From positions 1 through 63,049 of the forward strand of contig DXIQ01000051.1 in assembly GCA_019112785.1 (NCBI GenBank): a DNA stretch of 63,049 nt. Direction: 5' to 3'. Position 1 is the stretch's first letter. Each line of letters starts with the position of its first letter. Origin of the DNA: Candidatus Blautia stercorigallinarum (GTDB lineage Bacteria; Bacillota; Clostridia; Lachnospirales; Lachnospiraceae). The position numbers were made by a program, and so were the translations under genes. Shown piece after piece: positions 1 to 63,049 of this stretch. The notes below the pieces were generated by a model, which worked only from the letters and a program-made list of their open reading frames with translations, did not search any database and was not told the DNA's origin.

Positions 1-246
1 AAGCTGGGCTATGGAAACTGCCCGATCTGTGTTGCCAAGACTCAGTACAGCTTAACAGATGACCAGACAAAACTGGGAGCTCCTACAGACTTTGAAGTTA
101 CGGTAAGAAATCTGAAGATCTCTGCCGGAGCCGGCTTTGTAGTAGCACTTACCGGTGAGATCATGACTATGCCTGGTCTGCCGAAGGTACCTGCCGCTGA
201 GAGAATCGATGTAGATGAGACAGGAAAGATCTCCGGTCTGTTCTGA
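1..246 (+). CDS. fhs: Formate--tetrahydrofolate ligase, C-terminal part
   Basis: Only the last 81 residues lie in the window; the gene begins to the left. The frame opens with [18 protein letters not shown] and runs through [16 protein letters not shown], which is the strongly conserved end of formate-THF ligase. The cytoplasmic enzyme uses ATP to join formate to THF, giving 10-formyl-THF. This is the entry of the methyl branch of the Wood-Ljungdahl pathway and also feeds purine synthesis. fchA and folD, the next two steps, follow on the same strand, which supports the call and an operon. Confidence 0.95.
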
Positions 247-315
247 TCATTTTGAATTGGGGATTTCTCTGGATTTTTACAGCAATAATTTTCAGATTTT
301 AGGAGGATACAAGAA

Positions 316-945
316 ATGGGATTTTCAACAGTACCATGTAATGAATTTGTAGAGGTTCTGGCTTCTAAAGCTCCAGTACCGGGAGGCGGCGGAGCGTCTG
401 CTCTGGTGGGCGCCGTAGGTATTGCCCTGGGAAATATGGTTGGAAGCCTGACTGTAGGCAAGAAAAAATATGCAGATGTGGAAGATGAGATGTGGGAATT
501 AAAGAAGAAATGCGACGAGCTTCAGAAAGATTTTCTCCGTCTTATCGAAAGAGATGCAGAAGTTTTTGAACCTCTTTCCAAAGCATATGGTATGCCCAGA
601 GAGACAGAAGAAGAAAAGGCTGAGAAAGCCCGGGTTATGGAGATCGTTTTAAAGGATGCCTGTTCAGTTCCCATGGAGATCATGGAAAAATGCTGCGAGG
701 CCATCGAAGTGATCGTTGAGTTTGCTGCAAAAGGTTCTAAACTGGCAATCAGTGACGCCGGTGTTGGAGCTGCCTTCTGCAAGGCTGCTTTAAAAGGCGC
801 AAGTCTGAATGTTTATATCAATACAAAATCCATGGCAGACAGAGAGTATGCAGAGGAGTTAAACAAGAAGGCTGACGCAATGCTGGAAAAATATACAAAG
901 ATCGCAGATGAAACCTTTGACAGTGTTTTATCCAGATTAAAATAA
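316..945 (+). CDS. fchA: Methenyl-THF cyclohydrolase / formimidoyl-THF cyclodeaminase family protein
   Basis: The product (209 residues) matches the FTCD cyclodeaminase family along its length. The conserved N-terminal PVPGGGGASALVGAVG segment (about residues 21-36) lines the folate pocket, and the rest is a helical bundle. In acetogens this family interconverts 10-formyl-THF and 5,10-methenyl-THF. An AGGAGG site at 300-305 precedes the ATG. It lies between fhs and folD, matching the order of methyl-branch genes in Blautia-type acetogens. The cyclohydrolase role is inferred from this context; a cyclodeaminase role in histidine degradation is less likely because no hut genes are nearby. Confidence 0.88.
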   Translation: MGFSTVPCNEFVEVLASKAPVPGGGGASALVGAVGIALGNMVGSLTVGKKKYADVEDEMWELKKKCDELQKDFLRLIERDAEVFEPLSKAYGMPRETEEEKAEKARVMEIVLKDACSVPMEIMEKCCEAIEVIVEFAAKGSKLAISDAGVGAAFCKAALKGASLNVYINTKSMADREYAEELNKKADAMLEKYTKIADETFDSVLSRLK

Positions 946-994
946 TAGGGTCCTATACTGGACTGAAACAACATATTGCAGGAGGAATTGAAAA

Positions 995-1846
995 ATGGCA
1001 AAGAGATTACTTGGAAAAGAAGTAACAGCTGCGCTGAATGAGAGAATTAAAGCAGATGTTGCAGCGCTGGAAGAAAAAGGCATAAAACCTACCCTGGGAA
1101 TTATCCGTGTAGGCGAAAATGAAAGTGATATTTCTTATGAGAGAGGCGCTACAAAGCGCTGTCAGACCCTGGGTGTTGCCTGTGAGAAGGTACTGCTTCC
1201 CGCAGATGTATCCCAGGAGGATCTGCTGGCAGAGATCGAGAAGATGAATAAGAACGACAGTATCCACGGGGTATTGCTGTTCCGTCCTCTTCCAAAACAT
1301 TTAGATCAGGCGGTTATTGAAAACGCTCTGGATCCTGCAAAGGATGTAGACTGTATGACAGACGGTTCCATGACCGGAGTATTTACAGGCAAAGAAGTGG
1401 GATTCCCTCCATGTACTCCTCAGGCATGTATGGAGATCCTGGATCATTACGGCATTGACTGCACAGGAAAGAGAGCAGTTGTTATCGGCAGAAGTCTGGT
1501 AGTAGGAAAACCTGCAGCTATGATGCTGATCAAAAAGAATGCCACAGTTACTGTATGCCATACAAGAACTGTAGATATGCCTTCTGTTGTAAAGGAAGCA
1601 GATATCGTTATCGTGGCAGCAGGCCGGGCAGGTGTGGTAGATGATACATACTTAAGACCGGGCCAGGTAGTCATTGACGTAGGTATTAATGTAAATGCAG
1701 AAGGAAAACTCTGCGGAGATGTAGATTTCGAGAAAGCCGAACCTATCGTAGACGCAATCACTCCGGTGCCAGGCGGTGTTGGAAGTGTAACTACATCTGT
1801 ACTGGTAGGTCATGTTGTAGAAGCTGCAAAGAGAAAATATTTATGA
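995..1846 (+). CDS. folD: FolD-family methylene-THF dehydrogenase, probably dehydrogenase only
   Basis: The protein has 283 residues, the usual FolD length. It shows the Rossmann-type signature GRSLVVGKPAAMML (about 164-177) and the closing PVPGGVGSVTTSVLVGH. In bifunctional FolD the active site reads Tyr-x3-Lys-x-Lys-x-Cys. Here the segment reads YERGATKRC (48-56), so Tyr48, Lys54 and Cys56 are kept but the catalytic Lys is Ala52. That lysine is needed for the cyclohydrolase reaction, so this protein may only oxidise or reduce methylene-THF, with FchA next door doing the cyclohydrolase step. AGGAGG precedes the ATG with good spacing. Confidence 0.93.
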   Translation: MAKRLLGKEVTAALNERIKADVAALEEKGIKPTLGIIRVGENESDISYERGATKRCQTLGVACEKVLLPADVSQEDLLAEIEKMNKNDSIHGVLLFRPLPKHLDQAVIENALDPAKDVDCMTDGSMTGVFTGKEVGFPPCTPQACMEILDHYGIDCTGKRAVVIGRSLVVGKPAAMMLIKKNATVTVCHTRTVDMPSVVKEADIVIVAAGRAGVVDDTYLRPGQVVIDVGINVNAEGKLCGDVDFEKAEPIVDAITPVPGGVGSVTTSVLVGHVVEAAKRKYL

Positions 1847-1982
1847 TACCAGGGTGGATTGTGGAAGTGCGCAGCACGTAGCAATCCGTCGGTATCATAG
1901 TTGGGGGCTTTTGCCCCCAACATTATAAAAAAACGGATCATAAGTAAAGCGGGCCCCGGCAGGAATTTATCCCTGCCGGGGC
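1843..1982. terminator. Three consecutive hairpins after folD
   Basis: The first hairpin pairs ATGATACC (1843-1850) and GGATTG (1856-1861) with CAATCC (1882-1887) and GGTATCAT (1891-1898). The second is GTTGGGGGC-TTTT-GCCCCCAAC (1900-1921). The third is an 11-bp stem (1953-1963 with 1972-1982). None has a long U tract directly after it, although the second is followed by an A/T-rich stretch. They sit between convergent genes and probably act together as terminators or mRNA 3' stabilisers. The first overlaps the folD stop codon. Confidence 0.5.
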
Positions 1983-2037
1983 TGCTTTGCTGTGTGGGGC
2001 CGAGGCAGCTCTGGCAACAGAAGTACAGATGGAACCT

Positions 2038-2793
2038 TTATCCGGAAAACTCTGTCATATCTTTTCGATACCAGAGGGGAAGGAAATTCCGCTGGCAGCG
2101 ATAGTTTGCCCGTGCTTCTACTCCCACAGCGTTAAAAAAGGCTTTCCACAGGGAAGAATAAGTATCTCCTTTCCTGGCCTCTTCCATATGGGCTAATTCC
2201 TGAGGGGTGACAGGTGTGAGAAAATAATGTTGATCAGCGGGATGGACCAGCGCCATCCTTCTTTTTTTGTCTGCGATCAGCCAGTTTTCCGAGGGCATGC
2301 GGTCGGAAAAGTGGGAGGCGATAAGTGTGAGAATATTACATTTCGGCTGGATAAGAGAAAAAAGAACCTGATCGTTCAGTCTGGAAAAGCGGATAAATTC
2401 CCGGAACTGATGGCTCTCATTGGTTACCTTCCGGTCCAGCTCAAAAAGAGCCGATACATAGGGATCGCCAAGCATGCGGGTAACCTGGGAGCCCAGGGCA
2501 AAGCCTAAGACAAGAAAACGGTAAATAATATCCAGTTTTTCCGGATTCCAGTGCATAGCCGCCCGGTAAACATCCTGATAAGCATTCTCTGAGATTTTCG
2601 ACCGGATGGACCGGATCACCTTTTTATATTTTTCCGGATCAGGATCCACATGCCGGTATTGACAGAACAGTTCCGGTTCCTCTATAGGTTCTGTCATCAG
2701 CTTTATATTAGAATGGCCCAGTCTGGCGGACCAGGCGTCATAGATACAGGTCATCATAGATTCAAAATCATCATGACAGGCAAAAACTACCAT
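2038..2793 (-). CDS. TIGR03915-like protein, partner of the upstream radical SAM protein
   Basis: The protein has 251 residues and starts MVVFACHDDFESMMTCIYD. It resembles the conserved family that always travels with the TIGR03916 radical SAM protein and is described as a probable DNA metabolism protein; part of it is called DUF4130. No catalytic motif can be assigned with confidence. A GGAGG site lies about nine bases before the ATG. It starts 55 bases after the radical SAM gene and must share its LexA-flanked promoter, which suggests a job in DNA repair or modification. The biochemical reaction is unknown to me. Confidence 0.75.
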   Translation of the reverse strand: MVVFACHDDFESMMTCIYDAWSARLGHSNIKLMTEPIEEPELFCQYRHVDPDPEKYKKVIRSIRSKISENAYQDVYRAAMHWNPEKLDIIYRFLVLGFALGSQVTRMLGDPYVSALFELDRKVTNESHQFREFIRFSRLNDQVLFSLIQPKCNILTLIASHFSDRMPSENWLIADKKRRMALVHPADQHYFLTPVTPQELAHMEEARKGDTYSSLWKAFFNAVGVEARANYRCQRNFLPLWYRKDMTEFSG

Positions 2794-2848
2794 TTTTCAT
2801 ACCTCCTGTGTAAGGGGACCAGATGGTCCCGGGATTTTGGAAACCTGT

Positions 2849-4387
2849 TTATAATTGTCCGGTTATGATCTTCCGGCTGTCTTCTACGGTAGGCGGGACT
2901 TCCAGAAAATGATCATCAAAGAGAGAAAGCTGGCGGTAGGTCTGAGGATGTTCCAGATCCCACAGGGAGCTTTTTTCACTCTGGGTCAACTGCCTGGTGA
3001 TAAAGTCCTCTTCAATAGGAGTACGGTACCGCATTTTTCCATGGCAGGTGATAAAATACTGGGCCCGTTTCAGAACTACCCCCATAGTCTTCAACGAAGA
3101 AAAATCCAGCCGGCCACAGCGTCTTGCCTGAAGGATCCTCCAGGCGGATTTATTTCCGATGCCGGGTACTTTCAAAAGATCCTGATAGGAGGCTTTGGAG
3201 ACTTCTATGGGAAAAAGCTCCAGATGTCGAAGCGCCCAGTCACATTTAGGATCCAGAAAGATATTAAAATCCGGCCGGGAAGGACTGAGAAGATCGTCTG
3301 CCTGAAATCCATAATATCTTAAAAGCCAGTCCGCCTGATAAAGCCGGTGTTCTCTCAGAAGAGGGGGCGTTGTGTCCAGAGATGGAAGATCCCGGTCTTC
3401 ATTCAAAGGAATGTATGCAGAGAAGAATACCCTTTTCAGATCATACTGCTGGTATAAAGCCTGGGTGACTTTCAGAAGCTGGTAGTCGTTCTCAGGAGTA
3501 GCGCCTATGATCATCTGAGTGCTCTGTCCTGCAGGGGCAAAGGGACGGGAGAGTCCTTTTGGGGAAACCGCCTTTTCCGGAAAAGGAACAGAGGACGGGG
3601 CAATGCTGGACAGAGCAGTTCCTGAAGGAACCAGGGGTTGTCCGGGAAGAGTCCCTGCCGGACCGTCTAACCGATTGTTTTTTTTACCGGATGAGGAAAA
3701 AATGTTTCCTGACAGATACTGATTCCCGAAATGACGCTCCATGGAGGCGGTTTTTCCAATGGACAGCCGGTAGTCCCGGATCTGCTGCCGGATCTGGCCC
3801 ATAGGTCTAAGGATAGCCTGGTGATCTTTGCCGGGGGCAAGAAGCTGAAGGCTTTCTTTGGTGGGAAGTTCCATGTTGACACTCATACGGTCTGCCAGAT
3901 AACCGATCTTCTGTATGATCTCGGGAGCGGCTCCAGGCACGGCTTTTGCATGGATATAGCCCCGGAAATGGTACTGAGTCCGCAAGAGAAAAAGGGTCTG
4001 ATACATCAGTTCCATGGTATAGGTGGGATTTTTTATTACTCCGGAGCTTAAGAAAAGTCCTTCAATGTAATTTCTTTTGTAAAATTCTATAGTAATGGTA
4101 CATAGTTCTTCCGGGGTAAAAGAGGTCCGGATCCTCTGGTTAGAGCGACGGTTGATGCAGTATTTGCAGTCATAAATACAGTCGTTAGAGAGAAGGACCT
4201 TTAACAGAGAAATGCACCGGCCGTCAGCGGCAAAGCTGTGGCAGATACCCCAGGCTCTGGAATTGCCAAGGCTTCCTTTTTCTCCCTTTCGATCCACACC
4301 GCTGGAAGTACAGGCTACGTCATATTTGGCGGCGTCTGACAGGATCTTTAATTTTTCTTCTAAGTCTGGTTCACGTTTTATTTCCAT
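2849..4387 (-). CDS. TIGR03916-like radical SAM protein, putative DNA repair or modification
   Basis: The product has 512 residues. A radical SAM cluster motif CIYDCKYC (Cys-x3-Cys-x2-Cys) lies near residues 71-78, and a helix-hairpin-helix-like LLKVPGIGNKSAWRIL segment lies near residue 410, as expected for a DNA-binding enzyme. About 80 residues of Ser/Pro/Gly-rich sequence (roughly 220-295) sit between the two halves; homologues that I recall are near 420 residues, so this looks like an insertion. The gene is first in a two-gene operand unit with the TIGR03915-like gene. Its promoter carries two SOS-type boxes. Substrate unknown. Confidence 0.8.
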   Translation of the reverse strand: MEIKREPDLEEKLKILSDAAKYDVACTSSGVDRKGEKGSLGNSRAWGICHSFAADGRCISLLKVLLSNDCIYDCKYCINRRSNQRIRTSFTPEELCTITIEFYKRNYIEGLFLSSGVIKNPTYTMELMYQTLFLLRTQYHFRGYIHAKAVPGAAPEIIQKIGYLADRMSVNMELPTKESLQLLAPGKDHQAILRPMGQIRQQIRDYRLSIGKTASMERHFGNQYLSGNIFSSSGKKNNRLDGPAGTLPGQPLVPSGTALSSIAPSSVPFPEKAVSPKGLSRPFAPAGQSTQMIIGATPENDYQLLKVTQALYQQYDLKRVFFSAYIPLNEDRDLPSLDTTPPLLREHRLYQADWLLRYYGFQADDLLSPSRPDFNIFLDPKCDWALRHLELFPIEVSKASYQDLLKVPGIGNKSAWRILQARRCGRLDFSSLKTMGVVLKRAQYFITCHGKMRYRTPIEEDFITRQLTQSEKSSLWDLEHPQTYRQLSLFDDHFLEVPPTVEDSRKIITGQL

Positions 4388-4415
4388 GATCAGTTCCTCG
4401 GTTCAAATTAGTATA

Positions 4416-4429
4416 CGAACATGTGTTCT
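4416..4429. promoter_or_regulatory. LexA/SOS-type box, downstream copy
   Basis: The top strand reads CGAACATGTGTTCT, matching the Firmicute LexA pattern CGAAC-N4-GTTCG/T. It covers the expected transcription start of the minus-strand radical SAM gene, about seven bases beyond the -10 box. A bound repressor here would block initiation. Confidence 0.8.
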
Positions 4430-4435
4430 GATTCT

Positions 4436-4464
4436 ATTATAAGAGAAGAGTGTATAACTGTCAA
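4436..4464 (-). promoter_or_regulatory. Consensus sigma-A promoter for the radical SAM pair
   Basis: On the minus strand TTGACA (4464-4459) and TATAAT (4441-4436) are separated by exactly 17 bases, a perfect housekeeping promoter. LexA-type boxes flank it on both sides, so it would be strong but tightly repressed until DNA damage. Confidence 0.88.
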
Positions 4465-4477
4465 GAACAAATGTTCG
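4464..4477. promoter_or_regulatory. LexA/SOS-type box, upstream copy
   Basis: The minus strand reads CGAACATTTGTTCT. It overlaps the -35 box by one base. It differs from the other box (minus strand AGAACACATGTTCG) mainly in orientation, because both follow the same GAAC-N4-GTTC dyad. Two boxes 48 bp apart around one promoter suggest cooperative repression. Confidence 0.8.
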
Positions 4478-4628
4478 ATAAAAGGCGGCGCATTTTATGA
4501 CGGGATCCTGCATATATATTATTAATATGATGTCAGGCCCGGAGATTGCATTGGTGTGTTCCTGAAATATGAAATAGTCAGTGTGGTCTTTTACGTGGTC
4601 CTGACAGGAGGATCAAGGAGGCAGGTTC

Positions 4629-6098
4629 ATGGATGCATATCATATCTATCAGGATATCCAGGCCCGTACAAACGGGGAAATTTACATAGGTGTAGTAGGA
4701 CCGGTCCGTACAGGAAAGTCTACTTTTATCAGACGTTTTATGGAGCTGGCAGTTCTCCCCAATATGGAGGAGAACCAGAAAAAAGAGGTCAGGGATCAGC
4801 TCCCTTTAAGCGGTTCCGGTAAAATGATCACTACAGTAGAGCCCAAATTTATCCCAAAGGAGGCAGCAAGGATTTCTCTGGGAGAGGATCTGGAAGCGAA
4901 AATACGTTTGATAGACTGCGTGGGATTTATGGTCCGTGATGCGGCAGGAAACATTGAAGAGGGAAAAGAACGGATGGTGAAAACCCCCTGGTTTGACTAT
5001 GAGATCCCTTTTCATCAGGCGGCGGAGACAGGTACCAGAAAAGTGATCGAGGAACATTCCAGCATTGGTCTGGTGATCACCTGCGATGGGTCCTTCGGGG
5101 AAATTCCCAGGGAAAATTACATAGAAGGGGAAGAGAAAACGGTTCAGGAACTGAAAAAGACAGGTAAGCCCTTTCTGATCCTGGTAAATTCTCAGAAACC
5201 CTATAAGGAAGAAACCCAGAATCTGGTCCAGGAACTGAAGAAAAAATATCAGGCGGGAGTGATCAGCGTAAACTGCGAGCAGCTCCGAAAAGAAGATGTT
5301 ACCAGGATCCTGGAGAAGATCCTTTATGAATTTCCTATTGTGCAGATGGAATTTTATGTGCCCAAATGGGTGGAAATGCTGCCGGCAGATCACTATCTGA
5401 AGGAAAATCTTCTGGATGGTATCCGGGAACTGATGGGGAAGATGAAGTATGTAAAAGACGCAGCCCGGGAACATCTTCCATTCTCTTCTGAATATGTAAG
5501 AAATATGACTCCGGAAAAGATTTCCCTTTCTAACGGCAGGGTACGGGTCCGGGTGGATATGGACGAAAAATGGTATTATGAGATCCTCAGCGAAATGACA
5601 GGGGTTTCTATCTCTGACGAGTATGAACTGATCCACACTATGCAGGAAATGGCGAAAATGAAGAAAGAATATGTAAAGGTCCAGGATGCCATTTCCGCAG
5701 TCCGCGGAAAAGGCTATGGAGTAGTGACGCCGGACAAAGAAGAGATCAAGCTGGAAGAGCCGGTGGTGATCAAACAGGGCAGCAAGTACGGGGTAAAGAT
5801 CAAATCAGTAAGTCCATCTATCCATATGATCCGGGCAAATATCGAGACAGAGATCGCTCCTATTGTAGGGAGCGAGGAGCAGGCCAAAGATCTGATCGAA
5901 TATATTAAAACCTGCGACGAAAGAAAAGAAAGCGTCTGGCAGACAAATATATTCGGAAAATCTATCGGACAGCTGGTGGAAGACGGGATCCACGCCAAGC
6001 TGGTACAGATCGGGGATGAGAGCCAGATAAAGCTCCAGGATACCATGCAGAAGATTGTCAATGACAGCAAGGGCGGACTGGTGTGTATTATCATATAA
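4629..6098 (+). CDS. spoIVA: Stage IV sporulation protein A, coat morphogenetic ATPase
   Basis: The product has 489 residues, close to the usual length of about 492. It has the P-loop GPVRTGKST (about residues 24-32) in the N-terminal ATPase domain, followed by the conserved middle and C-terminal segments of SpoIVA. The family polymerises on the outer forespore membrane under ATP hydrolysis to found the spore coat basement layer. AAGGAGG is just upstream of the ATG. In relatives it is made in the mother cell from a sigma-E promoter; I could not assign one here with confidence. It marks the host as an endospore former. Confidence 0.96.
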   Translation: MDAYHIYQDIQARTNGEIYIGVVGPVRTGKSTFIRRFMELAVLPNMEENQKKEVRDQLPLSGSGKMITTVEPKFIPKEAARISLGEDLEAKIRLIDCVGFMVRDAAGNIEEGKERMVKTPWFDYEIPFHQAAETGTRKVIEEHSSIGLVITCDGSFGEIPRENYIEGEEKTVQELKKTGKPFLILVNSQKPYKEETQNLVQELKKKYQAGVISVNCEQLRKEDVTRILEKILYEFPIVQMEFYVPKWVEMLPADHYLKENLLDGIRELMGKMKYVKDAAREHLPFSSEYVRNMTPEKISLSNGRVRVRVDMDEKWYYEILSEMTGVSISDEYELIHTMQEMAKMKKEYVKVQDAISAVRGKGYGVVTPDKEEIKLEEPVVIKQGSKYGVKIKSVSPSIHMIRANIETEIAPIVGSEEQAKDLIEYIKTCDERKESVWQTNIFGKSIGQLVEDGIHAKLVQIGDESQIKLQDTMQKIVNDSKGGLVCIII

Positions 6099-6105
6099 AC
6101 AGTAT

Positions 6106-6146
6106 AAAAATGCGCTTCCGATCATTAAACCGGAAGCGTATTTTTT
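6106..6146 (+). terminator. Rho-independent terminator after spoIVA
   Basis: CGCTTCCG (6113-6120) pairs with CGGAAGCG (6131-6138), with a ten-base loop and a T6 run at 6141-6146. Confidence 0.9.
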
Positions 6147-6330
6147 ACAGCTCATAGCTGCTTCCCTTGCATAGCCCCGATGAAGTGTACCACCTCTATC
6201 TTAGCTCTGAGTCTGTGCAGAACAGTGTCTTGTTTTGATTGCGGCTATGTACAGAGAAGGGTTTATGTGATAAAGTTTAGAATAAGATTAACAACACGCT
6301 TTGCTTAAAAGCAGCGGAAAAGAGGAAAAA

Positions 6331-6951
6331 ATGAAGAATACAGGGAATCGTGAATCCAATTATGAGAAAGTATTTGACCAGATCAGAGAGTGGTTTTTGC
6401 AATGTCCTCAGGAGAACATTGCTAAGAAGGTGGGGGCAGAGTTTGATACGGAAAATCTCTACCTCCCTTTTTTCGGTGAAAGGTGCAGGATCAACAGAAC
6501 AACCGGGGAGATCACAGGAGCAGGGCAACGGCAGATCCCGGTTACAGAGAGACTGACGATCATGCACCATCTGCGGTACTGCCAGAGCTATGCAGAAGAA
6601 GGAAGAAAAATGGTGCCTTTCCGGGAAATCCGGGAAGCGGCAGTGTTTGAACGGGCTTATGAAAGAGCTGCGCTTGATCCCTTAAAAAAACATTTTGCAG
6701 GCCGTCCTCAGGAGCTTTTAAAAGCAGGACTTAAACTGGGCGGCGTCAGGGAAAAATATGGAGATGTAAGCGTTACGCTCTACGCATTTCCAAAGATCAG
6801 TCTTACTTATATTTTCTGGGATAAAGATGAGGAGTTTCCGCCATCTGCCAATATACTATTCCAGGATACCATTGCCCAGTGGACCCATCCGGAAAGTGTG
6901 CCGACCTTGGCCCAGATCGGTACGGAAAGGCTGATACAGGAGGCTGTCTGA
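6331..6951 (+). CDS. DUF3786-domain protein
   Basis: The product (206 residues from the ATG at 6331) resembles DUF3786 proteins: an N-terminal YEKVFDQIREWF helix, a middle segment with LPFFGERCRI, and a C-terminal half ending in LAQIGTERLI. A TTG at 6301 would add ten residues, but GAGG at 6322-6325 fits the ATG. The biochemical role is unknown. It lies between spoIVA and the B12 riboswitch with its own upstream gap; DUF3786 genes occur in anaerobes rich in corrinoid chemistry, but a link to cobalamin here is only suggested by position. Confidence 0.65.
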   Translation: MKNTGNRESNYEKVFDQIREWFLQCPQENIAKKVGAEFDTENLYLPFFGERCRINRTTGEITGAGQRQIPVTERLTIMHHLRYCQSYAEEGRKMVPFREIREAAVFERAYERAALDPLKKHFAGRPQELLKAGLKLGGVREKYGDVSVTLYAFPKISLTYIFWDKDEEFPPSANILFQDTIAQWTHPESVPTLAQIGTERLIQEAV

Positions 6952-6988
6952 ATTGTGACTGACAGGAGGCGGAGATTCCTGGTTTACG

Positions 6989-7017
6989 TTGACTTTTTGC
7001 ACAGAAAATTATATAAT
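6989..7017 (+). promoter_or_regulatory. Promoter of the cobalamin operon
   Basis: TTGACT (6989-6994) and TATAAT (7012-7017) are spaced by 17 bases. Transcription would start near 7024, just before the riboswitch aptamer. Confidence 0.85.
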
Positions 7018-7024
7018 AAACGAG

Positions 7025-7240
7025 GTCATTCTTAAAAAAATAAGCTGAAAATTTTTATGGAAGCAGGTGGAATTCCTGTGCAAGTCCGTTACTGTGAAAG
7101 CCAGATACATGAGATTTTCAGACGGTGTGAAGGTTTTATCTGCGGCAACCGGATACCTTCACGGATATAGTGTGTGATACAGGGCTGATACAGCTCTGTG
7201 CGGGATCCGTTGCCAGTCGGCAGCGGATTTTTCGTTGCGT
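7025..7240 (+). promoter_or_regulatory. Cobalamin riboswitch
   Basis: The leader holds the family's conserved blocks: a GGTGGAATTCCTGTGCAAG segment at about 7065-7084 and a B12-box-like AAGCCAGATAC at 7098-7108. Next comes a hairpin, GTGAAGGT (7127-7134) with ACCTTCAC (7155-7162). Its 20-base loop contains GGCAACCGGAT (7144-7154), which can pair, with one bulge, with the 5' arm of the terminator (7205-7214). Adenosylcobalamin binding would therefore be expected to favour termination and shut off the B12 operon. Exact limits are approximate. Confidence 0.9.
7205..7232 (+). terminator. Riboswitch-controlled intrinsic terminator
   Basis: ATCCGTTGCC (7205-7214), loop AGTC, and GGCAGCGGAT (7219-7228) form a ten-pair stem including one G-T pair, followed by a T run at 7228-7232. 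It lies 44 bases before cbiD and is the expression platform of the riboswitch. Confidence 0.85.
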
Positions 7241-7275
7241 AAAATTCGGCTTTTAGAAGAAAACAGAGGCAGGAT

Positions 7276-8445
7276 ATGGAACATAAAACAGGATTAGAAG
7301 GATATTACAGTATAAAAAATAATAAGAAAATGAGATATGGATACACTACCGGTTCCTGCGCTGCCGCTGCGGCAAAAGGAGCAGTGGAGATCCTTCTGGA
7401 GAATAGAAAGGTGGAACAGGTGGAGCTGATGACGCCGAAAGGGATTCTCCTGAACCTGGAGCTTCTCCACATCAGCCGGGGAGAGGACTGGGCTTCCTGT
7501 GCCGTGAAAAAGGACGGAGGAGATGACCCTGACGCCACAAACGGACTGGAGATCTTTGTAAAAGCAGAAAAGACCAGTGAACCCGGGATCCGGCTGGAAG
7601 GGGGAGAAGGAGTAGGACGAGTAACCAAAAAAGGCCTGGAGCAGCCGGTGGGAAGTCCTGCCATCAACAAAGTTCCCCGGTCTATGATCCTGAAGGAAAC
7701 CGAGGAGATTTGTTCCAGAGCAGATTATGAAGGGGGACTTCTTCTTACCGTCAGTGTTCCCGGAGGGGACCAGGTGGGAGCAAGGACCTTTAATCCCAGA
7801 CTGGGGATCCAGGGAGGAATTTCCATACTGGGAACCTCGGGTATTGTGGAGCCTATGAGTGAAAGTGCCCTGATCAAAAGTATTGAGATCGAAATGCGCC
7901 AGAAGGTGGAAAACGGAGGAGAATATCTTCTGATCACCCCGGGAAATTATGGGGCTGCTTATCTGAAAGAGCATATGGATCTTCCTTTTGAGGAAAGCAT
8001 GAAGTGCAGCAATTATATCGGAGAGACCCTGGATATGGCCCTGGATATGGGGGTGAAAGGAATCCTTTTTGTCTCTCATATCGGCAAGTTTGTAAAGGTG
8101 GCCGGAGGGATCATGAATACCCATTCCAGAAGCGGGGACAGCCGGGCAGAATTACTGGCGGCCAATGCTATCCGGGCGGGAATCTCTCTGGAAGGAGCCA
8201 GAGAAATCCTGGATACCATTACCACAGACGAGGCTCTGGCTGTGATACAAAGGGAAGATCTCCTGGAGCCGGTCATGGGAGAGCTGACAAAAAGGATCCT
8301 GTATTATATGAACCACAGGACTTATGACCGGATGCTGCTGGGGGCCGTGATATTCTCTAACGAATACGGCTATCTGGGACAGACAGAACATACAGAGGAA
8401 TTGATCCGGCTTTTGCAGAAACAATATAAAAAGCCGTCAGTATAA
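7276..8445 (+). CDS. cbiD: Cobalt-precorrin-5B C1-methyltransferase
   Basis: The product has 389 residues, as is usual for CbiD. The N-terminal signature RYGYTTGSCAAAAAKGA (about 19-35) is characteristic, as is a downstream DGGDDPDATNG block. It methylates C1 of the corrin ring with S-adenosylmethionine in the anaerobic (early cobalt) route. It is the first gene of the riboswitch-controlled operon. AGAGG sits seven to nine bases before the ATG. Confidence 0.95.
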   Translation: MEHKTGLEGYYSIKNNKKMRYGYTTGSCAAAAAKGAVEILLENRKVEQVELMTPKGILLNLELLHISRGEDWASCAVKKDGGDDPDATNGLEIFVKAEKTSEPGIRLEGGEGVGRVTKKGLEQPVGSPAINKVPRSMILKETEEICSRADYEGGLLLTVSVPGGDQVGARTFNPRLGIQGGISILGTSGIVEPMSESALIKSIEIEMRQKVENGGEYLLITPGNYGAAYLKEHMDLPFEESMKCSNYIGETLDMALDMGVKGILFVSHIGKFVKVAGGIMNTHSRSGDSRAELLAANAIRAGISLEGAREILDTITTDEALAVIQREDLLEPVMGELTKRILYYMNHRTYDRMLLGAVIFSNEYGYLGQTEHTEELIRLLQKQYKKPSV

Positions 8446-8471
8446 AGAAATACAAAACAAAGGAGACAGAC

Positions 8472-9164
8472 ATGCAAGGAAAGTTATACGGAGTAGGAGT
8501 TGGACCGGGAGACCCGGAGCTTCTTACCTTAAAAGCACTGAGACTGATAAAGGAGAATGAAGTTATCGCTGTGCCGGGAAAGGATATCCAGGCCAGCGTA
8601 GCTTATCAGATCGTAAAAGGCGCTTATGAGGATTTGGATAAAAAGACATTGATCCCTGTGGCTATGCCTATGACCAAGGATCCCCAGGTGCTGAAAACAA
8701 ACCACGATAAGGCGGCAGACCAGGTGGAGGACTATCTCAGAGAAGGGAAAAATGTGGTCTTTCTGACTTTGGGAGATACTACGGTATATTCTACCTATCT
8801 CTACGTTCATAAAAGGATCCTGGAAAGAGGCTATGAGGCGGAGATCGTCAGCGGCATTACTTCTTTCTGCGCAGTAGCGGCCAGGCTGAATATGGGACTG
8901 GTGGAGGCGGATCAGCCTCTCCATGTGATACCGGCTACCTATAAAGCGCAGGAAATGGATGAGATCCTGAAGCTTCCCGGGACAAAGGTCCTGATGAAGA
9001 CAGGAAAGAAAATGAAACAGGTAAAAGAGAGTATAGAAAAAAGCGGACAGAAAGCAGTGATGATCGAAAACTGCGGTATGCCTTCAGAAAAAATATACCG
9101 GTCTGCAGAAGAGATCCCGGAAGATTCCGGATATTATTCTCTGATCATTGTAAAAGAAAACTAA
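8472..9164 (+). CDS. cbiL: Cobalt-precorrin-2 C20-methyltransferase
   Basis: The product has 230 residues of the tetrapyrrole (SUMT-type) methylase fold: YGVGVGPGDPELLTLKA at the N-terminus and FLTLGDTTVYSTY in the middle bind SAM and substrate. The sequence RLNMGLVEADQPL is typical of CbiL/CobI rather than of other corrin methylases. It adds the C20 methyl group, the first step after cobalt insertion. An AAGGAGA site precedes the ATG; the gene begins 26 bases after cbiD. Confidence 0.93.
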   Translation: MQGKLYGVGVGPGDPELLTLKALRLIKENEVIAVPGKDIQASVAYQIVKGAYEDLDKKTLIPVAMPMTKDPQVLKTNHDKAADQVEDYLREGKNVVFLTLGDTTVYSTYLYVHKRILERGYEAEIVSGITSFCAVAARLNMGLVEADQPLHVIPATYKAQEMDEILKLPGTKVLMKTGKKMKQVKESIEKSGQKAVMIENCGMPSEKIYRSAEEIPEDSGYYSLIIVKEN

Positions 9165-9183
9165 CAGAAGAAAGGAATACATC

Positions 9184-9948
9184 ATGGTACATTTTGTGGG
9201 AGCAGGAAGCGGAGCGGCAGATCTGATCACCCTTCGCGGAAAAAAATTTTTAGAGGAAGCAGACGTGATCATTTATGCAGGATCTCTGGTAAATCCTCAG
9301 CTTTTGGAGTATGCCAGAGAGGACTGTAAGATCTTTAACAGCGCGAAGATGACTCTGGAGGAAGTTCTGGAGGTGATTTTCCAGGCAGAAGAAGAAGGGA
9401 AGACCACGGTCCGTCTTCATACAGGAGATCCTTGCCTTTACGGAGCTATCCGGGAACAGATGGATGTGCTGGATGAGAAAGGGATCGCTTATGATTACTG
9501 TCCGGGAGTAAGTTCTTTTTCCGGTGCAGCGGCGGCTTTAAACCTGGAATATACACTTCCGAATGTTTCCCAGAGCGTGATCATTACCCGTATGGCGGGA
9601 AGGACGCCGGTGCCGGAAAAGGAGAGTATAGAATCCTTTGCGGCCCATCAGGCCACTATGGTGGTGTTCTTAAGTACAGGTATGCTGGAGGAGCTTTCCA
9701 GAAGGCTGATCGAAGGAGGATATAAACCGGATACCCCTGCTGCTATTGTTTATAAGGCCACCTGGGAGGACGAGAAAAAGTTTGTGTGTACCGTAGGAAC
9801 ACTGGCCCAGACGGCAAAAGAAAATAATATAACTAAGACAGCGCTGATGATCATCGGAGATGTGGTATCCCACAATTCCTATGACCGTTCCCTGCTGTAT
9901 CATCCGGAATTTACCACAGAATTCAGAAAAGGCACCGGTTCCAAGTAA
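9184..9948 (+). CDS. cbiF: Cobalt-precorrin-4 C11-methyltransferase
   Basis: The product has 254 residues. The SUMT-type motifs VGAGSGAADLITLRG (about 5-19) and LHTGDPCLYGA are both intact. CPGVSSFSGAAAALN and IITRMAGRTPVPE are characteristic of CbiF/CobM. It transfers the C11 methyl group and prepares the ring for contraction chemistry by CbiG. It begins 19 bases after cbiL, with AAAGGAA before the ATG. Confidence 0.94.
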   Translation: MVHFVGAGSGAADLITLRGKKFLEEADVIIYAGSLVNPQLLEYAREDCKIFNSAKMTLEEVLEVIFQAEEEGKTTVRLHTGDPCLYGAIREQMDVLDEKGIAYDYCPGVSSFSGAAAALNLEYTLPNVSQSVIITRMAGRTPVPEKESIESFAAHQATMVVFLSTGMLEELSRRLIEGGYKPDTPAAIVYKATWEDEKKFVCTVGTLAQTAKENNITKTALMIIGDVVSHNSYDRSLLYHPEFTTEFRKGTGSK

Positions 9949-9977
9949 TATTGGACAAAAGATAAGAGGTGAAGAAT

Positions 9978-11093
9978 ATGAAGATAGCGATCATAAGTTT
10001 CAGCCGGGCGGGGTATCGTCTCAGCGAGATGATCTACTGGGTGCTGAAAGAACGGGATTATGAGGTCAGATCCTATACAAAGAGTAAATATACGAAGAAG
10101 GTTTTGGATGAATCCCAGCTGGATGAAGATTCCAGAGACTTCCGGAATGTAAAGGACTTTGCAAAGCCTGTGGACGAGTCTATCAAAGAATGGACCAAAG
10201 CCAGATTTGCAGACTGCGACGCCATTATTTTTATCGGCGCCTGCGGCATTGCCGTCCGGAGCATTGCTCCATTTGTAAAAAGCAAGAAAGTGGATCCTGC
10301 GGTCGTGGTAGTAGATGAACAGGGGAAATTTGCCATTTCCCTTCTTTCCGGCCATATCGGAGGCGCCAATGAACTGGCCCAGGAGGTGGCGGAGATCGTC
10401 CATGGACAGCCGGTAGTGACTACGGCAACAGACCTGAACAATAAATTTGCAGTAGACGTTTTCGCTAAGAAAAACGGTTGTTTTATCTCAGATATGAATC
10501 TGGCAAAGGAAGTTTCCGCAGCCCTTCTGGCAGGAAAAGAAGTAGGGTTTGCCAGTGATTTCCCCTGGCTAGGAGAAATCCCGGAAGAGCTGAAGCTTCT
10601 GGAAGAAGGAAAGGAAAAACCGGAGCTTGGGATCTATGTGACAAACGGCTATATGGAGCACCCCTTTGTCCATACTCTCTATCTGATCCCCAGGGTGATC
10701 ACTACCGGTGTAGGATGTAAAAAAGAGACGCCGAAGGAGATCGTGGAGAAGGTGATCCGCAGGGCCTGCGACGAACAGCTGATCCCCTCTGTGGCTATGG
10801 AACAGGTAGCCAGCATTGACCTGAAAAAAGACGAAGAAGGGATCCTGGAATACTGTGACGAAAGAAATCTTCCGTTTATTACCTACAGTAAAGAAGAACT
10901 GGAAGAAGTAGAAGGAACCTATGCCTCTTCTTCCTTTGTAAAAGATGTTACCGGAGTGGATAATGTGTGCGAAAGAGCCGCTCTTCTGGGAAGCAGCAGG
11001 GAAGGAAAAGGACGGCTGATCTTGAGAAAATTTGCCCAGGACGGGGTGACCGTAGCTCTGGCAATGAAGAAATGGAGTGTGAATTTTGAATAA
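9978..11093 (+). CDS. cbiG: Cobalt-precorrin-5A hydrolase
   Basis: The product has 371 residues from the ATG at 9978; a GTG at 9969 overlaps the AGAGGTG ribosome site and is unlikely. The N-terminal half has FIGACGIAVRSIAPF and LLSGHIGGANELA, and the C-terminal half has the CbiG signature GVGCKKETPKEIVEKVI. The enzyme opens the delta-lactone and releases acetaldehyde (C20 extrusion). The reading frame overlaps cbiH by eight bases, indicating translational coupling. Confidence 0.93.
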   Translation: MKIAIISFSRAGYRLSEMIYWVLKERDYEVRSYTKSKYTKKVLDESQLDEDSRDFRNVKDFAKPVDESIKEWTKARFADCDAIIFIGACGIAVRSIAPFVKSKKVDPAVVVVDEQGKFAISLLSGHIGGANELAQEVAEIVHGQPVVTTATDLNNKFAVDVFAKKNGCFISDMNLAKEVSAALLAGKEVGFASDFPWLGEIPEELKLLEEGKEKPELGIYVTNGYMEHPFVHTLYLIPRVITTGVGCKKETPKEIVEKVIRRACDEQLIPSVAMEQVASIDLKKDEEGILEYCDERNLPFITYSKEELEEVEGTYASSSFVKDVTGVDNVCERAALLGSSREGKGRLILRKFAQDGVTVALAMKKWSVNFE

Positions 11094-11817
11094 ATTATAT
11101 GTTGTTGGAATCGGTCCGGGAGCTTACGAAAAGATGACCATCGAGGCTGCCCAGGCTTTAAAAAACAGTGATGTGATCATTGGGTATACCGTGTATGTAG
11201 ACCTGGTAAAAGAGCATTTTCCGGGAAAAGAGTTTATGACTACTCCAATGAAAAAAGAGGTAGAACGGTGCCAGATGGCTTTTGAGGAAGCCATAAAGGG
11301 AAAGACCGTTTCCATGATCTGCAGCGGAGACGCAGGAGTTTACGGCATGGCAGGGCTGATGTATGAAGTGGGAGTAAAATATCCCCAGGTAGAGCTGGAG
11401 ATCATCCCGGGAGTAACCGCTGCCACAGGGGGCGCCGCAGTGCTGGGAGCGCCTTTGATCCATGATTTCTGCCTGATCAGTCTCAGCGATCTGCTGACTC
11501 CCTGGGAGAAGATCGAGACCAGGCTTCTGGAGGCTTCTAAAGCAGATTTTGTTATCTGTCTGTACAATCCTTCCAGTAAAAAACGTCACGATTATCTGGA
11601 AAAGGCCTGCAATCTGATGATGGAATATAAGGCTCCGGATACGGTCTGCGGCATTGTGGGAAATATCGGAAGAGAGGGCGAATCCATGAAAGTCCTGACT
11701 CTGGAAGAATTAAAGACCACAAAGGTAGATATGTTTACTACGGTTTTTGTTGGAAATTCCCAGACGAAAAATGTGGGAGGAAAAATGGTAACTCCCAGAG
11801 GATATAAAAATGTGTAA
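11086..11817 (+). CDS. cbiH: Cobalt-factor-III / precorrin-3B C17-methyltransferase
   Basis: The product has 243 residues with methylase motifs LYVVGIGPGAYEKMT at the N-terminus and ICSGDAGVYGMAGLMYE in the middle. IPGVTAATGGAAVLGAPL and LYNPSSKKR are typical of CbiH/CobJ. It methylates C17 and promotes ring contraction. It overlaps cbiG upstream and the cbiJ-E-T fusion downstream by eight bases each. Confidence 0.94.
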   Translation: MNKLYVVGIGPGAYEKMTIEAAQALKNSDVIIGYTVYVDLVKEHFPGKEFMTTPMKKEVERCQMAFEEAIKGKTVSMICSGDAGVYGMAGLMYEVGVKYPQVELEIIPGVTAATGGAAVLGAPLIHDFCLISLSDLLTPWEKIETRLLEASKADFVICLYNPSSKKRHDYLEKACNLMMEYKAPDTVCGIVGNIGREGESMKVLTLEELKTTKVDMFTTVFVGNSQTKNVGGKMVTPRGYKNV

Positions 11818-13792
11818 AGTGATTGTTTTTGCCGGTACCACAGAAGGAAGAGAAATCGCAGAATTTCTGGACCGCCGTCAGATACCGGGACATATCTGTG
11901 TGGCTACTGAGTATGGGGAGCACCTTCTGCCGGAAAGTCCGGTTCTGGAAATCTCCCATCAGCGTCTGGATCTGGAGGAGATGAAATCTTTATTTCAGGA
12001 AAAAGATCCGGATATGGTGATAGACGCTACCCATCCTTATGCCGCCCAGGTTACAGAGAATATAAAAAAGGCCTGCGAAGAAACGGGAAGGGAGTATATC
12101 CGTATCCTCCGGGAAAACCAGGAGATGAAAGAGGGAGGAGACTGGATCTTTGCAGACAGCGTAGAAGAGGCTGTGGAACTTCTTTCCCATACAGAAGGAA
12201 ACATTCTGGCTACCACCGGAAGCAAGGAAGCGGCCAAATATACGAAACTGGAAAACTTTCAGAACAGAGTTTTTCTCCGGGTCCTATCTTTGCCTAAGGT
12301 AGCCATTGAGTGCAGCCAGCTGGGATTTCAGGGAAAAAATCTGATCTGTATGCAGGGCCCTTTTTCTAAAGAATTGAATGCAGCCATGATCCGGCAGCTG
12401 GACTGTAAATATCTGGTTACCAAAATGTCAGGCGACGCAGGAGGATTTCAGGATAAGATTGACGCAGCCAGAGAATGCGGCTGTGTTCCTGTAGTCATCG
12501 GAAGGCCTCTGAAAGAGGAAGGGATTTCTGTAACTCAGTGCCGCCGGCTTTTGTGCGGCAGGTACGGGCTGAAATCTCAGGGGGAAGTTTCCCTGGTAGG
12601 GATCGGTATGGGCAGCAGGAAGGGTCTTACCCTGGAAGCCCGGAAGATCATCAGCAGCGCCCAGCTTCTGATCGGAGCCAGGAGAATGATAGAGGCCTGT
12701 AAAGAACCGGGCCAGGATTTCTTTATAGAATATAACAGTCAGAAGATCGCAGAGTATATAGAGGAACATCCGGAATATGACAAGATTGCCATTCTTCTTT
12801 CCGGTGATCCGGGATTTTACAGCGGCGCTAAGAAACTCCTGCTGGCTCTGGATGGAAAGAAGGTACAGGTTGTTTCCGGTATCTCTTCCCTGGTATACTT
12901 TATGAGCCGTATCGGAAAGTCCTGGGATGATATGCTGATCACCAGCGCCCATGGACGGGAGAGGGATCTGGTTTCTCTGATCCGCCATAACCGGAAGGTG
13001 TTTTCTATTCTGGGGACCAGAGAGGGGATAAGAGATCTGGCCCGGAAGCTGCTGGAATATGACATGACAAATGTGATCTTGTATACCGGAGAATGTCTCT
13101 CTTACCCGGAAGAAAAGATCCGGAAGGGAAAACCGGAGGATTTTCTGGACTATGAAGGAGATCCTCTGAGCGTAGTCTATGCGGAAAATCAGGAATACCA
13201 GGAGCTTTTGGCGGTACACGGAGTTCCGGACAGGGATTTTATCCGGGACAAGGTGCCTATGACAAAAGAAGAGATCCGTACAGTTTCTCTTTCCAAGCTG
13301 AGGCTCAGAAGAGATTCTGTCTGTTACGATATAGGAGCGGGGACCGGATCAGTATCTGTGGAAATGGCCCTGCGGGTACCTTACGGAAAAGTTTTTGCTA
13401 TTGAAAAAAAAGAGCTGGCTTTTGAACTTTTAAAGAAAAATAAGAAGAAATTTGCTACAGATAATCTTACCCTGATCCAGGGTACGGCGCCGGAAGCTTT
13501 GGAAGAACTGCCGGCTCCTGACCAGGCATTTATCGGGGGCTCTTCAGGAAATATGAAGCAGATCCTGGAGCTGCTGCTTCAGAAAAATCCCCGGGTCAGG
13601 ATTGTGATCAACTGCATTGCCCTGGAAACGGTAGCAGAGACCCTTAGCTGTATAAAAGAGCTGGCTGTTACAGATACAGAGATTGTCCAGCTCAGTGTGA
13701 GCAAGGCAAAAGAAATCGGTTCCTATCACATGATGATGGGAGAAAACCCTATTTATATTATCTCCTGTACGGGAGATGGAAAGGGGAGCTGA
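11810..13792 (+). CDS. cbiJET: Fused CbiJ-CbiE-CbiT: precorrin-6 reductase, C5/C15-methyltransferase and decarboxylase
   Basis: One 660-residue chain joins three pathway enzymes. Residues 1 to about 250 are a CbiJ/CobK reductase (VIVFAGTTEGREIAEFL at the start, MIRQLDCKYLVTKMSGDAGG further on). About 258 to 455 are CbiE (SLVGIGMGSRKGLTLEA, LLSGDPGFYSGAKKLL). About 465 to 660 are CbiT, a class I SAM methyltransferase with CYDIGAGTGSVSVEMAL, which also removes the C12 acetate carboxyl. CbiE-CbiT fusion (CobL) is common; having CbiJ in front as well is rarer. It starts inside the end of cbiH and stops two bases before cbiA. Confidence 0.93.
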   Translation: MCKVIVFAGTTEGREIAEFLDRRQIPGHICVATEYGEHLLPESPVLEISHQRLDLEEMKSLFQEKDPDMVIDATHPYAAQVTENIKKACEETGREYIRILRENQEMKEGGDWIFADSVEEAVELLSHTEGNILATTGSKEAAKYTKLENFQNRVFLRVLSLPKVAIECSQLGFQGKNLICMQGPFSKELNAAMIRQLDCKYLVTKMSGDAGGFQDKIDAARECGCVPVVIGRPLKEEGISVTQCRRLLCGRYGLKSQGEVSLVGIGMGSRKGLTLEARKIISSAQLLIGARRMIEACKEPGQDFFIEYNSQKIAEYIEEHPEYDKIAILLSGDPGFYSGAKKLLLALDGKKVQVVSGISSLVYFMSRIGKSWDDMLITSAHGRERDLVSLIRHNRKVFSILGTREGIRDLARKLLEYDMTNVILYTGECLSYPEEKIRKGKPEDFLDYEGDPLSVVYAENQEYQELLAVHGVPDRDFIRDKVPMTKEEIRTVSLSKLRLRRDSVCYDIGAGTGSVSVEMALRVPYGKVFAIEKKELAFELLKKNKKKFATDNLTLIQGTAPEALEELPAPDQAFIGGSSGNMKQILELLLQKNPRVRIVINCIALETVAETLSCIKELAVTDTEIVQLSVSKAKEIGSYHMMMGENPIYIISCTGDGKGS

Positions 13793-13794
13793 CC

Positions 13795-15180
13795 ATGGAG
13801 ACACCACGTTTTCTCCTGACTGCCGGAGCCAGCGGCAGCGGGAAGACTCTGATCACCTGCGGGATCCTGCAGGCCCTGAAAAACAGAGGGTTAAATCCTG
13901 CCTCTTTTAAGTGCGGACCGGACTATATCGATCCTATGTTCCATACCAGGGTCATCGGGACAAAATCCAGAAATCTGGATACCTTTTTTACAGAAGAAAA
14001 TACCCTGAAATATCTCCTGGAGAGAAACAGCCGGGGTTGTGATATCGCCGTAATGGAAGGGGTTATGGGATACTATGACGGGGTGGGAGGCACCACCTTC
14101 CGGGCCAGCGCCTATGATCTGGCCAGGACTACCAGAACACCGGCGGTGCTTATTGTAAACAGCAAGGGCATGAGCCTTTCCCTTCTGGCCTATATCAAAG
14201 GCTTCTGCCAGTACAGGGAAGACAGCGGGATAAAGGGTGTGATCCTGAATCAGATGTCCCCAATGCTCTATCCCAGGATGAAAAAAAAGATCGAAGAAGA
14301 GCTGGAAGTAAAGGTATACGGCTATGTTCCCAGAGTAGAGGAATGTACTATTGAAAGCAGACATCTGGGGCTGGTCCTGCCCGGGGAAGTGGCGGATCTG
14401 AGAGAAAAGCTGAACCGGCTGGCGAAAGTCCTGGAGGATACTCTGGACCTGGACGGCCTTCTGGGGCTGGCTGAAACCGCCCCGGCTCTGGAGACAGAAA
14501 AACCGGTTTTGCCGGCTGGAGACAGGAAAACTCCGGTCAGGATCGGCCTGGCAAGGGACGAGGCATTCTGCTTTATTTATGAAGATAATCTGGAGCTTTT
14601 GAAGGAGCTTGGGGCGGAACTTATAGAGTTTTCCCCGATCCATGATACCCGGCTTCCAGAAGGTCTGGACGGTCTCCTTCTTTACGGAGGTTATCCGGAG
14701 CTGTATGGAAAAGAGCTGGAAGAAAACCGGGATATGCGCAGGCAGATAAAAGAGGCCTTGGATAAGGGGCTTCCGGTGATGGCAGAGTGCGGGGGATTTA
14801 TGTATCTCCACCAGTATTCCCAGGACATGGAAGGAAATGACAGAGAAGGTATAGGGGCTATTGAAGGAAGGGCTTATAAAACTCCCAGGCTTTCCAGATT
14901 CGGGTATCTGACTCTGGAGAAAAAAGAGGGAGATGTTTTCGGAAAGAAGATCGGGTCCTGTCCTGCCCATGAATTTCATTATTTTGATTCTACAAACTGC
15001 GGAGGAGACTTTCACGGACAAAAGCCGGAAAGCAGCCGGGGATGGGACTGTATCCACTGTACAGATTCCATGCTCGCCGGATTTCCTCATTTTTATTACT
15101 GGGGAAATCCCAGACTTGCCGCAGCTTATGTGGATAGATGCAGAGACTATGCAGAAGAGAGAAGGAGGAAGCAGTTATGA
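13795..15180 (+). CDS. cbiA: Cobyrinate a,c-diamide synthase
   Basis: The product has 461 residues. The N-terminal ATP-binding domain opens with LLTAGASGSGKTLITCG, and the C-terminal glutaminase-like domain has the nucleophile in MAECGGFMYLH and the late histidine in CPAHEFHYFD. It amidates the a and c side chains using glutamine and ATP. The stop codon overlaps the cobT start as ATGA. The Walker-like GASGSGKT resembles the P-loop form typical of CbiA. Confidence 0.95.
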   Translation: METPRFLLTAGASGSGKTLITCGILQALKNRGLNPASFKCGPDYIDPMFHTRVIGTKSRNLDTFFTEENTLKYLLERNSRGCDIAVMEGVMGYYDGVGGTTFRASAYDLARTTRTPAVLIVNSKGMSLSLLAYIKGFCQYREDSGIKGVILNQMSPMLYPRMKKKIEEELEVKVYGYVPRVEECTIESRHLGLVLPGEVADLREKLNRLAKVLEDTLDLDGLLGLAETAPALETEKPVLPAGDRKTPVRIGLARDEAFCFIYEDNLELLKELGAELIEFSPIHDTRLPEGLDGLLLYGGYPELYGKELEENRDMRRQIKEALDKGLPVMAECGGFMYLHQYSQDMEGNDREGIGAIEGRAYKTPRLSRFGYLTLEKKEGDVFGKKIGSCPAHEFHYFDSTNCGGDFHGQKPESSRGWDCIHCTDSMLAGFPHFYYWGNPRLAAAYVDRCRDYAEERRRKQL

Positions 15181-16226
15181 ATTTACAGGAAGCAGTCGAG
15201 AGTATCCGGCCTTTAGATGAAAAGGCCATGGAACAGTCCAGAGAGCACTGGGACAGTATCGCCCATCCTCTTCACAGCCTTGGAAAGCTGGAGGATATGG
15301 TGGTACAGATCGCGGGGATCACAGAAGATCCCAGAGTTCATGTGGATAAAAGAGTCCTGGTACCTATGTGCGCGGACAACGGTGTGGTAGAGGAAGGAGT
15401 GACCCAGACCGGACAGGAGATCACTGCCCTTGTAGCTGAAAGCTTCCTTCAGACAAAAGCCGCTTCCAGTATTATGTGCCGGACCGTAAAATGTGATATT
15501 TTCCCTGTAGATGTGGGAGTAGCTACAGATGTGAGCATTCTCAACCGGAAAATTGCCTATGGAACAAAAAATATGGCGAAAGAGCCGGCCATGACCAGAG
15601 AACAGGCCATTCAGTCTATTGAAACAGGGATTGAGATAGCCTGCATGATGAAAGAAAAGGGATATCAGATCATGGCAACAGGTGAGATGGGCATCGGAAA
15701 TACCACTACCAGCAGCGCCATTGCTTCGGTGCTCCTGGACCTTCCTGTTGAAAAGATGACAGGAAGAGGAGCAGGACTTTCCACAGAAGGTCTTAACCGG
15801 AAGATCCAGGTGATCAAACACGCCATTGAAATACATAAACCAGACAAGGCAGATCCAATAGATGTCCTGGCAAAAGTAGGCGGCTTTGATATCGGCGGGA
15901 TCGCAGGTCTGTTCCTGGGGGGAGCAGCCTGTCATATGCCGGTAGTCATTGACGGTGTGATCTCCGCTACAGGAGCGGTCCTGGCGGCTGCTATCTGTCC
16001 TCAGGTAAAAGACTACATGCTGGCATCTCACGTATCCAAAGAACCGGCAGGAGAACTGATCCTGAAAGCTCTTGGCAAAGAAGCGCCCCTTCACTGCGAC
16101 ATGTGCCTGGGCGAAGGAACCGGAGCCTTAAACCTCTTCCCGCTCCTGGATACCGGCCTGGCCGTCTACCACGGCATGAGCGACTTCCACAACTTCGGCA
16201 TGGAAGCATATGAACACCTAGAGTGA
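15177..16226 (+). CDS. cobT: Nicotinate-nucleotide--dimethylbenzimidazole phosphoribosyltransferase
   Basis: The product has 349 residues from the ATG at 15177, the usual CobT length; an upstream ATG at 15138 lies inside cbiA. Conserved motifs include MGIGNTTTSSA and the late CLGEGTGALNLFPLLD, which carries the catalytic glutamate. CobT activates the lower-ligand base as its alpha-ribotide for nucleotide loop assembly. The natural base is not visible from sequence, and no DMB synthesis genes (bluB, bza) are seen here. Confidence 0.95.
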   Translation: MNLQEAVESIRPLDEKAMEQSREHWDSIAHPLHSLGKLEDMVVQIAGITEDPRVHVDKRVLVPMCADNGVVEEGVTQTGQEITALVAESFLQTKAASSIMCRTVKCDIFPVDVGVATDVSILNRKIAYGTKNMAKEPAMTREQAIQSIETGIEIACMMKEKGYQIMATGEMGIGNTTTSSAIASVLLDLPVEKMTGRGAGLSTEGLNRKIQVIKHAIEIHKPDKADPIDVLAKVGGFDIGGIAGLFLGGAACHMPVVIDGVISATGAVLAAAICPQVKDYMLASHVSKEPAGELILKALGKEAPLHCDMCLGEGTGALNLFPLLDTGLAVYHGMSDFHNFGMEAYEHLE

Positions 16227-16235
16227 GGTTAGCAT

Positions 16236-16775
16236 ATGATTACGTTGATAACCGGCGGCAGCGGCAGCGGAAAGTCTGCCTATGCGGAAAGTGTCATTAC
16301 CGGTTTCGGAGATTTTGAGAGGATCTATATCGCCACCATGTATCCTTTTGATGAGGAAAGTCATGCCAGGATCCGGCGGCACCGGAAAATGCGGGCGAAA
16401 AAGAATTTTCAGACCCTGGAGTGTTATACAGGATTGAAGAAGCTTAAGGTCCCGGCCGGATCCTGCGTGCTGCTGGAATGCATGTCTAATCTGGTGGCCA
16501 ATGAAATGTATCAGGAACAGGGGGCAAAGGAAAGGACAGTGGAAGCAGTCATGGAAGGGATCCGTTCTTTGTCGGAACAGGCAAGAGAGCTGGTGGTGGT
16601 GACTAATGAGATCTTTTCTGATGGAATAGAGTATTCACCAGAGACCGTACAATATCAGGCTTTTCTGGGACAGATCAATCAGGAGATTGCCAAAATGGCC
16701 GGGAATGTAACAGAAGTGGTTTACGGGATCCCCCTGTGTCACAAAAACGAGAGAAAAGAAGGACAGAAATTATGA
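16236..16775 (+). CDS. cobU: Adenosylcobinamide kinase / GMP transferase
   Basis: The product has 179 residues. The P-loop GGSGSGKSAYAES (7-19) and the guanylylation region with RIRRHRKMR (about 46-54) are both present, as is VTNEIFSDGIEYSPE. It phosphorylates adenosylcobinamide and transfers GMP to it. Its end overlaps cobS. A second, reduced CobU-like gene lies downstream of cobS, so this copy is the one expected to be active. Confidence 0.95.
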   Translation: MITLITGGSGSGKSAYAESVITGFGDFERIYIATMYPFDEESHARIRRHRKMRAKKNFQTLECYTGLKKLKVPAGSCVLLECMSNLVANEMYQEQGAKERTVEAVMEGIRSLSEQARELVVVTNEIFSDGIEYSPETVQYQAFLGQINQEIAKMAGNVTEVVYGIPLCHKNERKEGQKL

Positions 16776-17545
16776 AACCATGGTGGAACAGTTTTAAGAT
16801 CGCCTTTTCCATGTATTCTAAGGTGCCAATGCCAAAAAGTGACTGGACAAAGGAAAATATGCGGTATATCATGTGCCTTTTTCCCCTGATCGGAGTGATC
16901 ATCGGAGCCGTTACCTGGGCATGGGGATACTGGGGGCTTCAGATCACCCGGAGTCATCTCTTTTACTCTGTGGTGCTGGTGCTGATCCCGGTGGTGATCA
17001 CCGGAGGTATTCATCTGGACGGGCTTCTGGATACTTCAGACGCCCTTCATTCTTATCAGCCCAGGGAGCGGAAGCTGGAGATCCTGAAGGATTCTCATGC
17101 AGGGGCCTTTGCCATTATCACTGCAGTAGTATATTTTTTATTTTATCTTGGGGTTTACAGCGAGATGACCCTGAAAGCACTGCCGGTGGTCTGTATAGGC
17201 TTTGTGCTTTCCAGAGCTATGGGAGGCTTTTCTATTGCCGCTTTTCCCATGGCTAAAAATACAGGGCTTGCCGCCACCTTTTCTGACGGAGCCCAGAAGA
17301 CCTGTGTGAAGATCTTTTCTCTGGTCTATGTGGTGATCTGCGGGGTGCTTATGCTGGTTTATGAGCCGGTGATCGGCGGCTGCGTTCTGGCGGCTGCAGC
17401 CCTGGAATACCTGTATTATTATAAAATGTCTCAGAAAGAATTCGGCGGGATCACAGGAGATCTGGCAGGGTTTCATATGCAGCTTTGCGAGCTGGTGATC
17501 GCTTTCGGGGCAGTGATAGGAGAGAAATTATGCGGTTGGTTATAG
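16772..17545 (+). CDS. cobS: Cobalamin-5'-phosphate synthase, membrane
   Basis: The product has 257 residues from the ATG at 16772 (overlapping cobU as ATGA). It is strongly hydrophobic with several membrane helices, and has the family's acidic GGIHLDGLLDTSDALHSY motif (about 80-97) that binds Mg2+ and substrate. It joins AdoCbi-GDP to the alpha-ribazole phosphate in the membrane. PKSDWTKENMRY near the N-terminus is typical. Confidence 0.95.
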   Translation: MKPWWNSFKIAFSMYSKVPMPKSDWTKENMRYIMCLFPLIGVIIGAVTWAWGYWGLQITRSHLFYSVVLVLIPVVITGGIHLDGLLDTSDALHSYQPRERKLEILKDSHAGAFAIITAVVYFLFYLGVYSEMTLKALPVVCIGFVLSRAMGGFSIAAFPMAKNTGLAATFSDGAQKTCVKIFSLVYVVICGVLMLVYEPVIGGCVLAAAALEYLYYYKMSQKEFGGITGDLAGFHMQLCELVIAFGAVIGEKLCGWL

Positions 17546-17916
17546 GCGGAGCTTTTCAGGGGAAAAAAGACTATGTGAAAAATACCTTTCATCTGGAAGA
17601 TGGTGAAATGCAGGATGGAGCCAGTGCTTCTTATGAGGACATTTTTTCCTGTCCCTGCCTGTATCATTTTCATCAGTGGATCCGGAAAGGGTTAGAAGAA
17701 AACTGGGATCTGGAAGACCTGGAAACCCGGCTCCTGGAAAGAAATCCCCATATCATCCTGATCTCCAATGAGCTGGGATACGGAGTGGTCCCTATCCAGG
17801 CCTTTGACCGGAAATACCGGGAGGCCACAGGAAGGATCTGCACCAGGATCGCGGCAAAGAGCAGTCAGGTGATACGGGTAGTCTGCGGGATCGGGACGGT
17901 GATAAAAAATGCTTAA
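17530..17916 (+). CDS. Short CobU-like protein, possibly regulatory or degenerate
   Basis: The product has 128 residues. Its C-terminal half (ISNELGYGVVPIQAFDRKYR and the following GRICTRIAAKSSQVIRVV) closely follows the end of CobU. The N-terminal P-loop is altered to GGAFQGKKDY, with Lys where CobU has Ser, and the HRKMR-type guanylylation region is missing. It overlaps cobS by 16 bases and cobC by eight, so it is kept in the operon in an intact frame. It may be a non-catalytic or single-function relative; the function is not established. Confidence 0.7.
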   Translation: MRLVIGGAFQGKKDYVKNTFHLEDGEMQDGASASYEDIFSCPCLYHFHQWIRKGLEENWDLEDLETRLLERNPHIILISNELGYGVVPIQAFDRKYREATGRICTRIAAKSSQVIRVVCGIGTVIKNA

Positions 17917-18514
17917 GATCTATCTGATACGTCATGGAAAGACTCAGGGCAATCTTTCGGGAAAATATATCGGAGCCAGAACCGATGAACCTCTCTGCCA
18001 GGAGGGGATCCGGGAACTGGAAGGAAAGAATTATCCCAAAGCAGAACTTCTCTTTGTCAGTCCTATGAAACGCTGCCGGCAGACAGGGGAGATTTTGTAT
18101 CCCGGACTGGCGCAAAAAGAGTGCCCTCTACTTAAAGAATGTGATTTTGGAGATTTTGAAAATAAGAATTATAAGGAGCTGTCGGGAAATCCGGACTATC
18201 AGGCCTGGATCGACAGCGGCGGCGCCCTTCCTTTTCCCGGGGGAGAGGATCCGGAAGGATTCCGTAACCGATGCCGGGAGGGCTTTGTCCGATGTGTGGA
18301 GGAAGCCTTTGCCATGGAAAGTCCGGCAACGGCCATCGTCGCTCACGGAGGTACTATTATGAGTATCCTCAGCGCCTATGGATATCCGAAACAGGGGTAT
18401 TTTGACTGGCAGATAAAAAACGGAGAATATTATGTCCTGATTCTGGAGGAAGAACTCTGGAAGAACGAAAGACATGTGCTCTCTGTCAAGAAAGGATTAT
18501 GGACAGATGTTTAA
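17909..18514 (+). CDS. cobC: Alpha-ribazole phosphatase family (histidine phosphatase)
   Basis: The product has 201 residues of the phosphoglycerate-mutase-like fold. The catalytic RHGKTQGN motif lies near residues 8-15, with a second HGGT motif near residue 147. In this operon context it should remove the 5'-phosphate from alpha-ribazole phosphate or cobalamin phosphate. It overlaps the CobU-like gene upstream and cbiB downstream, indicating tight coupling. Confidence 0.88.
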   Translation: MLKIYLIRHGKTQGNLSGKYIGARTDEPLCQEGIRELEGKNYPKAELLFVSPMKRCRQTGEILYPGLAQKECPLLKECDFGDFENKNYKELSGNPDYQAWIDSGGALPFPGGEDPEGFRNRCREGFVRCVEEAFAMESPATAIVAHGGTIMSILSAYGYPKQGYFDWQIKNGEYYVLILEEELWKNERHVLSVKKGLWTDV

Positions 18515-19487
18515 ATGGACACCACTGGCCCTTATTCTGGGCTTTGTTATAGATTTGCTCCTGGGAGATCCCAGATGGCTGTACCACCCGGTGCGGGTTA
18601 TTGGAAAAGAGATCAGTTTCCTGGAAAAAAAGCTCCGGGGAATTTTTCCAAAAACGCCACAGGGAGAACGTCAGGCAGGACTTCTTATGGTGATCCTGCT
18701 GTGTATCCTGGGGTTTGTGATCCCGGCGGGGATCCTGTTTCTGGCTTATAAGATCCATACCCTTCTGGGGATCCTTCTGGAGACCTTTATGTGTTATCAG
18801 ATGCTGGCGGCCAGATCTTTAAAAGAAGAGAGTATGAAGGTATACCGGGAGCTGAAAAAAGGAGATCTGGAGAGTTCCAGACACGCAGTTTCCATGATCG
18901 TAGGCCGGGATACCCAGAATCTTACATTTGAGGGAGTGACAAAAGCGGCAGTGGAAACTGTGGCAGAAAATACTTCAGATGGAGAGATCGCACCGCTGTT
19001 TTATATGGCTCTGGGAGGGCCTCCTCTTCTGTATCTGTATAAAACGGTAAATACCATGGATTCTATGGTAGGATATAAGAATGACCGGTATCTGAATTTT
19101 GGAAGATACGGGGCAAAGCTGGATGATGCAGTCAATTATATTCCCGCCAGGATATCCGCACTTCTTATGATCGGGGCGGCCCAGATCACAGGAATGGATG
19201 GAAAAAATGCCTGGAAGATCTTTAAACGAGACCGATATAACCATGCAAGTCCCAATTCTGCCCAGACGGAATCCGCTATGGCAGGGGCCCTGGATATCCA
19301 GCTTGCGGGAAATGCCTATTATTTTGGAAAACTGTATGAGAAGCCTACTTTGGGGGATGCGAAACGCCCCGTGGAGTTTGAGGACATTCCAAAGGCAAAC
19401 AGACTTCTGTATGTAAGCGCTGTTTTGGCAACAGTGCTCTTCGCCGGGATCCGGCTGGCAATAATGGGAATCCTTTCCCTGATCTAG
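18507..19487 (+). CDS. cbiB: Adenosylcobinamide-phosphate synthase, membrane
   Basis: The product has 326 residues from the ATG at 18507, which lies in the last codons of cobC. Several membrane helices are evident. The motifs LLGDPRWLYHPVRVIG (N-terminal) and ETVAENTSDGEIAPLFY are diagnostic for CbiB. It attaches the aminopropanol arm (or its phosphate) to cobyric acid, using the product of CobD, which is encoded next. Confidence 0.95.
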   Translation: MFKWTPLALILGFVIDLLLGDPRWLYHPVRVIGKEISFLEKKLRGIFPKTPQGERQAGLLMVILLCILGFVIPAGILFLAYKIHTLLGILLETFMCYQMLAARSLKEESMKVYRELKKGDLESSRHAVSMIVGRDTQNLTFEGVTKAAVETVAENTSDGEIAPLFYMALGGPPLLYLYKTVNTMDSMVGYKNDRYLNFGRYGAKLDDAVNYIPARISALLMIGAAQITGMDGKNAWKIFKRDRYNHASPNSAQTESAMAGALDIQLAGNAYYFGKLYEKPTLGDAKRPVEFEDIPKANRLLYVSAVLATVLFAGIRLAIMGILSLI

Positions 19488-19497
19488 AGGTGAGACA

Positions 19498-20550
19498 ATG
19501 ACAGAGATACATAAACACGGAGGAGATATTTACCGGCATAAAAATGTACTGGATTTTTCCTCCAACTGCAATCCTTACGGAACACCTGAGGGAGTAAAAA
19601 AAGCAGGAGCGGCGGCTATGGAACTGGTCTGCCATTACCCGGATGTAGAGTGTGAGGGACTGCGCCGGGCCTTGGCGCAGGCAGAGGGGGTTCCTATGGA
19701 GTCTATTATCTGCGGAAACGGAGCGGCGGACCTGATCTTCGGCCTGGTCCTGGCGTTAAAACCTGCAAAGGCCCTTCTTCCGGCACCTACCTTTGCAGAA
19801 TATGAACAGGCATTAACAGCCTGCGGGTGTGAGACAGAGTATTATTTTCTCTCTGAAGAAGAAGGATTCCGTCCGGGAGAGGAATTCCTGGATCATATTG
19901 GAAAAGATACGGATATGGTGTTTTTCTGCAATCCTAATAATCCTACCGGCGTAGCGGCAGAGCCGGAATATCTGAAGAAATTGGCACAGCGCTGCCGGGA
20001 TACCGGAACTTTTCTGGTTCTGGACGAATGTTTTGAGGATTTTCTGGAGGAAGCTGAGAAGTATTCTATGAAAGGATATCTGGAAGAGTATCCTCAGATG
20101 TTTTTATTAAAGGCCTTTACAAAGAAATACGCCATGGCCGGGATCCGGCTGGGATACGGCTTCTGCGGAGACCCTCAGATCCTGGGAAAAATGAAAGAAG
20201 TCATGCAGCCCTGGAATGTTTCTGTAGTGGCCCAGGAGGCAGGGATCGCCGCATTAAAAGAAGAGACATATGTGAAAGAGTCTATGAAGAAGATCCGAAA
20301 GGAAAGAGAAATCCTCTTGGAAGGTATGAAAAAACTGGGATTTTTCACATTTGCCTCAGAGGCCAATTATATTTTTTTCAAAGGCCGGGAAGACCTTCAG
20401 GAAAAATGCCTGGAGAAAGGAATTTATATCCGGGACTGCAGCAATTACCGGGGTCTGAAAAAGGGCTATTACCGAGTAGCGGTCCGCACCGGAGAAGAGA
20501 ACCGCCGGCTTTTAAAGGTTCTTAAGGAGACATTAGAGCAAAACAGATAA
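19498..20550 (+). CDS. cobD: Threonine-phosphate decarboxylase
   Basis: The product has 350 residues of the PLP-dependent aminotransferase fold [12 protein letters not shown] (N-terminal) and FCNPNNPTG are typical, and the PLP lysine lies in [17 protein letters not shown]. It makes aminopropanol phosphate from threonine phosphate for CbiB. It starts ten bases after cbiB; GAGGTGA precedes the ATG. Confidence 0.94.
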
Positions 20551-20569
20551 AACAAAAGAGGGAATGATT

Positions 20570-22078
20570 ATGGCAAAAGCAATTATGATACAGGGGACTA
20601 TGTCCAATGCAGGGAAGAGTCTGCTGGCAGCAGGCCTGTGCAGGATCTTTAAACAGGACGGATACAAGGTGGCCCCTTTTAAATCTCAGAATATGGCGCT
20701 GAATTCTTTTATCACCCAGGAAGGCCTGGAGATGGGAAGAGCACAGGTCATGCAGGCGGAGGCCGCAGGGATCAGTCCTTCTGTGCTGATGAACCCCATC
20801 CTGCTGAAACCTACCAATGACGTAGGCAGCCAGGTCATCGTAAACGGAGAAGTCCTGGGAACTATGAGTGCCAGAGATTACTTTAAATATAAAAAGCAGC
20901 TGGTGCCAAAAGTTATGGAAGCATATGAGACATTGGCGGAAAAATATGATATTATTGTGATCGAAGGAGCCGGAAGTCCGGCGGAGATCAATCTGAAGGA
21001 AGAAGATATTGTCAACATGGGCATGGCCAAAATGGCCAAAGCTCCGGTACTGCTGGTGGGCGATATTGACCGTGGAGGTGTTTTTGCCCAGCTGATGGGA
21101 ACGATCATGCTCCTGGAGCCGGATGAGCAGAAGATGGTGAAAGGGATGATCATCAATAAATTCCGGGGAGATAAGACTATACTGGATCCCGGCGTGGAAA
21201 TGCTGGAGGAAAGGACCCATATCCCGGTAGTAGGCGTGGCTCCTTATATGGAACTGGAAGTAGAAGATGAGGATAGCCTGACGGAGCGGTTTTCCGGAAA
21301 ACAGGAAGTGGATCTTATCGATATTGCGGTGATCCGGGTGCCAAGGATCTCTAATTTCACGGACTTTAATGCTTTGGAGGTGATCCCGGGAGTATCCCTC
21401 AGGTATGTACGTCATGTCCAGGAACTGAAGAATCCGGATATGATCATCCTGCCGGGAACCAAAAATACTATGGAGGATCTGCTGTGGATGCGGCAGAATG
21501 GTCTGGAAGCTGCTGTGCTGAAAAAAGCCGCAGAAGGAAAGATCATCTTCGGCGTATGCGGAGGTTATCAGATGCTGGGAGAGACTCTGGCAGATCCGGA
21601 ACATGTGGAAGCCGGAGGGGAGATCAAAGGCATGGGTCTTCTGCCTATGGATACGGTATTTAAAGAAGGAAAGACCAGAACCCGGGTAGAAGGCTCTTTT
21701 GACCAGGTACAGGGTCCTCTGCACACTTTGACAGGGGTAAACCTGGAAGGTTATGAGATCCATATGGGAGAGACTACTCTCCGGGAAGGCGTCCAGAGTT
21801 TTACCAGGATCACGGATACGGTAAAAAATGAAGCAAAAGAAGACGGAGCCTTTTATAAAAATGTATATGGTTCTTATGTCCATGGGATTTTTGATAAAGA
21901 AGAGGTAGCCAAGAAAGTGGTAGAAGCCATTGGAGAGATCAAGGGAATTGATGTGTCTTCCATGACAGGAGTAGATTTTGCCAGCTTTAAGGAAACCCAG
22001 TATGACCTTCTGGCCCAGGGCCTGAGAGAACATTTAGACATGGAAAAAATCTATCAGATCCTGGAGGAAGGGATCTAA
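20570..22078 (+). CDS. cbiP: Cobyric acid synthase
   Basis: The product has 502 residues. I place the start at 20570 because GAGGGA at 20558-20563 touches the alternative ATG at 20564. The N-terminal [19 protein letters not shown] is the ATP-binding site; the C-terminal glutamine amidotransferase domain has [11 protein letters not shown] with the Cys nucleophile and VHGIFD with the histidine. It amidates the four remaining side chains b, d, e and g. The long opposite-strand frame across this gene is a shadow. Confidence 0.95.
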
Positions 22079-22102
22079 CAGAAGCTTAAAAAGAGACAGG
22101 AG

Positions 22103-22762
22103 ATGGCAGATATGAAAGTAGAACTGGAAAATGTAAAACCAAAAGAGATTGAGACCAGAAGCTTTGAGATCATCACCCGGGAACTGGGAGATAAGAAGCT
22201 GATCCCCGGAACGGAACTGATCGTAAAACGCTGTATCCATACCAGCGCGGATTTTGATTATGCAGATAATCTCTGCTTTTCAGAAGGGGCAGTGGAAAAA
22301 GCGATCCAGGCGATCAAGGACGGAGCCTGTATCGTAACGGACACCCAGATGGCCAAGGCAGGGATCAATAAAAAGGCCCTGAAAAAATACGGTGGAGAAG
22401 TCTACTGTTTTATGTCTGATGAGGATGTAGCCCAGGCGGCAAGAGAACAGGGCTGTACCAGAGCCACCGCCTGTATGGATAAAGCCGCGTCCCTTGGAAA
22501 ACCGCTGATCTTTGCCATTGGAAACGCGCCTACAGCTCTTGTACGGCTTTATGAACTGATCCAGGAGAAAAAAATATCTCCATATTTGATCATAGGGGTT
22601 CCGGTAGGGTTTGTAAATGTGGTACAATCAAAAGAAATGATCATGGATACAGTGGTTCCCTATATTGTTGCAAAGGGAAGAAAAGGCGGAAGCAATATTG
22701 CCGCCTGTATCTGTAACGCGTTGCTTTATATGATCGATAATGAGCGAGATTACTGGAAGTAA
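22103..22762 (+). CDS. cbiC: Cobalt-precorrin-8 methylmutase
   Basis: The product has 219 residues. Conserved CbiC features include IVKRCIHTSADFDYAD with the catalytic histidine, DTQMAKAGINKK, and FAIGNAPTALVRLYEL. It moves the C11 methyl to C12, giving cobyrinic acid. It is the last recognised biosynthetic gene of the operon, 24 bases after cbiP. Confidence 0.95.
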   Translation: MADMKVELENVKPKEIETRSFEIITRELGDKKLIPGTELIVKRCIHTSADFDYADNLCFSEGAVEKAIQAIKDGACIVTDTQMAKAGINKKALKKYGGEVYCFMSDEDVAQAAREQGCTRATACMDKAASLGKPLIFAIGNAPTALVRLYELIQEKKISPYLIIGVPVGFVNVVQSKEMIMDTVVPYIVAKGRKGGSNIAACICNALLYMIDNERDYWK

Positions 22763-22790
22763 GAAGTAAAATTGCCAGGAAGGAATTAGT

Positions 22791-24161
22791 ATGAAGTGCG
22801 AAAGATGCGGAAAGGAACTTTCTGACAGTGATTTATACTGCAGCCGGTGTGGAAAAGCCGTTTTTCCGGAATATATGGATGAAGAAGACATATGGGCTTA
22901 TTATAAATCCGATGAAGAGCTGGAACAGATCTTAAAGGCGGAGGAAGGCCAGAAAGAAGAGTCCCAGCCGGAAGTCTCTGAGAAAGAGAATGGGCAATCG
23001 GAAGTCTCTGAGGGAGAGAATAGACAGCCGGAAGTTCTTAAAGAAGAGGATAGACAGCCGGAAGGCTTTGAAGAAGAGGATGGGCGGTCGGAGGCCTTTG
23101 GAGAAACGGAGAGATGGCCGGAAGTCTCTGAGAAAGAGATTCCCTTGTCAGAAGAAGTTCCACTAGAAAATTCTCAGCCGGAGATCCTGGAAGCAGAAGA
23201 CCGGGAATCGGACGCTGCCCGGCCGGAGTTTGCTGTAGAAGATCCGGAAGACCGGGAATATCCGGAAGAACAATCCGGGGAGGAAGAGCCAGCTTCAGAT
23301 GAAGCACCTTCTCCGGTTTTGGAAGCTGTCAAGGAAGATGCAGAACCAAAAGATGGAGAAGCGGCGAAAGAGTCTGAGGAAGAAGTCCGGCCTGGAGAGG
23401 TTCAGAGTCTGGATGAAGAAGACGATGGCGAGGAAGATGAGGACTTAGATGACGAGGAAGAAGATGATGATGATGACGATGAGGAGGAAGAGAAAAAGGA
23501 ACCTTTGACTTCGGAAAAAAAGAGGGCCAGAAGATATACGGCACTTCTGGCAGGCATCTTTCTTCTTCTGTGCCTGGCCGCAGGTATCTTTCTGGGAATC
23601 AGGAGAATGAATCAACTGGATACACTGGAAAAAGAATATGATCAGAAGATAGAAGAATCAGAAACAGAGACTTCATCTGTGGAGACGGGAAATATCCGGC
23701 TTCTTGAGGAAGAACCGGATCTTTCTCAGAATACAAAACTGCAGCCTGCATCTGCCCAGGCAGATTCCCAGAAACAGTCTGAGGAAGAAGACTACAGTGG
23801 CAGCCGTCTCATTGATGGAGATCAGACAACCTCCTGGCAGGAGGGAGAAGAGGGCACCGGAGAGGGAAAAGGTGTGACGATTTCCCTGGAAGGCAGCCAT
23901 CAGGTCCGGTATCTGGTCCTTTATCTGGGAAACTGGAAAAGCGATGAACTGTGGAGATATAATGCCCGCCCCCAGTCCCTGGCTATTCAGGTAGGGGAAG
24001 CTGAAGAAGAAATCCTGGAATTCCCAAATGAAAAAAAGGTCTTTTACCTGGCGCTTCAGGAACCGGTAGAGGCTTCTGAGATAAAAATCCGGATCCAGTC
24101 CTCTTATGAGGGAGAAAGATGGGAGGATAATTGTATCTCAGAGATAGAAGTTTATGAATGA
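22791..24161 (+). CDS. Zinc-ribbon, acidic-repeat membrane protein with a C-terminal discoidin-like domain
   Basis: The 456-residue product is modular. A zinc ribbon comes first (CERCGKELSDSDLYCSRCG, residues 3-21), then a long Glu/Asp-rich region with ten-residue repeats (59-118) and an acid run near 212-240. One membrane helix lies near 250-270. The C-terminal 130 residues contain SRLIDGDQTTSWQEG, typical of discoidin/NADase-type glycan-binding domains. With one helix, the ribbon would be cytoplasmic and the discoidin part outside. It starts 28 bases after cbiC and may share the operon transcript. No catalytic role is evident. Confidence 0.75.
   Translation: MKCERCGKELSDSDLYCSRCGKAVFPEYMDEEDIWAYYKSDEELEQILKAEEGQKEESQPEVSEKENGQSEVSEGENRQPEVLKEEDRQPEGFEEEDGRSEAFGETERWPEVSEKEIPLSEEVPLENSQPEILEAEDRESDAARPEFAVEDPEDREYPEEQSGEEEPASDEAPSPVLEAVKEDAEPKDGEAAKESEEEVRPGEVQSLDEEDDGEEDEDLDDEEEDDDDDDEEEEKKEPLTSEKKRARRYTALLAGIFLLLCLAAGIFLGIRRMNQLDTLEKEYDQKIEESETETSSVETGNIRLLEEEPDLSQNTKLQPASAQADSQKQSEEEDYSGSRLIDGDQTTSWQEGEEGTGEGKGVTISLEGSHQVRYLVLYLGNWKSDELWRYNARPQSLAIQVGEAEEEILEFPNEKKVFYLALQEPVEASEIKIRIQSSYEGERWEDNCISEIEVYE
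22965..23144 (+). repeat. Six coding repeats of 30 bp
   Basis: Six diverged ten-codon units follow each other: QPEVSEKENG, QSEVSEGENR, QPEVLKEEDR, QPEGFEEEDG, RSEAFGETER and WPEVSEKEIP. They form the start of the acidic region of the membrane protein. The frame is open and there are no spacers, so this is not a CRISPR. Confidence 0.85.
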
Positions 24162-24169
24162 CGAACATT

Positions 24170-24214
24170 CCAAGGGTTTGCCGTATAATAGGCGGCAGCC
24201 CTTGGATTTTTTTT
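24170..24214 (+). terminator. Intrinsic terminator of the cobalamin operon
   Basis: CCAAGGG (24170-24176) pairs with CCCTTGG (24199-24205), with TGCC/GGCG extending inside, followed by A and T8 (24206-24214). Confidence 0.92.
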
Positions 24215-24230
24215 CGCGATCGCCGGTCGG

Positions 24231-24418
24231 GCGACTGCCGTGCTTGCACGAGCCGGCATCCGACGGGAAGCAGTCATCAAGCGGCAATGCCGCGATATAC
24301 CCGGCAAGCGACCGCAGTGCTTGTATGAGCCGGCATTTGCTGGACAACGGACAGCGCCGGGCTTTGCCTGGAGCTGCCCGCAGTATCGCAATGGATAGGG
24401 AAAGGCTCATCCCTATCC
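24231..24418. repeat. GC-rich intergenic repeat with imperfect direct copies
   Basis: Two 29-base copies (24231-24259 and 24308-24336) agree at 25 positions and share GTGCTTG and GAGCCGGCAT. A perfect inverted repeat, GGATAGGG (24393-24400) with CCCTATCC (24411-24418), closes the block. The base composition is much richer in GC than the flanks. The open frame across it has no recognisable protein features. It looks like a dispersed intergenic element rather than a gene. Confidence 0.6.
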
Positions 24419-24433
24419 GTTTAACCGGCGAAG

Positions 24434-24575
24434 GGTTATATGGAAGAATTCTAGAAATTCAACCGTACCTTTTTTGACAGACAGTACGGTAGAAAATCGA
24501 AATTTTGAAAATTTGACCGTACATTTTTGCCAGACAGTACAGTAGAAAATCGAAATTTTGAAAATTTGACCATAT
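24434..24575. repeat. 53-bp tandem repeat with alternating GTACGGT / ACCGTAC arms
   Basis: Copies begin at 24478 and 24531, each starting CAGACAGTAC and continuing into an AT-rich core; a partial third copy precedes them from about 24434. The arms GTACGGT and ACCGTAC can fold across the AT-rich core within a unit or across unit borders. No gene is visible here. The rest of the gap, to 24710, holds only the ribosome site of the next gene and unremarkable AT-rich sequence. Confidence 0.7.
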
Positions 24576-24710
24576 CTTGGCAGTCCCCGGTACAGTTATA
24601 TTGTTAACGCTAAATATACACATATATTCGTATGCCTGCGCTCTGTAAACAGAGATCAGAGGGGAATTGGCTAAGGCGAAGTCTACTTATATATGAAAAG
24701 GAGAATGAAA

Positions 24711-25478
24711 ATGACAAATCAGGAAATCCTGGGAATCGCCATGGAGCAGTCTGCAGCAGATTTAAACTGTAAGGCTGAAGACTTTTTAAAAACTGAACCG
24801 GTTGTAGTTAGAGGAGGAATAGGGCCCGGGGCTAAGAAGTATTATCAGGAGCCGGTATCCGCTAACCTGGTTTCTTACGGAAATAATATTGTTGCTTCTG
24901 TAAAAGAAGAGTATCAGGAGGTCATAGAGGAGTATCTCCATAAATTTACATTCTATCATTGTTTTGAGACTCCTAATATCCACTGGCTGGAGGATAAACT
25001 CAGAAAAGAAGGACAGAGTGTCTGTTTTATGGCAGAATATTATCTGCCGGATATAAATAAAGTGAAGCCCCTGTCCTGTGAGTATTCTTTAAAAATCCTT
25101 CATCAAGAAGATTTCGCAGAACTTTACAGACCGGAATGGAGCAATGCTCTGTGTAAAGAGAGAAAGCATCTGGATGTCCTTGGGGTAGGAGCTTATGACG
25201 GCAAAAAGCTGGTGGGACTGGCAGGATGTTCCGCGGACTGTGACAGGATGTGGCAGATCGGTGTAGATGTACTGCCCCAGTATCGCAGAGCTGGAATTGC
25301 CTCTGCCCTGACCAGCCGGCTGGCGGCAGAAATATTGGAAAGAGGCAAGGTGCCTTTTTACTGTTCTGCCTGGTCCAATATCCGCTCTGTAAGAAATGGG
25401 ATCAAAAGCGGGTTTATTCCTGCCTGGGCGGAGATGACCATTAAGCCGGCCAAGATCGTTCAGGATATGAACAAGTAA
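24711..25478 (+). CDS. GNAT family N-acetyltransferase
   Basis: The product has 255 residues from the ATG at 24711, chosen because AAGGAG at 24698-24703 is too close to the in-frame ATG at 24705. The C-terminal half carries the acetyl-CoA binding pattern, with QIGVDVLPQYRRAGIASAL (about 183-201) matching motif A (QxxGxA-like). The N-terminal half is a less conserved extension. The acceptor is unknown. It stands alone between an intergenic repeat block and a terminator. Confidence 0.8.
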   Translation: MTNQEILGIAMEQSAADLNCKAEDFLKTEPVVVRGGIGPGAKKYYQEPVSANLVSYGNNIVASVKEEYQEVIEEYLHKFTFYHCFETPNIHWLEDKLRKEGQSVCFMAEYYLPDINKVKPLSCEYSLKILHQEDFAELYRPEWSNALCKERKHLDVLGVGAYDGKKLVGLAGCSADCDRMWQIGVDVLPQYRRAGIASALTSRLAAEILERGKVPFYCSAWSNIRSVRNGIKSGFIPAWAEMTIKPAKIVQDMNK

Positions 25479-25481
25479 CAG

Positions 25482-25530
25482 AAAAAGCCGTCCGATTCTT
25501 TCGCGGAATCCGGACGACTTTTTCTTTTTT
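25482..25530. terminator. Bidirectional terminator
   Basis: AAAAAGCCGTCCGATTC (25482-25498) pairs with the GAATCCGGACG region (25506-25516) and a T5 run follows. It serves the GNAT gene, with T runs available on both strands for the convergent PPC-domain gene. Confidence 0.85.
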
Positions 25531-25578
25531 ATATATTAATGATGGTTGTACCAGTCAACACAGGAATAACCCCTATCT

Positions 25579-25998
25579 TTAAAATTTAAACAGATTCAGT
25601 CCGATCTCTTCACTGTAGGCTCTGTCTACAGTTCCATCGATAAGAGTTATGACCATCTCACAGGTAGCGCTGACTATTGCCTGGTTCAGATGGCCGCCGA
25701 AAACCTCTCCCTTATCATTTCCTGCGCTTATATGTAAATGACTGTAAAATTCTCCGTCCATGGTGTTGATGGTCCCGGTGAGGGAGACGATCTCAAAACT
25801 GCCGGTGAAATGGTTGGAATAATATTTTTTCTCGTCGGTTTTAAACACCCCTGCGGTGAAATCGTTAATGGCTCCCAGGGCCTGGATACTTGCCAATTTT
25901 ATGTTTTCTTTTAAGGCGATTTCTTTTACCTGTTCCAGGATTTCTTCTCCTTTGTCAATTCTTGCAATGATCGTGTTTCCAAATTTTCTGTATTCCAT
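25579..25998 (-). CDS. PPC-domain (DUF296) protein
   Basis: The product has 139 residues from the ATG at 25998, which has GGGAGG upstream; the longer frame adds 18 unlikely residues. It matches the small PPC/DUF296 domain: EYRKFGNTIIARIDKGEEIL at the start, LGAINDFTAGVF, and the His-rich HLHISAGNDKGEVFGGHL (about 80-97), where the histidines usually bind a metal. Such stand-alone bacterial proteins form trimers and are often labelled DNA-binding without proof. It is a single-gene unit. Confidence 0.85.
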   Translation of the reverse strand: MEYRKFGNTIIARIDKGEEILEQVKEIALKENIKLASIQALGAINDFTAGVFKTDEKKYYSNHFTGSFEIVSLTGTINTMDGEFYSHLHISAGNDKGEVFGGHLNQAIVSATCEMVITLIDGTVDRAYSEEIGLNLFKF

Positions 25999-26109
25999 GA
26001 TTTTATGTACCTCCCAATATATAGATCTTAGGGCAGCCGTTTCGGAACCCATAATCCATCATAACGTTAAAGGAAAACTATTGTCAAGTATGGGATTTCA
26101 GAGACACTG

Positions 26110-28323
26110 TCAAAGACTGATGGAACGCTTAAAGAGTATCCATGTGCTGATGAAATAGCAGATCAGCAGCAAAACCAAAATGCCTATGGTGACGCCTATC
26201 CGCAACATTAAAGCGCCAAATCCGATATAGGCGGAAATCTCCGCCGATACAGTCTGGATAAAGTAAAGAATCACGATGGTGGAAACAAGGACCGCTGTCA
26301 GAACCGGGAGTCCGAACCACAGGCCTAATTGCTTTAGCACCAGTTTTTTGATCTGCTTTTCTTCCACTCCAAGCTTTCTCAGTACAGAAAAACGGTATTG
26401 GTATTTTCCAGCATCTAAAAGCTGCTGCAAAGATAATACGGTAAGACAAATGACCATCAGTACAACAGCAGCGTAAAGCATAGAGGCCTGGAGAACAAAG
26501 ATACTCGCCTTTGTACTGTTGATCTGTAAAGTACGCAGACGTATACCATAGCTGACACCGGTATCGGTAAGTTCCGGATATGCCTCTGAAAAAATCTCTT
26601 CTAATTTCAGGGCGTTTTCGTAAGAAATATTTTCAGAGGTGATCACATACCGGTTCCGCATAACCGGGAGCAGCTTTTTGCAGACACTGTCCGGAAATAT
26701 ATAGAGTACATCTGTATAGGAATTGTAAAGGGTTTCTCCCATTGCTTCCTCATTATAAGACTGACTGGAAAGGGTCAGTTCTCCGGCGTCTGTGCTTATG
26801 CTGGTATTTTTTGCCAAAAAGCTATCCCGTTCTTCGTCAGAAGCGATGGTCTGCCATTGGGTGGTGAATTGGTTTTCTGACAAAGAAACCGGCTTGTATC
26901 CCAGCATCTCCCGGATCCTGTTGTAATCACTTAAGGAAATTGCCGCAACCGGGAAGTTATATTTTGTCCGATCATGAAAATTATCTCTCCTGGGAAGATA
27001 AAGACTGAAAGTGCAGTCGTAATCCGTTTTGATCCCATGTTCTTTAAGATAGTCCGTCACAATCTCATAATTATCATTGGGAAGATTCTTTTCCCTGTAT
27101 ACATCATTGTATCTGGAAGAAATCTGTATATCATACATGGAACGTATATCCAGATAGCCCGAAGCCCATCCTGTTAAGATCGGGGCAGCGATAAAGAGAA
27201 AAATAGCAAGAACAAGGGTTATACAGATCAGGGTCATAGTTTTACTTGAGGTATTCAGTTTTGACAGGATCTGTCCGAAAAAGAACAGGTTTTCCCCATG
27301 ATATCTGTGTTCCGGAGAGCTTTCCTTCCATATAGCCAGAAAGCTGGCGGCAAGATAAATCAGGGTACAGATGAAGAAAACCAGGTGAATCAATACAAAC
27401 AGCAGATACTGGTTAAAGATCCCACCATGAAGAGGAAGATAATACAGCTTTGATAAGGCTGGTACGCTGGCTGTTGCAAAGGTATTCAGAACTGTACATA
27501 TCAGTAATCCTGAAAGTAACTGTTGAAAACCAGTCTTTTTCTTCAGGAAGATCCAGAATACAGTCCAGATCAGGGAAGCTGCCGGTAGAAGGATATTTCC
27601 CCAGAACATGATCTGAACAGGAAAGGCAAAACGTCTGTCATAATAGGAACAGGCTATGTTTATACCAGCAGTGATCATCCATAGAGAAAGCCCTTCATAC
27701 AGGATCGCTACAATTTTAATCCATCGGCTCTTCGTAAGCTTCGGTTCGTTTTCCTGGTCTGCCCTAAGCATATCTATGATTTTGGTGTTTCGGATGATGT
27801 GAGCATTGAACAGCCCCGTTGCAAGAAAACATAAAACAAAGAAGCTGACTGTCAGCATCAGGGTATCCGGAAACAATGTCCATGTAAGCTTATAAGTTTT
27901 TCCATAGGACCTTACCAGCATTGCCGTTATAAACTGGGAGCAGAACATACCAAGAAAAATCCCGGCGGCAATGGAGATCAGTCCCATAACAAAGGTTTCT
28001 CCAAAGAAAAGCCTGCCAATGTTTTTTTGTTCCATCCCCATGACAGATTCCAGAGCAAACTCTTTCTGCCTGCGTCTCAGCATATAATTATTTACAAATC
28101 TTATGAGAAACAGGAGAATAAGGGTAATGGCGCAGATCGCCATTTTCATGCCGTCACTTAACATGGTGAAATTGTACTCACTGCCAATATCCGGATGATA
28201 GTAACTGCTGGAAATAGACAGGAAGGAATAAAAGAGAGTAACGCAGATGGTCATAGTTACGATATAAACCAGATAGTCTTTTACAGATCGTTTTGCATTT
28301 CTGAAAACAAGTTTAGCATACAT
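26110..28323 (-). CDS. BceB-type ABC transporter permease
   Basis: The product has 737 residues. It shows the FtsX-like permease layout of BceB: an N-terminal helix, an RRRQKEFALESVMGM segment after helix 2 (residues 84-98), and a large extracytoplasmic region of about 200 residues (roughly 400-610) between helices 7 and 8, thought to contact the peptide antibiotic or lipid II complex. It overlaps the ATPase gene by 11 bases. Together with the linked ATPase and two-component system it should confer sensing of, and resistance to, cell-wall-active peptides such as bacitracin or lantibiotics. Confidence 0.88.
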   Translation of the reverse strand: MYAKLVFRNAKRSVKDYLVYIVTMTICVTLFYSFLSISSSYYHPDIGSEYNFTMLSDGMKMAICAITLILLFLIRFVNNYMLRRRQKEFALESVMGMEQKNIGRLFFGETFVMGLISIAAGIFLGMFCSQFITAMLVRSYGKTYKLTWTLFPDTLMLTVSFFVLCFLATGLFNAHIIRNTKIIDMLRADQENEPKLTKSRWIKIVAILYEGLSLWMITAGINIACSYYDRRFAFPVQIMFWGNILLPAASLIWTVFWIFLKKKTGFQQLLSGLLICTVLNTFATASVPALSKLYYLPLHGGIFNQYLLFVLIHLVFFICTLIYLAASFLAIWKESSPEHRYHGENLFFFGQILSKLNTSSKTMTLICITLVLAIFLFIAAPILTGWASGYLDIRSMYDIQISSRYNDVYREKNLPNDNYEIVTDYLKEHGIKTDYDCTFSLYLPRRDNFHDRTKYNFPVAAISLSDYNRIREMLGYKPVSLSENQFTTQWQTIASDEERDSFLAKNTSISTDAGELTLSSQSYNEEAMGETLYNSYTDVLYIFPDSVCKKLLPVMRNRYVITSENISYENALKLEEIFSEAYPELTDTGVSYGIRLRTLQINSTKASIFVLQASMLYAAVVLMVICLTVLSLQQLLDAGKYQYRFSVLRKLGVEEKQIKKLVLKQLGLWFGLPVLTAVLVSTIVILYFIQTVSAEISAYIGFGALMLRIGVTIGILVLLLICYFISTWILFKRSISL

Positions 28324-29080
28324 GACTTTGTCCCCCTCCGATCATGGTAAGAACATGGAGGATCTTATCAAAAAAGGCGCCCCGGCTGTCGCTGCCTTTG
28401 CGTAGCTCTGTTAAGATCTCTCCGTCCTGTAAAAAGAGAATCCGGTTCCCATAGCTGGCTGTAAAGGGGTCATGGGTGACCATGAGGATGGTCGTTCCCA
28501 GCTCCTCGTGGATGCTCTGGATGGTGGACAAAAGTATTTGAGAGGAATGACTGTCCAGTGCCCCGGTAGGCTCGTCAGCCAGCAGGAGCTTGGGCTTGTT
28601 GACTACGGCTCTGGCACAGGCGCAGCGCTGTTTTTCACCTCCGGATACCTGATAGGGATATTTGTCTAAAATATCACGGATATTCAATTTCTCTGCAATA
28701 TCAAAAATACAAGGCTCCACATCTTTGGACGGAGTCTTGTTGATGGACAATGCCAATGCGATGTTTTCTGAGATCGTCAGGGTATCCAGTGAATTAAAAT
28801 CCTGAAATACAAAGCCTAAATTCTCCCGGCGGAACCGAGCAAGGGACGTGGGCTTAATCTCTGTGATATCTCTTCCCTCCAGATAGATATGGCCTGCGCT
28901 TACTGTATCAATGGTGGAAATACAGTTAAGCAGAGTGGTTTTTCCGGAACCGGAGGCTCCCATGATCCCTAAAAATTCTCCAGGCTCTACAGAAAAGCTG
29001 ATATCCCGGATAGCTTTTGTAATGTTTCCCCCGTTGCCGTAATATTTCTGGATATGTTCCAATTTCAAAATAGGTTCCAT
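28313..29080 (-). CDS. BceA-type ABC transporter ATPase
   Basis: The product has 255 residues of a complete ABC ATPase: Walker A GASGSGKTT (about 40-48), Q-loop FVFQDFNSLD, signature VSGGEKQR and Walker B LLLADEPTGALD. It powers the adjacent FtsX-like permease. The leader contains a palindromic site for the linked response regulator. It is the first gene of the transporter operon. Confidence 0.93.
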   Translation of the reverse strand: MEPILKLEHIQKYYGNGGNITKAIRDISFSVEPGEFLGIMGASGSGKTTLLNCISTIDTVSAGHIYLEGRDITEIKPTSLARFRRENLGFVFQDFNSLDTLTISENIALALSINKTPSKDVEPCIFDIAEKLNIRDILDKYPYQVSGGEKQRCACARAVVNKPKLLLADEPTGALDSHSSQILLSTIQSIHEELGTTILMVTHDPFTASYGNRILFLQDGEILTELRKGSDSRGAFFDKILHVLTMIGGGQSHVC

Positions 29081-29143
29081 AGGTTCTTCTTCCTTCCGAA
29101 ATTTTTTATGCCTTTATTGTAATCTCTGTTCATGCCTTTTTGT

Positions 29144-29180
29144 ATCATATTTTCTTACACGGTTCTTACAGAAATGTAAG
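29144..29180 (-). promoter_or_regulatory. Operator palindrome and -10 box for the BceAB-type operon
   Basis: CTTACA-GAAA-TGTAAG (29165-29180) is a perfect six-base inverted repeat with a four-base spacer. This fits the general TNACA-N4-TGTNA pattern recalled for BceR-like regulators. A -10-like TATGAT (29149-29144, minus strand) follows at the distance expected for an activated promoter with a poor -35. It lies between the kinase gene and the ATPase gene. Confidence 0.75.
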
Positions 29181-29194
29181 AAGTGCAGAGCCAG

Positions 29195-30208
29195 TCAGCC
29201 CTGCACCCCGGTGACAAAATCGTTGATAGGAAAGGAGAGAGAAATTGTGGTTCCTTGGCCCCTGGAACTGGCGGAGATTCCAATTCCCAGCTTATCACAA
29301 AGGCGCCTGCAAAGGTACAGGCCGATCCCTGTAGAACTGTGGATCCTTCGTCCATTTTCTCCGGTAAACCCCTTTTCAAAAATCCGGGGCAGATCTCCTG
29401 CCGGTATGCCTATGCCGTTATCCTCCACAGACAATAGAACCCGGTCATTCTCTATCCAGGTGAAAAAGTGTAAAACCGGCTGGTCTGTACGATATTTTAC
29501 AGCATTGCTGATGAGCTGGTCCAGGATAAAACGTACCCATTTATCATCTGTATATACTACGTGATCCATATCTTCTACGGCAATTGTCACATGGTTTTGC
29601 CGCAACAGGTACTTGTTGTCTGCAATGGCTTCATGTACCACATCGCTTAGACAGATTTCACGGACAGAATAATCTTTTTCTGTATGTTCGCTGCGGGCAA
29701 AGTACAGAGCCTGTTCCGTGAAGCGGTTGACATTTTCCAGTTCGGCCATCAGATCTCTGGTAAAGGAACAGTGGTTATTCTCGCAGATCAGTTTCATGGC
29801 TGTGAGCGGTGTTTTCACTTCGTGTATCCATTGCTCTATATATTCTTTATATTCCTTCCGTTCCCGCTGTATCCCGCCGATTCTCTCCAGCATAGACTTT
29901 TCCGCCATTTTCATGAGCTGATAAAATACCTGATCATCGGCTCTTTCCGGGATTCCCATGACTTCCGGCAGCAAATACCGTTCTTCTAACTGCTCCGCCA
30001 TATCCAGCAATCTATTCAAATATTTTTTTCGTGAAAAATAGAAAGACAACAGACATAAACCCAGGACCAGGAACCAGACAGCAAGAATGAATAAGATGAT
30101 CTGCAGACCATTCCCGTTTGCCATTAAAAACAGGGACAGGGCCATCATACCCAGCAGATGGATCATAAGGACAGGCAGTTGATCTTTCAGATATTGTCCA
30201 CCCCTCAT
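29195..30208 (-). CDS. BceS-type intramembrane-sensing histidine kinase
   Basis: The product has 337 residues. Two N-terminal membrane helices (about 10-30 and 35-55) with almost no external loop are typical of intramembrane-sensing kinases, which read the transporter rather than the ligand. The H-box is EQWIHEVKTPLTAMKL, and the ATPase motifs are ISNAVKYR, DNGIGIP and STGIGLYLC. It overlaps the response regulator gene by four bases. Confidence 0.93.
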   Translation of the reverse strand: MRGGQYLKDQLPVLMIHLLGMMALSLFLMANGNGLQIILFILAVWFLVLGLCLLSFYFSRKKYLNRLLDMAEQLEERYLLPEVMGIPERADDQVFYQLMKMAEKSMLERIGGIQRERKEYKEYIEQWIHEVKTPLTAMKLICENNHCSFTRDLMAELENVNRFTEQALYFARSEHTEKDYSVREICLSDVVHEAIADNKYLLRQNHVTIAVEDMDHVVYTDDKWVRFILDQLISNAVKYRTDQPVLHFFTWIENDRVLLSVEDNGIGIPAGDLPRIFEKGFTGENGRRIHSSTGIGLYLCRRLCDKLGIGISASSRGQGTTISLSFPINDFVTGVQG

Positions 30209-30873
30209 AATGTGTACCCCTGTCTGTGTTTTGTTTTGATAAAGCCCTCCAGGCCGATAGAGGACAGCTTTTCACGGATACGGGTTATATTCACGCTAAG
30301 AGCGTTATCATCCACATAAAGTTGGTTGTCCCAGAGAAAATCCACAATGTCACTGCGGGGACATATTTTTCCTGCATTCTTGAAAAGATAGTAGAGTATT
30401 TTTAACTCATTTTTAGTCAAGTCTGCCTTTTGCCCTTTGTATTCTATGAAACCGCCTTCTAAATGTAAATCTACGCCATTCCAGGTCAGCACTTCAGTCT
30501 GTCCGGAACCATAGGCCCGCCGCAGTAGAGAAGCAATTTTGGCAAGTAAGATCGCCGTATTATAAGGCTTTGTGATAAAGGCGTCCCCGCCCAGCAGGAT
30601 ACTGTTTAATTCGTCCATATCTGTGTTGTTGCTTGTCACGAATATAATGGGTATCTGGGAAAAGGTACGGATCTGGGAACAGATTTCAAAACCGCTGGTC
30701 CCCGGCAGTTTTATGTCCAACAGGATCAGATGAGGGGCAAAAGCCTTTAACTGTTCCATCACCTTTGAAAAATCGGTAACTGCCTCAACTTCGTAGCCAT
30801 TATAGGACAAGAGGTTTTTTAATTGTGTCTGTATTGTTGGATCATCTTCAATGACCAGTATTTTCTGCTTCAT
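30205..30873 (-). CDS. BceR-type response regulator (OmpR family)
   Basis: The product has 222 residues. The receiver domain has the phospho-acceptor Asp in LILLDIKLPGTSGFE and a Lys-105-like lysine in FITKPYN. The C-terminal winged helix includes LTKNELKILYYLF and ends HRQGYTL. Its likely target is the palindrome ahead of the transporter operon. It is the first gene of the regulator pair. Confidence 0.94.
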   Translation of the reverse strand: MKQKILVIEDDPTIQTQLKNLLSYNGYEVEAVTDFSKVMEQLKAFAPHLILLDIKLPGTSGFEICSQIRTFSQIPIIFVTSNNTDMDELNSILLGGDAFITKPYNTAILLAKIASLLRRAYGSGQTEVLTWNGVDLHLEGGFIEYKGQKADLTKNELKILYYLFKNAGKICPRSDIVDFLWDNQLYVDDNALSVNITRIREKLSSIGLEGFIKTKHRQGYTL

Positions 30874-31014
30874 TTTCTTACTCCAATTCCATGATAAATA
30901 TCATAATTCAGGATTTGATGTTCCCATTATATCAAAATCCTTATTGTCTCACAAATGACTTTTTTTGAAGTTTATGATATGATCTATGGAAAAAGACAGA
31001 AAGAGGAGACAGAG

Positions 31015-31473
31015 ATGAAAATACGAGATATGGAAAGCAAAGATTACCCGGAAATTGACAGGCTTATGAAGGAACTCCATGAGCTTCACGTAAAAGGAAG
31101 ACCGGATCTGTATACAGAACTGGAGCATCCCTATTCCAAAGAAGAAGTTGAAAAGATCGTGGATGATCCGGAGACTATTGCTATTGTCAGCCAGGAGGAA
31201 GGGAAGGTTACCGGCCTGTGTATAGGAACTCTCCGGAAGAAAAGCGGCATGGTAGAGATGAGAACATTGTATCTAGATGATCTGGTGGTAGACAAAGACT
31301 ACCGGGGAAAAGGGATCGCCTCACAGCTTTACCGGGAAATGGAAGAGAGGGGGAGAAAAGCCGGAGCAAAACGGCTGGATCTCATGGTCTGGGAATTTAA
31401 TGAAAGGGCCAGGAGATTTTATGAGAACCAGGGCATGAGGCCTCAGCGGTATATTTATGAGAAGGAATTATAA
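31015..31473 (+). CDS. GNAT family N-acetyltransferase
   Basis: The product has 152 residues from the ATG at 31015, with GAGGAG at 31003-31008; an in-frame ATG 60 bases earlier lacks a ribosome site. Acetyl-CoA motif A reads LDDLVVDKDYRGKGIASQLY (about 86-105), followed by AKRLDLMVWEFNERARRFYE and a C-terminal YIYEKEL. The N-terminus resembles RimI-like enzymes acting on proteins or small amines. It is followed after three bases by a small membrane protein gene. Confidence 0.88.
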   Translation: MKIRDMESKDYPEIDRLMKELHELHVKGRPDLYTELEHPYSKEEVEKIVDDPETIAIVSQEEGKVTGLCIGTLRKKSGMVEMRTLYLDDLVVDKDYRGKGIASQLYREMEERGRKAGAKRLDLMVWEFNERARRFYENQGMRPQRYIYEKEL

Positions 31474-31476
31474 ATT

Positions 31477-31842
31477 ATGGAGAAAGCTGAAATAGAGAAA
31501 TGTGCATATTGCGGAAAGCCTGGAAAGGAAAAAGGAAAGTTCTGCTCGGATGAATGTAAACGTCGCTATGAAAAAGAGCTTCAGAAAGACCAGAGAAATA
31601 TCCGATATTTTCTTTTAGGGATAGGGATTGGTATTTTATGCCTTTTTGCAGGTGCGATAATAGGAAGGAAATGGGCCGAAGGCGGCGGACTTATATTGAC
31701 CGGGCTTACCATTTTTATTTTTCCTTTTACAACTCCTGAAACAGTCAAATGGCTGGGATATAAGCGGGCAAAGGTTTTGGGAAGGACTTTGGGGATTCTT
31801 GTTATAGCAGCAGGAGGCTGGATTTTGATAGGAATTGATTAG
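31477..31842 (+). CDS. Small zinc-finger membrane protein of unknown function
   Basis: The product has 121 residues. A short cysteine-rich motif, CAYCGKPGKEKGKFCSDEC (about 8-26), has the Cys-x2-Cys and Cys-x3-Cys pattern of a treble-clef zinc knuckle. Two or three membrane helices follow (about 45-63, 68-87 and 104-120). I do not recognise a named family beyond the zinc knuckle. It starts three bases after the GNAT gene and is presumably cotranscribed. Confidence 0.6.
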   Translation: MEKAEIEKCAYCGKPGKEKGKFCSDECKRRYEKELQKDQRNIRYFLLGIGIGILCLFAGAIIGRKWAEGGGLILTGLTIFIFPFTTPETVKWLGYKRAKVLGRTLGILVIAAGGWILIGID

Positions 31843-31858
31843 AGAAGCTTTTAAAAAA

Positions 31859-31967
31859 GGAGATCCGGTGGATACTGTAGCCGGATCTCCGGATTATGGT
31901 ATTCTAGGCTGTAGAAATAAGTAAATCCTACAGCCGTATTTCAGGATTATGCTATTTAAGGCTGTAG
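31859..31967. repeat. Cluster of hairpins with GGCTGTAG repeats
   Basis: GGAGATCCGG (31859-31868) pairs with CCGGATCTCC (31881-31890). GGCTGTAG (31907-31914) pairs with CTACAGCC (31928-31935), and a second GGCTGTAG lies at 31960-31967. A GGATTATG motif precedes both direct copies. The first hairpin may end the GNAT operon, although no T run follows. Nothing else is apparent up to 32064. Confidence 0.5.
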
Positions 31968-32064
31968 AGATTCATTTCATTATAGGGCCTAGGGCGAAGT
32001 TATCGAAGATTGGGAAATGTCTTGCAGTCAGCCAACATTTTTTTGCACTATCTGCAAAAGGGAT

Positions 32065-33729
32065 TTATTTTACCATACATTCTTTTCTATAAAAAGCAAT
32101 GCCATACTTCAATATATCCGTATACCCCTCCTGCTTGAGCACTTCTTCATATTTTTGATCTTCAATCTGCCGGAGCGCTTCATCACATTTACTATCTAGT
32201 TCTTGATACGTATGGGCCACTTTGATTTCTATGATGACAGCCTTTCCCCTGACGCTGGGATATTTCAACAGGATGTCCGGACGTCCGTTTCCGGATTCCC
32301 GGTTGGAAAGTACCATATAATTTTCTATATTTTTTAGCATTCCTGCAAGAAATCCATGGTAATAGCTTTCCTGATAATCATAGAAACTGATGGTCTCCAT
32401 AAGATTTTCTGAAAGGATTTCCGCTATTTTTTCACGATTCCCATTTAGGATGCTTTCGTAAAGGGGAGAGAGTTCTTTCTTTTTGGTTTTTTCCTCAAAC
32501 CAGTGAAGTACAGTGTTTTTATAAATATACCGCACCTCACTGTTGGGGATTGCCATTTCCACCAGGATGTTCTCGCCCTCCTGCTGTTCGCTGATCTTCT
32601 TCAGATAGCCGGTAAAGAACAGGAAATTCCAGAGATTATCCTGGGTGGAATTCATATCATCATAGGTAATATCTTCATGGATTGGTTTTGTGATTGTTTT
32701 TCCTTCAATCAATGATTCAATTTCCCCTTTTACCGAGAGATCAGCCTGCTCCACCAGGGTACGTACAATACTGTTAGAACTGGTATTGGACCAGTAAGGC
32801 CTTAACAGTGCATTTTTGTCTTTGTAACAGGAATTCACATAACTGATAACACTCCATGGATTATATACTTCTGTTTTGCCGAACTGATAACCATCGTACC
32901 ATGTTTTAACTGCCTTGCTGTTTTTCTCCAGACCATAATGCGCAAGGAGCCGATCCACTTCGCTTTGGGTAAAACCGAAATGCTCCGCATAGGAAGTATC
33001 CATGATGGAAACAATATTCAGGTTATTCAATCCGGTAAAAATAGACTCTTTGCTGATCCTCAGACAACCGGTGACCACGGCAAATTCCAGAGCATCGTTT
33101 GTCTTTAGTGCCGATTCAAAAAGGGAGCGGATAAGTGCCACCATCCTATCGTAAAATCCATTGAAATAGGCATTCTCCAGAGGAACGTCGTACTCATCAA
33201 TAAGAATGACAGCTTTGCTTTTAAAGAAGGAGTATAGACATTCGGAGAGAAATTTCAGTGATGTTAGATATTCTTCATCTTCTGCCTGACGGTTCATTAA
33301 AAGATAATATTTTCTGCGGTCATCCTCTGCCTCCAGTTTTTGAATAAGCTGGGGATATTTTTTAAACTCTTTTGCAATTTCTTCTTTCAGACAGTGGAAC
33401 GCAGATTCGTAGCTCGCTTGTTTCATGGACTTCATGGACAGTGAGATTACCGGATATTGTCCCAGCTCCCTCAGATATTTTTCACCGGCGTTCATGATCT
33501 CCAGCCCTGTAAACAGGTGGGAGCGGTTCTCCCCAGATTTTTCAAAGAAATACCGGAGCATGCTTAAATTCAAAGTTTTTCCGAATCTTCGGGGGCGGGT
33601 AAAGAGATTTACTTTTCCCCTCAGGTCGATCAGATCTTTTATCAGTAATGTTTTATCTACATAGTAATATCCCTTTGTGATCATTTCTTCAAAATTTTCC
33701 ACTCCGATCGGAAGCGGTGTCCATTCCAT
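32065..33729 (-). CDS. AAA-ATPase-like / PD-(D/E)XK nuclease-like protein
   Basis: The product has 554 residues from the ATG at 33729, with GGGAGG upstream. The N-terminal half has the PF09820-type ATPase start PLPIGVENFEEM and the P-loop-like RPRRFGKTLNLSML. The C-terminal part has the nuclease-like pattern RPDILL ... VIIEIKVA, a D-(E)xK arrangement. These proteins are abundant in Bacteroidetes and Clostridia and spread as multi-copy families. Their role is unproven; a mobile-element or defence link has been proposed for the fold class, but nothing here settles it. Confidence 0.8.
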   Translation of the reverse strand: MEWTPLPIGVENFEEMITKGYYYVDKTLLIKDLIDLRGKVNLFTRPRRFGKTLNLSMLRYFFEKSGENRSHLFTGLEIMNAGEKYLRELGQYPVISLSMKSMKQASYESAFHCLKEEIAKEFKKYPQLIQKLEAEDDRRKYYLLMNRQAEDEEYLTSLKFLSECLYSFFKSKAVILIDEYDVPLENAYFNGFYDRMVALIRSLFESALKTNDALEFAVVTGCLRISKESIFTGLNNLNIVSIMDTSYAEHFGFTQSEVDRLLAHYGLEKNSKAVKTWYDGYQFGKTEVYNPWSVISYVNSCYKDKNALLRPYWSNTSSNSIVRTLVEQADLSVKGEIESLIEGKTITKPIHEDITYDDMNSTQDNLWNFLFFTGYLKKISEQQEGENILVEMAIPNSEVRYIYKNTVLHWFEEKTKKKELSPLYESILNGNREKIAEILSENLMETISFYDYQESYYHGFLAGMLKNIENYMVLSNRESGNGRPDILLKYPSVRGKAVIIEIKVAHTYQELDSKCDEALRQIEDQKYEEVLKQEGYTDILKYGIAFYRKECMVK

Positions 33730-33856
33730 ATAAAAACGCCTCCCTTCTATTCGCAGTTTCATCTTACTACGTTTAAAAGAGTGGCGCAAGCAGAAAACAG
33801 AATCTGCATTTTATATAAGTGTGAGGACTTAGATCAGAAAATGCCTGCAGGTCTTT

Positions 33857-34439
33857 TCAATATAGTTCAGTTACTTTCTTTCTGAATATGAGGAAAGAAA
33901 AGATAAATGTAACTAAAGCAACAAGGAGGACCTGCAGCAGGGACTCCTGATTGGCTGGATTTTTGTAACTGACGCAGTACAATGACGATCAAAGAGGTCA
34001 CGACAGTTGCCGGAACTGATTTATGGATCATTCCGATGATAAAGGGCCACAGGGATAGAATGGTACATACAGCTACCGTGATCAGGGCCATGGGGATCCA
34101 TTTCTGAAGGAAAGAAAGCGCAAAAGAGCCTGCCAGCATGTCGAAGTATCTGTCAGCCAGGATAATATAGACGCTGCAGCAGATATACCCCACAGTCATG
34201 GATATTGCCGTATAGGCCATGATAATGACCAGTTTGCTGATGATCAGTTGCCTTCGGTTCAGAGGATAGGAAAACAGGATAGTAATAGTTTTCTGCTCAT
34301 ACTCTCGGATCACCAGCCGTGAGGTGAGGACTGAGGAATACACGAGAAAGATAAAGGACATCAAAAGGCCGATCACGAGATTTGATATTATAAATCCACT
34401 GCCGGAAGAATACAAGGATTTCGTATACCTGCTTTTCAA
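33857..34439 (-). pseudogene. Frameshifted, N-terminally short ABC-2 permease
   Basis: A 190-residue frame starts MKSRYTKSLYSSGSGF and has about four helices of an ABC-2 permease (YEQKTITILFSYPLNRRQL is typical of lantibiotic or bacitracin immunity permeases). Near 33965 the frame shifts. The proper continuation (KNPANQESLLQVLLVAL, then a last helix ending FRKKVTELY) lies in a different frame and stops at 33857-33859. The expected first helix is also missing. No partner ATPase gene is nearby, so I read this as decay. Confidence 0.7.
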
Positions 34440-34503
34440 AACTGTAGTGATCTATTAAAATAATAAAACCAGCTGAGCCAGTTAAAAAATTTCAAAAATC
34501 CTC

Positions 34504-34534
34504 TTGACCTGGAGTAGACTTTAAGTTCTATGAT
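34504..34534 (+). promoter_or_regulatory. MerR-type promoter with 19-base spacer
   Basis: TTGACC (34504-34509) and TATGAT (34529-34534) are 19 bases apart, the overlong spacer typical of MerR-family activated promoters. The spacer holds a partial dyad, ACCTGGAGT-AG-ACTTTAAGT. It would drive the DUF362 gene at 34622. No merR gene is in this window. Confidence 0.7.
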
Positions 34535-34621
34535 ATGAATAAAGAATGATCCAGAGCACAAGGCTCGGCATTAGGGTAGCATGTTCTGAACGATCAAATA
34601 CAGGAAAGAGAGGAATGGAAT

Positions 34622-35512
34622 ATGAAGGCAAAGGTTTACTTTACAAAAGAGATCACTCCGGAAAAGGTAGTTGAGATGTATCAGGCCCTTGGTGTGAAAT
34701 TGCCTGGAAAGGTAGCTGTAAAGGTCCATTCCGGAGAAAAAGGAAATCAGAACTTCCTTCGTCCGGAATTCTGGCGTCCCATGGTGGAAAAAGTACATGG
34801 AACGATTGTAGAATGTAACACTGCTTACGGGGATGCCAGCGGCGGTGTCAGAGATCATACAGAATCCCATAGGAAGCTTCTGGAAGAACATGGGTGGACA
34901 AAATATTTTGACGTAGATCTTATGGACGCAGAAGGACCGGATGTGATCTGGCCAATTCCCAACGGAAAGATCCTTAAGGAAAATCATCTGGGAAAAGATA
35001 TTATGAATTATGATTCTATGCTGGTCCTAGCCCATTTCAAAGGACATCCTATGGGCGGATACGGCGGAGCTTTAAAGCAGCTTGCTATCGGATGTGCTTC
35101 CAGAGCAGGCAAGGCTCTGATCCATTCCGGGGGAAAAACGGATGATCGTTACGAGACCTGGGATCAGCACGCCAGCAAAACAGCATTTCCGGAAGCCATG
35201 GCTGACGCGGCTTCCAGTGTTGTAGAGCATTTTAAAGGAAAGATCGCTTTTATCAATGTTATGAAAAATCTTTCCGTAGACTGCGATTGCTGTGCTGTGG
35301 CAGAGGACCCATGTATGAAAGATATCGGTATCCTGGCTTCCACAGATCCTGTAGCCATCGACCAGGCCTGTATGGATCTGGTGATCCAGTCTGATGCTCC
35401 GGGAAAAGAACATTTTATGGAAAAAGTAAACAGCCGCAACGGAATCCATACCATTGAGGCTGCTGAAGAGCTGGGGATCGGTACAAGAGAATATGAACTG
35501 ATCCAGCTGTAA
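34622..35512 (+). CDS. DUF362-domain protein
   Basis: The product has 296 residues of the DUF362 family. Typical blocks are VAVKVHSGEKGNQNFLRPEF (about 31-50), VECNTAYGD, LAHFKGHPMGGYGGALKQL and the cysteine pair in LSVDCDCCAVAEDPCM. Function is unknown; some relatives carry ferredoxin domains, but this one has none and no export signal. Two relatives lie downstream, one a lipoprotein and one a remnant. A MerR-type promoter precedes it and a strong terminator follows it. Confidence 0.85.
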   Translation: MKAKVYFTKEITPEKVVEMYQALGVKLPGKVAVKVHSGEKGNQNFLRPEFWRPMVEKVHGTIVECNTAYGDASGGVRDHTESHRKLLEEHGWTKYFDVDLMDAEGPDVIWPIPNGKILKENHLGKDIMNYDSMLVLAHFKGHPMGGYGGALKQLAIGCASRAGKALIHSGGKTDDRYETWDQHASKTAFPEAMADAASSVVEHFKGKIAFINVMKNLSVDCDCCAVAEDPCMKDIGILASTDPVAIDQACMDLVIQSDAPGKEHFMEKVNSRNGIHTIEAAEELGIGTREYELIQL

Positions 35513-35525
35513 AAAAGACAGGGAA

Positions 35526-35568
35526 AAAATGGGGATGTCGTATTAATCAAAATCGACATCCCCATTTT
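35526..35568. terminator. Bidirectional terminator
   Basis: AAAATGGGGATGTCG (35526-35540) and CGACATCCCCATTTT (35554-35568) are perfect 15-base inverted repeats around a 13-base loop. It separates the convergent DUF362 and feoB genes. Confidence 0.92.
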
Positions 35569-35615
35569 ATAAATATTCAAAAATGTTCTATACGGCAAAT
35601 CGGTTTTGCCAGAAC

Positions 35616-37661
35616 TCAGATAACCAGTAAACCAATCTGATATACTATGAAAGTAACTACCCAGGCTACTGCCAGCTGAAAAACGGCTGTGAAGCCCATC
35701 CAGGCCCAACTGTTGGATTCTTTTCGGATGGTCGCCAGGGAAGCGGCGCAGGGTATGTAAAGCAGACAAAATACCATCAGACAGAAAGCGTTGAGGGGAC
35801 CAAATCCGATTCCCTCTAAAGCTGCTGCAAATGATGTCATGCCTTCCGGCGAGCTGGCGTTGCCGATACCGAATAATACCGCACAGCTGGATACGACCAC
35901 TTCTTTGGCAGAGATACCGGCAATCAGCGCCACAGCAATCTGCCAGAATCCCAGGCCGATGGGTACGAAGAAAGGTGTAAGCCATTTTCCTATCACAGCG
36001 CCGAAGCTTTCTATCATATCTGAACTATATCCTTGCGGACCGAAATTCAGCAGGATCCAGATCACCAGGGTTGCCAGGAAAATCGTGGTACCCGCTTTTC
36101 CAAGATAATCTTTCACCTTTTCCCACACATAGATCCCCACTGTCCGGGAATCCGGCAGCTTATACTCCGGCAGCTCGATCAGCAGATAGTTGACACTTTT
36201 CTTTCGGTCAAAAAGATGCATAACAGCTGTGACAGCGATAGCTACTACAATACCGATCAGGTACATAGAATAAGCGACTACCATAGCGTTTTTCGGGAAA
36301 AACATTTCTGAAAACAGTATGTAAATAGTCAGTCTGGCATTACAGCTCATAAAAGGTGTGACCAGCATAACCTTAAATCGATCCCGTTTATTTTCCAGGG
36401 CCCGTGAGGCCATGATAGCAGGAACAGTGCAGCCAAATCCCAGCAGCATTGGAATGAATGCTTTACCGGAAAGTCCCAATTTGCTCATGATGCCTTCCAT
36501 TACATATGCGACACGAGCCATGTATCCGCTGTCTTCAAGGAGTGCAAGACAAAGAAACAAAATCAGGATATTTGGCAGGAATGTAACGATTGTACCAACG
36601 CCTCCGATGATACCGTTTACAACAAGGGAGGTTATCACATCGCTGACCTGAGCCGCCGCCAGGCCGGAGGTGATAATATTGGAAATCCAGCCAATGGCTT
36701 GTTCAAGATATCCTTTAAGCCAGTCCCCGACAGTAAAAGTAAGGAAAAAAGTGACCGCCATGATCACTAGAAAAACAGGAATCCCCCAGACTTTGCTTGT
36801 CAGGATCTTGTCTGCTTTTTCTGTGAGAACATCCTGCCGCTCTTTGTGGACAAGAACTTCACTGATGACTTCACCGATAAAGTTATATTTCTGATTAATG
36901 ATATCAGACTCATAGCTTCGGTCCAATACCTGGGGAAGATCTACCTGGTACTTTTCTGTGATTTCCTTATCTGCTTCCAGCAGTTTCAGAGCATACCAGC
37001 GATAATTTTTCAGATCCGGATACCGCTTCTTCAGTGCAGGGATAATCTGGTCAATCTTATCCTCGATAGCATCTGAGTAGACCATGGCATACTCTGCATG
37101 GTGGCTGTGAGGATGTCTGGTAGAGGATTTGTGTTCATGTATCAGTCGGTCAGGACCGGTGCTGTCTTTATGATGGGCTGCCGCATGGAGTAAAACATCC
37201 AGCCCCCGCCGCTGCCGGGCCGAAACAGGGATAACCGGGATACCCAGCATTTCCGGAAGACGATGCAGATCGATCTCCATGCCCCGTTTTTCTACAATAT
37301 CCATCATGTTCAAAGCCATTACCACCGGCTTGCCTAATTCCAAGAGCTGAAGAGTTAAATAGAGACCACGCTCTAAAGCAGAAGCATCTACTACATTGAT
37401 GATCACATCTACTTCATCACTTAAAATGAATTGCCGGGAAACGATTTCCTCCATGGTATATGAAGTCAGACTGTATGTGCCCGGCAGGTCTACCAGGTGG
37501 ATATTGAGATCGTGGTCTTTAACAGCGCCTTCCACCTTTTCTACCGTAACACCGGGCCAGTTGGCTACCTTTAGATTGGCTCCGGTATATGCATTAAATA
37601 ATGTTGTCTTGCCACAGTTAGGATTACCGATAAAACCTATGGTCATATCATGTTCACTCAT
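35616..37661 (-). CDS. feoB: Ferrous iron transporter B
   Basis: The product has 681 residues. The G-domain shows GNPNCGKTT (11-19), VDLPGTYSL and the NMMD guanine-specificity motif. About ten C-terminal helices form the Fe2+ permease, with the gate motif GFGCTVPAIMASR. After the G-domain lies a histidine-rich stretch (HEHKSSTRHPHSHHAEY, about 179-195) that is not general in FeoB and may bind metal. It overlaps feoA by eight bases. Confidence 0.96.
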   Translation of the reverse strand: MSEHDMTIGFIGNPNCGKTTLFNAYTGANLKVANWPGVTVEKVEGAVKDHDLNIHLVDLPGTYSLTSYTMEEIVSRQFILSDEVDVIINVVDASALERGLYLTLQLLELGKPVVMALNMMDIVEKRGMEIDLHRLPEMLGIPVIPVSARQRRGLDVLLHAAAHHKDSTGPDRLIHEHKSSTRHPHSHHAEYAMVYSDAIEDKIDQIIPALKKRYPDLKNYRWYALKLLEADKEITEKYQVDLPQVLDRSYESDIINQKYNFIGEVISEVLVHKERQDVLTEKADKILTSKVWGIPVFLVIMAVTFFLTFTVGDWLKGYLEQAIGWISNIITSGLAAAQVSDVITSLVVNGIIGGVGTIVTFLPNILILFLCLALLEDSGYMARVAYVMEGIMSKLGLSGKAFIPMLLGFGCTVPAIMASRALENKRDRFKVMLVTPFMSCNARLTIYILFSEMFFPKNAMVVAYSMYLIGIVVAIAVTAVMHLFDRKKSVNYLLIELPEYKLPDSRTVGIYVWEKVKDYLGKAGTTIFLATLVIWILLNFGPQGYSSDMIESFGAVIGKWLTPFFVPIGLGFWQIAVALIAGISAKEVVVSSCAVLFGIGNASSPEGMTSFAAALEGIGFGPLNAFCLMVFCLLYIPCAASLATIRKESNSWAWMGFTAVFQLAVAWVVTFIVYQIGLLVI

Positions 37662-37887
37662 TTAAGTCACCTGCTTTCACTTCAATATTTTTTGTAATAT
37701 TGTAGCCCAGAGCAAAACGGGTACCCCGGAGTTTGATGATCAGGATTCCCTTCCCTTTACGATTTAATACAGAAACCGGGGTTTCTTTTGTCATCCCCAG
37801 TGATTCAAGCCGGCGCTCCAGCTGAAAGGGAAGATGGATGCTTTTTACTATATAGGTTTCTCCTATTTGAGCGTCTTTTAATAGCAT
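37654..37887 (-). CDS. feoA: Ferrous iron transport protein A
   Basis: The product has 77 residues from the ATG at 37887, with GGAGG eight bases before it; a longer frame from 37920 has no ribosome site. It is a small SH3-like protein with RRLESLGMTKETPVSVLNR and RGTRFALGYNIT. It is the usual cytoplasmic partner of FeoB. First gene of the feo operon. Confidence 0.94.
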   Translation of the reverse strand: MLLKDAQIGETYIVKSIHLPFQLERRLESLGMTKETPVSVLNRKGKGILIIKLRGTRFALGYNITKNIEVKAGDLNE

Positions 37888-37995
37888 GATTTTCACCTCC
37901 AAAATCTGTAAGAAAGCCATACCCTTATGAACGGCGCAGCGTCCGGTACAGTTAACCGGCTTATCATGTAATATATAGATTTACATCTAACGCTC

Positions 37996-38024
37996 ATTAT
38001 AATCTGACACCGGTGTAATGTCAA
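37996..38024 (-). promoter_or_regulatory. feo promoter with palindrome in the spacer
   Basis: On the minus strand TTGACA (38024-38019) and TATAAT (38001-37996) are 17 bases apart. The spacer holds the perfect ten-base palindrome ACACCGGTGT (38007-38016). A repressor bound there would cover the promoter; an iron-responsive Fur- or DtxR-type protein is plausible but the motif is not one I can name. Confidence 0.75.
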
Positions 38025-38166
38025 GAATTACAGGCAGATCCTGCTGGTATAGAGCTGATGAAAGTGAAGTTCCGGATAGCAGCAAATACTTTCTATATGG
38101 AGAAAGTACCCTTGTACACTGAAAGTATGATTTTATCATACATAACAGGAATAATTCATGATAAAA

Positions 38167-38204
38167 GACAGGTATTAGACAGGATGGGGGAATCAGAGGA
38201 TAAT
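38167..38204 (+). promoter_or_regulatory. Shared redox promoter, site A
   Basis: GACAGGTATTAGAC (38167-38180) provides a weak -35 (TTAGAC) followed by an 18-base spacer and GATAAT (38199-38204). The same 14-mer and spacing occur at 41765 and 59677. Upstream, GTATGAT-TTT-ATCATAC is a perfect inverted repeat that could bind a regulator. The rest of the feoA-flavodoxin gap has no gene; it also contains a short copy of the CTTGTACACTGA sequence found at 54262. Confidence 0.75.
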
Positions 38205-38267
38205 GAATGAAAAGATAATTCAGACATTCGGTGAATGAAAAATAAGTGGTAAAGGATGAATGATCGT

Positions 38268-38753
38268 ATGGAAAGAAATATTTTAATTATCTACTATTCC
38301 TATTCCGGAAAAACTCGAAGGATTGCGGAAATGCTTCATAGACAGATCGGTGGAAGACTCAGCCAGATATATCCAAGGCAGCCTTATCCGGCGGATTTTG
38401 AGCGGCTTCTGAGTCAGGTGAGGGAGGAAAACAGTACAGGGAAATTGCCCTCCCTGCTTCCAGTTACCCAAAGCGCTGATCAATATGATGTTGTCTTTGC
38501 AGGCTCGCCAAACTGGTGCGGAACGATCGCGCCACCTCTGGCGGCATGGTTGAAGAGAAATGACCTGGATGGAAAAATCCTTATTCCGTTTTTCAGCCAT
38601 TGCGGTGGAGAGGATAAAGGAATGAAACAAGCAGTCAGGAATCTCTGCCCGACAGCAGAAATCAGGAGTAGTCTATATGTACTGGAAAATGGAAGTGGAA
38701 ATCTGCAGGATACGATACAGGCATGGCTGAAACAGATTTTTTCGGAAGAGTGA
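38268..38753 (+). CDS. Flavodoxin family protein
   Basis: The product has 161 residues from the ATG at 38268; an ATG at 38256 directly abuts the AAAGG ribosome site. The FMN phosphate loop reads YYSYSGKTRRIAEML (about 9-23), and the second FMN loop is GSPNWCGTIAPPL. It should be a cytoplasmic electron carrier or quinone/flavin reductase. It is the first gene of an operon with a DUF4405 protein, a DUF362 lipoprotein and a permease. Confidence 0.85.
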   Translation: MERNILIIYYSYSGKTRRIAEMLHRQIGGRLSQIYPRQPYPADFERLLSQVREENSTGKLPSLLPVTQSADQYDVVFAGSPNWCGTIAPPLAAWLKRNDLDGKILIPFFSHCGGEDKGMKQAVRNLCPTAEIRSSLYVLENGSGNLQDTIQAWLKQIFSEE

Positions 38754-38770
38754 AAGGAATGTTTACAACT

Positions 38771-39526
38771 ATGAGCGAAAGAAAGAAAAAAATGAAATCA
38801 AAATCAAAAATCAAACTGGCAGTTGATCTTCTGATGACGCTGACGCTTTTATTCCTGATGGGATATCAGCTTTGGGGAGAAACAGCTCATGAATGGGCAG
38901 GTACAGGGATGTTCGTGCTTTTCCTTGCCCATCACCTGCTGAACTTTGGCTGGTACAGAAATCTGTTCCATGGGAAATATACGGTAATAAGAGTACTGAT
39001 CAATGCAGTGGATCTGGCGCTTCTTGCAGTTATGATCTGCCTGATGGCAAGCGGGATCACAATGTCCCGCCATGTGTTCGCATTTCTTCCGATCATCGGA
39101 GGGATGGGAACGGCAAGGCTGGTGCATATGGCAGCCTGCTACTGGGGGTTTGTGCTGATGGCACTGCACCTGGGACTCCACTGGGGGATGATGATGGCAA
39201 GACTGAGGAAGTTTTCAGGAATGACAAAATCATCCAGGATCCGCTGTGTGCTCTTTCGGATCTTAGGTATCGTGATTGCAGGATACGGTCTCTATGTATT
39301 CATGACAAGAGATCTGGTGACTTACATGTTTCTGAGGACACAATTTGTTTTCCTGGATTACAGTGAGTCCCCCCTCTCTTTTTATATAGATTATCTGGCC
39401 ATGATGGGACTGTTTATCTGGATCGCTCATTATCTCTCCGCGATCCTGCAGAAATCCGGAAAGAAAAAGAGACTTCCTCAGACGAACGGAAAACAGCTTC
39501 TGAAAAGGCCGAAAACAAAAAAATGA
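38771..39526 (+). CDS. DUF4405 membrane protein, possible haem-binding
   Basis: About 251 residues from the ATG at 38771 (in-frame ATGs at 38759 and 38723 are possible; AAAGGA at 38753-38758 favours the later start). It has five or six membrane helices. Histidines recur inside them: HEWAGTGMFVLFLAHHLLNF and HMAACYWGFVLMALHLGLHW. Such paired His in helices resemble cytochrome b-type proteins; haem binding is an inference. It directly follows the flavodoxin gene. Confidence 0.7.
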   Translation: MSERKKKMKSKSKIKLAVDLLMTLTLLFLMGYQLWGETAHEWAGTGMFVLFLAHHLLNFGWYRNLFHGKYTVIRVLINAVDLALLAVMICLMASGITMSRHVFAFLPIIGGMGTARLVHMAACYWGFVLMALHLGLHWGMMMARLRKFSGMTKSSRIRCVLFRILGIVIAGYGLYVFMTRDLVTYMFLRTQFVFLDYSESPLSFYIDYLAMMGLFIWIAHYLSAILQKSGKKKRLPQTNGKQLLKRPKTKK

Positions 39527-39562
39527 GAAACATGGAAAACTGACATTTTATAAGGAGGATTT

Positions 39563-40624
39563 ATGAGAAAAAAAGTTGTAAGTACACTGGTCGCAGCTAT
39601 CACCATTATGAGCATGTTTGCCGGATGCAGCGGGAGGACAGAGGAACCGGCGGAAAATCCATCAGGTGAGATTTCCTCACAGACAGAAGAGGATACACAG
39701 GAGAATATCCGGGAAGAAGCAGGCGGTTCATCTGCTGATATTTCAGGAACAGAGAACACATCGGGAGCTCCGGCCGTTTATATGACCACAGACATCAGTT
39801 CCCAGGGATTGATCGCGGTCTATGAGGCCCTTCAGGCTTCACCGGAAGGAAACATCGCAGTGAAGCTCTCCACCGGAGAGCCGGGAAGCAATTATCTTCG
39901 GACAGACCTGATCGGGGATCTGGTGCAGTCTTTTGAGGATCCCACGATCGTAGAATGTAATACGGCATATGGCGGGTCCAGGTCCAATACAGCCATGCAT
40001 TATCAGGTGGCAGAAGACCACGGCTATACGGAAATCGCAGATGTGGATATCATGGACGAGGACGGCTCCATGACTCTGCCGGTTACCGAAGGCACCAACC
40101 TGGAAGAAAATTATGTGGGAAGCCATTTTGCAAATTATGATTATTATGTAGTGCTCTCTCATTTTAAAGGACATTCCATGGCGGGATACGGCGGTGCTAT
40201 AAAAAATATCTCTATCGGTATCGCTTCTGCGGAAGGCAAGTCCCATATCCATAGCGGCGGCACCGGCGGAAGTATGTGGGGCGGAGATCAGGATGCCTTC
40301 CTGGAGTCCATGGCGGAGGCAGGAAAGTCTGTGGTGGATTATCTGGAGGGAAATATCCTGTATATCAATGTGATGAACCGTCTTTCCGTGGACTGTGACT
40401 GTGACACTAATCCTGCGGAACCGGATATGCACGATATTGGGATTCTGGCATCCTATGATCCGGTGGCTCTGGACCAGGCATGTATTGACCTGGTATACAG
40501 CGCGGATGACGGAGATGCCCTGGTGGAGCGGATCGAATCCAGAAACGGTCTGCACACATTGGAGCATGCGGAGGATATCGGCCTTGGAAGCAGGACTTAT
40601 GAACTGGTAAATATTGACGGCTAG
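39563..40624 (+). CDS. DUF362-domain lipoprotein
   Basis: The product has 353 residues. Residues 1-23 form a lipoprotein signal with lipobox MFAGC, so the mature protein is anchored outside the membrane by Cys22 or nearby. A low-complexity Glu/Ser-rich linker follows (about 25-65). The rest is DUF362: VECNTAYGGSRSNT, LSHFKGHSMAGYGGA and LSVDCDCDTNPAEPDM. Exported DUF362 proteins are unusual to me. It lies between a DUF4405 protein and a YraQ-like permease in one operon. Confidence 0.85.
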   Translation: MRKKVVSTLVAAITIMSMFAGCSGRTEEPAENPSGEISSQTEEDTQENIREEAGGSSADISGTENTSGAPAVYMTTDISSQGLIAVYEALQASPEGNIAVKLSTGEPGSNYLRTDLIGDLVQSFEDPTIVECNTAYGGSRSNTAMHYQVAEDHGYTEIADVDIMDEDGSMTLPVTEGTNLEENYVGSHFANYDYYVVLSHFKGHSMAGYGGAIKNISIGIASAEGKSHIHSGGTGGSMWGGDQDAFLESMAEAGKSVVDYLEGNILYINVMNRLSVDCDCDTNPAEPDMHDIGILASYDPVALDQACIDLVYSADDGDALVERIESRNGLHTLEHAEDIGLGSRTYELVNIDG

Positions 40625-40637
40625 GAAGACAAAGTAC

Positions 40638-41537
40638 ATGGATATTTTGAGAAGAGAAATTATTTACATATGGTATTATTTCAGCATCCAGCTGGAGCAG
40701 GTGTTTTTCTACTGGGTAATGGGAATGGTGATCGGCTCCGCTATTTCTGTGTTTGGCAAGGGAAAGATCCATGCTGCTTTTCAGGCGCTGGGAAAGAAAA
40801 AATCAGGGGTCCTGGGGCTCATACCTGCCAGTCTGCTGGGGATCGCTTCCCCGCTGTGTATGTACGGTACGATCCCTATCGCGGCGTCTTTCTCACAGAA
40901 AGGAATGCGAGATGATATGCTGGCAGCCTTTATGATGAGTTCTATCCTGCTCAATCCCCAGCTGCTGATCACAAGCAGTATCCTTGGACCGGAGGCAGTG
41001 GCAGTGAGATTTCTGTCCTGTTTTCTGGGAGGCCTGGGAGCGGGATTATGTGTACGCGTTTTTTACAAAGACAAAAGTTACTTTAATTTCAGCGGCTTTT
41101 CTGAATCGTCGGGCAGGGATACGGATCCCAATCCTGTCATGCGTTTTCTGAAGAATCTGGGCAGGAATGTCCGGGCAACCGCTCCATGGTTCCTTATCGG
41201 TGTGCTGCTCTCCGCCCTGTTTCAGAGATACGTACCTGCAGATGCTTTTGCTGAACTTTTCGGGAAGCAGGAGGGCTTCGGTGTTTTGCTGGCCGCTACT
41301 ATCGGAGTGCCTCTCTACGCCTGCGGCGGAGGCACGGTTCCCTTATTACAGCAATGGCTTGCCTCCGGAATGAGCATGGGCTCTGCGGCGGCATTTATGA
41401 TCACCGGTCCAGCGACCAAGATCACCAACCTGGGAGCGCTGAAGATCGTGCTGGGGGCGAAAAGATTCGTTCTTTATCTGGCTTATGTGATCCTGATCTC
41501 TCTGGTGATCGGACTTGCCGTGGACAGAATTCTATAA
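40638..41537 (+). CDS. YraQ/ArsP-type predicted permease (PF03773)
   Basis: The product has 299 residues from the ATG at 40638; AGGAAG precedes it, while an upstream TTG lies inside the previous gene. Eight or so helices fit the permease family. Conserved blocks are SPLCMYGTIPIAASFSQKGM and, in the second half, GVPLYACGGGTVPLLQQW and ITGPATKITNLGALK. Family members move arsenicals, metals or unknown substrates. It is the last intact gene of the flavodoxin-DUF362 operon; its substrate is unknown. Confidence 0.82.
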   Translation: MDILRREIIYIWYYFSIQLEQVFFYWVMGMVIGSAISVFGKGKIHAAFQALGKKKSGVLGLIPASLLGIASPLCMYGTIPIAASFSQKGMRDDMLAAFMMSSILLNPQLLITSSILGPEAVAVRFLSCFLGGLGAGLCVRVFYKDKSYFNFSGFSESSGRDTDPNPVMRFLKNLGRNVRATAPWFLIGVLLSALFQRYVPADAFAELFGKQEGFGVLLAATIGVPLYACGGGTVPLLQQWLASGMSMGSAAAFMITGPATKITNLGALKIVLGAKRFVLYLAYVILISLVIGLAVDRIL

Positions 41538-41581
41538 AAAGGAGAAAAATCCAGTTCAATTATCTGGACCAGGAATAGAGC

Positions 41582-41728
41582 TTGGACTTCTATTACAACA
41601 GTATACATACAGTAGATCACGGAAAGGCCTCTGCTTGTATCAAATGCGGAAAATGTGAGAAGATCTGTCCTCAGCATCTGCCGATCCGAAGTCTGCTGGA
41701 GGATGTGGCAGCGGAGTTTGAAAAGTAG
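41582..41728 (+). pseudogene. Remnant of a ferredoxin-tailed aldo/keto reductase
   Basis: Forty-eight codons in frame, ending at TAG, encode DFYYNSIHTVDHGKAS followed by a complete four-cysteine motif, CIKCGKCEKICPQHLP, and LLEDVAAEFEK. The intact AKR at 43845-44990 ends in the same way (DCIGCKQCEKACPQYLP). No AKR barrel or start codon precedes it. It is best read as the surviving tail of a deleted gene. Confidence 0.75.
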
Positions 41729-41735
41729 AAGAATC

Positions 41736-41802
41736 ATTCATAAAACGTATGAATAATAATAATGGACAGGTATTAGACTTGAGAAGAAAGGCTTTTTATA
41801 AT
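41736..41802 (+). promoter_or_regulatory. Shared redox promoter, site B, with ATTCATA-N5-TATGAAT operator
   Basis: The perfect inverted repeat ATTCATA-AAACG-TATGAAT (41736-41754) is followed by GACAGGTATTAGAC (41765-41778), 18 bases, and TATAAT (41797-41802). It drives the AKR gene at 41838. From the operator start to the 14-mer is 29 bases, the same as at site C. The layout suggests a LysR-type activator and a weak -35. Confidence 0.8.
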
Positions 41803-41837
41803 AGATACAGAAACAAAGGAATGGAGGAAAAAACAAA

Positions 41838-42779
41838 ATGGCAGAAATAAAAGAAATGCCTAAGATCGCTCTTGGAGCATGGGCATGGGGAAATGACGGT
41901 ACATTTGGAGGAAATCTTACGCCGGAAACTCTCAGACCGGTATTTGATGCGGCAATGAAAGCAGGGTTGAATCTCTGGGATACTGCGTATGCATATGGTA
42001 TGGGTACTTCTGAAAAGGTTCTGGGAGACTTCCTTGCAACAGTTCCGAGAGACAGTTACCTGATTTCTGATAAATTTACCCCGCAGTGTGCGGATCCAAC
42101 GGCAGAGAATGCTGTGACTGCATTGTATGAGAAAAGCGCAGAACTGCTGGGAACAGATTACATGGACTTTTACTGGATCCATAATCCTATGGATGCGCCA
42201 AAATGGGTGAAGGAACTGATCCCTCTTGCGAAGAACGGGAAGATTGGCAAGATCGGCCTTTCAAACCATAGTCTTGCAGAGATAAAAGAGGCGGCTGATA
42301 TCCTTGCAAAAGAAGGACTTAAGATTTCTGCGATCCAGAACCACTACAGCCTTCTGAACCGGTCTTCGGAAACATCCGGGATCCTGGATTACTGCAAAGA
42401 AAATAATATCATCTTTTTCTCTTATATGGTGCTGGAGCAGGGAGCCTTGACTGGTAAGTATGATACGAAGCATCCGTTCCCGGCGGACTCTGACAGAGGA
42501 AGAACCTACAATCCGATGCTTCCTCAGCTGGAGAAACTTAATGCAGGACTGGAGAAAATCGCAGACCGTCACCATGTGGCAACTGCTCAGATCCCGGTGG
42601 CATGGGCTATCGCAAAGGGAACTCTTCCAATCATCGGAGTGACGAAAGTTTACCAGGTAGAGGATGCTGTAAAAGCTGCTGCAGTTGAACTGTCAGAAGA
42701 AGAGATAGAGACAATGGAGAAACTGGGGGACGAGGCACAGCTGAATGTGATCCGTTACTGGGAAAAAGAAATGAAATAG
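41838..42779 (+). CDS. Aldo/keto reductase
   Basis: The product has 313 residues of the AKR barrel. The catalytic tetrad can be read as Asp and Tyr in LWDTAYAYGMGTSE, Lys in ISDKFTP and His in YWIHNP. NADPH is the usual cofactor. The late PIIGVTKVYQVEDAV segment is typical. It has no ferredoxin tail, unlike the AKR at 43845. It is a single-gene unit between promoter B and a strong terminator; its substrate is unknown. Confidence 0.92.
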   Translation: MAEIKEMPKIALGAWAWGNDGTFGGNLTPETLRPVFDAAMKAGLNLWDTAYAYGMGTSEKVLGDFLATVPRDSYLISDKFTPQCADPTAENAVTALYEKSAELLGTDYMDFYWIHNPMDAPKWVKELIPLAKNGKIGKIGLSNHSLAEIKEAADILAKEGLKISAIQNHYSLLNRSSETSGILDYCKENNIIFFSYMVLEQGALTGKYDTKHPFPADSDRGRTYNPMLPQLEKLNAGLEKIADRHHVATAQIPVAWAIAKGTLPIIGVTKVYQVEDAVKAAAVELSEEEIETMEKLGDEAQLNVIRYWEKEMK

Positions 42780-42791
42780 GCAGAGTAAGAG

Positions 42792-42838
42792 AAAAAAGCA
42801 GGCAGTTTTGTTTCGGTGACAAAGCTGCCTGCTTTTTT
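42792..42838 (+). terminator. Intrinsic terminator after the aldo/keto reductase
   Basis: AAAAAAGCAGGCAG (42792-42805) and CTGCCTGCTTTTTT (42825-42838) are perfect inverted repeats. Confidence 0.93.
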
Positions 42839-42921
42839 CTGTTCTGCCATAAAACATTTTAAGATCAGTCATACTCGATGAAATATTTTTTCAAAAATCC
42901 CCAGGAGTTGAATAGAAGCTA

Positions 42922-43013
42922 TTCAGATAAGTTTTACTTATGAAATTTATTTAAAATCCGAATTGCTCTTACTGAAAAAAGTTCTAAAATTATAAGTAAA
43001 CAAGAACTTATAA
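42922..43013. promoter_or_regulatory. Operator region with two ATAAGT...ACTTAT dyads
   Basis: TTCAGATAAGTTTTACTTAT (42922-42941) contains ATAAGT-TTT-ACTTAT. TTATAAGT (42990-42997) and ACTTATAA (43006-43013) form a second, longer-spaced dyad just before the ribosome site of the CMD gene. The identical 20-mer recurs at 45632. It probably binds a LysR-type regulator. Confidence 0.7.
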
Positions 43014-43032
43014 ATCATGGAGAGTGGTAGAA

Positions 43033-43797
43033 ATGAGCATAACAGAAGCAGCAAAAAAATATCATGAGAGGATGTTCCCGGGCTACAAGTCAAAATTTCT
43101 GGAGACAGACCCGGAGTTCATCGAGAGGTTTGACAATTTTGCATTTGATGAGGTGGTAAACAGTGACGATCTGGATGACCGGACAAGGATGATGGCAATC
43201 CTTGCCACTCTTATCGGAAGTCAGAGTGTGGACGAGTTCAGAGCGATGGTACCGGCGGCACTTAACTTTGGCGTGACGCCTGTAGAGGTAAAAGAGATTG
43301 TCTATCAGGCAGTCGCATATCTGGGGATCGGAAGAGTATTCCCCTGTCTGCATATCGTGAATGATATTCTGACAGAACGAGGCATCAAACTGCCATTGGA
43401 GCCTCAGGCAACGACGGCCACAGAGAATAGACTGGAGGCAGGAGAGAAAGCGATGATCGATATCATGGGAGAGTCCATGAGAGGATTCGCCCAGTCCGGT
43501 CCGGAAGAGAGCAGACATATCAGTAAGTGGCTTACAGACAACTGCTTTGGAGACTATTACACAAGAAAAGGTCTGGACTATAAGCAGAGAGAGATGATCA
43601 CATTCTGTTTCCTGGCAGCGCAGGGCGGATGCGAGCCTCAGCTTACATCCCATGCCATGAACAACATGATGGTGGGAAATGACAAAGCATTCCTGATCAA
43701 GGTCGTCTCCCAGTGCCTTCCGTTTATCGGTTATCCGAGAAGCCTGAATGCTCTGAACTGCGTCAATGCGGCAGCAGCGAAGATGGAAGAAAAGTAA
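43033..43797 (+). CDS. Carboxymuconolactone decarboxylase family protein
   Basis: The product has 254 residues from the ATG at 43033 (GGAGAG eight bases upstream; a GTG at 43024 overlaps that site). Two CMD-type domains can be read: one around FDEVVNSDDLDDRTRMM and VPAALNFGVTPVEVKEIVYQ, the other around FLAAQGGCEPQLTSHAMNN. The AhpD Cys-x2-Cys redox pair is absent. CMD proteins often accompany AKRs and flavodoxins in electrophile-stress clusters. It precedes a ferredoxin-tailed AKR. Confidence 0.88.
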   Translation: MSITEAAKKYHERMFPGYKSKFLETDPEFIERFDNFAFDEVVNSDDLDDRTRMMAILATLIGSQSVDEFRAMVPAALNFGVTPVEVKEIVYQAVAYLGIGRVFPCLHIVNDILTERGIKLPLEPQATTATENRLEAGEKAMIDIMGESMRGFAQSGPEESRHISKWLTDNCFGDYYTRKGLDYKQREMITFCFLAAQGGCEPQLTSHAMNNMMVGNDKAFLIKVVSQCLPFIGYPRSLNALNCVNAAAAKMEEK

Positions 43798-43844
43798 AAT
43801 ATAAGATAGTCAAACAAACAGAAACAGCAGAAAGGATGAGAAAA

Positions 43845-44990
43845 ATGGAAAAATATCAGTTTGGTTATGGATGCATGAGACTGCCTGTTACAAATGCGGA
43901 TGATCCGGCGTCTTTCGACTACCCGTTGATCGAGAAACTTTTCGACACATACATGGATCAAGGATTTACTTATTTTGACGCGGCATATACTTATCACGGA
44001 TATCACTGTGAGGAGGCGGTCAAAAAAGCTCTGGTGGAGCGCCATCCGAGAGACAGCTTTGAACTGGCAACAAAGCTTCCGCTGCGTGACTTTAAAGATG
44101 CGGAAGACATGGAGCGCATCTTCAATGAACAGCTGGAGCACTGCGGGGTGGACTATTTTGACTATTATCTGCTCCACAACATGGGCACCAATGTTTATGA
44201 TAAATGTCAGAAATATGATGCCTTTGGCTTTGCCGCTAAGAAGAAAGCGGAAGGAAAAATAAAATATCTGGGAATGTCTTTCCACGATATGCCGGAGCTC
44301 CTGGATGAGATCCTTGGAAAATACGGGGATGAGTTTGACTTTATTCAGCTCCAGATAAACTATGTGGACTGGGAGCAGCCCAATGTACAGTCACGCCGCT
44401 GTCTCGAAGTGGCGAATAAATATAAAAAGCCGGTATTTGTCATGGAACCGTGCAAGGGCGGTACACTGGTAAATCTTCCGGATGAGGCACTGAAACTGAT
44501 GAAGGACTATGATCCTGACGCTTCTGCAGCTTCCTGGGCATTCCGGTTTGCGGCGAGCCAGGAAGGCGTCGTGCGCGTCCTGTCCGGTATGAATTCCATG
44601 GAGCAGGTTATGGACAACACGGCTACATTTAAAGATTTTAAACCGATCACAGAGGAAGAACTGGCGATCATTGATCAGGTGAGAAAGGTTATTGAGAAAA
44701 ACACTCCGATCCCGTGTACCGCATGTTCCTACTGTACACACGGATGTCCGAAACAGATCGCAATCCCCCAGTATTTCGCTCTGTACAACAGCATTTCACG
44801 GACCACGGGCAGTTTCTCCAGCCAGGCTGTCTACTATAACAATATCAGTCTGAAACACGGAAAAGCAAGCGACTGCATCGGATGTAAACAGTGCGAGAAA
44901 GCCTGTCCCCAGTATCTTCCGATTACGGATTATCTGAAAGATGTGGCGGCGAAATTCGAGGCCGGCAGCAATTTTCCGACGAAGAAATAA
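43845..44990 (+). CDS. Aldo/keto reductase with C-terminal two [4Fe-4S] ferredoxin tail
   Basis: The product has 381 residues from the ATG at 43845 (AAAGGA at 43831-43836). The AKR barrel has FDAAYTYHGYH, LATKLPL and YYLLHNMG. The tail has two cysteine motifs, CTACSYCTHGCP and CIGCKQCEKACP, able to hold two clusters. This form is common in anaerobes and may take electrons from ferredoxin instead of NADPH; the latter is an inference. It is likely cotranscribed with the CMD gene 47 bases upstream. Confidence 0.92.
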   Translation: MEKYQFGYGCMRLPVTNADDPASFDYPLIEKLFDTYMDQGFTYFDAAYTYHGYHCEEAVKKALVERHPRDSFELATKLPLRDFKDAEDMERIFNEQLEHCGVDYFDYYLLHNMGTNVYDKCQKYDAFGFAAKKKAEGKIKYLGMSFHDMPELLDEILGKYGDEFDFIQLQINYVDWEQPNVQSRRCLEVANKYKKPVFVMEPCKGGTLVNLPDEALKLMKDYDPDASAASWAFRFAASQEGVVRVLSGMNSMEQVMDNTATFKDFKPITEEELAIIDQVRKVIEKNTPIPCTACSYCTHGCPKQIAIPQYFALYNSISRTTGSFSSQAVYYNNISLKHGKASDCIGCKQCEKACPQYLPITDYLKDVAAKFEAGSNFPTKK

Positions 44991-45002
44991 ACAGGAGACG
45001 CT

Positions 45003-45533
45003 CACAGACCTAAAGACATCGTAGGAGAACATTTTGCAGATTATGATTCTGTCCTTGTGCTGTCCCATTTCAAAGGACATGCGATGGGAGGATTCGGCGG
45101 CGCACTGAAGAATATCAGTATCGGTATTGCCTCCACTCATGGAAAGACCAATATCCATACCGCGGGAGTGACTACAGAAGCCGCGGAATTGTTTAATAAT
45201 CTGCCGCCTCAGGATCATTTTCTGGAGTCTATGGCGTCATATAAGGGAGCAGAAAATATGCTATATATCAATGTAGCAAACCGGCTGAGTGTGGACTGCG
45301 ACTGTGACTCTCATCCGGCAGAGCCGGAGATGGAAGATCTTGGAATCTTTGCATCAGTTGATCCTGTTGCAGTGGATCAGGCATGCTATGACGCAGTAGT
45401 AAATTCTCCTGATCCGGGGAAGAAAGCGCTGATCGAGCGTATGGATTCCCGACACGGTATCCATACAGTAGAAGCAGCGGCACAGCACGGGCTGGGAAAC
45501 CGGGAGTATGAGATTATCTCTCTGGATGAATAA
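45003..45533 (+). pseudogene. 5'-truncated DUF362 gene remnant
   Basis: The frame begins PKDIVGEHFADYDSVLVLS without a start codon and goes on through FKGHAMGGFGGALKNISIG, LSVDCDCDSHPAEPEMEDLG and a normal end. Compared with the two intact DUF362 genes of the window, about 115 N-terminal residues are missing. An internal ATG in the track would give only 158 residues and cuts the conserved LSHFKGH block. It abuts the AKR stop by a few bases, so a deletion probably joined them. Confidence 0.8.
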
Positions 45534-45631
45534 TAATGACACATTCAAACGGTAATTTGAAGGGTGGGTCTTTAAGGCCTGCCCTTTTGCTGTCTATGAC
45601 AATAGATAATCAACAAAATAGGTGTCTGTTT

Positions 45632-45651
45632 TTCAGATAAGTTTTACTTAT
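45632..45651. promoter_or_regulatory. ATAAGTTTTACTTAT operator, second copy
   Basis: The 20-mer TTCAGATAAGTTTTACTTAT is identical to that at 42922-42941. It lies 82 bases before the flavodoxin gene at 45733, implying the same regulator for both genes. Confidence 0.72.
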
Positions 45652-45732
45652 AAACTTGATAGGAAAACAGAATTGCTGATTTTGTGAAATTATTTAAAAT
45701 ATTAATCAGAAAGAAAAAAGGAGAAAGTTACA

Positions 45733-46248
45733 ATGAGCAAAACATTGATCGTTTATTATTCAAGAAAAGGTGAGAACTACTGGAATGGCAGCATTAAAAA
45801 TCTTTCCAAGGGAAATACAGAAATCGTAGCTGAGATGATTGCTGATATAACAGGCGGGGATCTGTTTGAGGTGGATACCGTAAAAACATATCTGGCAGAT
45901 TACTACGCATGCATTGATGAAGCAAAAGATGAACTCCGCAGGGAAGACCGTCCGGAAGTGAAGACGTATAAGGAGGGTCTGGAGGAATACGATACGATCT
46001 ATGTAGGTTATCCGAACTGGTGGGGAACCATGCCGATGGTAATGTTCACCTTCCTGGAGCATTATGATCTGACAGGAAAGAAGATCATCCCCTTCTGCAC
46101 GAATGAAGGCAGCGGAATTGGCGGAAGTGAGAGAGATCTGAAGAAGATCTGCAAAGGCGCAGATGTAAAGAGCGGGCTTTCCATCCATGGCGCCGAGGCA
46201 GCACAGTCCCGTTCCAAAGTTGAGGCATGGGTCAGAAAGATGATGTAA
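45733..46248 (+). CDS. Flavodoxin
   Basis: The product has 171 residues. The start TLIVYYSRKGENYWNG and the later YDTIYVGYPNWWGTMPM are the two FMN-binding loops of the flavodoxin_4-like group. The C-terminal FCTNEGSGIGGSERDLK fits as well. It is a cytoplasmic electron carrier or quinone-reducing flavoprotein. A good AAGGAGAAAG site precedes the ATG and the shared operator lies upstream. Confidence 0.92.
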   Translation: MSKTLIVYYSRKGENYWNGSIKNLSKGNTEIVAEMIADITGGDLFEVDTVKTYLADYYACIDEAKDELRREDRPEVKTYKEGLEEYDTIYVGYPNWWGTMPMVMFTFLEHYDLTGKKIIPFCTNEGSGIGGSERDLKKICKGADVKSGLSIHGAEAAQSRSKVEAWVRKMM

Positions 46249-46288
46249 TACACGGAACTGCTTCAGTATAAGAATGGCGGAATGGACG

Positions 46289-46789
46289 ATGAAGACCAGA
46301 ATTCTTGGAAAGGATCTTAAAGTATCCGCTGTCGGTCTGGGATGTATGGGGATGACACATGCATCCGGCGCGCCGGCAGATGTAAAGGAGATGACAGAGC
46401 TGCAGGTTGGATTTGTGGCGTTCAGTCCTCTCGCCAACGGATTCCTTACGGCCTGCTACCGGGATACCTCTTAGTTTGAGCAGAGTCCGGCGGATTTCAG
46501 GAGCAGTATGCCCCAGTTTACAAAAGAAGGGGTGGAACAGAATGCGGATCTGCTGGATCTGATCCAGACCAAAGCAAAGGAGAAAGACGCGACACCGGCG
46601 CAGATCTCTCTTGCATGGATGCTGGCAAAGCAACCATATATTGTACCAATCCCCGGGTCGAGAAAGTTATCAAGACTGCAGGAAAATCTGGACGCGGCAG
46701 AGATTGCACTGACCAAAGAGGAAGTGGCGCAGATTGATGACGCTCTTGATCATATGACAATGTCACAGGTTTTCGGTGGTCACAGATAA
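46289..46789 (+). pseudogene. Aldo/keto reductase remnant with internal deletion and amber stop
   Basis: The frame starts MKTRILGKDLKVSAVGLGCMG, typical of AKR, but after VKEMTEL it jumps to QVGFVAFSPLANGFL, so most of the barrel (about 150 residues) is missing. A TAG interrupts the frame at 46472-46474. The same frame then continues through the AKR C-terminus PYIVPIPGSRKLSRLQENL to a normal stop. Two lesions make a working protein very unlikely. Confidence 0.82.
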
Positions 46790-46818
46790 AAACAAGCATA
46801 TGAAAGGCTGGTGGTTCG

Positions 46819-46985
46819 TTGCTTTTACGACAGATGAAATATTTTGTGACTGTTGTAGAATGCAACAGCTTTACGGAAGCCGCAGAGCAGTGTTATATTT
46901 CCCAGTCCGCAATCTCTCAACGGATTCGGGCACTGGAAAAAGCAGTTAGGGAATGAAACTATGCCTCTCTTCAATGATAAATAAT
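46819..46985 (+). pseudogene. LysR-type regulator, N-terminal fragment with frameshift
   Basis: The frame from TTG at 46819 encodes a LysR HTH: MKYFVTVVECNSFTEAAEQC, then YISQSAISQRIRALEK. A one-base shift follows: the next codons in the +1 frame read KQLGNETMPLFNDK and stop. The effector domain is absent. It is what remains of a regulator gene and sits among AKR and flavodoxin remnants. Confidence 0.75.
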
Positions 46986-46992
46986 AAAATAT

Positions 46993-47027
46993 AGGTATTT
47001 GTCTAAAAACCCGACAACTGGTACATT
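46993..47027 (+). promoter_or_regulatory. Diverged copy of the shared redox promoter, site D
   Basis: AGGTATTTGTC (46993-47003) resembles AGGTATTAGAC. The -35-like TTTGTC is followed by 18 bases and TACATT (47022-47027), the same spacing as sites A to C. It would drive the broken flavodoxin lipoprotein gene at 47089. Confidence 0.45.
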
Positions 47028-47088
47028 AAATGCAGAGAATAAAATGTTTTTTGCACAGGATATCGGTCAGGAGAACAGAGAGGAGAGC

Positions 47089-47831
47089 ATGGGAAATATG
47101 AAAAGAAAAATTATAACAGTGCTATGCGCGATCGTGTTTTTTGCCATGGCAGGCTGCGGAGATACCGGCAATAGGACAGATGACACAACAGCGGAGGTAG
47201 AAGATAAAACGGCAGCAGGAGATACTGGTTCTGAGACTGCTCCTTCATCAGAAACAGCAGCGGTCCCGGCGACAGGACAGGGCGAAGATACGGCAGAAGG
47301 AAAGATTTTGGTAGCCTATTTTTCCTGGGCAGACAATGCGGTACTGGAGGATGATACAGATGCAGTATCCTCTCCAAGTGTTTTCCCGCCGGGAAATGTA
47401 CAGCAGCTGGCAGGCTGGGTCCAGGAGGAGATCTGTTTTCAATCCAGGTCACGGATCCTTATCCCAGCGACTGGGATGAATGCCTGTCCCGGGCCAATCA
47501 GGAACGAGGAGAAAATGCCAGGCCGGAACTTGTCCAGAATGTAGAAAATATAGGCCAGTACGATACGGTTTTTCTGGGTTATCCTAACTGGTGGTACGGA
47601 GTACCCATGCCTTTGCTGACATTTCTGGAAGAAAATGATCTTTCAGGCAAACAGGTCTATTTGTTCTGCTCTCACGGAACAGGAGGACTGGCACAAAGTG
47701 TGGATCTGATCACAGAGGCGGCACCGGATGCGGTGATTTCTGATAATATCTTTGACTGTTATGAAGAAGAGGCATCCTCTTCCAGGGAGGAGATCATCAG
47801 CTGGGTTGAAGAGATCCTGTCAGATGAATAA
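47089..47831 (+). pseudogene. Flavodoxin lipoprotein gene with frameshift
   Basis: The first part encodes a signal peptide with lipobox FAMAGC, an acidic linker and the FMN loop ILVAYFSWADNAVLE. Near 47420 the frame shifts: the true continuation FSIQVTDPYPSDWDE ... YDTVFLGYPNWWYGVPM lies one frame over and runs to 47831. The intact relative is at 60873-61559. A single lost or gained base explains it, so a sequencing error cannot be excluded, but nearby remnants support real decay. Confidence 0.78.
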
Positions 47832-47862
47832 GTAATTATGATAAGTATGGAGGATGACGATA

Positions 47863-48405
47863 ATGAATGTGTTGGTAATTAACGGAAGTCCGCGGGCAAA
47901 AGGAAATTCAGATATTTTATGCGATGAGTTTATCCGCGGGGCAGAAGAAGCAGGACATCAGGTGGAAAAAATCTCACTTCGCGAAAAGAAAATCTTCCCA
48001 TGTAAGGCATGTTATGCCTGTTTCAGAACAGGCTCCTGTGTTCAGAAAGATGATATGGCGGAAATCCTCAGGAAGGCAGAAAATGCAGATGTACTCCTGC
48101 TGGCCTCCCCTACCTATTTTCTGACCATGAGCGGACAGATGAAAGTGATGATCGACCGGCTCCTTCCCAAATGGCAGGGGCTGGGAGGCAAGGAAGCTTA
48201 TGTGATCGTAACCGGACATGACGGAAAAAACGGTCTGAGAAGAAATGCCGAAGATCTGGCCGGTATATTGGAAAATCTGGGAGATCCTGTGCGGCAGGTG
48301 ATCTGGGGCGAATATGTCTGGCAAAAAGGAGAAGTAATAGGAACCAGGGCAATGGAAGAGGCATATCTGGCAGGGAAAGGGATTGGAAAGTATTATGGCG
48401 ATTAA
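47863..48405 (+). CDS. Iron-sulfur flavoprotein (NADPH-dependent FMN reductase fold)
   Basis: The product has 180 residues from the ATG at 47863, with GGAGG ten bases before it. It opens with the FMN phosphate loop NGSPRAKGNSD and carries CKACYACFRTGSC (about 47-59), the compact C-x2-C-x2-C-x5-C motif of iron-sulfur flavoproteins that holds a [4Fe-4S] cluster. ASPTYFLTMSGQMKVMIDR is the second flavin segment. It overlaps the next gene, a TetR-type regulator, by 11 bases. Confidence 0.88.
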   Translation: MNVLVINGSPRAKGNSDILCDEFIRGAEEAGHQVEKISLREKKIFPCKACYACFRTGSCVQKDDMAEILRKAENADVLLLASPTYFLTMSGQMKVMIDRLLPKWQGLGGKEAYVIVTGHDGKNGLRRNAEDLAGILENLGDPVRQVIWGEYVWQKGEVIGTRAMEEAYLAGKGIGKYYGD

Positions 48406-48991
48406 TATGAAACAGATCGTGGCAGATGCCATGCTGGAGCTGTGCCGGACAAAAGAACTGAAAACTGTTACGATAAAAGATATCCGGGAAAAGACCGGGA
48501 TCAGCAGACAGGGATTTTATAATCATTTCAAGGATAAAGATGACCTGATCCATTGGATTTATTATGACCGTGTAATGACAAATTTTCATGATATTGACGT
48601 AAGCAGGGGATACTATGAAAATCTGAAGGACTATTTCCTTAGGGCAGAAAAGTATCATTTTTTTCTGAAACCTGCTGTTATGATATGCGGTCAGAACTCT
48701 CTGAAAAACTACATGTTTGAACATCCTTTCCAGTGGGATCTTCAGTATCATGAAAAATGGTATGAGAAAAATGCGGGAGAAAAACCAGAGATGGAAGAAC
48801 TCCGTTTCTTTACCAAGTACCACTCCATGGCATCTGCAGGCATGACCATTGAATGGATCAAAGAAGATATGCCTGTCTCCCCGCAGATCATGGCAAAGCG
48901 GATTACGGATCTGAGAAGGATCGGCCTGGGCGTTCTGCTAAAGGATACAGAAGAAAAAGAAGAACATCCTTACGGAACTTCATTGCAATAA
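48395..48991 (+). CDS. TetR family regulator
   Basis: The product has 198 residues from the ATG at 48395. The N-terminal HTH reads TVTIKDIREKTGISRQGFYN, then HFKDKDDLIHWIYYD. The C-terminal ligand domain is unassigned. It overlaps the iron-sulfur flavoprotein gene and is probably its autogenous regulator. I see no copy of its own operator that can be told from other sites. A terminator follows at once. Confidence 0.88.
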   Translation: MAINMKQIVADAMLELCRTKELKTVTIKDIREKTGISRQGFYNHFKDKDDLIHWIYYDRVMTNFHDIDVSRGYYENLKDYFLRAEKYHFFLKPAVMICGQNSLKNYMFEHPFQWDLQYHEKWYEKNAGEKPEMEELRFFTKYHSMASAGMTIEWIKEDMPVSPQIMAKRITDLRRIGLGVLLKDTEEKEEHPYGTSLQ

Positions 48992-48993
48992 GT

Positions 48994-49034
48994 AAAAAAG
49001 ACAGTGACGGATAGACCCCGAAGCTGTCTTTTTT
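48994..49034 (+). terminator. Intrinsic terminator after the TetR gene
   Basis: AAAAAAGACAG (48994-49004) pairs with CTGTCTTTTTT (49024-49034). Its loop, TGACGGATAGACCCCGAAG, recurs in a homologous block at 56573. Confidence 0.9.
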
Positions 49035-49115
49035 CTGTACTGAGAACCTCACATTCAGTAACGATTGCCGTAGGCAATGTATTTCGAGAGCTTAAAGAAA
49101 AATAGAAGAAGTAAC

Positions 49116-49658
49116 CTAAAAGATTGTCTTTTTATTTATAATACGCAGTACAAGAGCGGCTATTTCTTTTGGAGATTTGTCCATTCCAGCAATCAGCCAT
49201 TGCCGGAGGAGAAAATATGTGCCGCCTGCCAGAAAAGTGTAAAATAATTCCTCACTTTCCGAATCAAGGTCTTTCAGAATCTGGGCATCGCAGATATCCT
49301 GGTGAAGTGTTCGAAACATATCTGTCCACTCTTCATCTGAATTATATCGGATAAAAAGTGTTACTAGATCTGAATGATCCTGCAAATAGATAAAGATTTG
49401 TTCAAGATCCTGTTCTGTCTGAGGTTTTTTCATGGATTTACGCATTTCCTCCATGAATTCAGCCTGCATCTCATTTAAAATATCTTTTGGAAGTTCATAA
49501 TGACGGTAGAATGTTGTCCGGTTAATGCCTGACTCATTGCAAAGTTCCACAATATTGATCTTATCAAGGGGTTTTGTCTTTAGCAGACGAAGCAATCCTT
49601 CCTTTAACATCCGTTTTGTAATGATTGTTCTCTGATTATCTTTCAAAATATCAAACAT
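49116..49658 (-). CDS. TetR family regulator, probable repressor of the TGTTG-N6-CAACA sites
   Basis: The product has 180 residues. The HTH reads KINIVELCNESGINRTTFYR, then HYELPKDILNEM. The C-terminal part is helical, with an aromatic-rich FYTFLAGGTYFLLRQW. One palindrome of the family TGTTG-N6-CAACA lies 26 bases before its start codon, and pairs of them stand before the divergent radical SAM gene and a downstream nitroreductase. This arrangement makes it the best candidate for the regulator of all three units. Confidence 0.9.
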   Translation of the reverse strand: MFDILKDNQRTIITKRMLKEGLLRLLKTKPLDKINIVELCNESGINRTTFYRHYELPKDILNEMQAEFMEEMRKSMKKPQTEQDLEQIFIYLQDHSDLVTLFIRYNSDEEWTDMFRTLHQDICDAQILKDLDSESEELFYTFLAGGTYFLLRQWLIAGMDKSPKEIAALVLRIINKKTIF

Positions 49659-49683
49659 CCTTTTTTAATAGATATAGGAATTA

Positions 49684-49699
49684 TGTTGTAAATGCAACA
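49684..49699. promoter_or_regulatory. TetR-type operator 1 (tetR promoter)
   Basis: TGTTG-TAAATG-CAACA, a perfect dyad with a six-base spacer, 26 bases before the tetR start; it would give autoregulation. Confidence 0.78.
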
Positions 49700-49799
49700 T
49701 GTGTTACATCATAATAATAAAAGTATTACTGTAGCTTGTCAAGAGAGATAAAGTTACTGTTCTTTTGTATTATGTTTAATGCAACACTATAGGACAATA

Positions 49800-49848
49800 T
49801 GTTACTTTTACAACTTATTAAAGTAAACTGAATGTTGCTAATACAACA
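49800..49848. promoter_or_regulatory. TetR-type operator pair before the radical SAM gene
   Basis: TGTTA-CTTTTA-CAACT (49800-49815, imperfect) and TGTTG-CTAATA-CAACA (49833-49848, perfect) begin 33 bases apart. TTGCTA within the second and TAAAAT after 18 bases form the likely promoter, so the operator covers the -35. A half site, GCAACA, lies at 49781. No gene lies in this 311-base gap. Confidence 0.8.
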
Positions 49849-49969
49849 AGTGTCGTGATAAAATCTATGCTGATATAAATACTTAAATTTATAAAAGCGC
49901 AGCGGACAGGGGAAGACTTGTCGAGCGGGGACTGTATCAAATCATACATAAGAAAAGGAGATAGATAAT

Positions 49970-51331
49970 ATGAGCAACAGTGTAACAAGAACAATTCAAA
50001 AATTCGGTTTGGAACAGGCCTTTAATTATCTGTATAAGGATCCAGATAAAAATATGCTGAAAATCATGGACTGGGCGGATAAATTCGCCGGCGATCAGTT
50101 TGTCAGCCAGCGGAAGCTGATCAGGGAGGCAATGACCAATCCGGAGCATCCATATTATGTATTTATCCGTCATGTCCTCAAAGACATTGATCCAAATGTG
50201 ATGAAGACGACGGCGGTAAACTTTTTTATCAATGCGGCATTAGTCGGCTGGCCGAAGCAGGAAGAACTCAGGAAAAAGTATGGCTGCAATATTCCGTGGG
50301 CTATCCTGCTGGATCCTACCAGTGCCTGTAATCTTCATTGTACAGGGTGCTGGGCTGCCGAATATGGCAATAAATTAAATTTAAGCTTTGATGAGATCGA
50401 CAGTATTATCCAGCAAGGAAAGGAATTAGGTGTATATTTATACATCTATACAGGCGGTGAGCCTATGGTGCGTAAAAAAGACTTGATTCGTCTTTGTGAG
50501 AAGCATAACGACTGTGTATTCCTCTGCTTTACAAATGGAACCTTGATCGATGAAGCTTTTGCTGATGATATGCTCCGCGTAGGAAATTTTATACCGGCGA
50601 TCTCTTTGGAAGGATTTGAGAGTGCCACAGATCTTCGCCGGGGTAACGGCGTATACAAAAAAGCAACGGACGCTATGGCGCTTCTTAAGAGAAAGAAACT
50701 GATCTATGGAATTTCAGCCTGCTATACAAGCGCAAACTTTGAATCCATCACATCAGAAGAGTTCTTTGACAGTCTGATCGAAATGGGAGCTTATTTTATA
50801 TGGTACTTCCACTATATGCCGGTAGGTAACGATGCATCTCCGGAACTGCTTCCCACACCGGAACAGAGAAAGGAGACTTATGACCGCATCAGAAAATATC
50901 GTGCGACAAAACCGCTTTTTGCCATGGATTTCCAGAACGATGCGGAATATGTGGGCGGATGTGTCGCAGGAGGACGCCGGTATTTGCATATTAACGCAAA
51001 TGGAGATGTTGACCCTTGTGTCTTTATTCATTATTCTGATTCAAATATCCGTGAAAAGACTCTGCTGGAAGCCCTTCAATCGCCGATGATGATGGCTTAC
51101 CATGACGGGCAGCCTTTTAATGATAATATGCTGCAGCCCTGTCCTATGCTGGAGAATCCGGATAAACTCAGGGAGATGGTGGAGAAAACAGGAGCTCGTT
51201 CCACAGATCTTCAGTCGCCGGAATCCGCAGATCATCTCTGCGCAAAATGTGACAGGTATGCAAAGGAATGGACGCCGGTGGCAGATGAACTCTGGGAGAA
51301 AGAAAAAGTAAAAAGAGCACAAAAAGCATAA
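49970..51331 (+). CDS. Radical SAM / SPASM protein
   Basis: The product has 453 residues. The cluster motif CNLHCTGC (Cys-x3-Cys-x2-Cys, about 118-125) follows DPTSA, and TGGEPMVRKKDL binds SAM. C-terminal cysteines (VGGCVAGGRRYLHINANGDVDPC and later CPML, CAKC) suggest an auxiliary SPASM-type cluster. An N-terminal helical extension of about 100 residues precedes the barrel. The substrate is unknown. It faces tetR and shares its operators, so it should be induced together with the nitroreductase-patatin pair. Confidence 0.88.
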   Translation: MSNSVTRTIQKFGLEQAFNYLYKDPDKNMLKIMDWADKFAGDQFVSQRKLIREAMTNPEHPYYVFIRHVLKDIDPNVMKTTAVNFFINAALVGWPKQEELRKKYGCNIPWAILLDPTSACNLHCTGCWAAEYGNKLNLSFDEIDSIIQQGKELGVYLYIYTGGEPMVRKKDLIRLCEKHNDCVFLCFTNGTLIDEAFADDMLRVGNFIPAISLEGFESATDLRRGNGVYKKATDAMALLKRKKLIYGISACYTSANFESITSEEFFDSLIEMGAYFIWYFHYMPVGNDASPELLPTPEQRKETYDRIRKYRATKPLFAMDFQNDAEYVGGCVAGGRRYLHINANGDVDPCVFIHYSDSNIREKTLLEALQSPMMMAYHDGQPFNDNMLQPCPMLENPDKLREMVEKTGARSTDLQSPESADHLCAKCDRYAKEWTPVADELWEKEKVKRAQKA

Positions 51332-51344
51332 AAGATAAAGATAC

Positions 51345-51376
51345 AAAAAGGGGCTATTTCCCGATAGCCCCTTTTT
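51345..51376 (+). terminator. Intrinsic terminator after the radical SAM gene
   Basis: GGGGCTA (51350-51356) pairs with TAGCCCC (51365-51371), flanked by A5 and T5. Confidence 0.93.
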
Positions 51377-51520
51377 CATAAAAGAAGTTCATAGAGCTTA
51401 AATTGCATGGGAACACCTATATCCGCATCTGATTTTTTACATTTTTGAGAATCCGGTTAGCCAAACGAGGAATCTTATTTACGACCATCATATGGCATGT
51501 TGTATTGAGATTAAAAAGAT

Positions 51521-51564
51521 AAAAGCCGAAACCCTTGATTCAATACAAGGTTGTTTCGGCTTTT
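51521..51564. terminator. Terminator of the HdeD/DUF308 gene
   Basis: AAAAGCCGAAAC-CCTTG (51521-51537) pairs with CAAGG-TT-GTTTCGGCTTTT (51546-51564). T runs are on both sides; it ends the minus-strand gene at 51581. Between 51377 and 51520 I see nothing. Confidence 0.88.
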
Positions 51565-51580
51565 CTATGCTATATCTGTT

Positions 51581-52123
51581 TTACCATCGGGAATCTAATA
51601 AGTTCAGAGCAAAAACGATACTGTCAACTCCAAGAAAGATCAGATAAATTCCGATTAAATACCCTATGGAGAAGAAAGAAATAAATGGATCAAAGATCAT
51701 CATAATGCCCAGGACCAATCCGATGATGTTTACAAAAAGAGTAAAGTAATAGTAGCCAAATCCGGAAGTTATGCGGATAAAAGGCAGATGTGCAAGCCGT
51801 GCAATACAATGGGCAATGAACCAGATAGGGAACAGGATGACCATTACCCACGTTCCGATTCCAAGATTAAATAGGATCAGAAAACCTGCGATGATACTGA
51901 TAATACCTCCCACCAGTGACAGAACAGGAGAAGTCCCTGTGCGCTCTTCCAGTTTGATATAAAAGATGATATCAATAATGCCGGTTATCAGTGCAACAAG
52001 GCCGTAAATAAAAGTCACTCCCCTTATTGCACCAGAAGGATTGATAAACGTATAGATTCCTAAAATGATAAGAAGAATTCCAAGGATAAGCTCACCCCAG
52101 CCAAGGTTTTTTCTATTTTTCAT
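51581..52123 (-). CDS. HdeD/DUF308 family membrane protein
   Basis: The product has 180 residues from the ATG at 52123 (AAGGAG nine bases upstream; a TTG two codons earlier is less good). Six membrane helices in three pairs are evident, with the DUF308 repeat pattern LGIYTFINPSGAI, LVALITGIIDIIFY and MMIFDPFISFFSIGYLIG. Members are linked to acid or general stress in other bacteria; here nothing more specific can be said. A tiny ORF precedes it in the same direction. Confidence 0.85.
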   Translation of the reverse strand: MKNRKNLGWGELILGILLIILGIYTFINPSGAIRGVTFIYGLVALITGIIDIIFYIKLEERTGTSPVLSLVGGIISIIAGFLILFNLGIGTWVMVILFPIWFIAHCIARLAHLPFIRITSGFGYYYFTLFVNIIGLVLGIMMIFDPFISFFSIGYLIGIYLIFLGVDSIVFALNLLDSRW

Positions 52124-52140
52124 GATCAATGACTCCTTTC

Positions 52141-52203
52141 CTAAAAATTGAACAGATCACAGTGTCCACACATCATGCTTTCAATAATGATTGTTTTTGT
52201 CAT
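52141..52203 (-). CDS. 20-residue ORF with HMA-type MxCxxC start, truncated or small peptide
   Basis: The frame MTKTIIIESMMCGHCDLFNF has a strong AAGGAGGAC ribosome site six bases before its ATG and ends 17 bases before the HdeD/DUF308 start. MTKTIIIE-MMCGHC is the first strand and metal-binding loop of heavy-metal-associated domains (copper chaperones), but the rest of the ~70-residue fold is gone. It may be a decayed chaperone or a small metal-binding leader. It is not covered by long ORFs. Confidence 0.5.
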   Translation of the reverse strand: MTKTIIIESMMCGHCDLFNF

Positions 52204-52512
52204 AGTTTTGTCCTCCTTGTTAGTTTTCTTTGTTTTGATTTTTTTATCTTTACTGGTGTTATACATTTTAAACCAGTTAAGACGCAATGGATTACTTACC
52301 ATGCAGAAGCTGGAAAGACTCATGGCCGCAGCTTTGAACATTGGACTTCGGCTTTATCAATCCGGCTTAAGGGATTTCTCTTCCAAATCTATCTATGCTG
52401 CTTTCATAAACCCCATGGGGGTATTCTTTTCGCGCTTACAATATATACCCTATGCCGGTATTTTTCAACCCCTTTGAAGAAAAATTATCAAAAGATACAG
52501 ATAAGGCGCGTA

Positions 52513-52561
52513 TGTTGCTTTTACAACGTATATGATAAAACTGAATGTTGTTAAAGCAACA
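52513..52561. promoter_or_regulatory. TetR-type operator pair before the nitroreductase gene
   Basis: TGTTG-CTTTTA-CAACG (52513-52528) and TGTTG-TTAAAG-CAACA (52546-52561) also begin 33 bases apart. The second covers a -35-like TTGTTA, with TATAAT 18 bases further on (52573-52578). The surrounding ACTGAATGTTG and CAACAAGTGT are shared with the site before the radical SAM gene. The rest of the 437-base gap (52204-52512) holds no gene that I can support. Confidence 0.82.
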
Positions 52562-52640
52562 AGTGTTGTGATATAATTCAGATGCCATATAGAATTAAAA
52601 TAAGTACAAAAGATTTAAAATAAAAAGGAAGGGATGAAAG

Positions 52641-53300
52641 ATGGATATCATACAGGCTATTAAAGAAAGACATTCTGTAAGAGTATATTCCGGAAAGAAG
52701 ATTGAGGAGGAAAAACGCCGGAAAATAGATACACTGATCGAAGAGTGTAATGAGGAGAGCGGACTTCATATTCAGATCCGCTATGATGATCCATCCGGCT
52801 TTGATTCCAGGCTGGCCCATTATGGGAAATTCCGGAATGTTGAGAATTATATTATTCTGGCGGGAATCCCTTCTGATGATCTTCAGGAAAAATGCGGTTA
52901 TTATGGAGAGAAGCTTGTCCTGGCAGCTCAGATGATGGGGCTTAATACCTGCTGGACAGCACTTACTTTCAATAAGACCAATGTGAAGAAAATCATCCCA
53001 ATGACTGAAAAACTGGTGCTGGTCATAGCTATAGGATATGGAGCGGATCAGGGAAAGGCACATAAGAGCAAAAAGATTGAAAGCGTTATGGCGACAAAAG
53101 GTGAGATGCCCGATGGGTTCCGTAAGGGGGCCGAGGCGGCGCTTCTCGCTCCAACAGCTATGAATCAGCAAAAGTTTAAGATGGGGATCAAGGATGGAAG
53201 TCCGGTTATCCGTGCAGCTGGAAAAGGGCCATATACAAAAATCGATCTTGGGATTGTAAAATATCATTTTGAGATTGCATCAGGACATAAGGTAAGATAA
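52641..53300 (+). CDS. Nitroreductase family protein
   Basis: The product has 219 residues. The FMN-binding start reads IKERHSVRVYSGKKI; the central GEKLVLAAQMMGLNTCWTAL and late APTAMNQQKF are nitroreductase hallmarks. It is FMN-dependent and would use NAD(P)H; its natural substrate is unknown. It is the first gene of the unit behind the paired TetR-type operators, 11 bases before the patatin gene. Confidence 0.88.
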   Translation: MDIIQAIKERHSVRVYSGKKIEEEKRRKIDTLIEECNEESGLHIQIRYDDPSGFDSRLAHYGKFRNVENYIILAGIPSDDLQEKCGYYGEKLVLAAQMMGLNTCWTALTFNKTNVKKIIPMTEKLVLVIAIGYGADQGKAHKSKKIESVMATKGEMPDGFRKGAEAALLAPTAMNQQKFKMGIKDGSPVIRAAGKGPYTKIDLGIVKYHFEIASGHKVR

Positions 53301-53311
53301 GGAGACCAGAT

Positions 53312-54169
53312 ATGAAAAGTGCCATTATAGATGTGGGCGGCGGAATGAGAGGAATCTATGCCGCAGGTGTTATGGATTGCTGTATGGAAGAAAATATTCA
53401 TTTCGATGTGGGTATCGGTGTGTCTGCAGGGAGTGCCAATATGGTTTCTTACGCCGCAGGTCAGAAAGGACGAAATTATCTGTTCTATACAGAATATTCA
53501 AGCCGTAAAGAATATATGAGTCTGAGAAACTTGATACATAAGGGAAGTTATATAGATATGGATTATATCTACGGATCGCTCAGCAATAAAGGCGGAGAAA
53601 ATCCCCTTGATTATCCCGCCATCGCTGCCAATCCGGCGGAGATCATCACTGTTGCGACCAATGCTCTCACTGGGGAAGCTAAATATTTCGATAAAAGTGA
53701 TATTGCTCAGGACAACTACGATATTATAAAGGCTTCCTGTTCGATTCCTCTGGCATGTCCTCCGTATATGGTAAAAGGGACACCTTATTATGACGGGGCG
53801 CTCAGTGATCCGATTCCGGTGGAAAAAGCTTTCTTCATGGGCTGTGATAAAGTTGTCCTGATCCTTACAAGACCGAAGGATTTTCGCAGAAAACCGGGAA
53901 AGGACCGGTTGATCGCCAGCGGAATACGAAGGAAATACCCAAGAGCGGCAGCGCGGATGGAACAGCGTGCGGATAACTATAATGCCTTGCTTGATCAAGC
54001 AGTCAGCTTGGAACACCAGGGCAGGATTTTGATCATTGCACTGGATGATATCTGTGGTATGGACACCCTGACCCGTGACAAAGATGCAATGGAGAGATTT
54101 TATAAAAAAGGATTACGGGATGGCGGCGCGATTTCCCTTTATTTAAAAAATGATGTTATTCCCAAATGA
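53312..54169 (+). CDS. Patatin-like phospholipase
   Basis: The product has 285 residues. The oxyanion loop DVGGGMRGIYAAGV (7-20), nucleophile motif GVSAGS (about 38-43) and catalytic-dyad aspartate in YYDGALSDPIPV are all intact, so it should hydrolyse lipid acyl esters. No signal peptide is present; it is cytoplasmic. It is cotranscribed with the nitroreductase and probably controlled by the same TetR-type protein. Confidence 0.93.
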   Translation: MKSAIIDVGGGMRGIYAAGVMDCCMEENIHFDVGIGVSAGSANMVSYAAGQKGRNYLFYTEYSSRKEYMSLRNLIHKGSYIDMDYIYGSLSNKGGENPLDYPAIAANPAEIITVATNALTGEAKYFDKSDIAQDNYDIIKASCSIPLACPPYMVKGTPYYDGALSDPIPVEKAFFMGCDKVVLILTRPKDFRRKPGKDRLIASGIRRKYPRAAARMEQRADNYNALLDQAVSLEHQGRILIIALDDICGMDTLTRDKDAMERFYKKGLRDGGAISLYLKNDVIPK

Positions 54170-54217
54170 ATTATTGAAATACTTAATTTTCTTAGCCGAT
54201 TTAGAACTATATTAATA

Positions 54218-54278
54218 CTACCCTCAGTGTACAAAATTACATGGCAGAGGCGTTTGGTCCCTTGTACACTGAGGGTAG
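54218..54278. repeat. Perfect 17-bp inverted repeat
   Basis: CTACCCTCAGTGTACAA (54218-54234) and TTGTACACTGAGGGTAG (54262-54278) are exact reverse complements around a 27-base loop. There is no T run directly after it, so it is not a clear terminator. CCTTGTACACTGA also occurs at 38110. It could be a small transposon-end-like element or an mRNA structure after the patatin gene. Confidence 0.7.
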
Positions 54279-54349
54279 GGATCATCTGGCTTTATTTTAT
54301 AAGAAATAATTTCAGATAGCATCTACCGTGACCTAAGAAAGAAAATGAT

Positions 54350-54556
54350 GTGCTTTTTTGTTTCGCAGCTCGTATCGTGCGGATCCCCAGTGATGTTGTC
54401 AGCCTTTACATGGGTGCTGTACAAGTAGATTATAAAAAACATCTTCTGGGGAGTATGCTGGGAACAATTCCACACACTATCACATACCCGATCATGGGAA
54501 TGAGCGTGTCTGAACTATCTACAGGGAAGAAGTTCTTAATTCCTACAAAATTGTAG
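54350..54556 (+). pseudogene. Remnant of a TVP38/TMEM64 (VTT) membrane protein
   Basis: A 68-codon frame without a proper start encodes RIVRIPSDVVSLYMGAVQVD followed by KKHLLGSMLGTIPHTITYPI. This is the conserved core of the VTT/DedA-like family, where R-x-x-P-F-x-x-D-V-V-S precedes the pore helix. The N-terminal half is missing and the C-terminus is short. No intact gene covers 54170-54629, apart from the inverted repeat listed separately. Confidence 0.7.
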
Positions 54557-54629
54557 GCTGGAAGTCATTTGATTGTAGGATTAATGTGTTACTCTTTCTA
54601 TATCAAATCGGAAAGAGGTGTATGATCAA

Positions 54630-56519
54630 ATGAATTTATTAAAAGATAAAAAGGTTTCAAAAATATATGGAATCGGTAAAACTGCGGTTCATGCCCGGAA
54701 AATGAGGAGCTATTTAAGTTTGATTCCAATCTCTGCCAAGGTTCACCGGCGGAAAAACCGTATGACGCTGCTTTGCATCATTTTCGCTGTATTCATGGTT
54801 ACAGCTATCTTCAGTATGGCGGAAATGGGTGTAAGAATGGAACAGTCCCGTCTCGCAGAAAAACATGGCGATTTTTCTCTCCTTAGCAGTTTGCTAAACA
54901 CCACAATAGGACAGACTCTGCTAATGACGGCTGGGGTGATGTTTCTGTTGGTCCTTATTGCCGGAGTGCTGATGATTTCCAGTAGTATGAACAGCAGTGT
55001 TGCTCAGCGCACCCAGTTTTTTGGTATGATGCGCTGCATCGGTATGAGTAAACAGCAGATTATCCGTTTTGTGCGTCTGGAAGCTTTGAACTGGTGCAAG
55101 GTCGCCGTTCCTATTGGTCTTGTTCTAGGTGTTTTGGCATCGTGGGTATTATGTGCTGCTTTAAAATTCCTTGTCGGGGAAGAGTTCGTGAACATTCCGT
55201 TGTTCGGCATCAGCAGTATTGGAATTATCAGTGGCATTTTGGTAGGCGTGATTACTGTCCTGTTGGCTGCAGGAATCCCGGCTAAGCAGGCAGCCAGGGT
55301 ATCACCTGTTGTAGCGGTTTCGGGAAATCTTGAGTCAGATAAAATGAGCCGTCATTGTGTCCGCCCAGGTTTTTTCAAAATTGAAACGGCACTGGGGATT
55401 CATCATGGGATAGCTGCCAAGAAAAATTTATTTTTGATGACAGGCTCCTTTGCTCTGAGCATTGTTTTGTTTTTGAGTTTTTCTGTTCTGATCGATTTTG
55501 TGGATTATCTGATGCCTCAATCGGCGGCCGCTTCTGATATTGACATTTCAAGCAGTGACGGGAATGATTCTATCAACAGCGATCTGGTGCAGACGCTTAT
55601 AAATATGGAAGGCGTCAAACAGGTCTATGGACGCAGGAGCAGCTTTGACGTGGCTGCCGGGCTGGAGGGTGATATGACTCTTTCCAGCACTGTGGATCTT
55701 GTATCCTTTGATGATTTTGACCTGAAAGCTCTCCAAAAAGATGGAACGCTTCGCCGGGGCGGCGATTTGTCCAAAGTTTATGGCGACAGCAGCTATGTCC
55801 TTGTAACATGGGATCGGAACAGTCCCTGGAAGGTGGGCGATACCATTCTTGTTGGAAACGAGTAGATTACGATTGCCGGTCTGTTAAAATATGATCCATT
55901 TAGCGGGGATGGCCTTACGAACGGGAAGATCACGTTGATTACATCGGGAGAGACATTTACCCGGTTGACCGGTATTACAGACTATTCGCTTATTATGGTT
56001 CAAACAACTTCCAATGCCACAGACGAGGATGTTGCCGCAATCCGTCAGATTGTAGAGGAAAAGGGTTATACTATGAATGATAAGCGGGATCAACGCACAT
56101 CTGGCACTTATTTCGCTTTTGTTGCCTGTGTCTATGCTTTTCTGGGGATTATCACACTGGTTACAGTGCTGAATATTGTCAACAGTATCTCTATGAGCGT
56201 ATCAGCCCGGATCAAACAGTATGGTGCTATGCGGGCTGTGGGACTGGATGGGCATCAGATTTCAAAAATGATTCTGGCAGAAGCTTTTACCTATGCCTTC
56301 TTTGGCTGTGTTATCGGCTGTATGCTCGGCCTGCCGCTCAGCAAAATGTTGTATGATTTCCTTATCACAAACCGCTTCCCATACGCAGTTTGGAGTCTGC
56401 CAATCGGAGCGTTGGCAATCATTGTGTTGTTTGTCATTGCTGCAGCGGTGCTGGCGGCTTATTCTCCAGCCAAACGGATACGGACGATATCAGTGACAGA
56501 AACTATCAACGAACTTTAA
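54630..56519 (+). pseudogene. ABC permease (FtsX type) fused to an ATPase start and broken by an amber codon
   Basis: Residues 2-22 from the ATG at 54630, NLLKDKKVSKIYGIGKTAVHA, read like the first strand of an ABC ATPase. RKMRSYLSLIPISAKVHRRKN then begins an FtsX-like permease, so a deletion seems to have removed the ATPase body. A TAG at 55863-55865 interrupts the permease, and the same frame continues (ITIAGLLKYDPFSGDG) to the normal end, with four or so helices after it (DYSLIMV ... YSPAKRIRTISVTETINEL). No partner ATPase is nearby. Confidence 0.8.
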
Positions 56520-56572
56520 GAATACGAGAATTCAAATATATGAATTCTATCTTATGGAACACCATTGTAATA

Positions 56573-56616
56573 AGTAAAATGACAGTGACGGATAGGCCCT
56601 GAAGCTGCCTTCTTTT
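56573..56616 (+). terminator. Degenerate copy of the terminator at 48994
   Basis: AGTAAAATGACAGTGACGG followed by ATAGGCCCTGAAGCTGCCTT repeats the terminator after the TetR gene at 48991-49034 with a few changes that weaken the stem. It may still end transcription of the broken permease gene. Confidence 0.55.
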
Positions 56617-56752
56617 GCTGCAACGTAGACAAAAGGGGAAAAAAGTCTGCAAAAAGAACCTGAAAGAATATTGTAAATTGCTCCTTTGCGGACGGAATGA
56701 TATAATTCAGGTAATAAGCAGGAAAATAGGATAATGAGCAGGAGGCGATAAG

Positions 56753-57625
56753 ATGGAACTGCGTGTACTGAAATATTTTCTTACAGTAGCGGACGAGGGC
56801 AATATTACAAGAGCTGCAGACATTCTTCATGTGACCCAGCCTACGCTCAGCCGTCAGCTGATGGAATTGGAAGATGAGCTGGGCACTGTGCTGCTGATCC
56901 GGGGAAAACGTTCGGTTACCCTGACAGATGAAGGGCTTTTGTTTAAACAACAGGCAGAAACTATCGTAGAACTGGCAGATAAGCTGGAACATACTTTTAC
57001 TGATCGTCAGGATGTGATCTGCGGAACGATCCGGATCGGTGCGACCGAAGCCATAGGAGGCCATACACTGGCAGTCTGCATGAAAGAATTTCGTGAAAGA
57101 TACCCGGCTGTGCAGTTTGATCTTTATAATGGCATGGCGGATAATATCAAAGAGATGATCGAGCATGGGCTGCTGGACCTGGGGCTTGTTATGGAGCCCA
57201 TTGATACCTCCAAGTTTGAATATGTCAGACTTCCTCAGAAAGAGACCTGGGGCATTCTTATCAGAAAAGATCATGAACTTGCCGAAAAAGAGACCGTGAC
57301 GATCGAAGATATAAAGAAATATCCCCTGATCATGCCGGGAAGAGAAAATGCCAAAAATCAGATCCTTCACTGGATGCAGTGCGAGGAACGGCACTTAAAT
57401 ATTCCCGCTTATTATAATCTTCTTTCCAACAGCGCATTGCTGGTAGAGGCGGGCATGGGCTGTGCCGTCTGTCTGGACGGCGCACTGTCTATACATGCGG
57501 ATCCGGAACTTTGCTTCCGCCAGATCTTTCCTACCCATGTTACCAGAAGCGTGATCCTGTGGAAAAAGAATCATCTGTTTTCTCAGGCAGTTTCCCTTTT
57601 CGTACAGACGATACAGGAACATTAA
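56753..57625 (+). CDS. LysR family transcriptional regulator
   Basis: The product has 290 residues. The HTH reads YFLTVADEGNITRAADILHV, then TQPTLSRQLMELEDELG. The effector domain (about 90-290) has GTIRIGATEAIGGHTL and DLGLVMEPID, typical of LysR proteins. It is the only intact LysR gene here and hence the best candidate for reading the ATTCATA-N5-TATGAAT or ATAAGT-TTT-ACTTAT operators, but this is unproven. It is followed by a terminator and convergent genes. Confidence 0.93.
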   Translation: MELRVLKYFLTVADEGNITRAADILHVTQPTLSRQLMELEDELGTVLLIRGKRSVTLTDEGLLFKQQAETIVELADKLEHTFTDRQDVICGTIRIGATEAIGGHTLAVCMKEFRERYPAVQFDLYNGMADNIKEMIEHGLLDLGLVMEPIDTSKFEYVRLPQKETWGILIRKDHELAEKETVTIEDIKKYPLIMPGRENAKNQILHWMQCEERHLNIPAYYNLLSNSALLVEAGMGCAVCLDGALSIHADPELCFRQIFPTHVTRSVILWKKNHLFSQAVSLFVQTIQEH

Positions 57626-57669
57626 AAATGGTTATGGCACCCGTATAAAGCGGATGCCATAACCATTTT
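57624..57669. terminator. Terminator after the LysR gene
   Basis: AAAAATGGTTATGGCA (57624-57639) and TGCCATAACCATTTT (57655-57669) are long inverted repeats with T runs on both strands. Confidence 0.9.
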
Positions 57670-57709
57670 CCATTAACAAAAAGCCGCTATGGGGGTCAGG
57701 GATGATCTT

Positions 57710-58588
57710 TTATATAGATGATCTGGATTTGGCTGTTTCAAGGTTTTCTGCAAGATAGTCTCTGACCGAGACCGGATTCCGGTCCAGGATCTGTGTTATT
57801 GTAAAAGAATTCCCGCAGAAACTGCTTTTATTGTAATGGCGGAACATTGTGAGAAGGGTCTGACCGGCGTAGCTGTCTGGTGACATATGGGAATTTTCCA
57901 GAAAATCTTCATCGCTGATAAAAGCACTTGTGACTGTACGCCCGGTGAGCTGGGAAAGAATGTTTTCCATATCCGTCAGGGAGCAGGGGTCATTGCTGCA
58001 AAATTCGTATGTGCCATAGGTAAATGTTCCGGATGCGATGATCCTGGCAGCTGCCTCTGCATAGTCTTTCATGTCCACAAAACTCATTTTTGTCTGGCGA
58101 GATGCATAGAATTTCTGAACAAATGGATCGCCGTTTTTTACAGAGCGGATCGAGGGCAGCAACATCTGCATAAATACCCCGGGCTGCAGGATCACATATG
58201 GGATTCCCGAATCTATCAGTGTTTTTTCGACTTTTCTCTTCCGGTCATGATGAGGCATATCAGACAGCAGTGAATGTAAAACAGAATGGTAGATGAAGGT
58301 AATATTTCCAAGCTCTTTAGCTGTCCTGATCAAATGGGCGCCAATCTCGTCTTCCCGGGGGTTAGCTGTATTACAGATAAAGAAGACGGTATCTGTTCCT
58401 TTCATGGCTTTGGTAGCATTTTCCTTTAAAGCTAAATCTCCGATGTATATTTCAGAAGCTCCTGAGGATAATACAGATTCTTTCTGTTCTTCCCGGTGGA
58501 TCCAGGCCCGTACAGAAATCCCTTTGGCGGATAACGCCTGTATGAGAGATCTACCTACCTGTCCGCCGGCTCCGGTTACTAATACCAT
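57710..58588 (-). CDS. NAD(P)H-binding NmrA-like reductase (QorB type)
   Basis: The product has 292 residues. The N-terminal Rossmann motif VLVTGAGGQVGRSLIQAL is complete and is followed by RAWIHREEQKESVL, where Arg suggests NADPH. The middle FIYHSVLHSLLSDMPHHDRK and the late substrate lid are NmrA-like. It may reduce quinones or sense NADP. It begins 15 bases after the nitroreductase gene and is cotranscribed with it. Confidence 0.85.
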   Translation of the reverse strand: MVLVTGAGGQVGRSLIQALSAKGISVRAWIHREEQKESVLSSGASEIYIGDLALKENATKAMKGTDTVFFICNTANPREDEIGAHLIRTAKELGNITFIYHSVLHSLLSDMPHHDRKRKVEKTLIDSGIPYVILQPGVFMQMLLPSIRSVKNGDPFVQKFYASRQTKMSFVDMKDYAEAAARIIASGTFTYGTYEFCSNDPCSLTDMENILSQLTGRTVTSAFISDEDFLENSHMSPDSYAGQTLLTMFRHYNKSSFCGNSFTITQILDRNPVSVRDYLAENLETAKSRSSI

Positions 58589-58603
58589 TATTCCTGCACC
58601 TCC

Positions 58604-59122
58604 TTATACCCTGTCTACGTGGATAGAAAGGGTAAGCTCTTTTGCCTCTACAGCATCTTTCGCATAACCTGTGACAATACCTGCTACAGCAGTATGATCA
58701 TCTGGGATCTGTAAAGCTTTTTTCAGATTCGGTACAGCATTTACCACCATGCTGCTTCCCCATATGACAACACTTCCAAGCCCCTGTTCCGTTGCTTCCA
58801 GCATCATATTTTGCATGATACAGCCGGCGTCTGCAAATTCAATATTGGGATAGGGCATTTTTTTTGATGAGATCAGGATCAATACAGGCGCTTGATATAT
58901 CGGGTCAAAATCCACATGCATATTTGCTTTTAAGCCTTCTGAAATTCTGTGCAGGAGTTCCTGGTTTTGGACTACTGTGATCCTTAAATGATCATATAGG
59001 TTTCTTCCTACAGGAGCTGCACATCCTGCTTTTAAAATCTGGTCTAGCTTCTCATCCTCTACAGGCGTATTTTTGTATGAGCGTATTGCTCTTCTTGAAG
59101 AAATTGCGTTTTGTAATTCCAT
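58604..59122 (-). CDS. Nitroreductase family protein
   Basis: The product has 172 residues from the ATG at 59122, with AGGAGG nine bases before it; the longer frame to 59200 runs through the promoter. The FMN-binding start is ISSRRAIRSYKNTPVEDEKL, and AAPVGRNLYDHLRITVV and EATEQGLGSVVIWGSS follow. It needs NAD(P)H and FMN. It is divergent from an HxlR-type regulator gene, with a dyad between them. Confidence 0.9.
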   Translation of the reverse strand: MELQNAISSRRAIRSYKNTPVEDEKLDQILKAGCAAPVGRNLYDHLRITVVQNQELLHRISEGLKANMHVDFDPIYQAPVLILISSKKMPYPNIEFADAGCIMQNMMLEATEQGLGSVVIWGSSMVVNAVPNLKKALQIPDDHTAVAGIVTGYAKDAVEAKELTLSIHVDRV

Positions 59123-59161
59123 AATAAGAACCTCCTTTAATTGACAAGATATATTTTTTCG

Positions 59162-59180
59162 TGGTATAAAAAACATACCA
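59162..59180. promoter_or_regulatory. Candidate HxlR operator
   Basis: TGGTAT-AAAAAAC-ATACCA is a perfect six-base inverted repeat in the divergent promoter region. A second GTACC/GGTAC-like pair lies toward the HxlR gene (TGTACC at 59214, CGTACC near 59233). Confidence 0.6.
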
Positions 59181-59256
59181 TGTTTTAAAATGCAAAACAA
59201 GTACGCAGATTATATGTACCAAGTATTATTTTTCGTACCAGGGAGGTTACTGAATA

Positions 59257-59601
59257 ATGACATTTGAAGAATTTCAGGAGTATATTAAAAATGAGACCCC
59301 TGCCGAAAACTGTCCCGTATCAAAGACGCTGGAACTTTTCGCCGGGAAATGGACATCCCGTGTGATCTATGAATTAGAAAAAGCAGACCGGCTGCGGTTT
59401 GGTCAGCTGAAAAAGAAATTAGACGGGATAACCAATACAATGCTTTCCGGCACTTTAAAAGTTTTGGAAGAAAGGGGAATCGTACAGAGAAAACAATACA
59501 ACGAGGTGCCGCTTAGGGTCGAGTATTCCCTGACAGAGGCCGGTAAAGCTATGCTGCACATCTATTATGAAATCGCCAAATGGGGAGATACCTATTTGTG
59601 A
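59257..59601 (+). CDS. HxlR family transcriptional regulator
   Basis: The product has 114 residues, the usual size. It has the conserved cysteine near the start (ENCPVSKTLELFAGKWTSRV), the winged-helix FGQLKKKLDGITNTMLSGTL and YSLTEAGKAM. Relatives (YodB, HypR) sense electrophiles or quinones through this cysteine. It faces the nitroreductase-NmrA operon, which it most likely represses. Confidence 0.92.
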   Translation: MTFEEFQEYIKNETPAENCPVSKTLELFAGKWTSRVIYELEKADRLRFGQLKKKLDGITNTMLSGTLKVLEERGIVQRKQYNEVPLRVEYSLTEAGKAMLHIYYEIAKWGDTYL

Positions 59602-59647
59602 AATCTGAGATGTATCTGGATCTGAGAGTATAGTGGGAAGCTGAACT

Positions 59648-59714
59648 ATTCATAAAACGTATGGAGAACAATAATAGACAGGTATTAGACTTAGAAAGCA
59701 ATCCATCTTACAAT
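59648..59714 (+). promoter_or_regulatory. Shared redox promoter, site C
   Basis: ATTCATA-AAACG-TATGGAG (59648-59666) stands 29 bases before GACAGGTATTAGAC (59677-59690), as at site B. After 18 bases comes TACAAT (59709-59714). It drives the flavoprotein operon starting at 59751. Confidence 0.78.
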
Positions 59715-59750
59715 ATACAGGAAGATATCTGTCAGATTGGAGGCATTAAG

Positions 59751-60287
59751 ATGAAGATTGTAGTTCTGGAAGGAAGTCCCAATAAGCATGGTTCTTCAAA
59801 CATGCTGGCGGAAAATTTTATCCGGGGAGCCGAAGAAGCCGGCCACAGTGTGAAGGTGATCGATGCTGCCCATGGAGATATCCATCCCTGCACAGGATGT
59901 ATCCACTGTGGTTATGAAGGGCCATGTGTCCAGAAAGATGATGTGGAAGGATTCCGCAGGGATATCCTGGAGGCGGATATGATGGTGTTTGTAACACCTC
60001 TGTATTACTATGGAATGTCGGCACAGTTGAAAACACTGATCGACCGTTTCTGCGCATTTAACAGCAGCATACAGCGCAAAGGTATGAGATCCGCGCTTCT
60101 GACAGCTGCCTGGAACAGTGACAGCTGGACCTTTGACGCTCTGGAAGCTCATTATAAGACCCTGGTCCGTTACCTGAATCTGAAGGATATGGGAATGGTA
60201 CTTGGAAAAGGCTGCGGGACTCCTTCTATGACCCGGCAGTCAAAATATCCAAAACAGGCCTATGAGCTTGGCAAAAAACTGAGATAA
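59751..60287 (+). CDS. Iron-sulfur flavoprotein (NADPH-dependent FMN reductase fold)
   Basis: The product has 178 residues from the ATG at 59751 (GGAGG upstream); the longer frame overlaps the promoter. It opens with the FMN loop EGSPNKHGSSNMLAENFIRG and has CTGCIHCGYEGPC (about 47-59), the same C-x2-C-x2-C-x5-C cluster motif as the protein at 47863, plus VTPLYYYGMSAQLKTLIDRF. It is the first gene of a three-gene operon with a flavin reductase and a flavodoxin lipoprotein. Confidence 0.88.
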   Translation: MKIVVLEGSPNKHGSSNMLAENFIRGAEEAGHSVKVIDAAHGDIHPCTGCIHCGYEGPCVQKDDVEGFRRDILEADMMVFVTPLYYYGMSAQLKTLIDRFCAFNSSIQRKGMRSALLTAAWNSDSWTFDALEAHYKTLVRYLNLKDMGMVLGKGCGTPSMTRQSKYPKQAYELGKKLR

Positions 60288-60311
60288 ACAAGATGGAAAG
60301 GAAGTAATATC

Positions 60312-60854
60312 ATGAAAAAGAATATCGGAAAGAGCCTTGCACTTTATCCTACTCCTCTTGTAGTAGTAGGAACTATGGTAAATGGAAAACCTAATTATGT
60401 CCTGGTAGGACATGTGGGGATCATCGGTCATGACCGGATCATGGTCAGCCTTGCAAAACCCCATTATACCAATAAAGGGATCAAAGAAACCCGTGCATTG
60501 ACTGTGAATATCGTAGATGAGGCAATGCTGAAAAAAGCAGACCGGGCAGGCTGTGTCAGCGGGAATAAAGTAGATAAATCAGAGATGTTCCAATTCCATA
60601 CAGAAGGAACCGGAGCGCCGGTGATCGATGAGGCGCCGGTGGTCATGGACTGTACTGTGGATGATATCTATGAGACAGAAGGCTTTGAAAGTTTTATCTG
60701 TAAGATTGATGGCGTTTATGCAGAAGAGAATGTATTAAACGAAGAAGGAAAGATCAATTACCATGAGCTGAAACCGGTTCTTTTTGAGATGCCTACCTAC
60801 GAGTATCTCCGCACCGGTGATGTGATCGGGAAATGTATGAATCTTGGCAAATAG
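60312..60854 (+). CDS. Flavin reductase family protein
   Basis: The product has 180 residues of the flavin-reductase-like (FMN-binding split barrel) family. The N-terminal LYPTPLVVVGTMVNGKPNYV and RIMVSLAKPHYTNKGIKETR are typical, as are the MDCTVDDIYETEGFESFI segment and a late YEYLRTGDVIGKC. It binds FMN and would reduce flavin or an unknown electron acceptor. It lies 24 bases after the iron-sulfur flavoprotein gene. Confidence 0.88.
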   Translation: MKKNIGKSLALYPTPLVVVGTMVNGKPNYVLVGHVGIIGHDRIMVSLAKPHYTNKGIKETRALTVNIVDEAMLKKADRAGCVSGNKVDKSEMFQFHTEGTGAPVIDEAPVVMDCTVDDIYETEGFESFICKIDGVYAEENVLNEEGKINYHELKPVLFEMPTYEYLRTGDVIGKCMNLGK

Positions 60855-60872
60855 CAGAAAGGCAGGAGGCCT

Positions 60873-61559
60873 ATGAAAGCAAAGTTACTTAAAAGGATAC
60901 TCTTTGCGGCACTTGCGGGAACCGCTGTTTTCTGCATGACAGCCTGCGGCGGTACAGACGGATCAGAAGGGACCGCCGCAGATCCGGCAGAAGAGAGCAC
61001 AGATTCTCAGGAAACAGAGGAAACTGCAGATACAGAGCCGGCAGATAGTACAAAAGATGATGGAGAAAGCAGGGGAGGAGAGGGCAGCGCATTGATCGCT
61101 TATTTCTCCTGGTCAGGCAATACAGAAGCTGTAGCCCGGGAGATCCAGAGCCAGACAGGCGCAGACCTGTTTGAGATTGTTCCTGAGGAACCATATACAG
61201 AGGACTATGATGAACTTCTGGACATTGCCCGGGAGGAACAGAGCAGCGATGCCCGTCCGGCTATTGCAGATACAGTGGACCTGTCAGGATATGACACGGT
61301 CTATCTGGGATTCCCCAACTGGTGGGGCGATATGCCTATGATCCTCTATACATTTCTGGATGACTATGATCTTTCCGGAAAGACGATCGCTCCTTTTAAT
61401 ACCAGCGGGGGCAGCGGTTTTTCCGGTTCTCTTGATACTATTGAGGAAATGGAGCCTGAGGCGGAGCTTACAGAAGGGCTTTCCCTTGGAAGCAGCGAGG
61501 CAGAAAACTGTACAGAGGCGGTTTCTCAATGGCTGGAGGAGATCGGCATGGCACAATAG
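60873..61559 (+). CDS. Flavodoxin lipoprotein
   Basis: The product has 228 residues. It starts with a signal peptide with lipobox CMTAC near residues 22-26, then an acidic Ser/Glu/Asp linker (about 30-70). The flavodoxin domain follows: LIAYFSWSGNTEAVAREIQS and YDTVYLGFPNWWGDMPM bind FMN. It should be anchored outside the membrane, where a flavodoxin would serve extracytoplasmic electron transfer. It is the intact counterpart of the broken gene at 47089. Third gene of its operon. Confidence 0.9.
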   Translation: MKAKLLKRILFAALAGTAVFCMTACGGTDGSEGTAADPAEESTDSQETEETADTEPADSTKDDGESRGGEGSALIAYFSWSGNTEAVAREIQSQTGADLFEIVPEEPYTEDYDELLDIAREEQSSDARPAIADTVDLSGYDTVYLGFPNWWGDMPMILYTFLDDYDLSGKTIAPFNTSGGSGFSGSLDTIEEMEPEAELTEGLSLGSSEAENCTEAVSQWLEEIGMAQ

Positions 61560-61560
61560 A

Positions 61561-61610
61561 AAAAACCTGGAGGTCACACATGTAAGATTTTCTGTGACCT
61601 CCAGGTTTTT
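61561..61610. terminator. Bidirectional terminator
   Basis: AAAAACCTGGAGGTCACA (61561-61578) and TGTGACCTCCAGGTTTTT (61593-61610) are perfect 18-base inverted repeats. It serves the flavodoxin operon and the convergent cbiOK gene. Confidence 0.94.
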
Positions 61611-61645
61611 CTTATATTTTTCTATCATTTCTCATTTGCAGGATT

Positions 61646-63049
61646 TTAAGCTTCTGCGGCAGCCTTCAGATGATCTACCAGAAGGCTGCGGACTCCGGGA
61701 TATTCCCCCAGGCCTTTTACCACAGGTTCTACCTGGAATCCTGCGGCTTTAAACTGGCTGTACCAGGATTCCGGATCATCTCCTGCCATATCATTTTTCG
61801 CATGATCTCCTGCCACGATCATAAAGGGTGCCAGAACTACTTTAGAAGGATTATATTCTTTTACCATTCTCATCAGACTTTCCATAGACGGATAAGCCTC
61901 TACGGTACCAAGGAAAATATTTTTGTAGCCTTTGTCTTTAAAGGTATAATCCAGGGCGGCATAAATAGAGTTGGCGTAATGGGTGGTGCCGTGGCCCATA
62001 AGCACCAGAACCTGATCCTGAGTAAGATCGGAAAATTCGTCGGCGACCGCCTGGATCACTGCCAGGTTATCCTCTGCGCTGGTGAGAAGAGGATCTCCAA
62101 AAGAAATGGAATGGAAATCATCGCGGTAAGCCAGGGCGTCTTCCTTCATCAGATCATTTTCGATACCGTTGATCACATGGGTAGGCTGTACCAGAACATC
62201 CGTGATCCCGTCTTTTTTCATCTGTTCCATGGCCTCGCGGACGGTAAACACATGGATATTGTCCCGGTTTTTCAGCTTTTTAATGATCATTTTGCTGGTC
62301 CATGCCCGGTAAAGGTGATAGTCGGGAAAGGCCTCCTGCATATCTCTTTCAATAGCGTCAATGGTCACTTTTCTGGTGTCGTTGTGGCTGGTGCCGAAGC
62401 TTACTGCCAGAATGGCTTTCTTTGTTTCTGCTGTCAATGGTTTCTTTCCTCCGTAATGTGGGTTTAATTTTATTTCTTCTATATATTGTTCCAGGGTTTT
62501 TAAATTCCTGGGGATTTCCAGAGAGGCTTTCAGGATCCCTTTTCTGCACAGACTTTCAAAAAGCTCCAATACTGCAGGGGGCTCCAGGTTAGTCTGGGCA
62601 AGAACCCGTTTATTGGAAAAGACCTGGGCGGGAGACCCGTGGAGCAGGACTTTTCCTTCATGGAAAAGGATGACTTCATCTGCCCACTCATAGGCGTAAT
62701 CAACATCGTGGGTAGCCATGAGAACGGTGATCCCCGCCTCTGTCATCTGATCTACAATGTGGTTTACCATCTGGGTATGCTTTGGATCCAGGGCCGCTGC
62801 CGGCTCGTCCAGGATAATGATATCCGGGTGCATGACCAGGATATCTGCAATGGAAACCTGCTTCTTCTGACCTCCGCTTAAGGCGTGGGTAGGTTTATGG
62901 CGGAAAGGGGTGATCTCCAGATAATCAATGACTTTCTCCACCTCTTTTTTGGCCTCTTCCGGGGCAACCCCCAGATTCAGGATGCCGAAGGAGATTTCCT
63001 GGTAAACACTGGCAGAGAAAAGCTGGTTATCCGGGTCCTGAAAGACGAT
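61646..63049 (-). CDS. cbiOK: Fused cobalt transporter ATPase (CbiO) and sirohydrochlorin cobaltochelatase (CbiK), 5' end off window
   Basis: The gene enters from the right; the start and Walker A are outside. The visible N-terminal part has the Q-loop VFQDPDNQLFSASVYQEI, signature ALSGGQKKQ and Walker B DIIILDEPAAALD of the ECF/CbiO-type ATPase. After a linker, the chain becomes CbiK from about ILAVSFGTSHNDTRKVTIDA on, with catalytic histidines in LMGHGTTHYANSIY and VAGDHAKNDMAGDD, and the usual end GLGEYPGVRSLLVDHL. Cobalt import and insertion would be in one protein. The main B12 operon lacks its own chelatase. Confidence 0.93.
   Translation of the reverse strand: MVFQDPDNQLFSASVYQEISFGILNLGVAPEEAKKEVEKVIDYLEITPFRHKPTHALSGGQKKQVSIADILVMHPDIIILDEPAAALDPKHTQMVNHIVDQMTEAGITVLMATHDVDYAYEWADEVILFHEGKVLLHGSPAQVFSNKRVLAQTNLEPPAVLELFESLCRKGILKASLEIPRNLKTLEQYIEEIKLNPHYGGKKPLTAETKKAILAVSFGTSHNDTRKVTIDAIERDMQEAFPDYHLYRAWTSKMIIKKLKNRDNIHVFTVREAMEQMKKDGITDVLVQPTHVINGIENDLMKEDALAYRDDFHSISFGDPLLTSAEDNLAVIQAVADEFSDLTQDQVLVLMGHGTTHYANSIYAALDYTFKDKGYKNIFLGTVEAYPSMESLMRMVKEYNPSKVVLAPFMIVAGDHAKNDMAGDDPESWYSQFKAAGFQVEPVVKGLGEYPGVRSLLVDHLKAAAEA

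Follow-up and report, generated by a model that had tools for sequence, protein, structure and literature searches.

Paired operators 33 bp apart suggest a small TetR_C_8 regulon with a membrane-lipid role in Candidatus Blautia stercorigallinarum

Our sequence analysis suggests that a TetR_C_8-type regulator gene, a radical SAM/SPASM gene and a nitroreductase-patatin unit of Candidatus Blautia stercorigallinarum (GCA_019112785.1) form a small regulon, at whose two target promoters copies of the motif TGTTG-N6-CAACA stand in pairs that start 33 bp apart. The window, by which we mean the whole stretch of DNA analysed (contig DXIQ01000051.1, 63,049 nt), had been described in an earlier note as carrying a TetR regulon with one motif copy ahead of tetR and pairs at 49800/49833 and 52513/52546, and these positions and start-to-start distances are right. 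The copy upstream of tetR is perfect (TGTTGTAAATGCAACA, 49684-49699) and has a counterpart at position 3778 of locus L016. The radical SAM promoter carries site B (TGTTACTTTTACAACT, 49800-49815, 8/10 with two mismatches) and a perfect site C (49833-49848), and the nitroreductase promoter carries site B (TGTTGCTTTTACAACG, 52513-52528, 9/10 with one mismatch) and again a perfect site C (52546-52561). The parts of the proposed regulon, namely a TetR-type gene, a putative operator in the promoter of that gene and a pair of sites at each of two target promoters, are all present, but the five sites, given in that note as one motif, are not identical, only 49684, 49833 and 52546 being perfect. The distance was also loosely described as three helical turns, 33 bp corresponding to 3.14 turns of 10.5 bp each, and a putative weak third site, A (TATGTTTAATGCAACA, 49771-49786, 7/10), had not been listed; it starts 29 bp ahead of B and fits a 29-bp step seen in homologs.

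Taken site by site, the enrichment of the motif in the window is modest: there are five matches with at most one mismatch against 1.46 expected, a number reached by 1 of 100 shuffles, and this set includes an unrelated match at 56937 and leaves out the site at 49800. When the genome (3,328,947 bases) was scanned with the motif, scored out of 10, perfect matches were found at five places, three of which are the window sites named above; the fourth lies inside a reading frame read as rplU-like and the fifth within a cobalamin riboswitch. A degenerate paired pattern (gaps 12-24) matches this genome at two places, which are the two window pairs, and its reversed control matches the same genome nowhere. 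A version of the motif extended by a third half site was set aside, with matches in 70 of 397 genomes that are mostly scattered, the site of genome G060 among them. The flanks are conserved, as had been noted: the radical SAM and nitroreductase promoters have the same base at 60 of 92 positions across 49793-49884, similarity dropping beyond, and so the two are not independent of each other. This agreement would also fit the copying of a promoter block within the genome, with the 33 bp a functionless historical accident, which we regard as highly improbable because TetR homologs that share 26-50% identity with that of the window (13 of the 14 such homologs being in the alignment) have the 33-bp pair too, in other families of this order and with differing targets and linkers.

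The spacing was surveyed in the upstream DNA of TetR_C_8 homologs, in 44 regions taken from a 46-region set by removing L164 (the window) and L016; L100 and L101 (incomplete tetR) and L184-L186 (the same regions as L098, L102 and L103) had been excluded before. At a threshold of 7/10, the commonest distance between two sites was 33 bp, found in 14 of the 44 regions against a mean of 0.3 and a maximum of 2 in 300 shuffles. In control pieces of the same loci it was found in 2/363, the most frequent other spacing there reaching 7/363. It was the top spacing at each threshold (6, 7, 8 and 9) and again in a consensus-free test, and at threshold 7 it was kept when near-identical regions were removed (12/38) or the window's clade was left out (9/32). 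Among 18 regions fetched afterwards, from 19 further matches with the incomplete G373:C41 copy excluded, 33 was top at threshold 7 (5/18; mean 0.115 and maximum 1 in 200 shuffles); at threshold 6, 33 (7/18) was not top, 29 having 9 with a shuffle maximum of 7. The next commonest spacings in the 44 regions were 29 and then 62, and therefore a three-site array A-29-B-33-C is implied. No 33-bp pair at 7/10 was found in 30 of the 44 regions, and among the nearest homologs G161, G130, G275 and the incomplete G373 are without one at that threshold, G161 having a weak pair with sites of 6/10 and 9/10. In L016 the gene behind the pair is a second tetR rather than the radical SAM gene, and the interval that separates radical SAM from nitroreductase in this locus has no site of at least 7/10. 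The geometry is kept while TetR identity falls to 26-30% and targets change. As the commonest distance in the homolog regions, 33 bp is no mere local accident and seems to reflect an ancient promoter design common to these regulators.

The sites also bear on the mode of control. At both window targets the putative operator overlaps the predicted core promoter, with the -35 hexamer within site C. The predicted radical SAM promoter (49835-49864, plus strand) has its -35 box TTGCTA at 49835-49840 and its -10 box TAAAAT at 49859-49864, a position common to homologs, and the predicted nitroreductase promoter (52548-52577, plus strand) has TTGTTA at 52548-52553 and TATAAT at 52572-52577. The 14 homolog regions with a 33-bp pair show similar features: a -10 box of at least 5/6 lies 8-10 nt past C in 11, a -10 box is complete (6/6) in eight, TGT occurs 2-3 nt past C in 12, and CTG lies within the linker in nine. 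Site C over the -35 box is best read as cooperative repression. What the sequences show directly are the sites, their spacing and its recurrence beside distant homologs, the placing of the -35 and -10 boxes and the gene families; TetR binding, cooperation between dimers, repression, ligand and lipid function we infer. The TetR_C_8 protein (encoded at 49116-49658) would bind its own promoter once, at 49684, and the two target promoters at the paired sites B and C. A dimer on site C would block RNA polymerase, since the site includes the -35 box, and a second dimer at B, on nearly the same helix face, would strengthen binding. Release of TetR by a membrane-active compound or lipid-like ligand would then turn on both the flavin enzyme-patatin unit and an additional copy of the conserved radical SAM enzyme, and together these may remodel or repair membrane lipids. 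Cooperative repression from B and C, relieved by a lipid-like ligand and directed at membrane-lipid remodelling, is the reading we favour as probable, with appreciable doubt.

Two points count against repression: the named relatives, DhaS by its title and FasR, are activators, and site B stands roughly at the position expected of a class I activator. In the two-motif promoter model of pneumococcal SczA, the protein represses when ligand-free and activates when ligand-bound. The window TetR might likewise repress from C without ligand and activate from B with it, the centres of B and C falling about 63 and 30 bp upstream if the start is assumed to lie 7 bp after the -10 box. Such dual control would agree with the title given to DhaS (activator), with the positive action of FasR (PMC12647141) and with the activation of czcD by SczA with metals (PMC4672087), the latter two as described in parts of those sources. 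We nonetheless consider it unlikely, as the core promoters seem strong unaided (the complete -10 boxes noted above) and in the window the -35 boxes of both targets are covered by site C.

The regulator assumed by the repression model is a protein of 180 aa encoded on the minus strand, which matches Pfam TetR_C_8 at 49.3 bits (cut-off 26.1) and whose homolog profile matches PDB 4MK6 at 1.5e-15. Residues R47, T49, F50, Y51 and Y54 are invariant across 27 TetR homologs. Pfam TetR_N is not listed for this protein at E 0.001 and is listed for other TetR_C_8 proteins. An identity as DhaS (TIGR02366) was rejected at 38.3 bits against a cut-off of 129. Since the genome encodes seven proteins of the TetR_C_8 kind, the assignment of the sites to this one is suggested by proximity and by the homologs.

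What these homologs face supports a membrane-lipid role for the regulon. The closest face DUF308-cardiolipin synthase operons, cardiolipin synthase or membrane-protein genes: in G060 and G677, whose TetR proteins are 50% and 46% identical to that of the window and which both have the 33-bp pair, the target is DUF308-cardiolipin synthase (TIGR04265, 297.5 and 301.5; cut-off 290), and a 34% homolog in G130 faces cardiolipin synthase (306.7). In a tally of 43 homolog targets, from which L164, L177 (doubtful frame) and L195 (no frame found) were excluded, 13 are of the epimerase type, which are not obviously lipid genes, 10 match MMPL and three match DegV. The MMPL matches, together with the nitroreductase inside the regulon and the FMN reductase gene that adjoins it, might instead, as exporter-like targets and flavin enzymes, point to a switch whose role is the detoxification of some electrophile or nitro compound, the membrane link being secondary. 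We judge this improbable, given the cardiolipin synthase, DUF308 and other membrane-protein genes faced by the closest homologs and the lipid and membrane genes that the radical SAM family accompanies. The membrane-lipid theme of the earlier note is thus borne out by the nearest homologs and by the radical SAM neighbourhoods; the single defined pathway in which it joined the radical SAM enzyme, nitroreductase and patatin was inference only and finds no support.

The radical SAM/SPASM gene (49970-51331, plus strand, 453 aa) encodes a protein above the Pfam cut-offs for Radical_SAM (PF04055, 60 bits; cut-off 29.5) and SPASM (PF13186, 27.5 bits; cut-off 21.5). Across 41 sequences its mean column identity is 79%, and C120, C124 and C127 of the CxxxCxxC motif are invariant. 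The SPASM domain, and the nearest solved folds among the matches listed for its fold model (anSME, SkfB and SuiB, 17-19% identical in the structural matches), would suit a peptide-maturing enzyme in a cluster that makes a modified peptide. We find this distinctly unlikely: small frames outside larger ones within 1 kb of the gene are common to at most four of 74 loci, and no NCBIfam cut-off was reached among the 25 of 47 families listed, the best being NirJ2 (81.3 against 500). Neighbours within 4 kb at 74 callable loci are the TetR_C_8 cluster (44), DUF308 (29), VTT (19), DegV (16) and LPG_synthase_TM (10), these being assigned cluster names checked by Pfam on one or two members each, 10 members in total.

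The window TetR was rejected as a general controller of this family. In the 330 bp ahead of radical SAM genes related to this one, none of 80 loci has a site of at least 9/10 and eight have one of 8/10 (five of the 80 had shorter upstream DNA, and where a DUF308 gene leads the operon the stretch falls inside that gene). Upstream of the whole operon, leading DUF308 included, the counts were 0/74 and seven, and L055 alone of the 74 has a 33-bp pair at 7/10. Because related loci are without its sites, the regulator is not a general controller of the enzyme. The TetR_C_8 branch linked to the related genes is a different one, 13-23% identical to the window TetR (45 sequences), and a 33-bp repeat was not the top spacing upstream of either the operons (71 regions, z 1.1) or their linked TetR genes (48 regions, z 1.4). 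The same genome has a second radical SAM copy, 86% identical, in whose 600 bp upstream the sole site of at least 7/10 is one of 8/10 inside the preceding gene.

The other unit begins with a TM1586-type nitroreductase gene (52641-53300, plus strand, 219 aa; TM1586_NiRdase, 244.4 bits), followed by a patatin-like phospholipase gene with DUF6363 (53312-54169, plus strand, 285 aa; Patatin PF01734, 79.2 bits, cut-off 27.7; DUF6363, 37.9 bits). Patatin-like phospholipases carry GxSxG and DG motifs, and GVSAG and DGA are present in the translation. Between the two units lies a DUF308 membrane protein gene (51581-52123, minus strand, 76.2 bits), rejected as a direct target with a single 7/10 site (52428), and none better, in 52124-52512. 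Its product is 23% identical to the DUF308 protein of G060 and gives no significant alignment with that of L018.

A bolder reading, which we offer tentatively as a possibility, is that A-29-B-33-C may be an old code of a large TetR_C_8 clade of the order, on which three dimers would form a single ordered complex and tune membrane-lipid genes by repression and activation, and that the radical SAM protein, very strongly conserved in gut Firmicutes, may be an undescribed membrane-lipid enzyme. The kept geometry would aid prediction, from sequence only, of the genes under this large TetR class, and the link of the radical SAM enzyme to membrane and lipid genes makes its chemistry open to lipid analysis.

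In the titles and abstract beginnings of open-licence literature, neither the regulon nor the 33-bp spacing was found, which is weak evidence of absence. The closest known relatives of the window TetR are DhaS of Lactococcus lactis (PDB 2IU5), an activator by its title, below whose model cut-off the window protein falls, and the Listeria DHSK_reg (PDB 4MK6). FakB proteins are of the DegV type, and the three DegV matches among the homolog targets recall the pairing of FasR with fakB3. FasR (SPV_0647) of Streptococcus pneumoniae, as part of one paper describes it, is TetR-type with 4MK6 as its best structural match, adjoins fakB3, affects membrane fatty acids and, in contrast to the repression favoured here, acts positively on fabM (PMC12647141). 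SczA of the same species is also TetR-type and acts positively at its target promoter, but unlike the window TetR as known it is metal-responsive and controls czcD, according to part of its source (PMC4672087). For the enzyme, anSME, SkfB and SuiB share the radical SAM core and SPASM domain with the window protein, which differs from them in having some 105 N-terminal residues modelled as a helical stretch and in that no peptide substrate was seen.

The five operators that the earlier note had placed before tetR and, as pairs starting 33 bases apart, before two target units are borne out at 49684, 49800, 49833, 52513, and 52546. Scored against the ten fixed letters of TGTTG-N6-CAACA, the site before tetR (49684) matches at 10/10. 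The radical SAM promoter carries sites A (49771, 7/10), B (49800, 8/10), and C (49833, 10/10), named in order towards the gene, and the nitroreductase promoter carries B (52513, 9/10) and C (52546, 10/10). The predicted targets in the window are tetR itself, the radical SAM/SPASM enzyme, and a two-gene unit in which a patatin-like phospholipase comes after a TM1586-type nitroreductase. Taken one by one, these sites are a modest signal; five matches with at most one mismatch occur in the window, against 1.46 expected. Across the window's genome (3,328,947 bases, the window being contig G000:C7), the perfect motif is rare: three of its five occurrences are window sites, one falls within an rplU-like frame, and one within a cobalamin riboswitch. 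The paired pattern is found at two places in that genome, both of them window promoters, and nowhere else. The two target promoters are alike at 60/92 positions and, judging from this alignment, could be copies of one block, so that alone they amount to a single observation of the spacing.

The spacing was therefore counted next to homologs of the regulator. A protein search of 397 genomes of the family matched 8 at E 1e-25, and profile searches matched 21 at 1e-32 (392 genomes of the order) and 43 at 1e-30 (the same 397 family genomes). The homolog loci gave 46 upstream regions, 44 of which were counted after setting aside the window and L016, the locus most closely related to it. With both sites at 7/10 or better and spacings between 16 and 80 compared, pairs were found at 33 bp in 14/44 regions, at 29 bp in 11/44, and at 62 bp in 10/44, the next commonest spacing reaching 5/44. 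Dinucleotide shuffling (300 rounds) gave a mean 33-bp count of 0.30 and a maximum of 2. Among 363 control pieces of 300 nt, taken from other parts of these loci, 2 held a 33-bp pair (commonest spacing there, 7/363). The 33-bp spacing ranks top at every threshold from 6 to 9. Removing near-identical promoters leaves it, at threshold 7, in 12/38 regions, and further removal of the clade to which the window's regulator belongs leaves 9/32. A consensus-free test, based on the mutual likeness of the four half sites, likewise puts 33 at the head (z 3.2), with 29 next (z 2.4).

A second test set of 18 further regions, previously unseen and fetched afterwards, again has 33 as its top spacing at 7/10 (5/18; 200 shuffles, mean 0.115, maximum 1). 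All five regions carry CTG at the identical place in the linker, and since L227 is a close relative of L193, only four of the five are independent. In this set 33 is not the top spacing at 6/10 (7/18 versus 9 for 29; shuffle maximum 7), and at 8/10 the pair is found in 2/18. On a quick tree of the 46 regulators, in which 17/43 inner branches have weak support, regulators with the 33-bp pair occur here and there in both main branches (10 changes). Elsewhere in the family, TGTTGA-N4-TCAACA pairs or close variants lie about 36–38 bp apart (loci L138, L143, L146, L147, L150, L153, L155, L159, L162, and L163), near genes read from their translations as MarR-like, DegV, or ACP/FabK-like; these look like a separate FabT-type fatty-acid regulon.

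Since 29 and 33 add up to 62, we read the design as a three-site array, A-29-B-33-C; an A site at 7/10 or better is also present in 6 of the 14 regions with B and C. At 10.5 bp per turn, the spacings of 33, 29, and 62 bp correspond to 3.14, 2.76, and 5.90 turns, so A and C would face nearly the same way, with B slightly turned. A predicted -35 hexamer (TTGnnn) falls inside the left half of C at both window targets. Across the 14 regions, a -10 box matching TATAAT at 5/6 or better lies 8–10 nt after C in 11, an extra TGT 2–3 nt 3' of C in 12, and a linker ending in CTGnn before C in 9. At L016, whose regulator is 81% identical to the window's, the single site before tetR is kept (3778), and the 33-bp pair (3892, 3925) precedes a second tetR gene. 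Further downstream there come the radical SAM, nitroreductase, and patatin genes; a single 7/10 site precedes the radical SAM gene, and no site of at least 7/10 lies between it and the nitroreductase gene.

The 43 homolog targets include NAD-dependent epimerase-like (13), MMPL (10), DegV (3), and DUF308 (3) proteins, with TauE, PLD-type cardiolipin synthase, and HlyD among the single matches. Among the regulators closest to the window's, those of G060 (50% identical) and G677 (46%) face a DUF308-cardiolipin synthase operon preceded by the 33-bp pair at 7/10, and that of G186 faces TauE, also with the pair. The pair is absent at this threshold where regulators face DUF308 then an AI-2E-type transporter (G161), an AI-2E-type protein (G373, regulator cut short), a terpene-cyclase-like membrane protein then FtsH (G275), or cardiolipin synthase (G130). 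An MGDG_synth-domain gene adjoins tetR in G677 (diglucosyl-diacylglycerol synthase score 112 against a cut-off of 500). The membrane-lipid theme is strongest in the branch of the window's regulator. Directly adjoining the proposed regulon in the window are an FMN reductase gene and then another TetR_C_8-type regulator (47854-48991).

The radical SAM protein is strongly conserved (41 sequences, 79% mean column identity), and its nearest named relatives are mostly from Lachnospiraceae-type gut bacteria. None of the 25 NCBIfam matches listed, out of 47, reaches its cut-off; the fold model (pLDDT 87) predicts a core of SPASM type and, at the N-terminus, some 105 residues of helical structure. Relatives occur at 588 places or more, one genome per species being scanned, and the gene could be called in 74 of the best 80 loci. 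Neighbors within 4 kb in these 74 include clusters, Pfam-checked on one or two members each, of TetR_C_8 (44), DUF308 (29), VTT (19), DegV (16), and LPG_synthase_TM (10), besides a cluster read as SAM synthetase (10/74). No small reading frame that might encode a peptide substrate is common to more than 4/74 loci. A second copy, 86% identical (G000:C66:8198-9544; L216 6196-7554), has a different upstream region; the only site in its 600 bp, at 8/10, falls within the preceding gene, so the window's gene has the look of an additional copy under a switch of its own. A 341-aa protein at L016 4656-5681 (-) clusters with the radical SAM family by BLAST, with no Pfam match and no CxxxCxxC motif by eye, and is perhaps a worn or non-catalytic relative. 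Recurrent TGTCTG-like repeats, seen by eye upstream of radical SAM or DUF308 genes at L041, L049, L058, and L061 with GGATA or TGTCCA nearby, are perhaps the operator of the other TetR_C_8 branch, the one associated with the radical SAM cluster. In G021, fragments of a radical SAM gene of this family are overlapped and adjoined by a fragment of a regulator that shares about 62% identity with the window's (L101 1498-2038), by all appearances a decayed version of the window's neighborhood.

Taken together, the layout suggests that the window's TetR most likely acts as a repressor, because C lies over the -35 box of otherwise strong-looking promoters, tetR has its own site, and a second dimer could sit at B. 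A dimer at C would cover the -35 box of the target promoter, the one at B would lie on nearly the same helix face, and tetR would be under its own single site. Dual action, with activation from B, is a real alternative, since the DhaS entry is titled as an activator and FasR (PMC12647141) and SczA (PMC4672087) of Streptococcus pneumoniae are reported to act positively. G000 encodes seven proteins of the TetR_C_8 kind, so the pairing of this TetR with the sites rests on proximity and homologs; the direction of the switch, the releasing signal, and the effect of the enzymes on lipids are what we infer. Literature searches of open-licence texts, at the level of titles and abstract openings, yielded no description of a conserved 29/33 three-site array common to a broad TetR_C_8 clade; TetR switches whose operators overlap the promoter are themselves of an already known kind.
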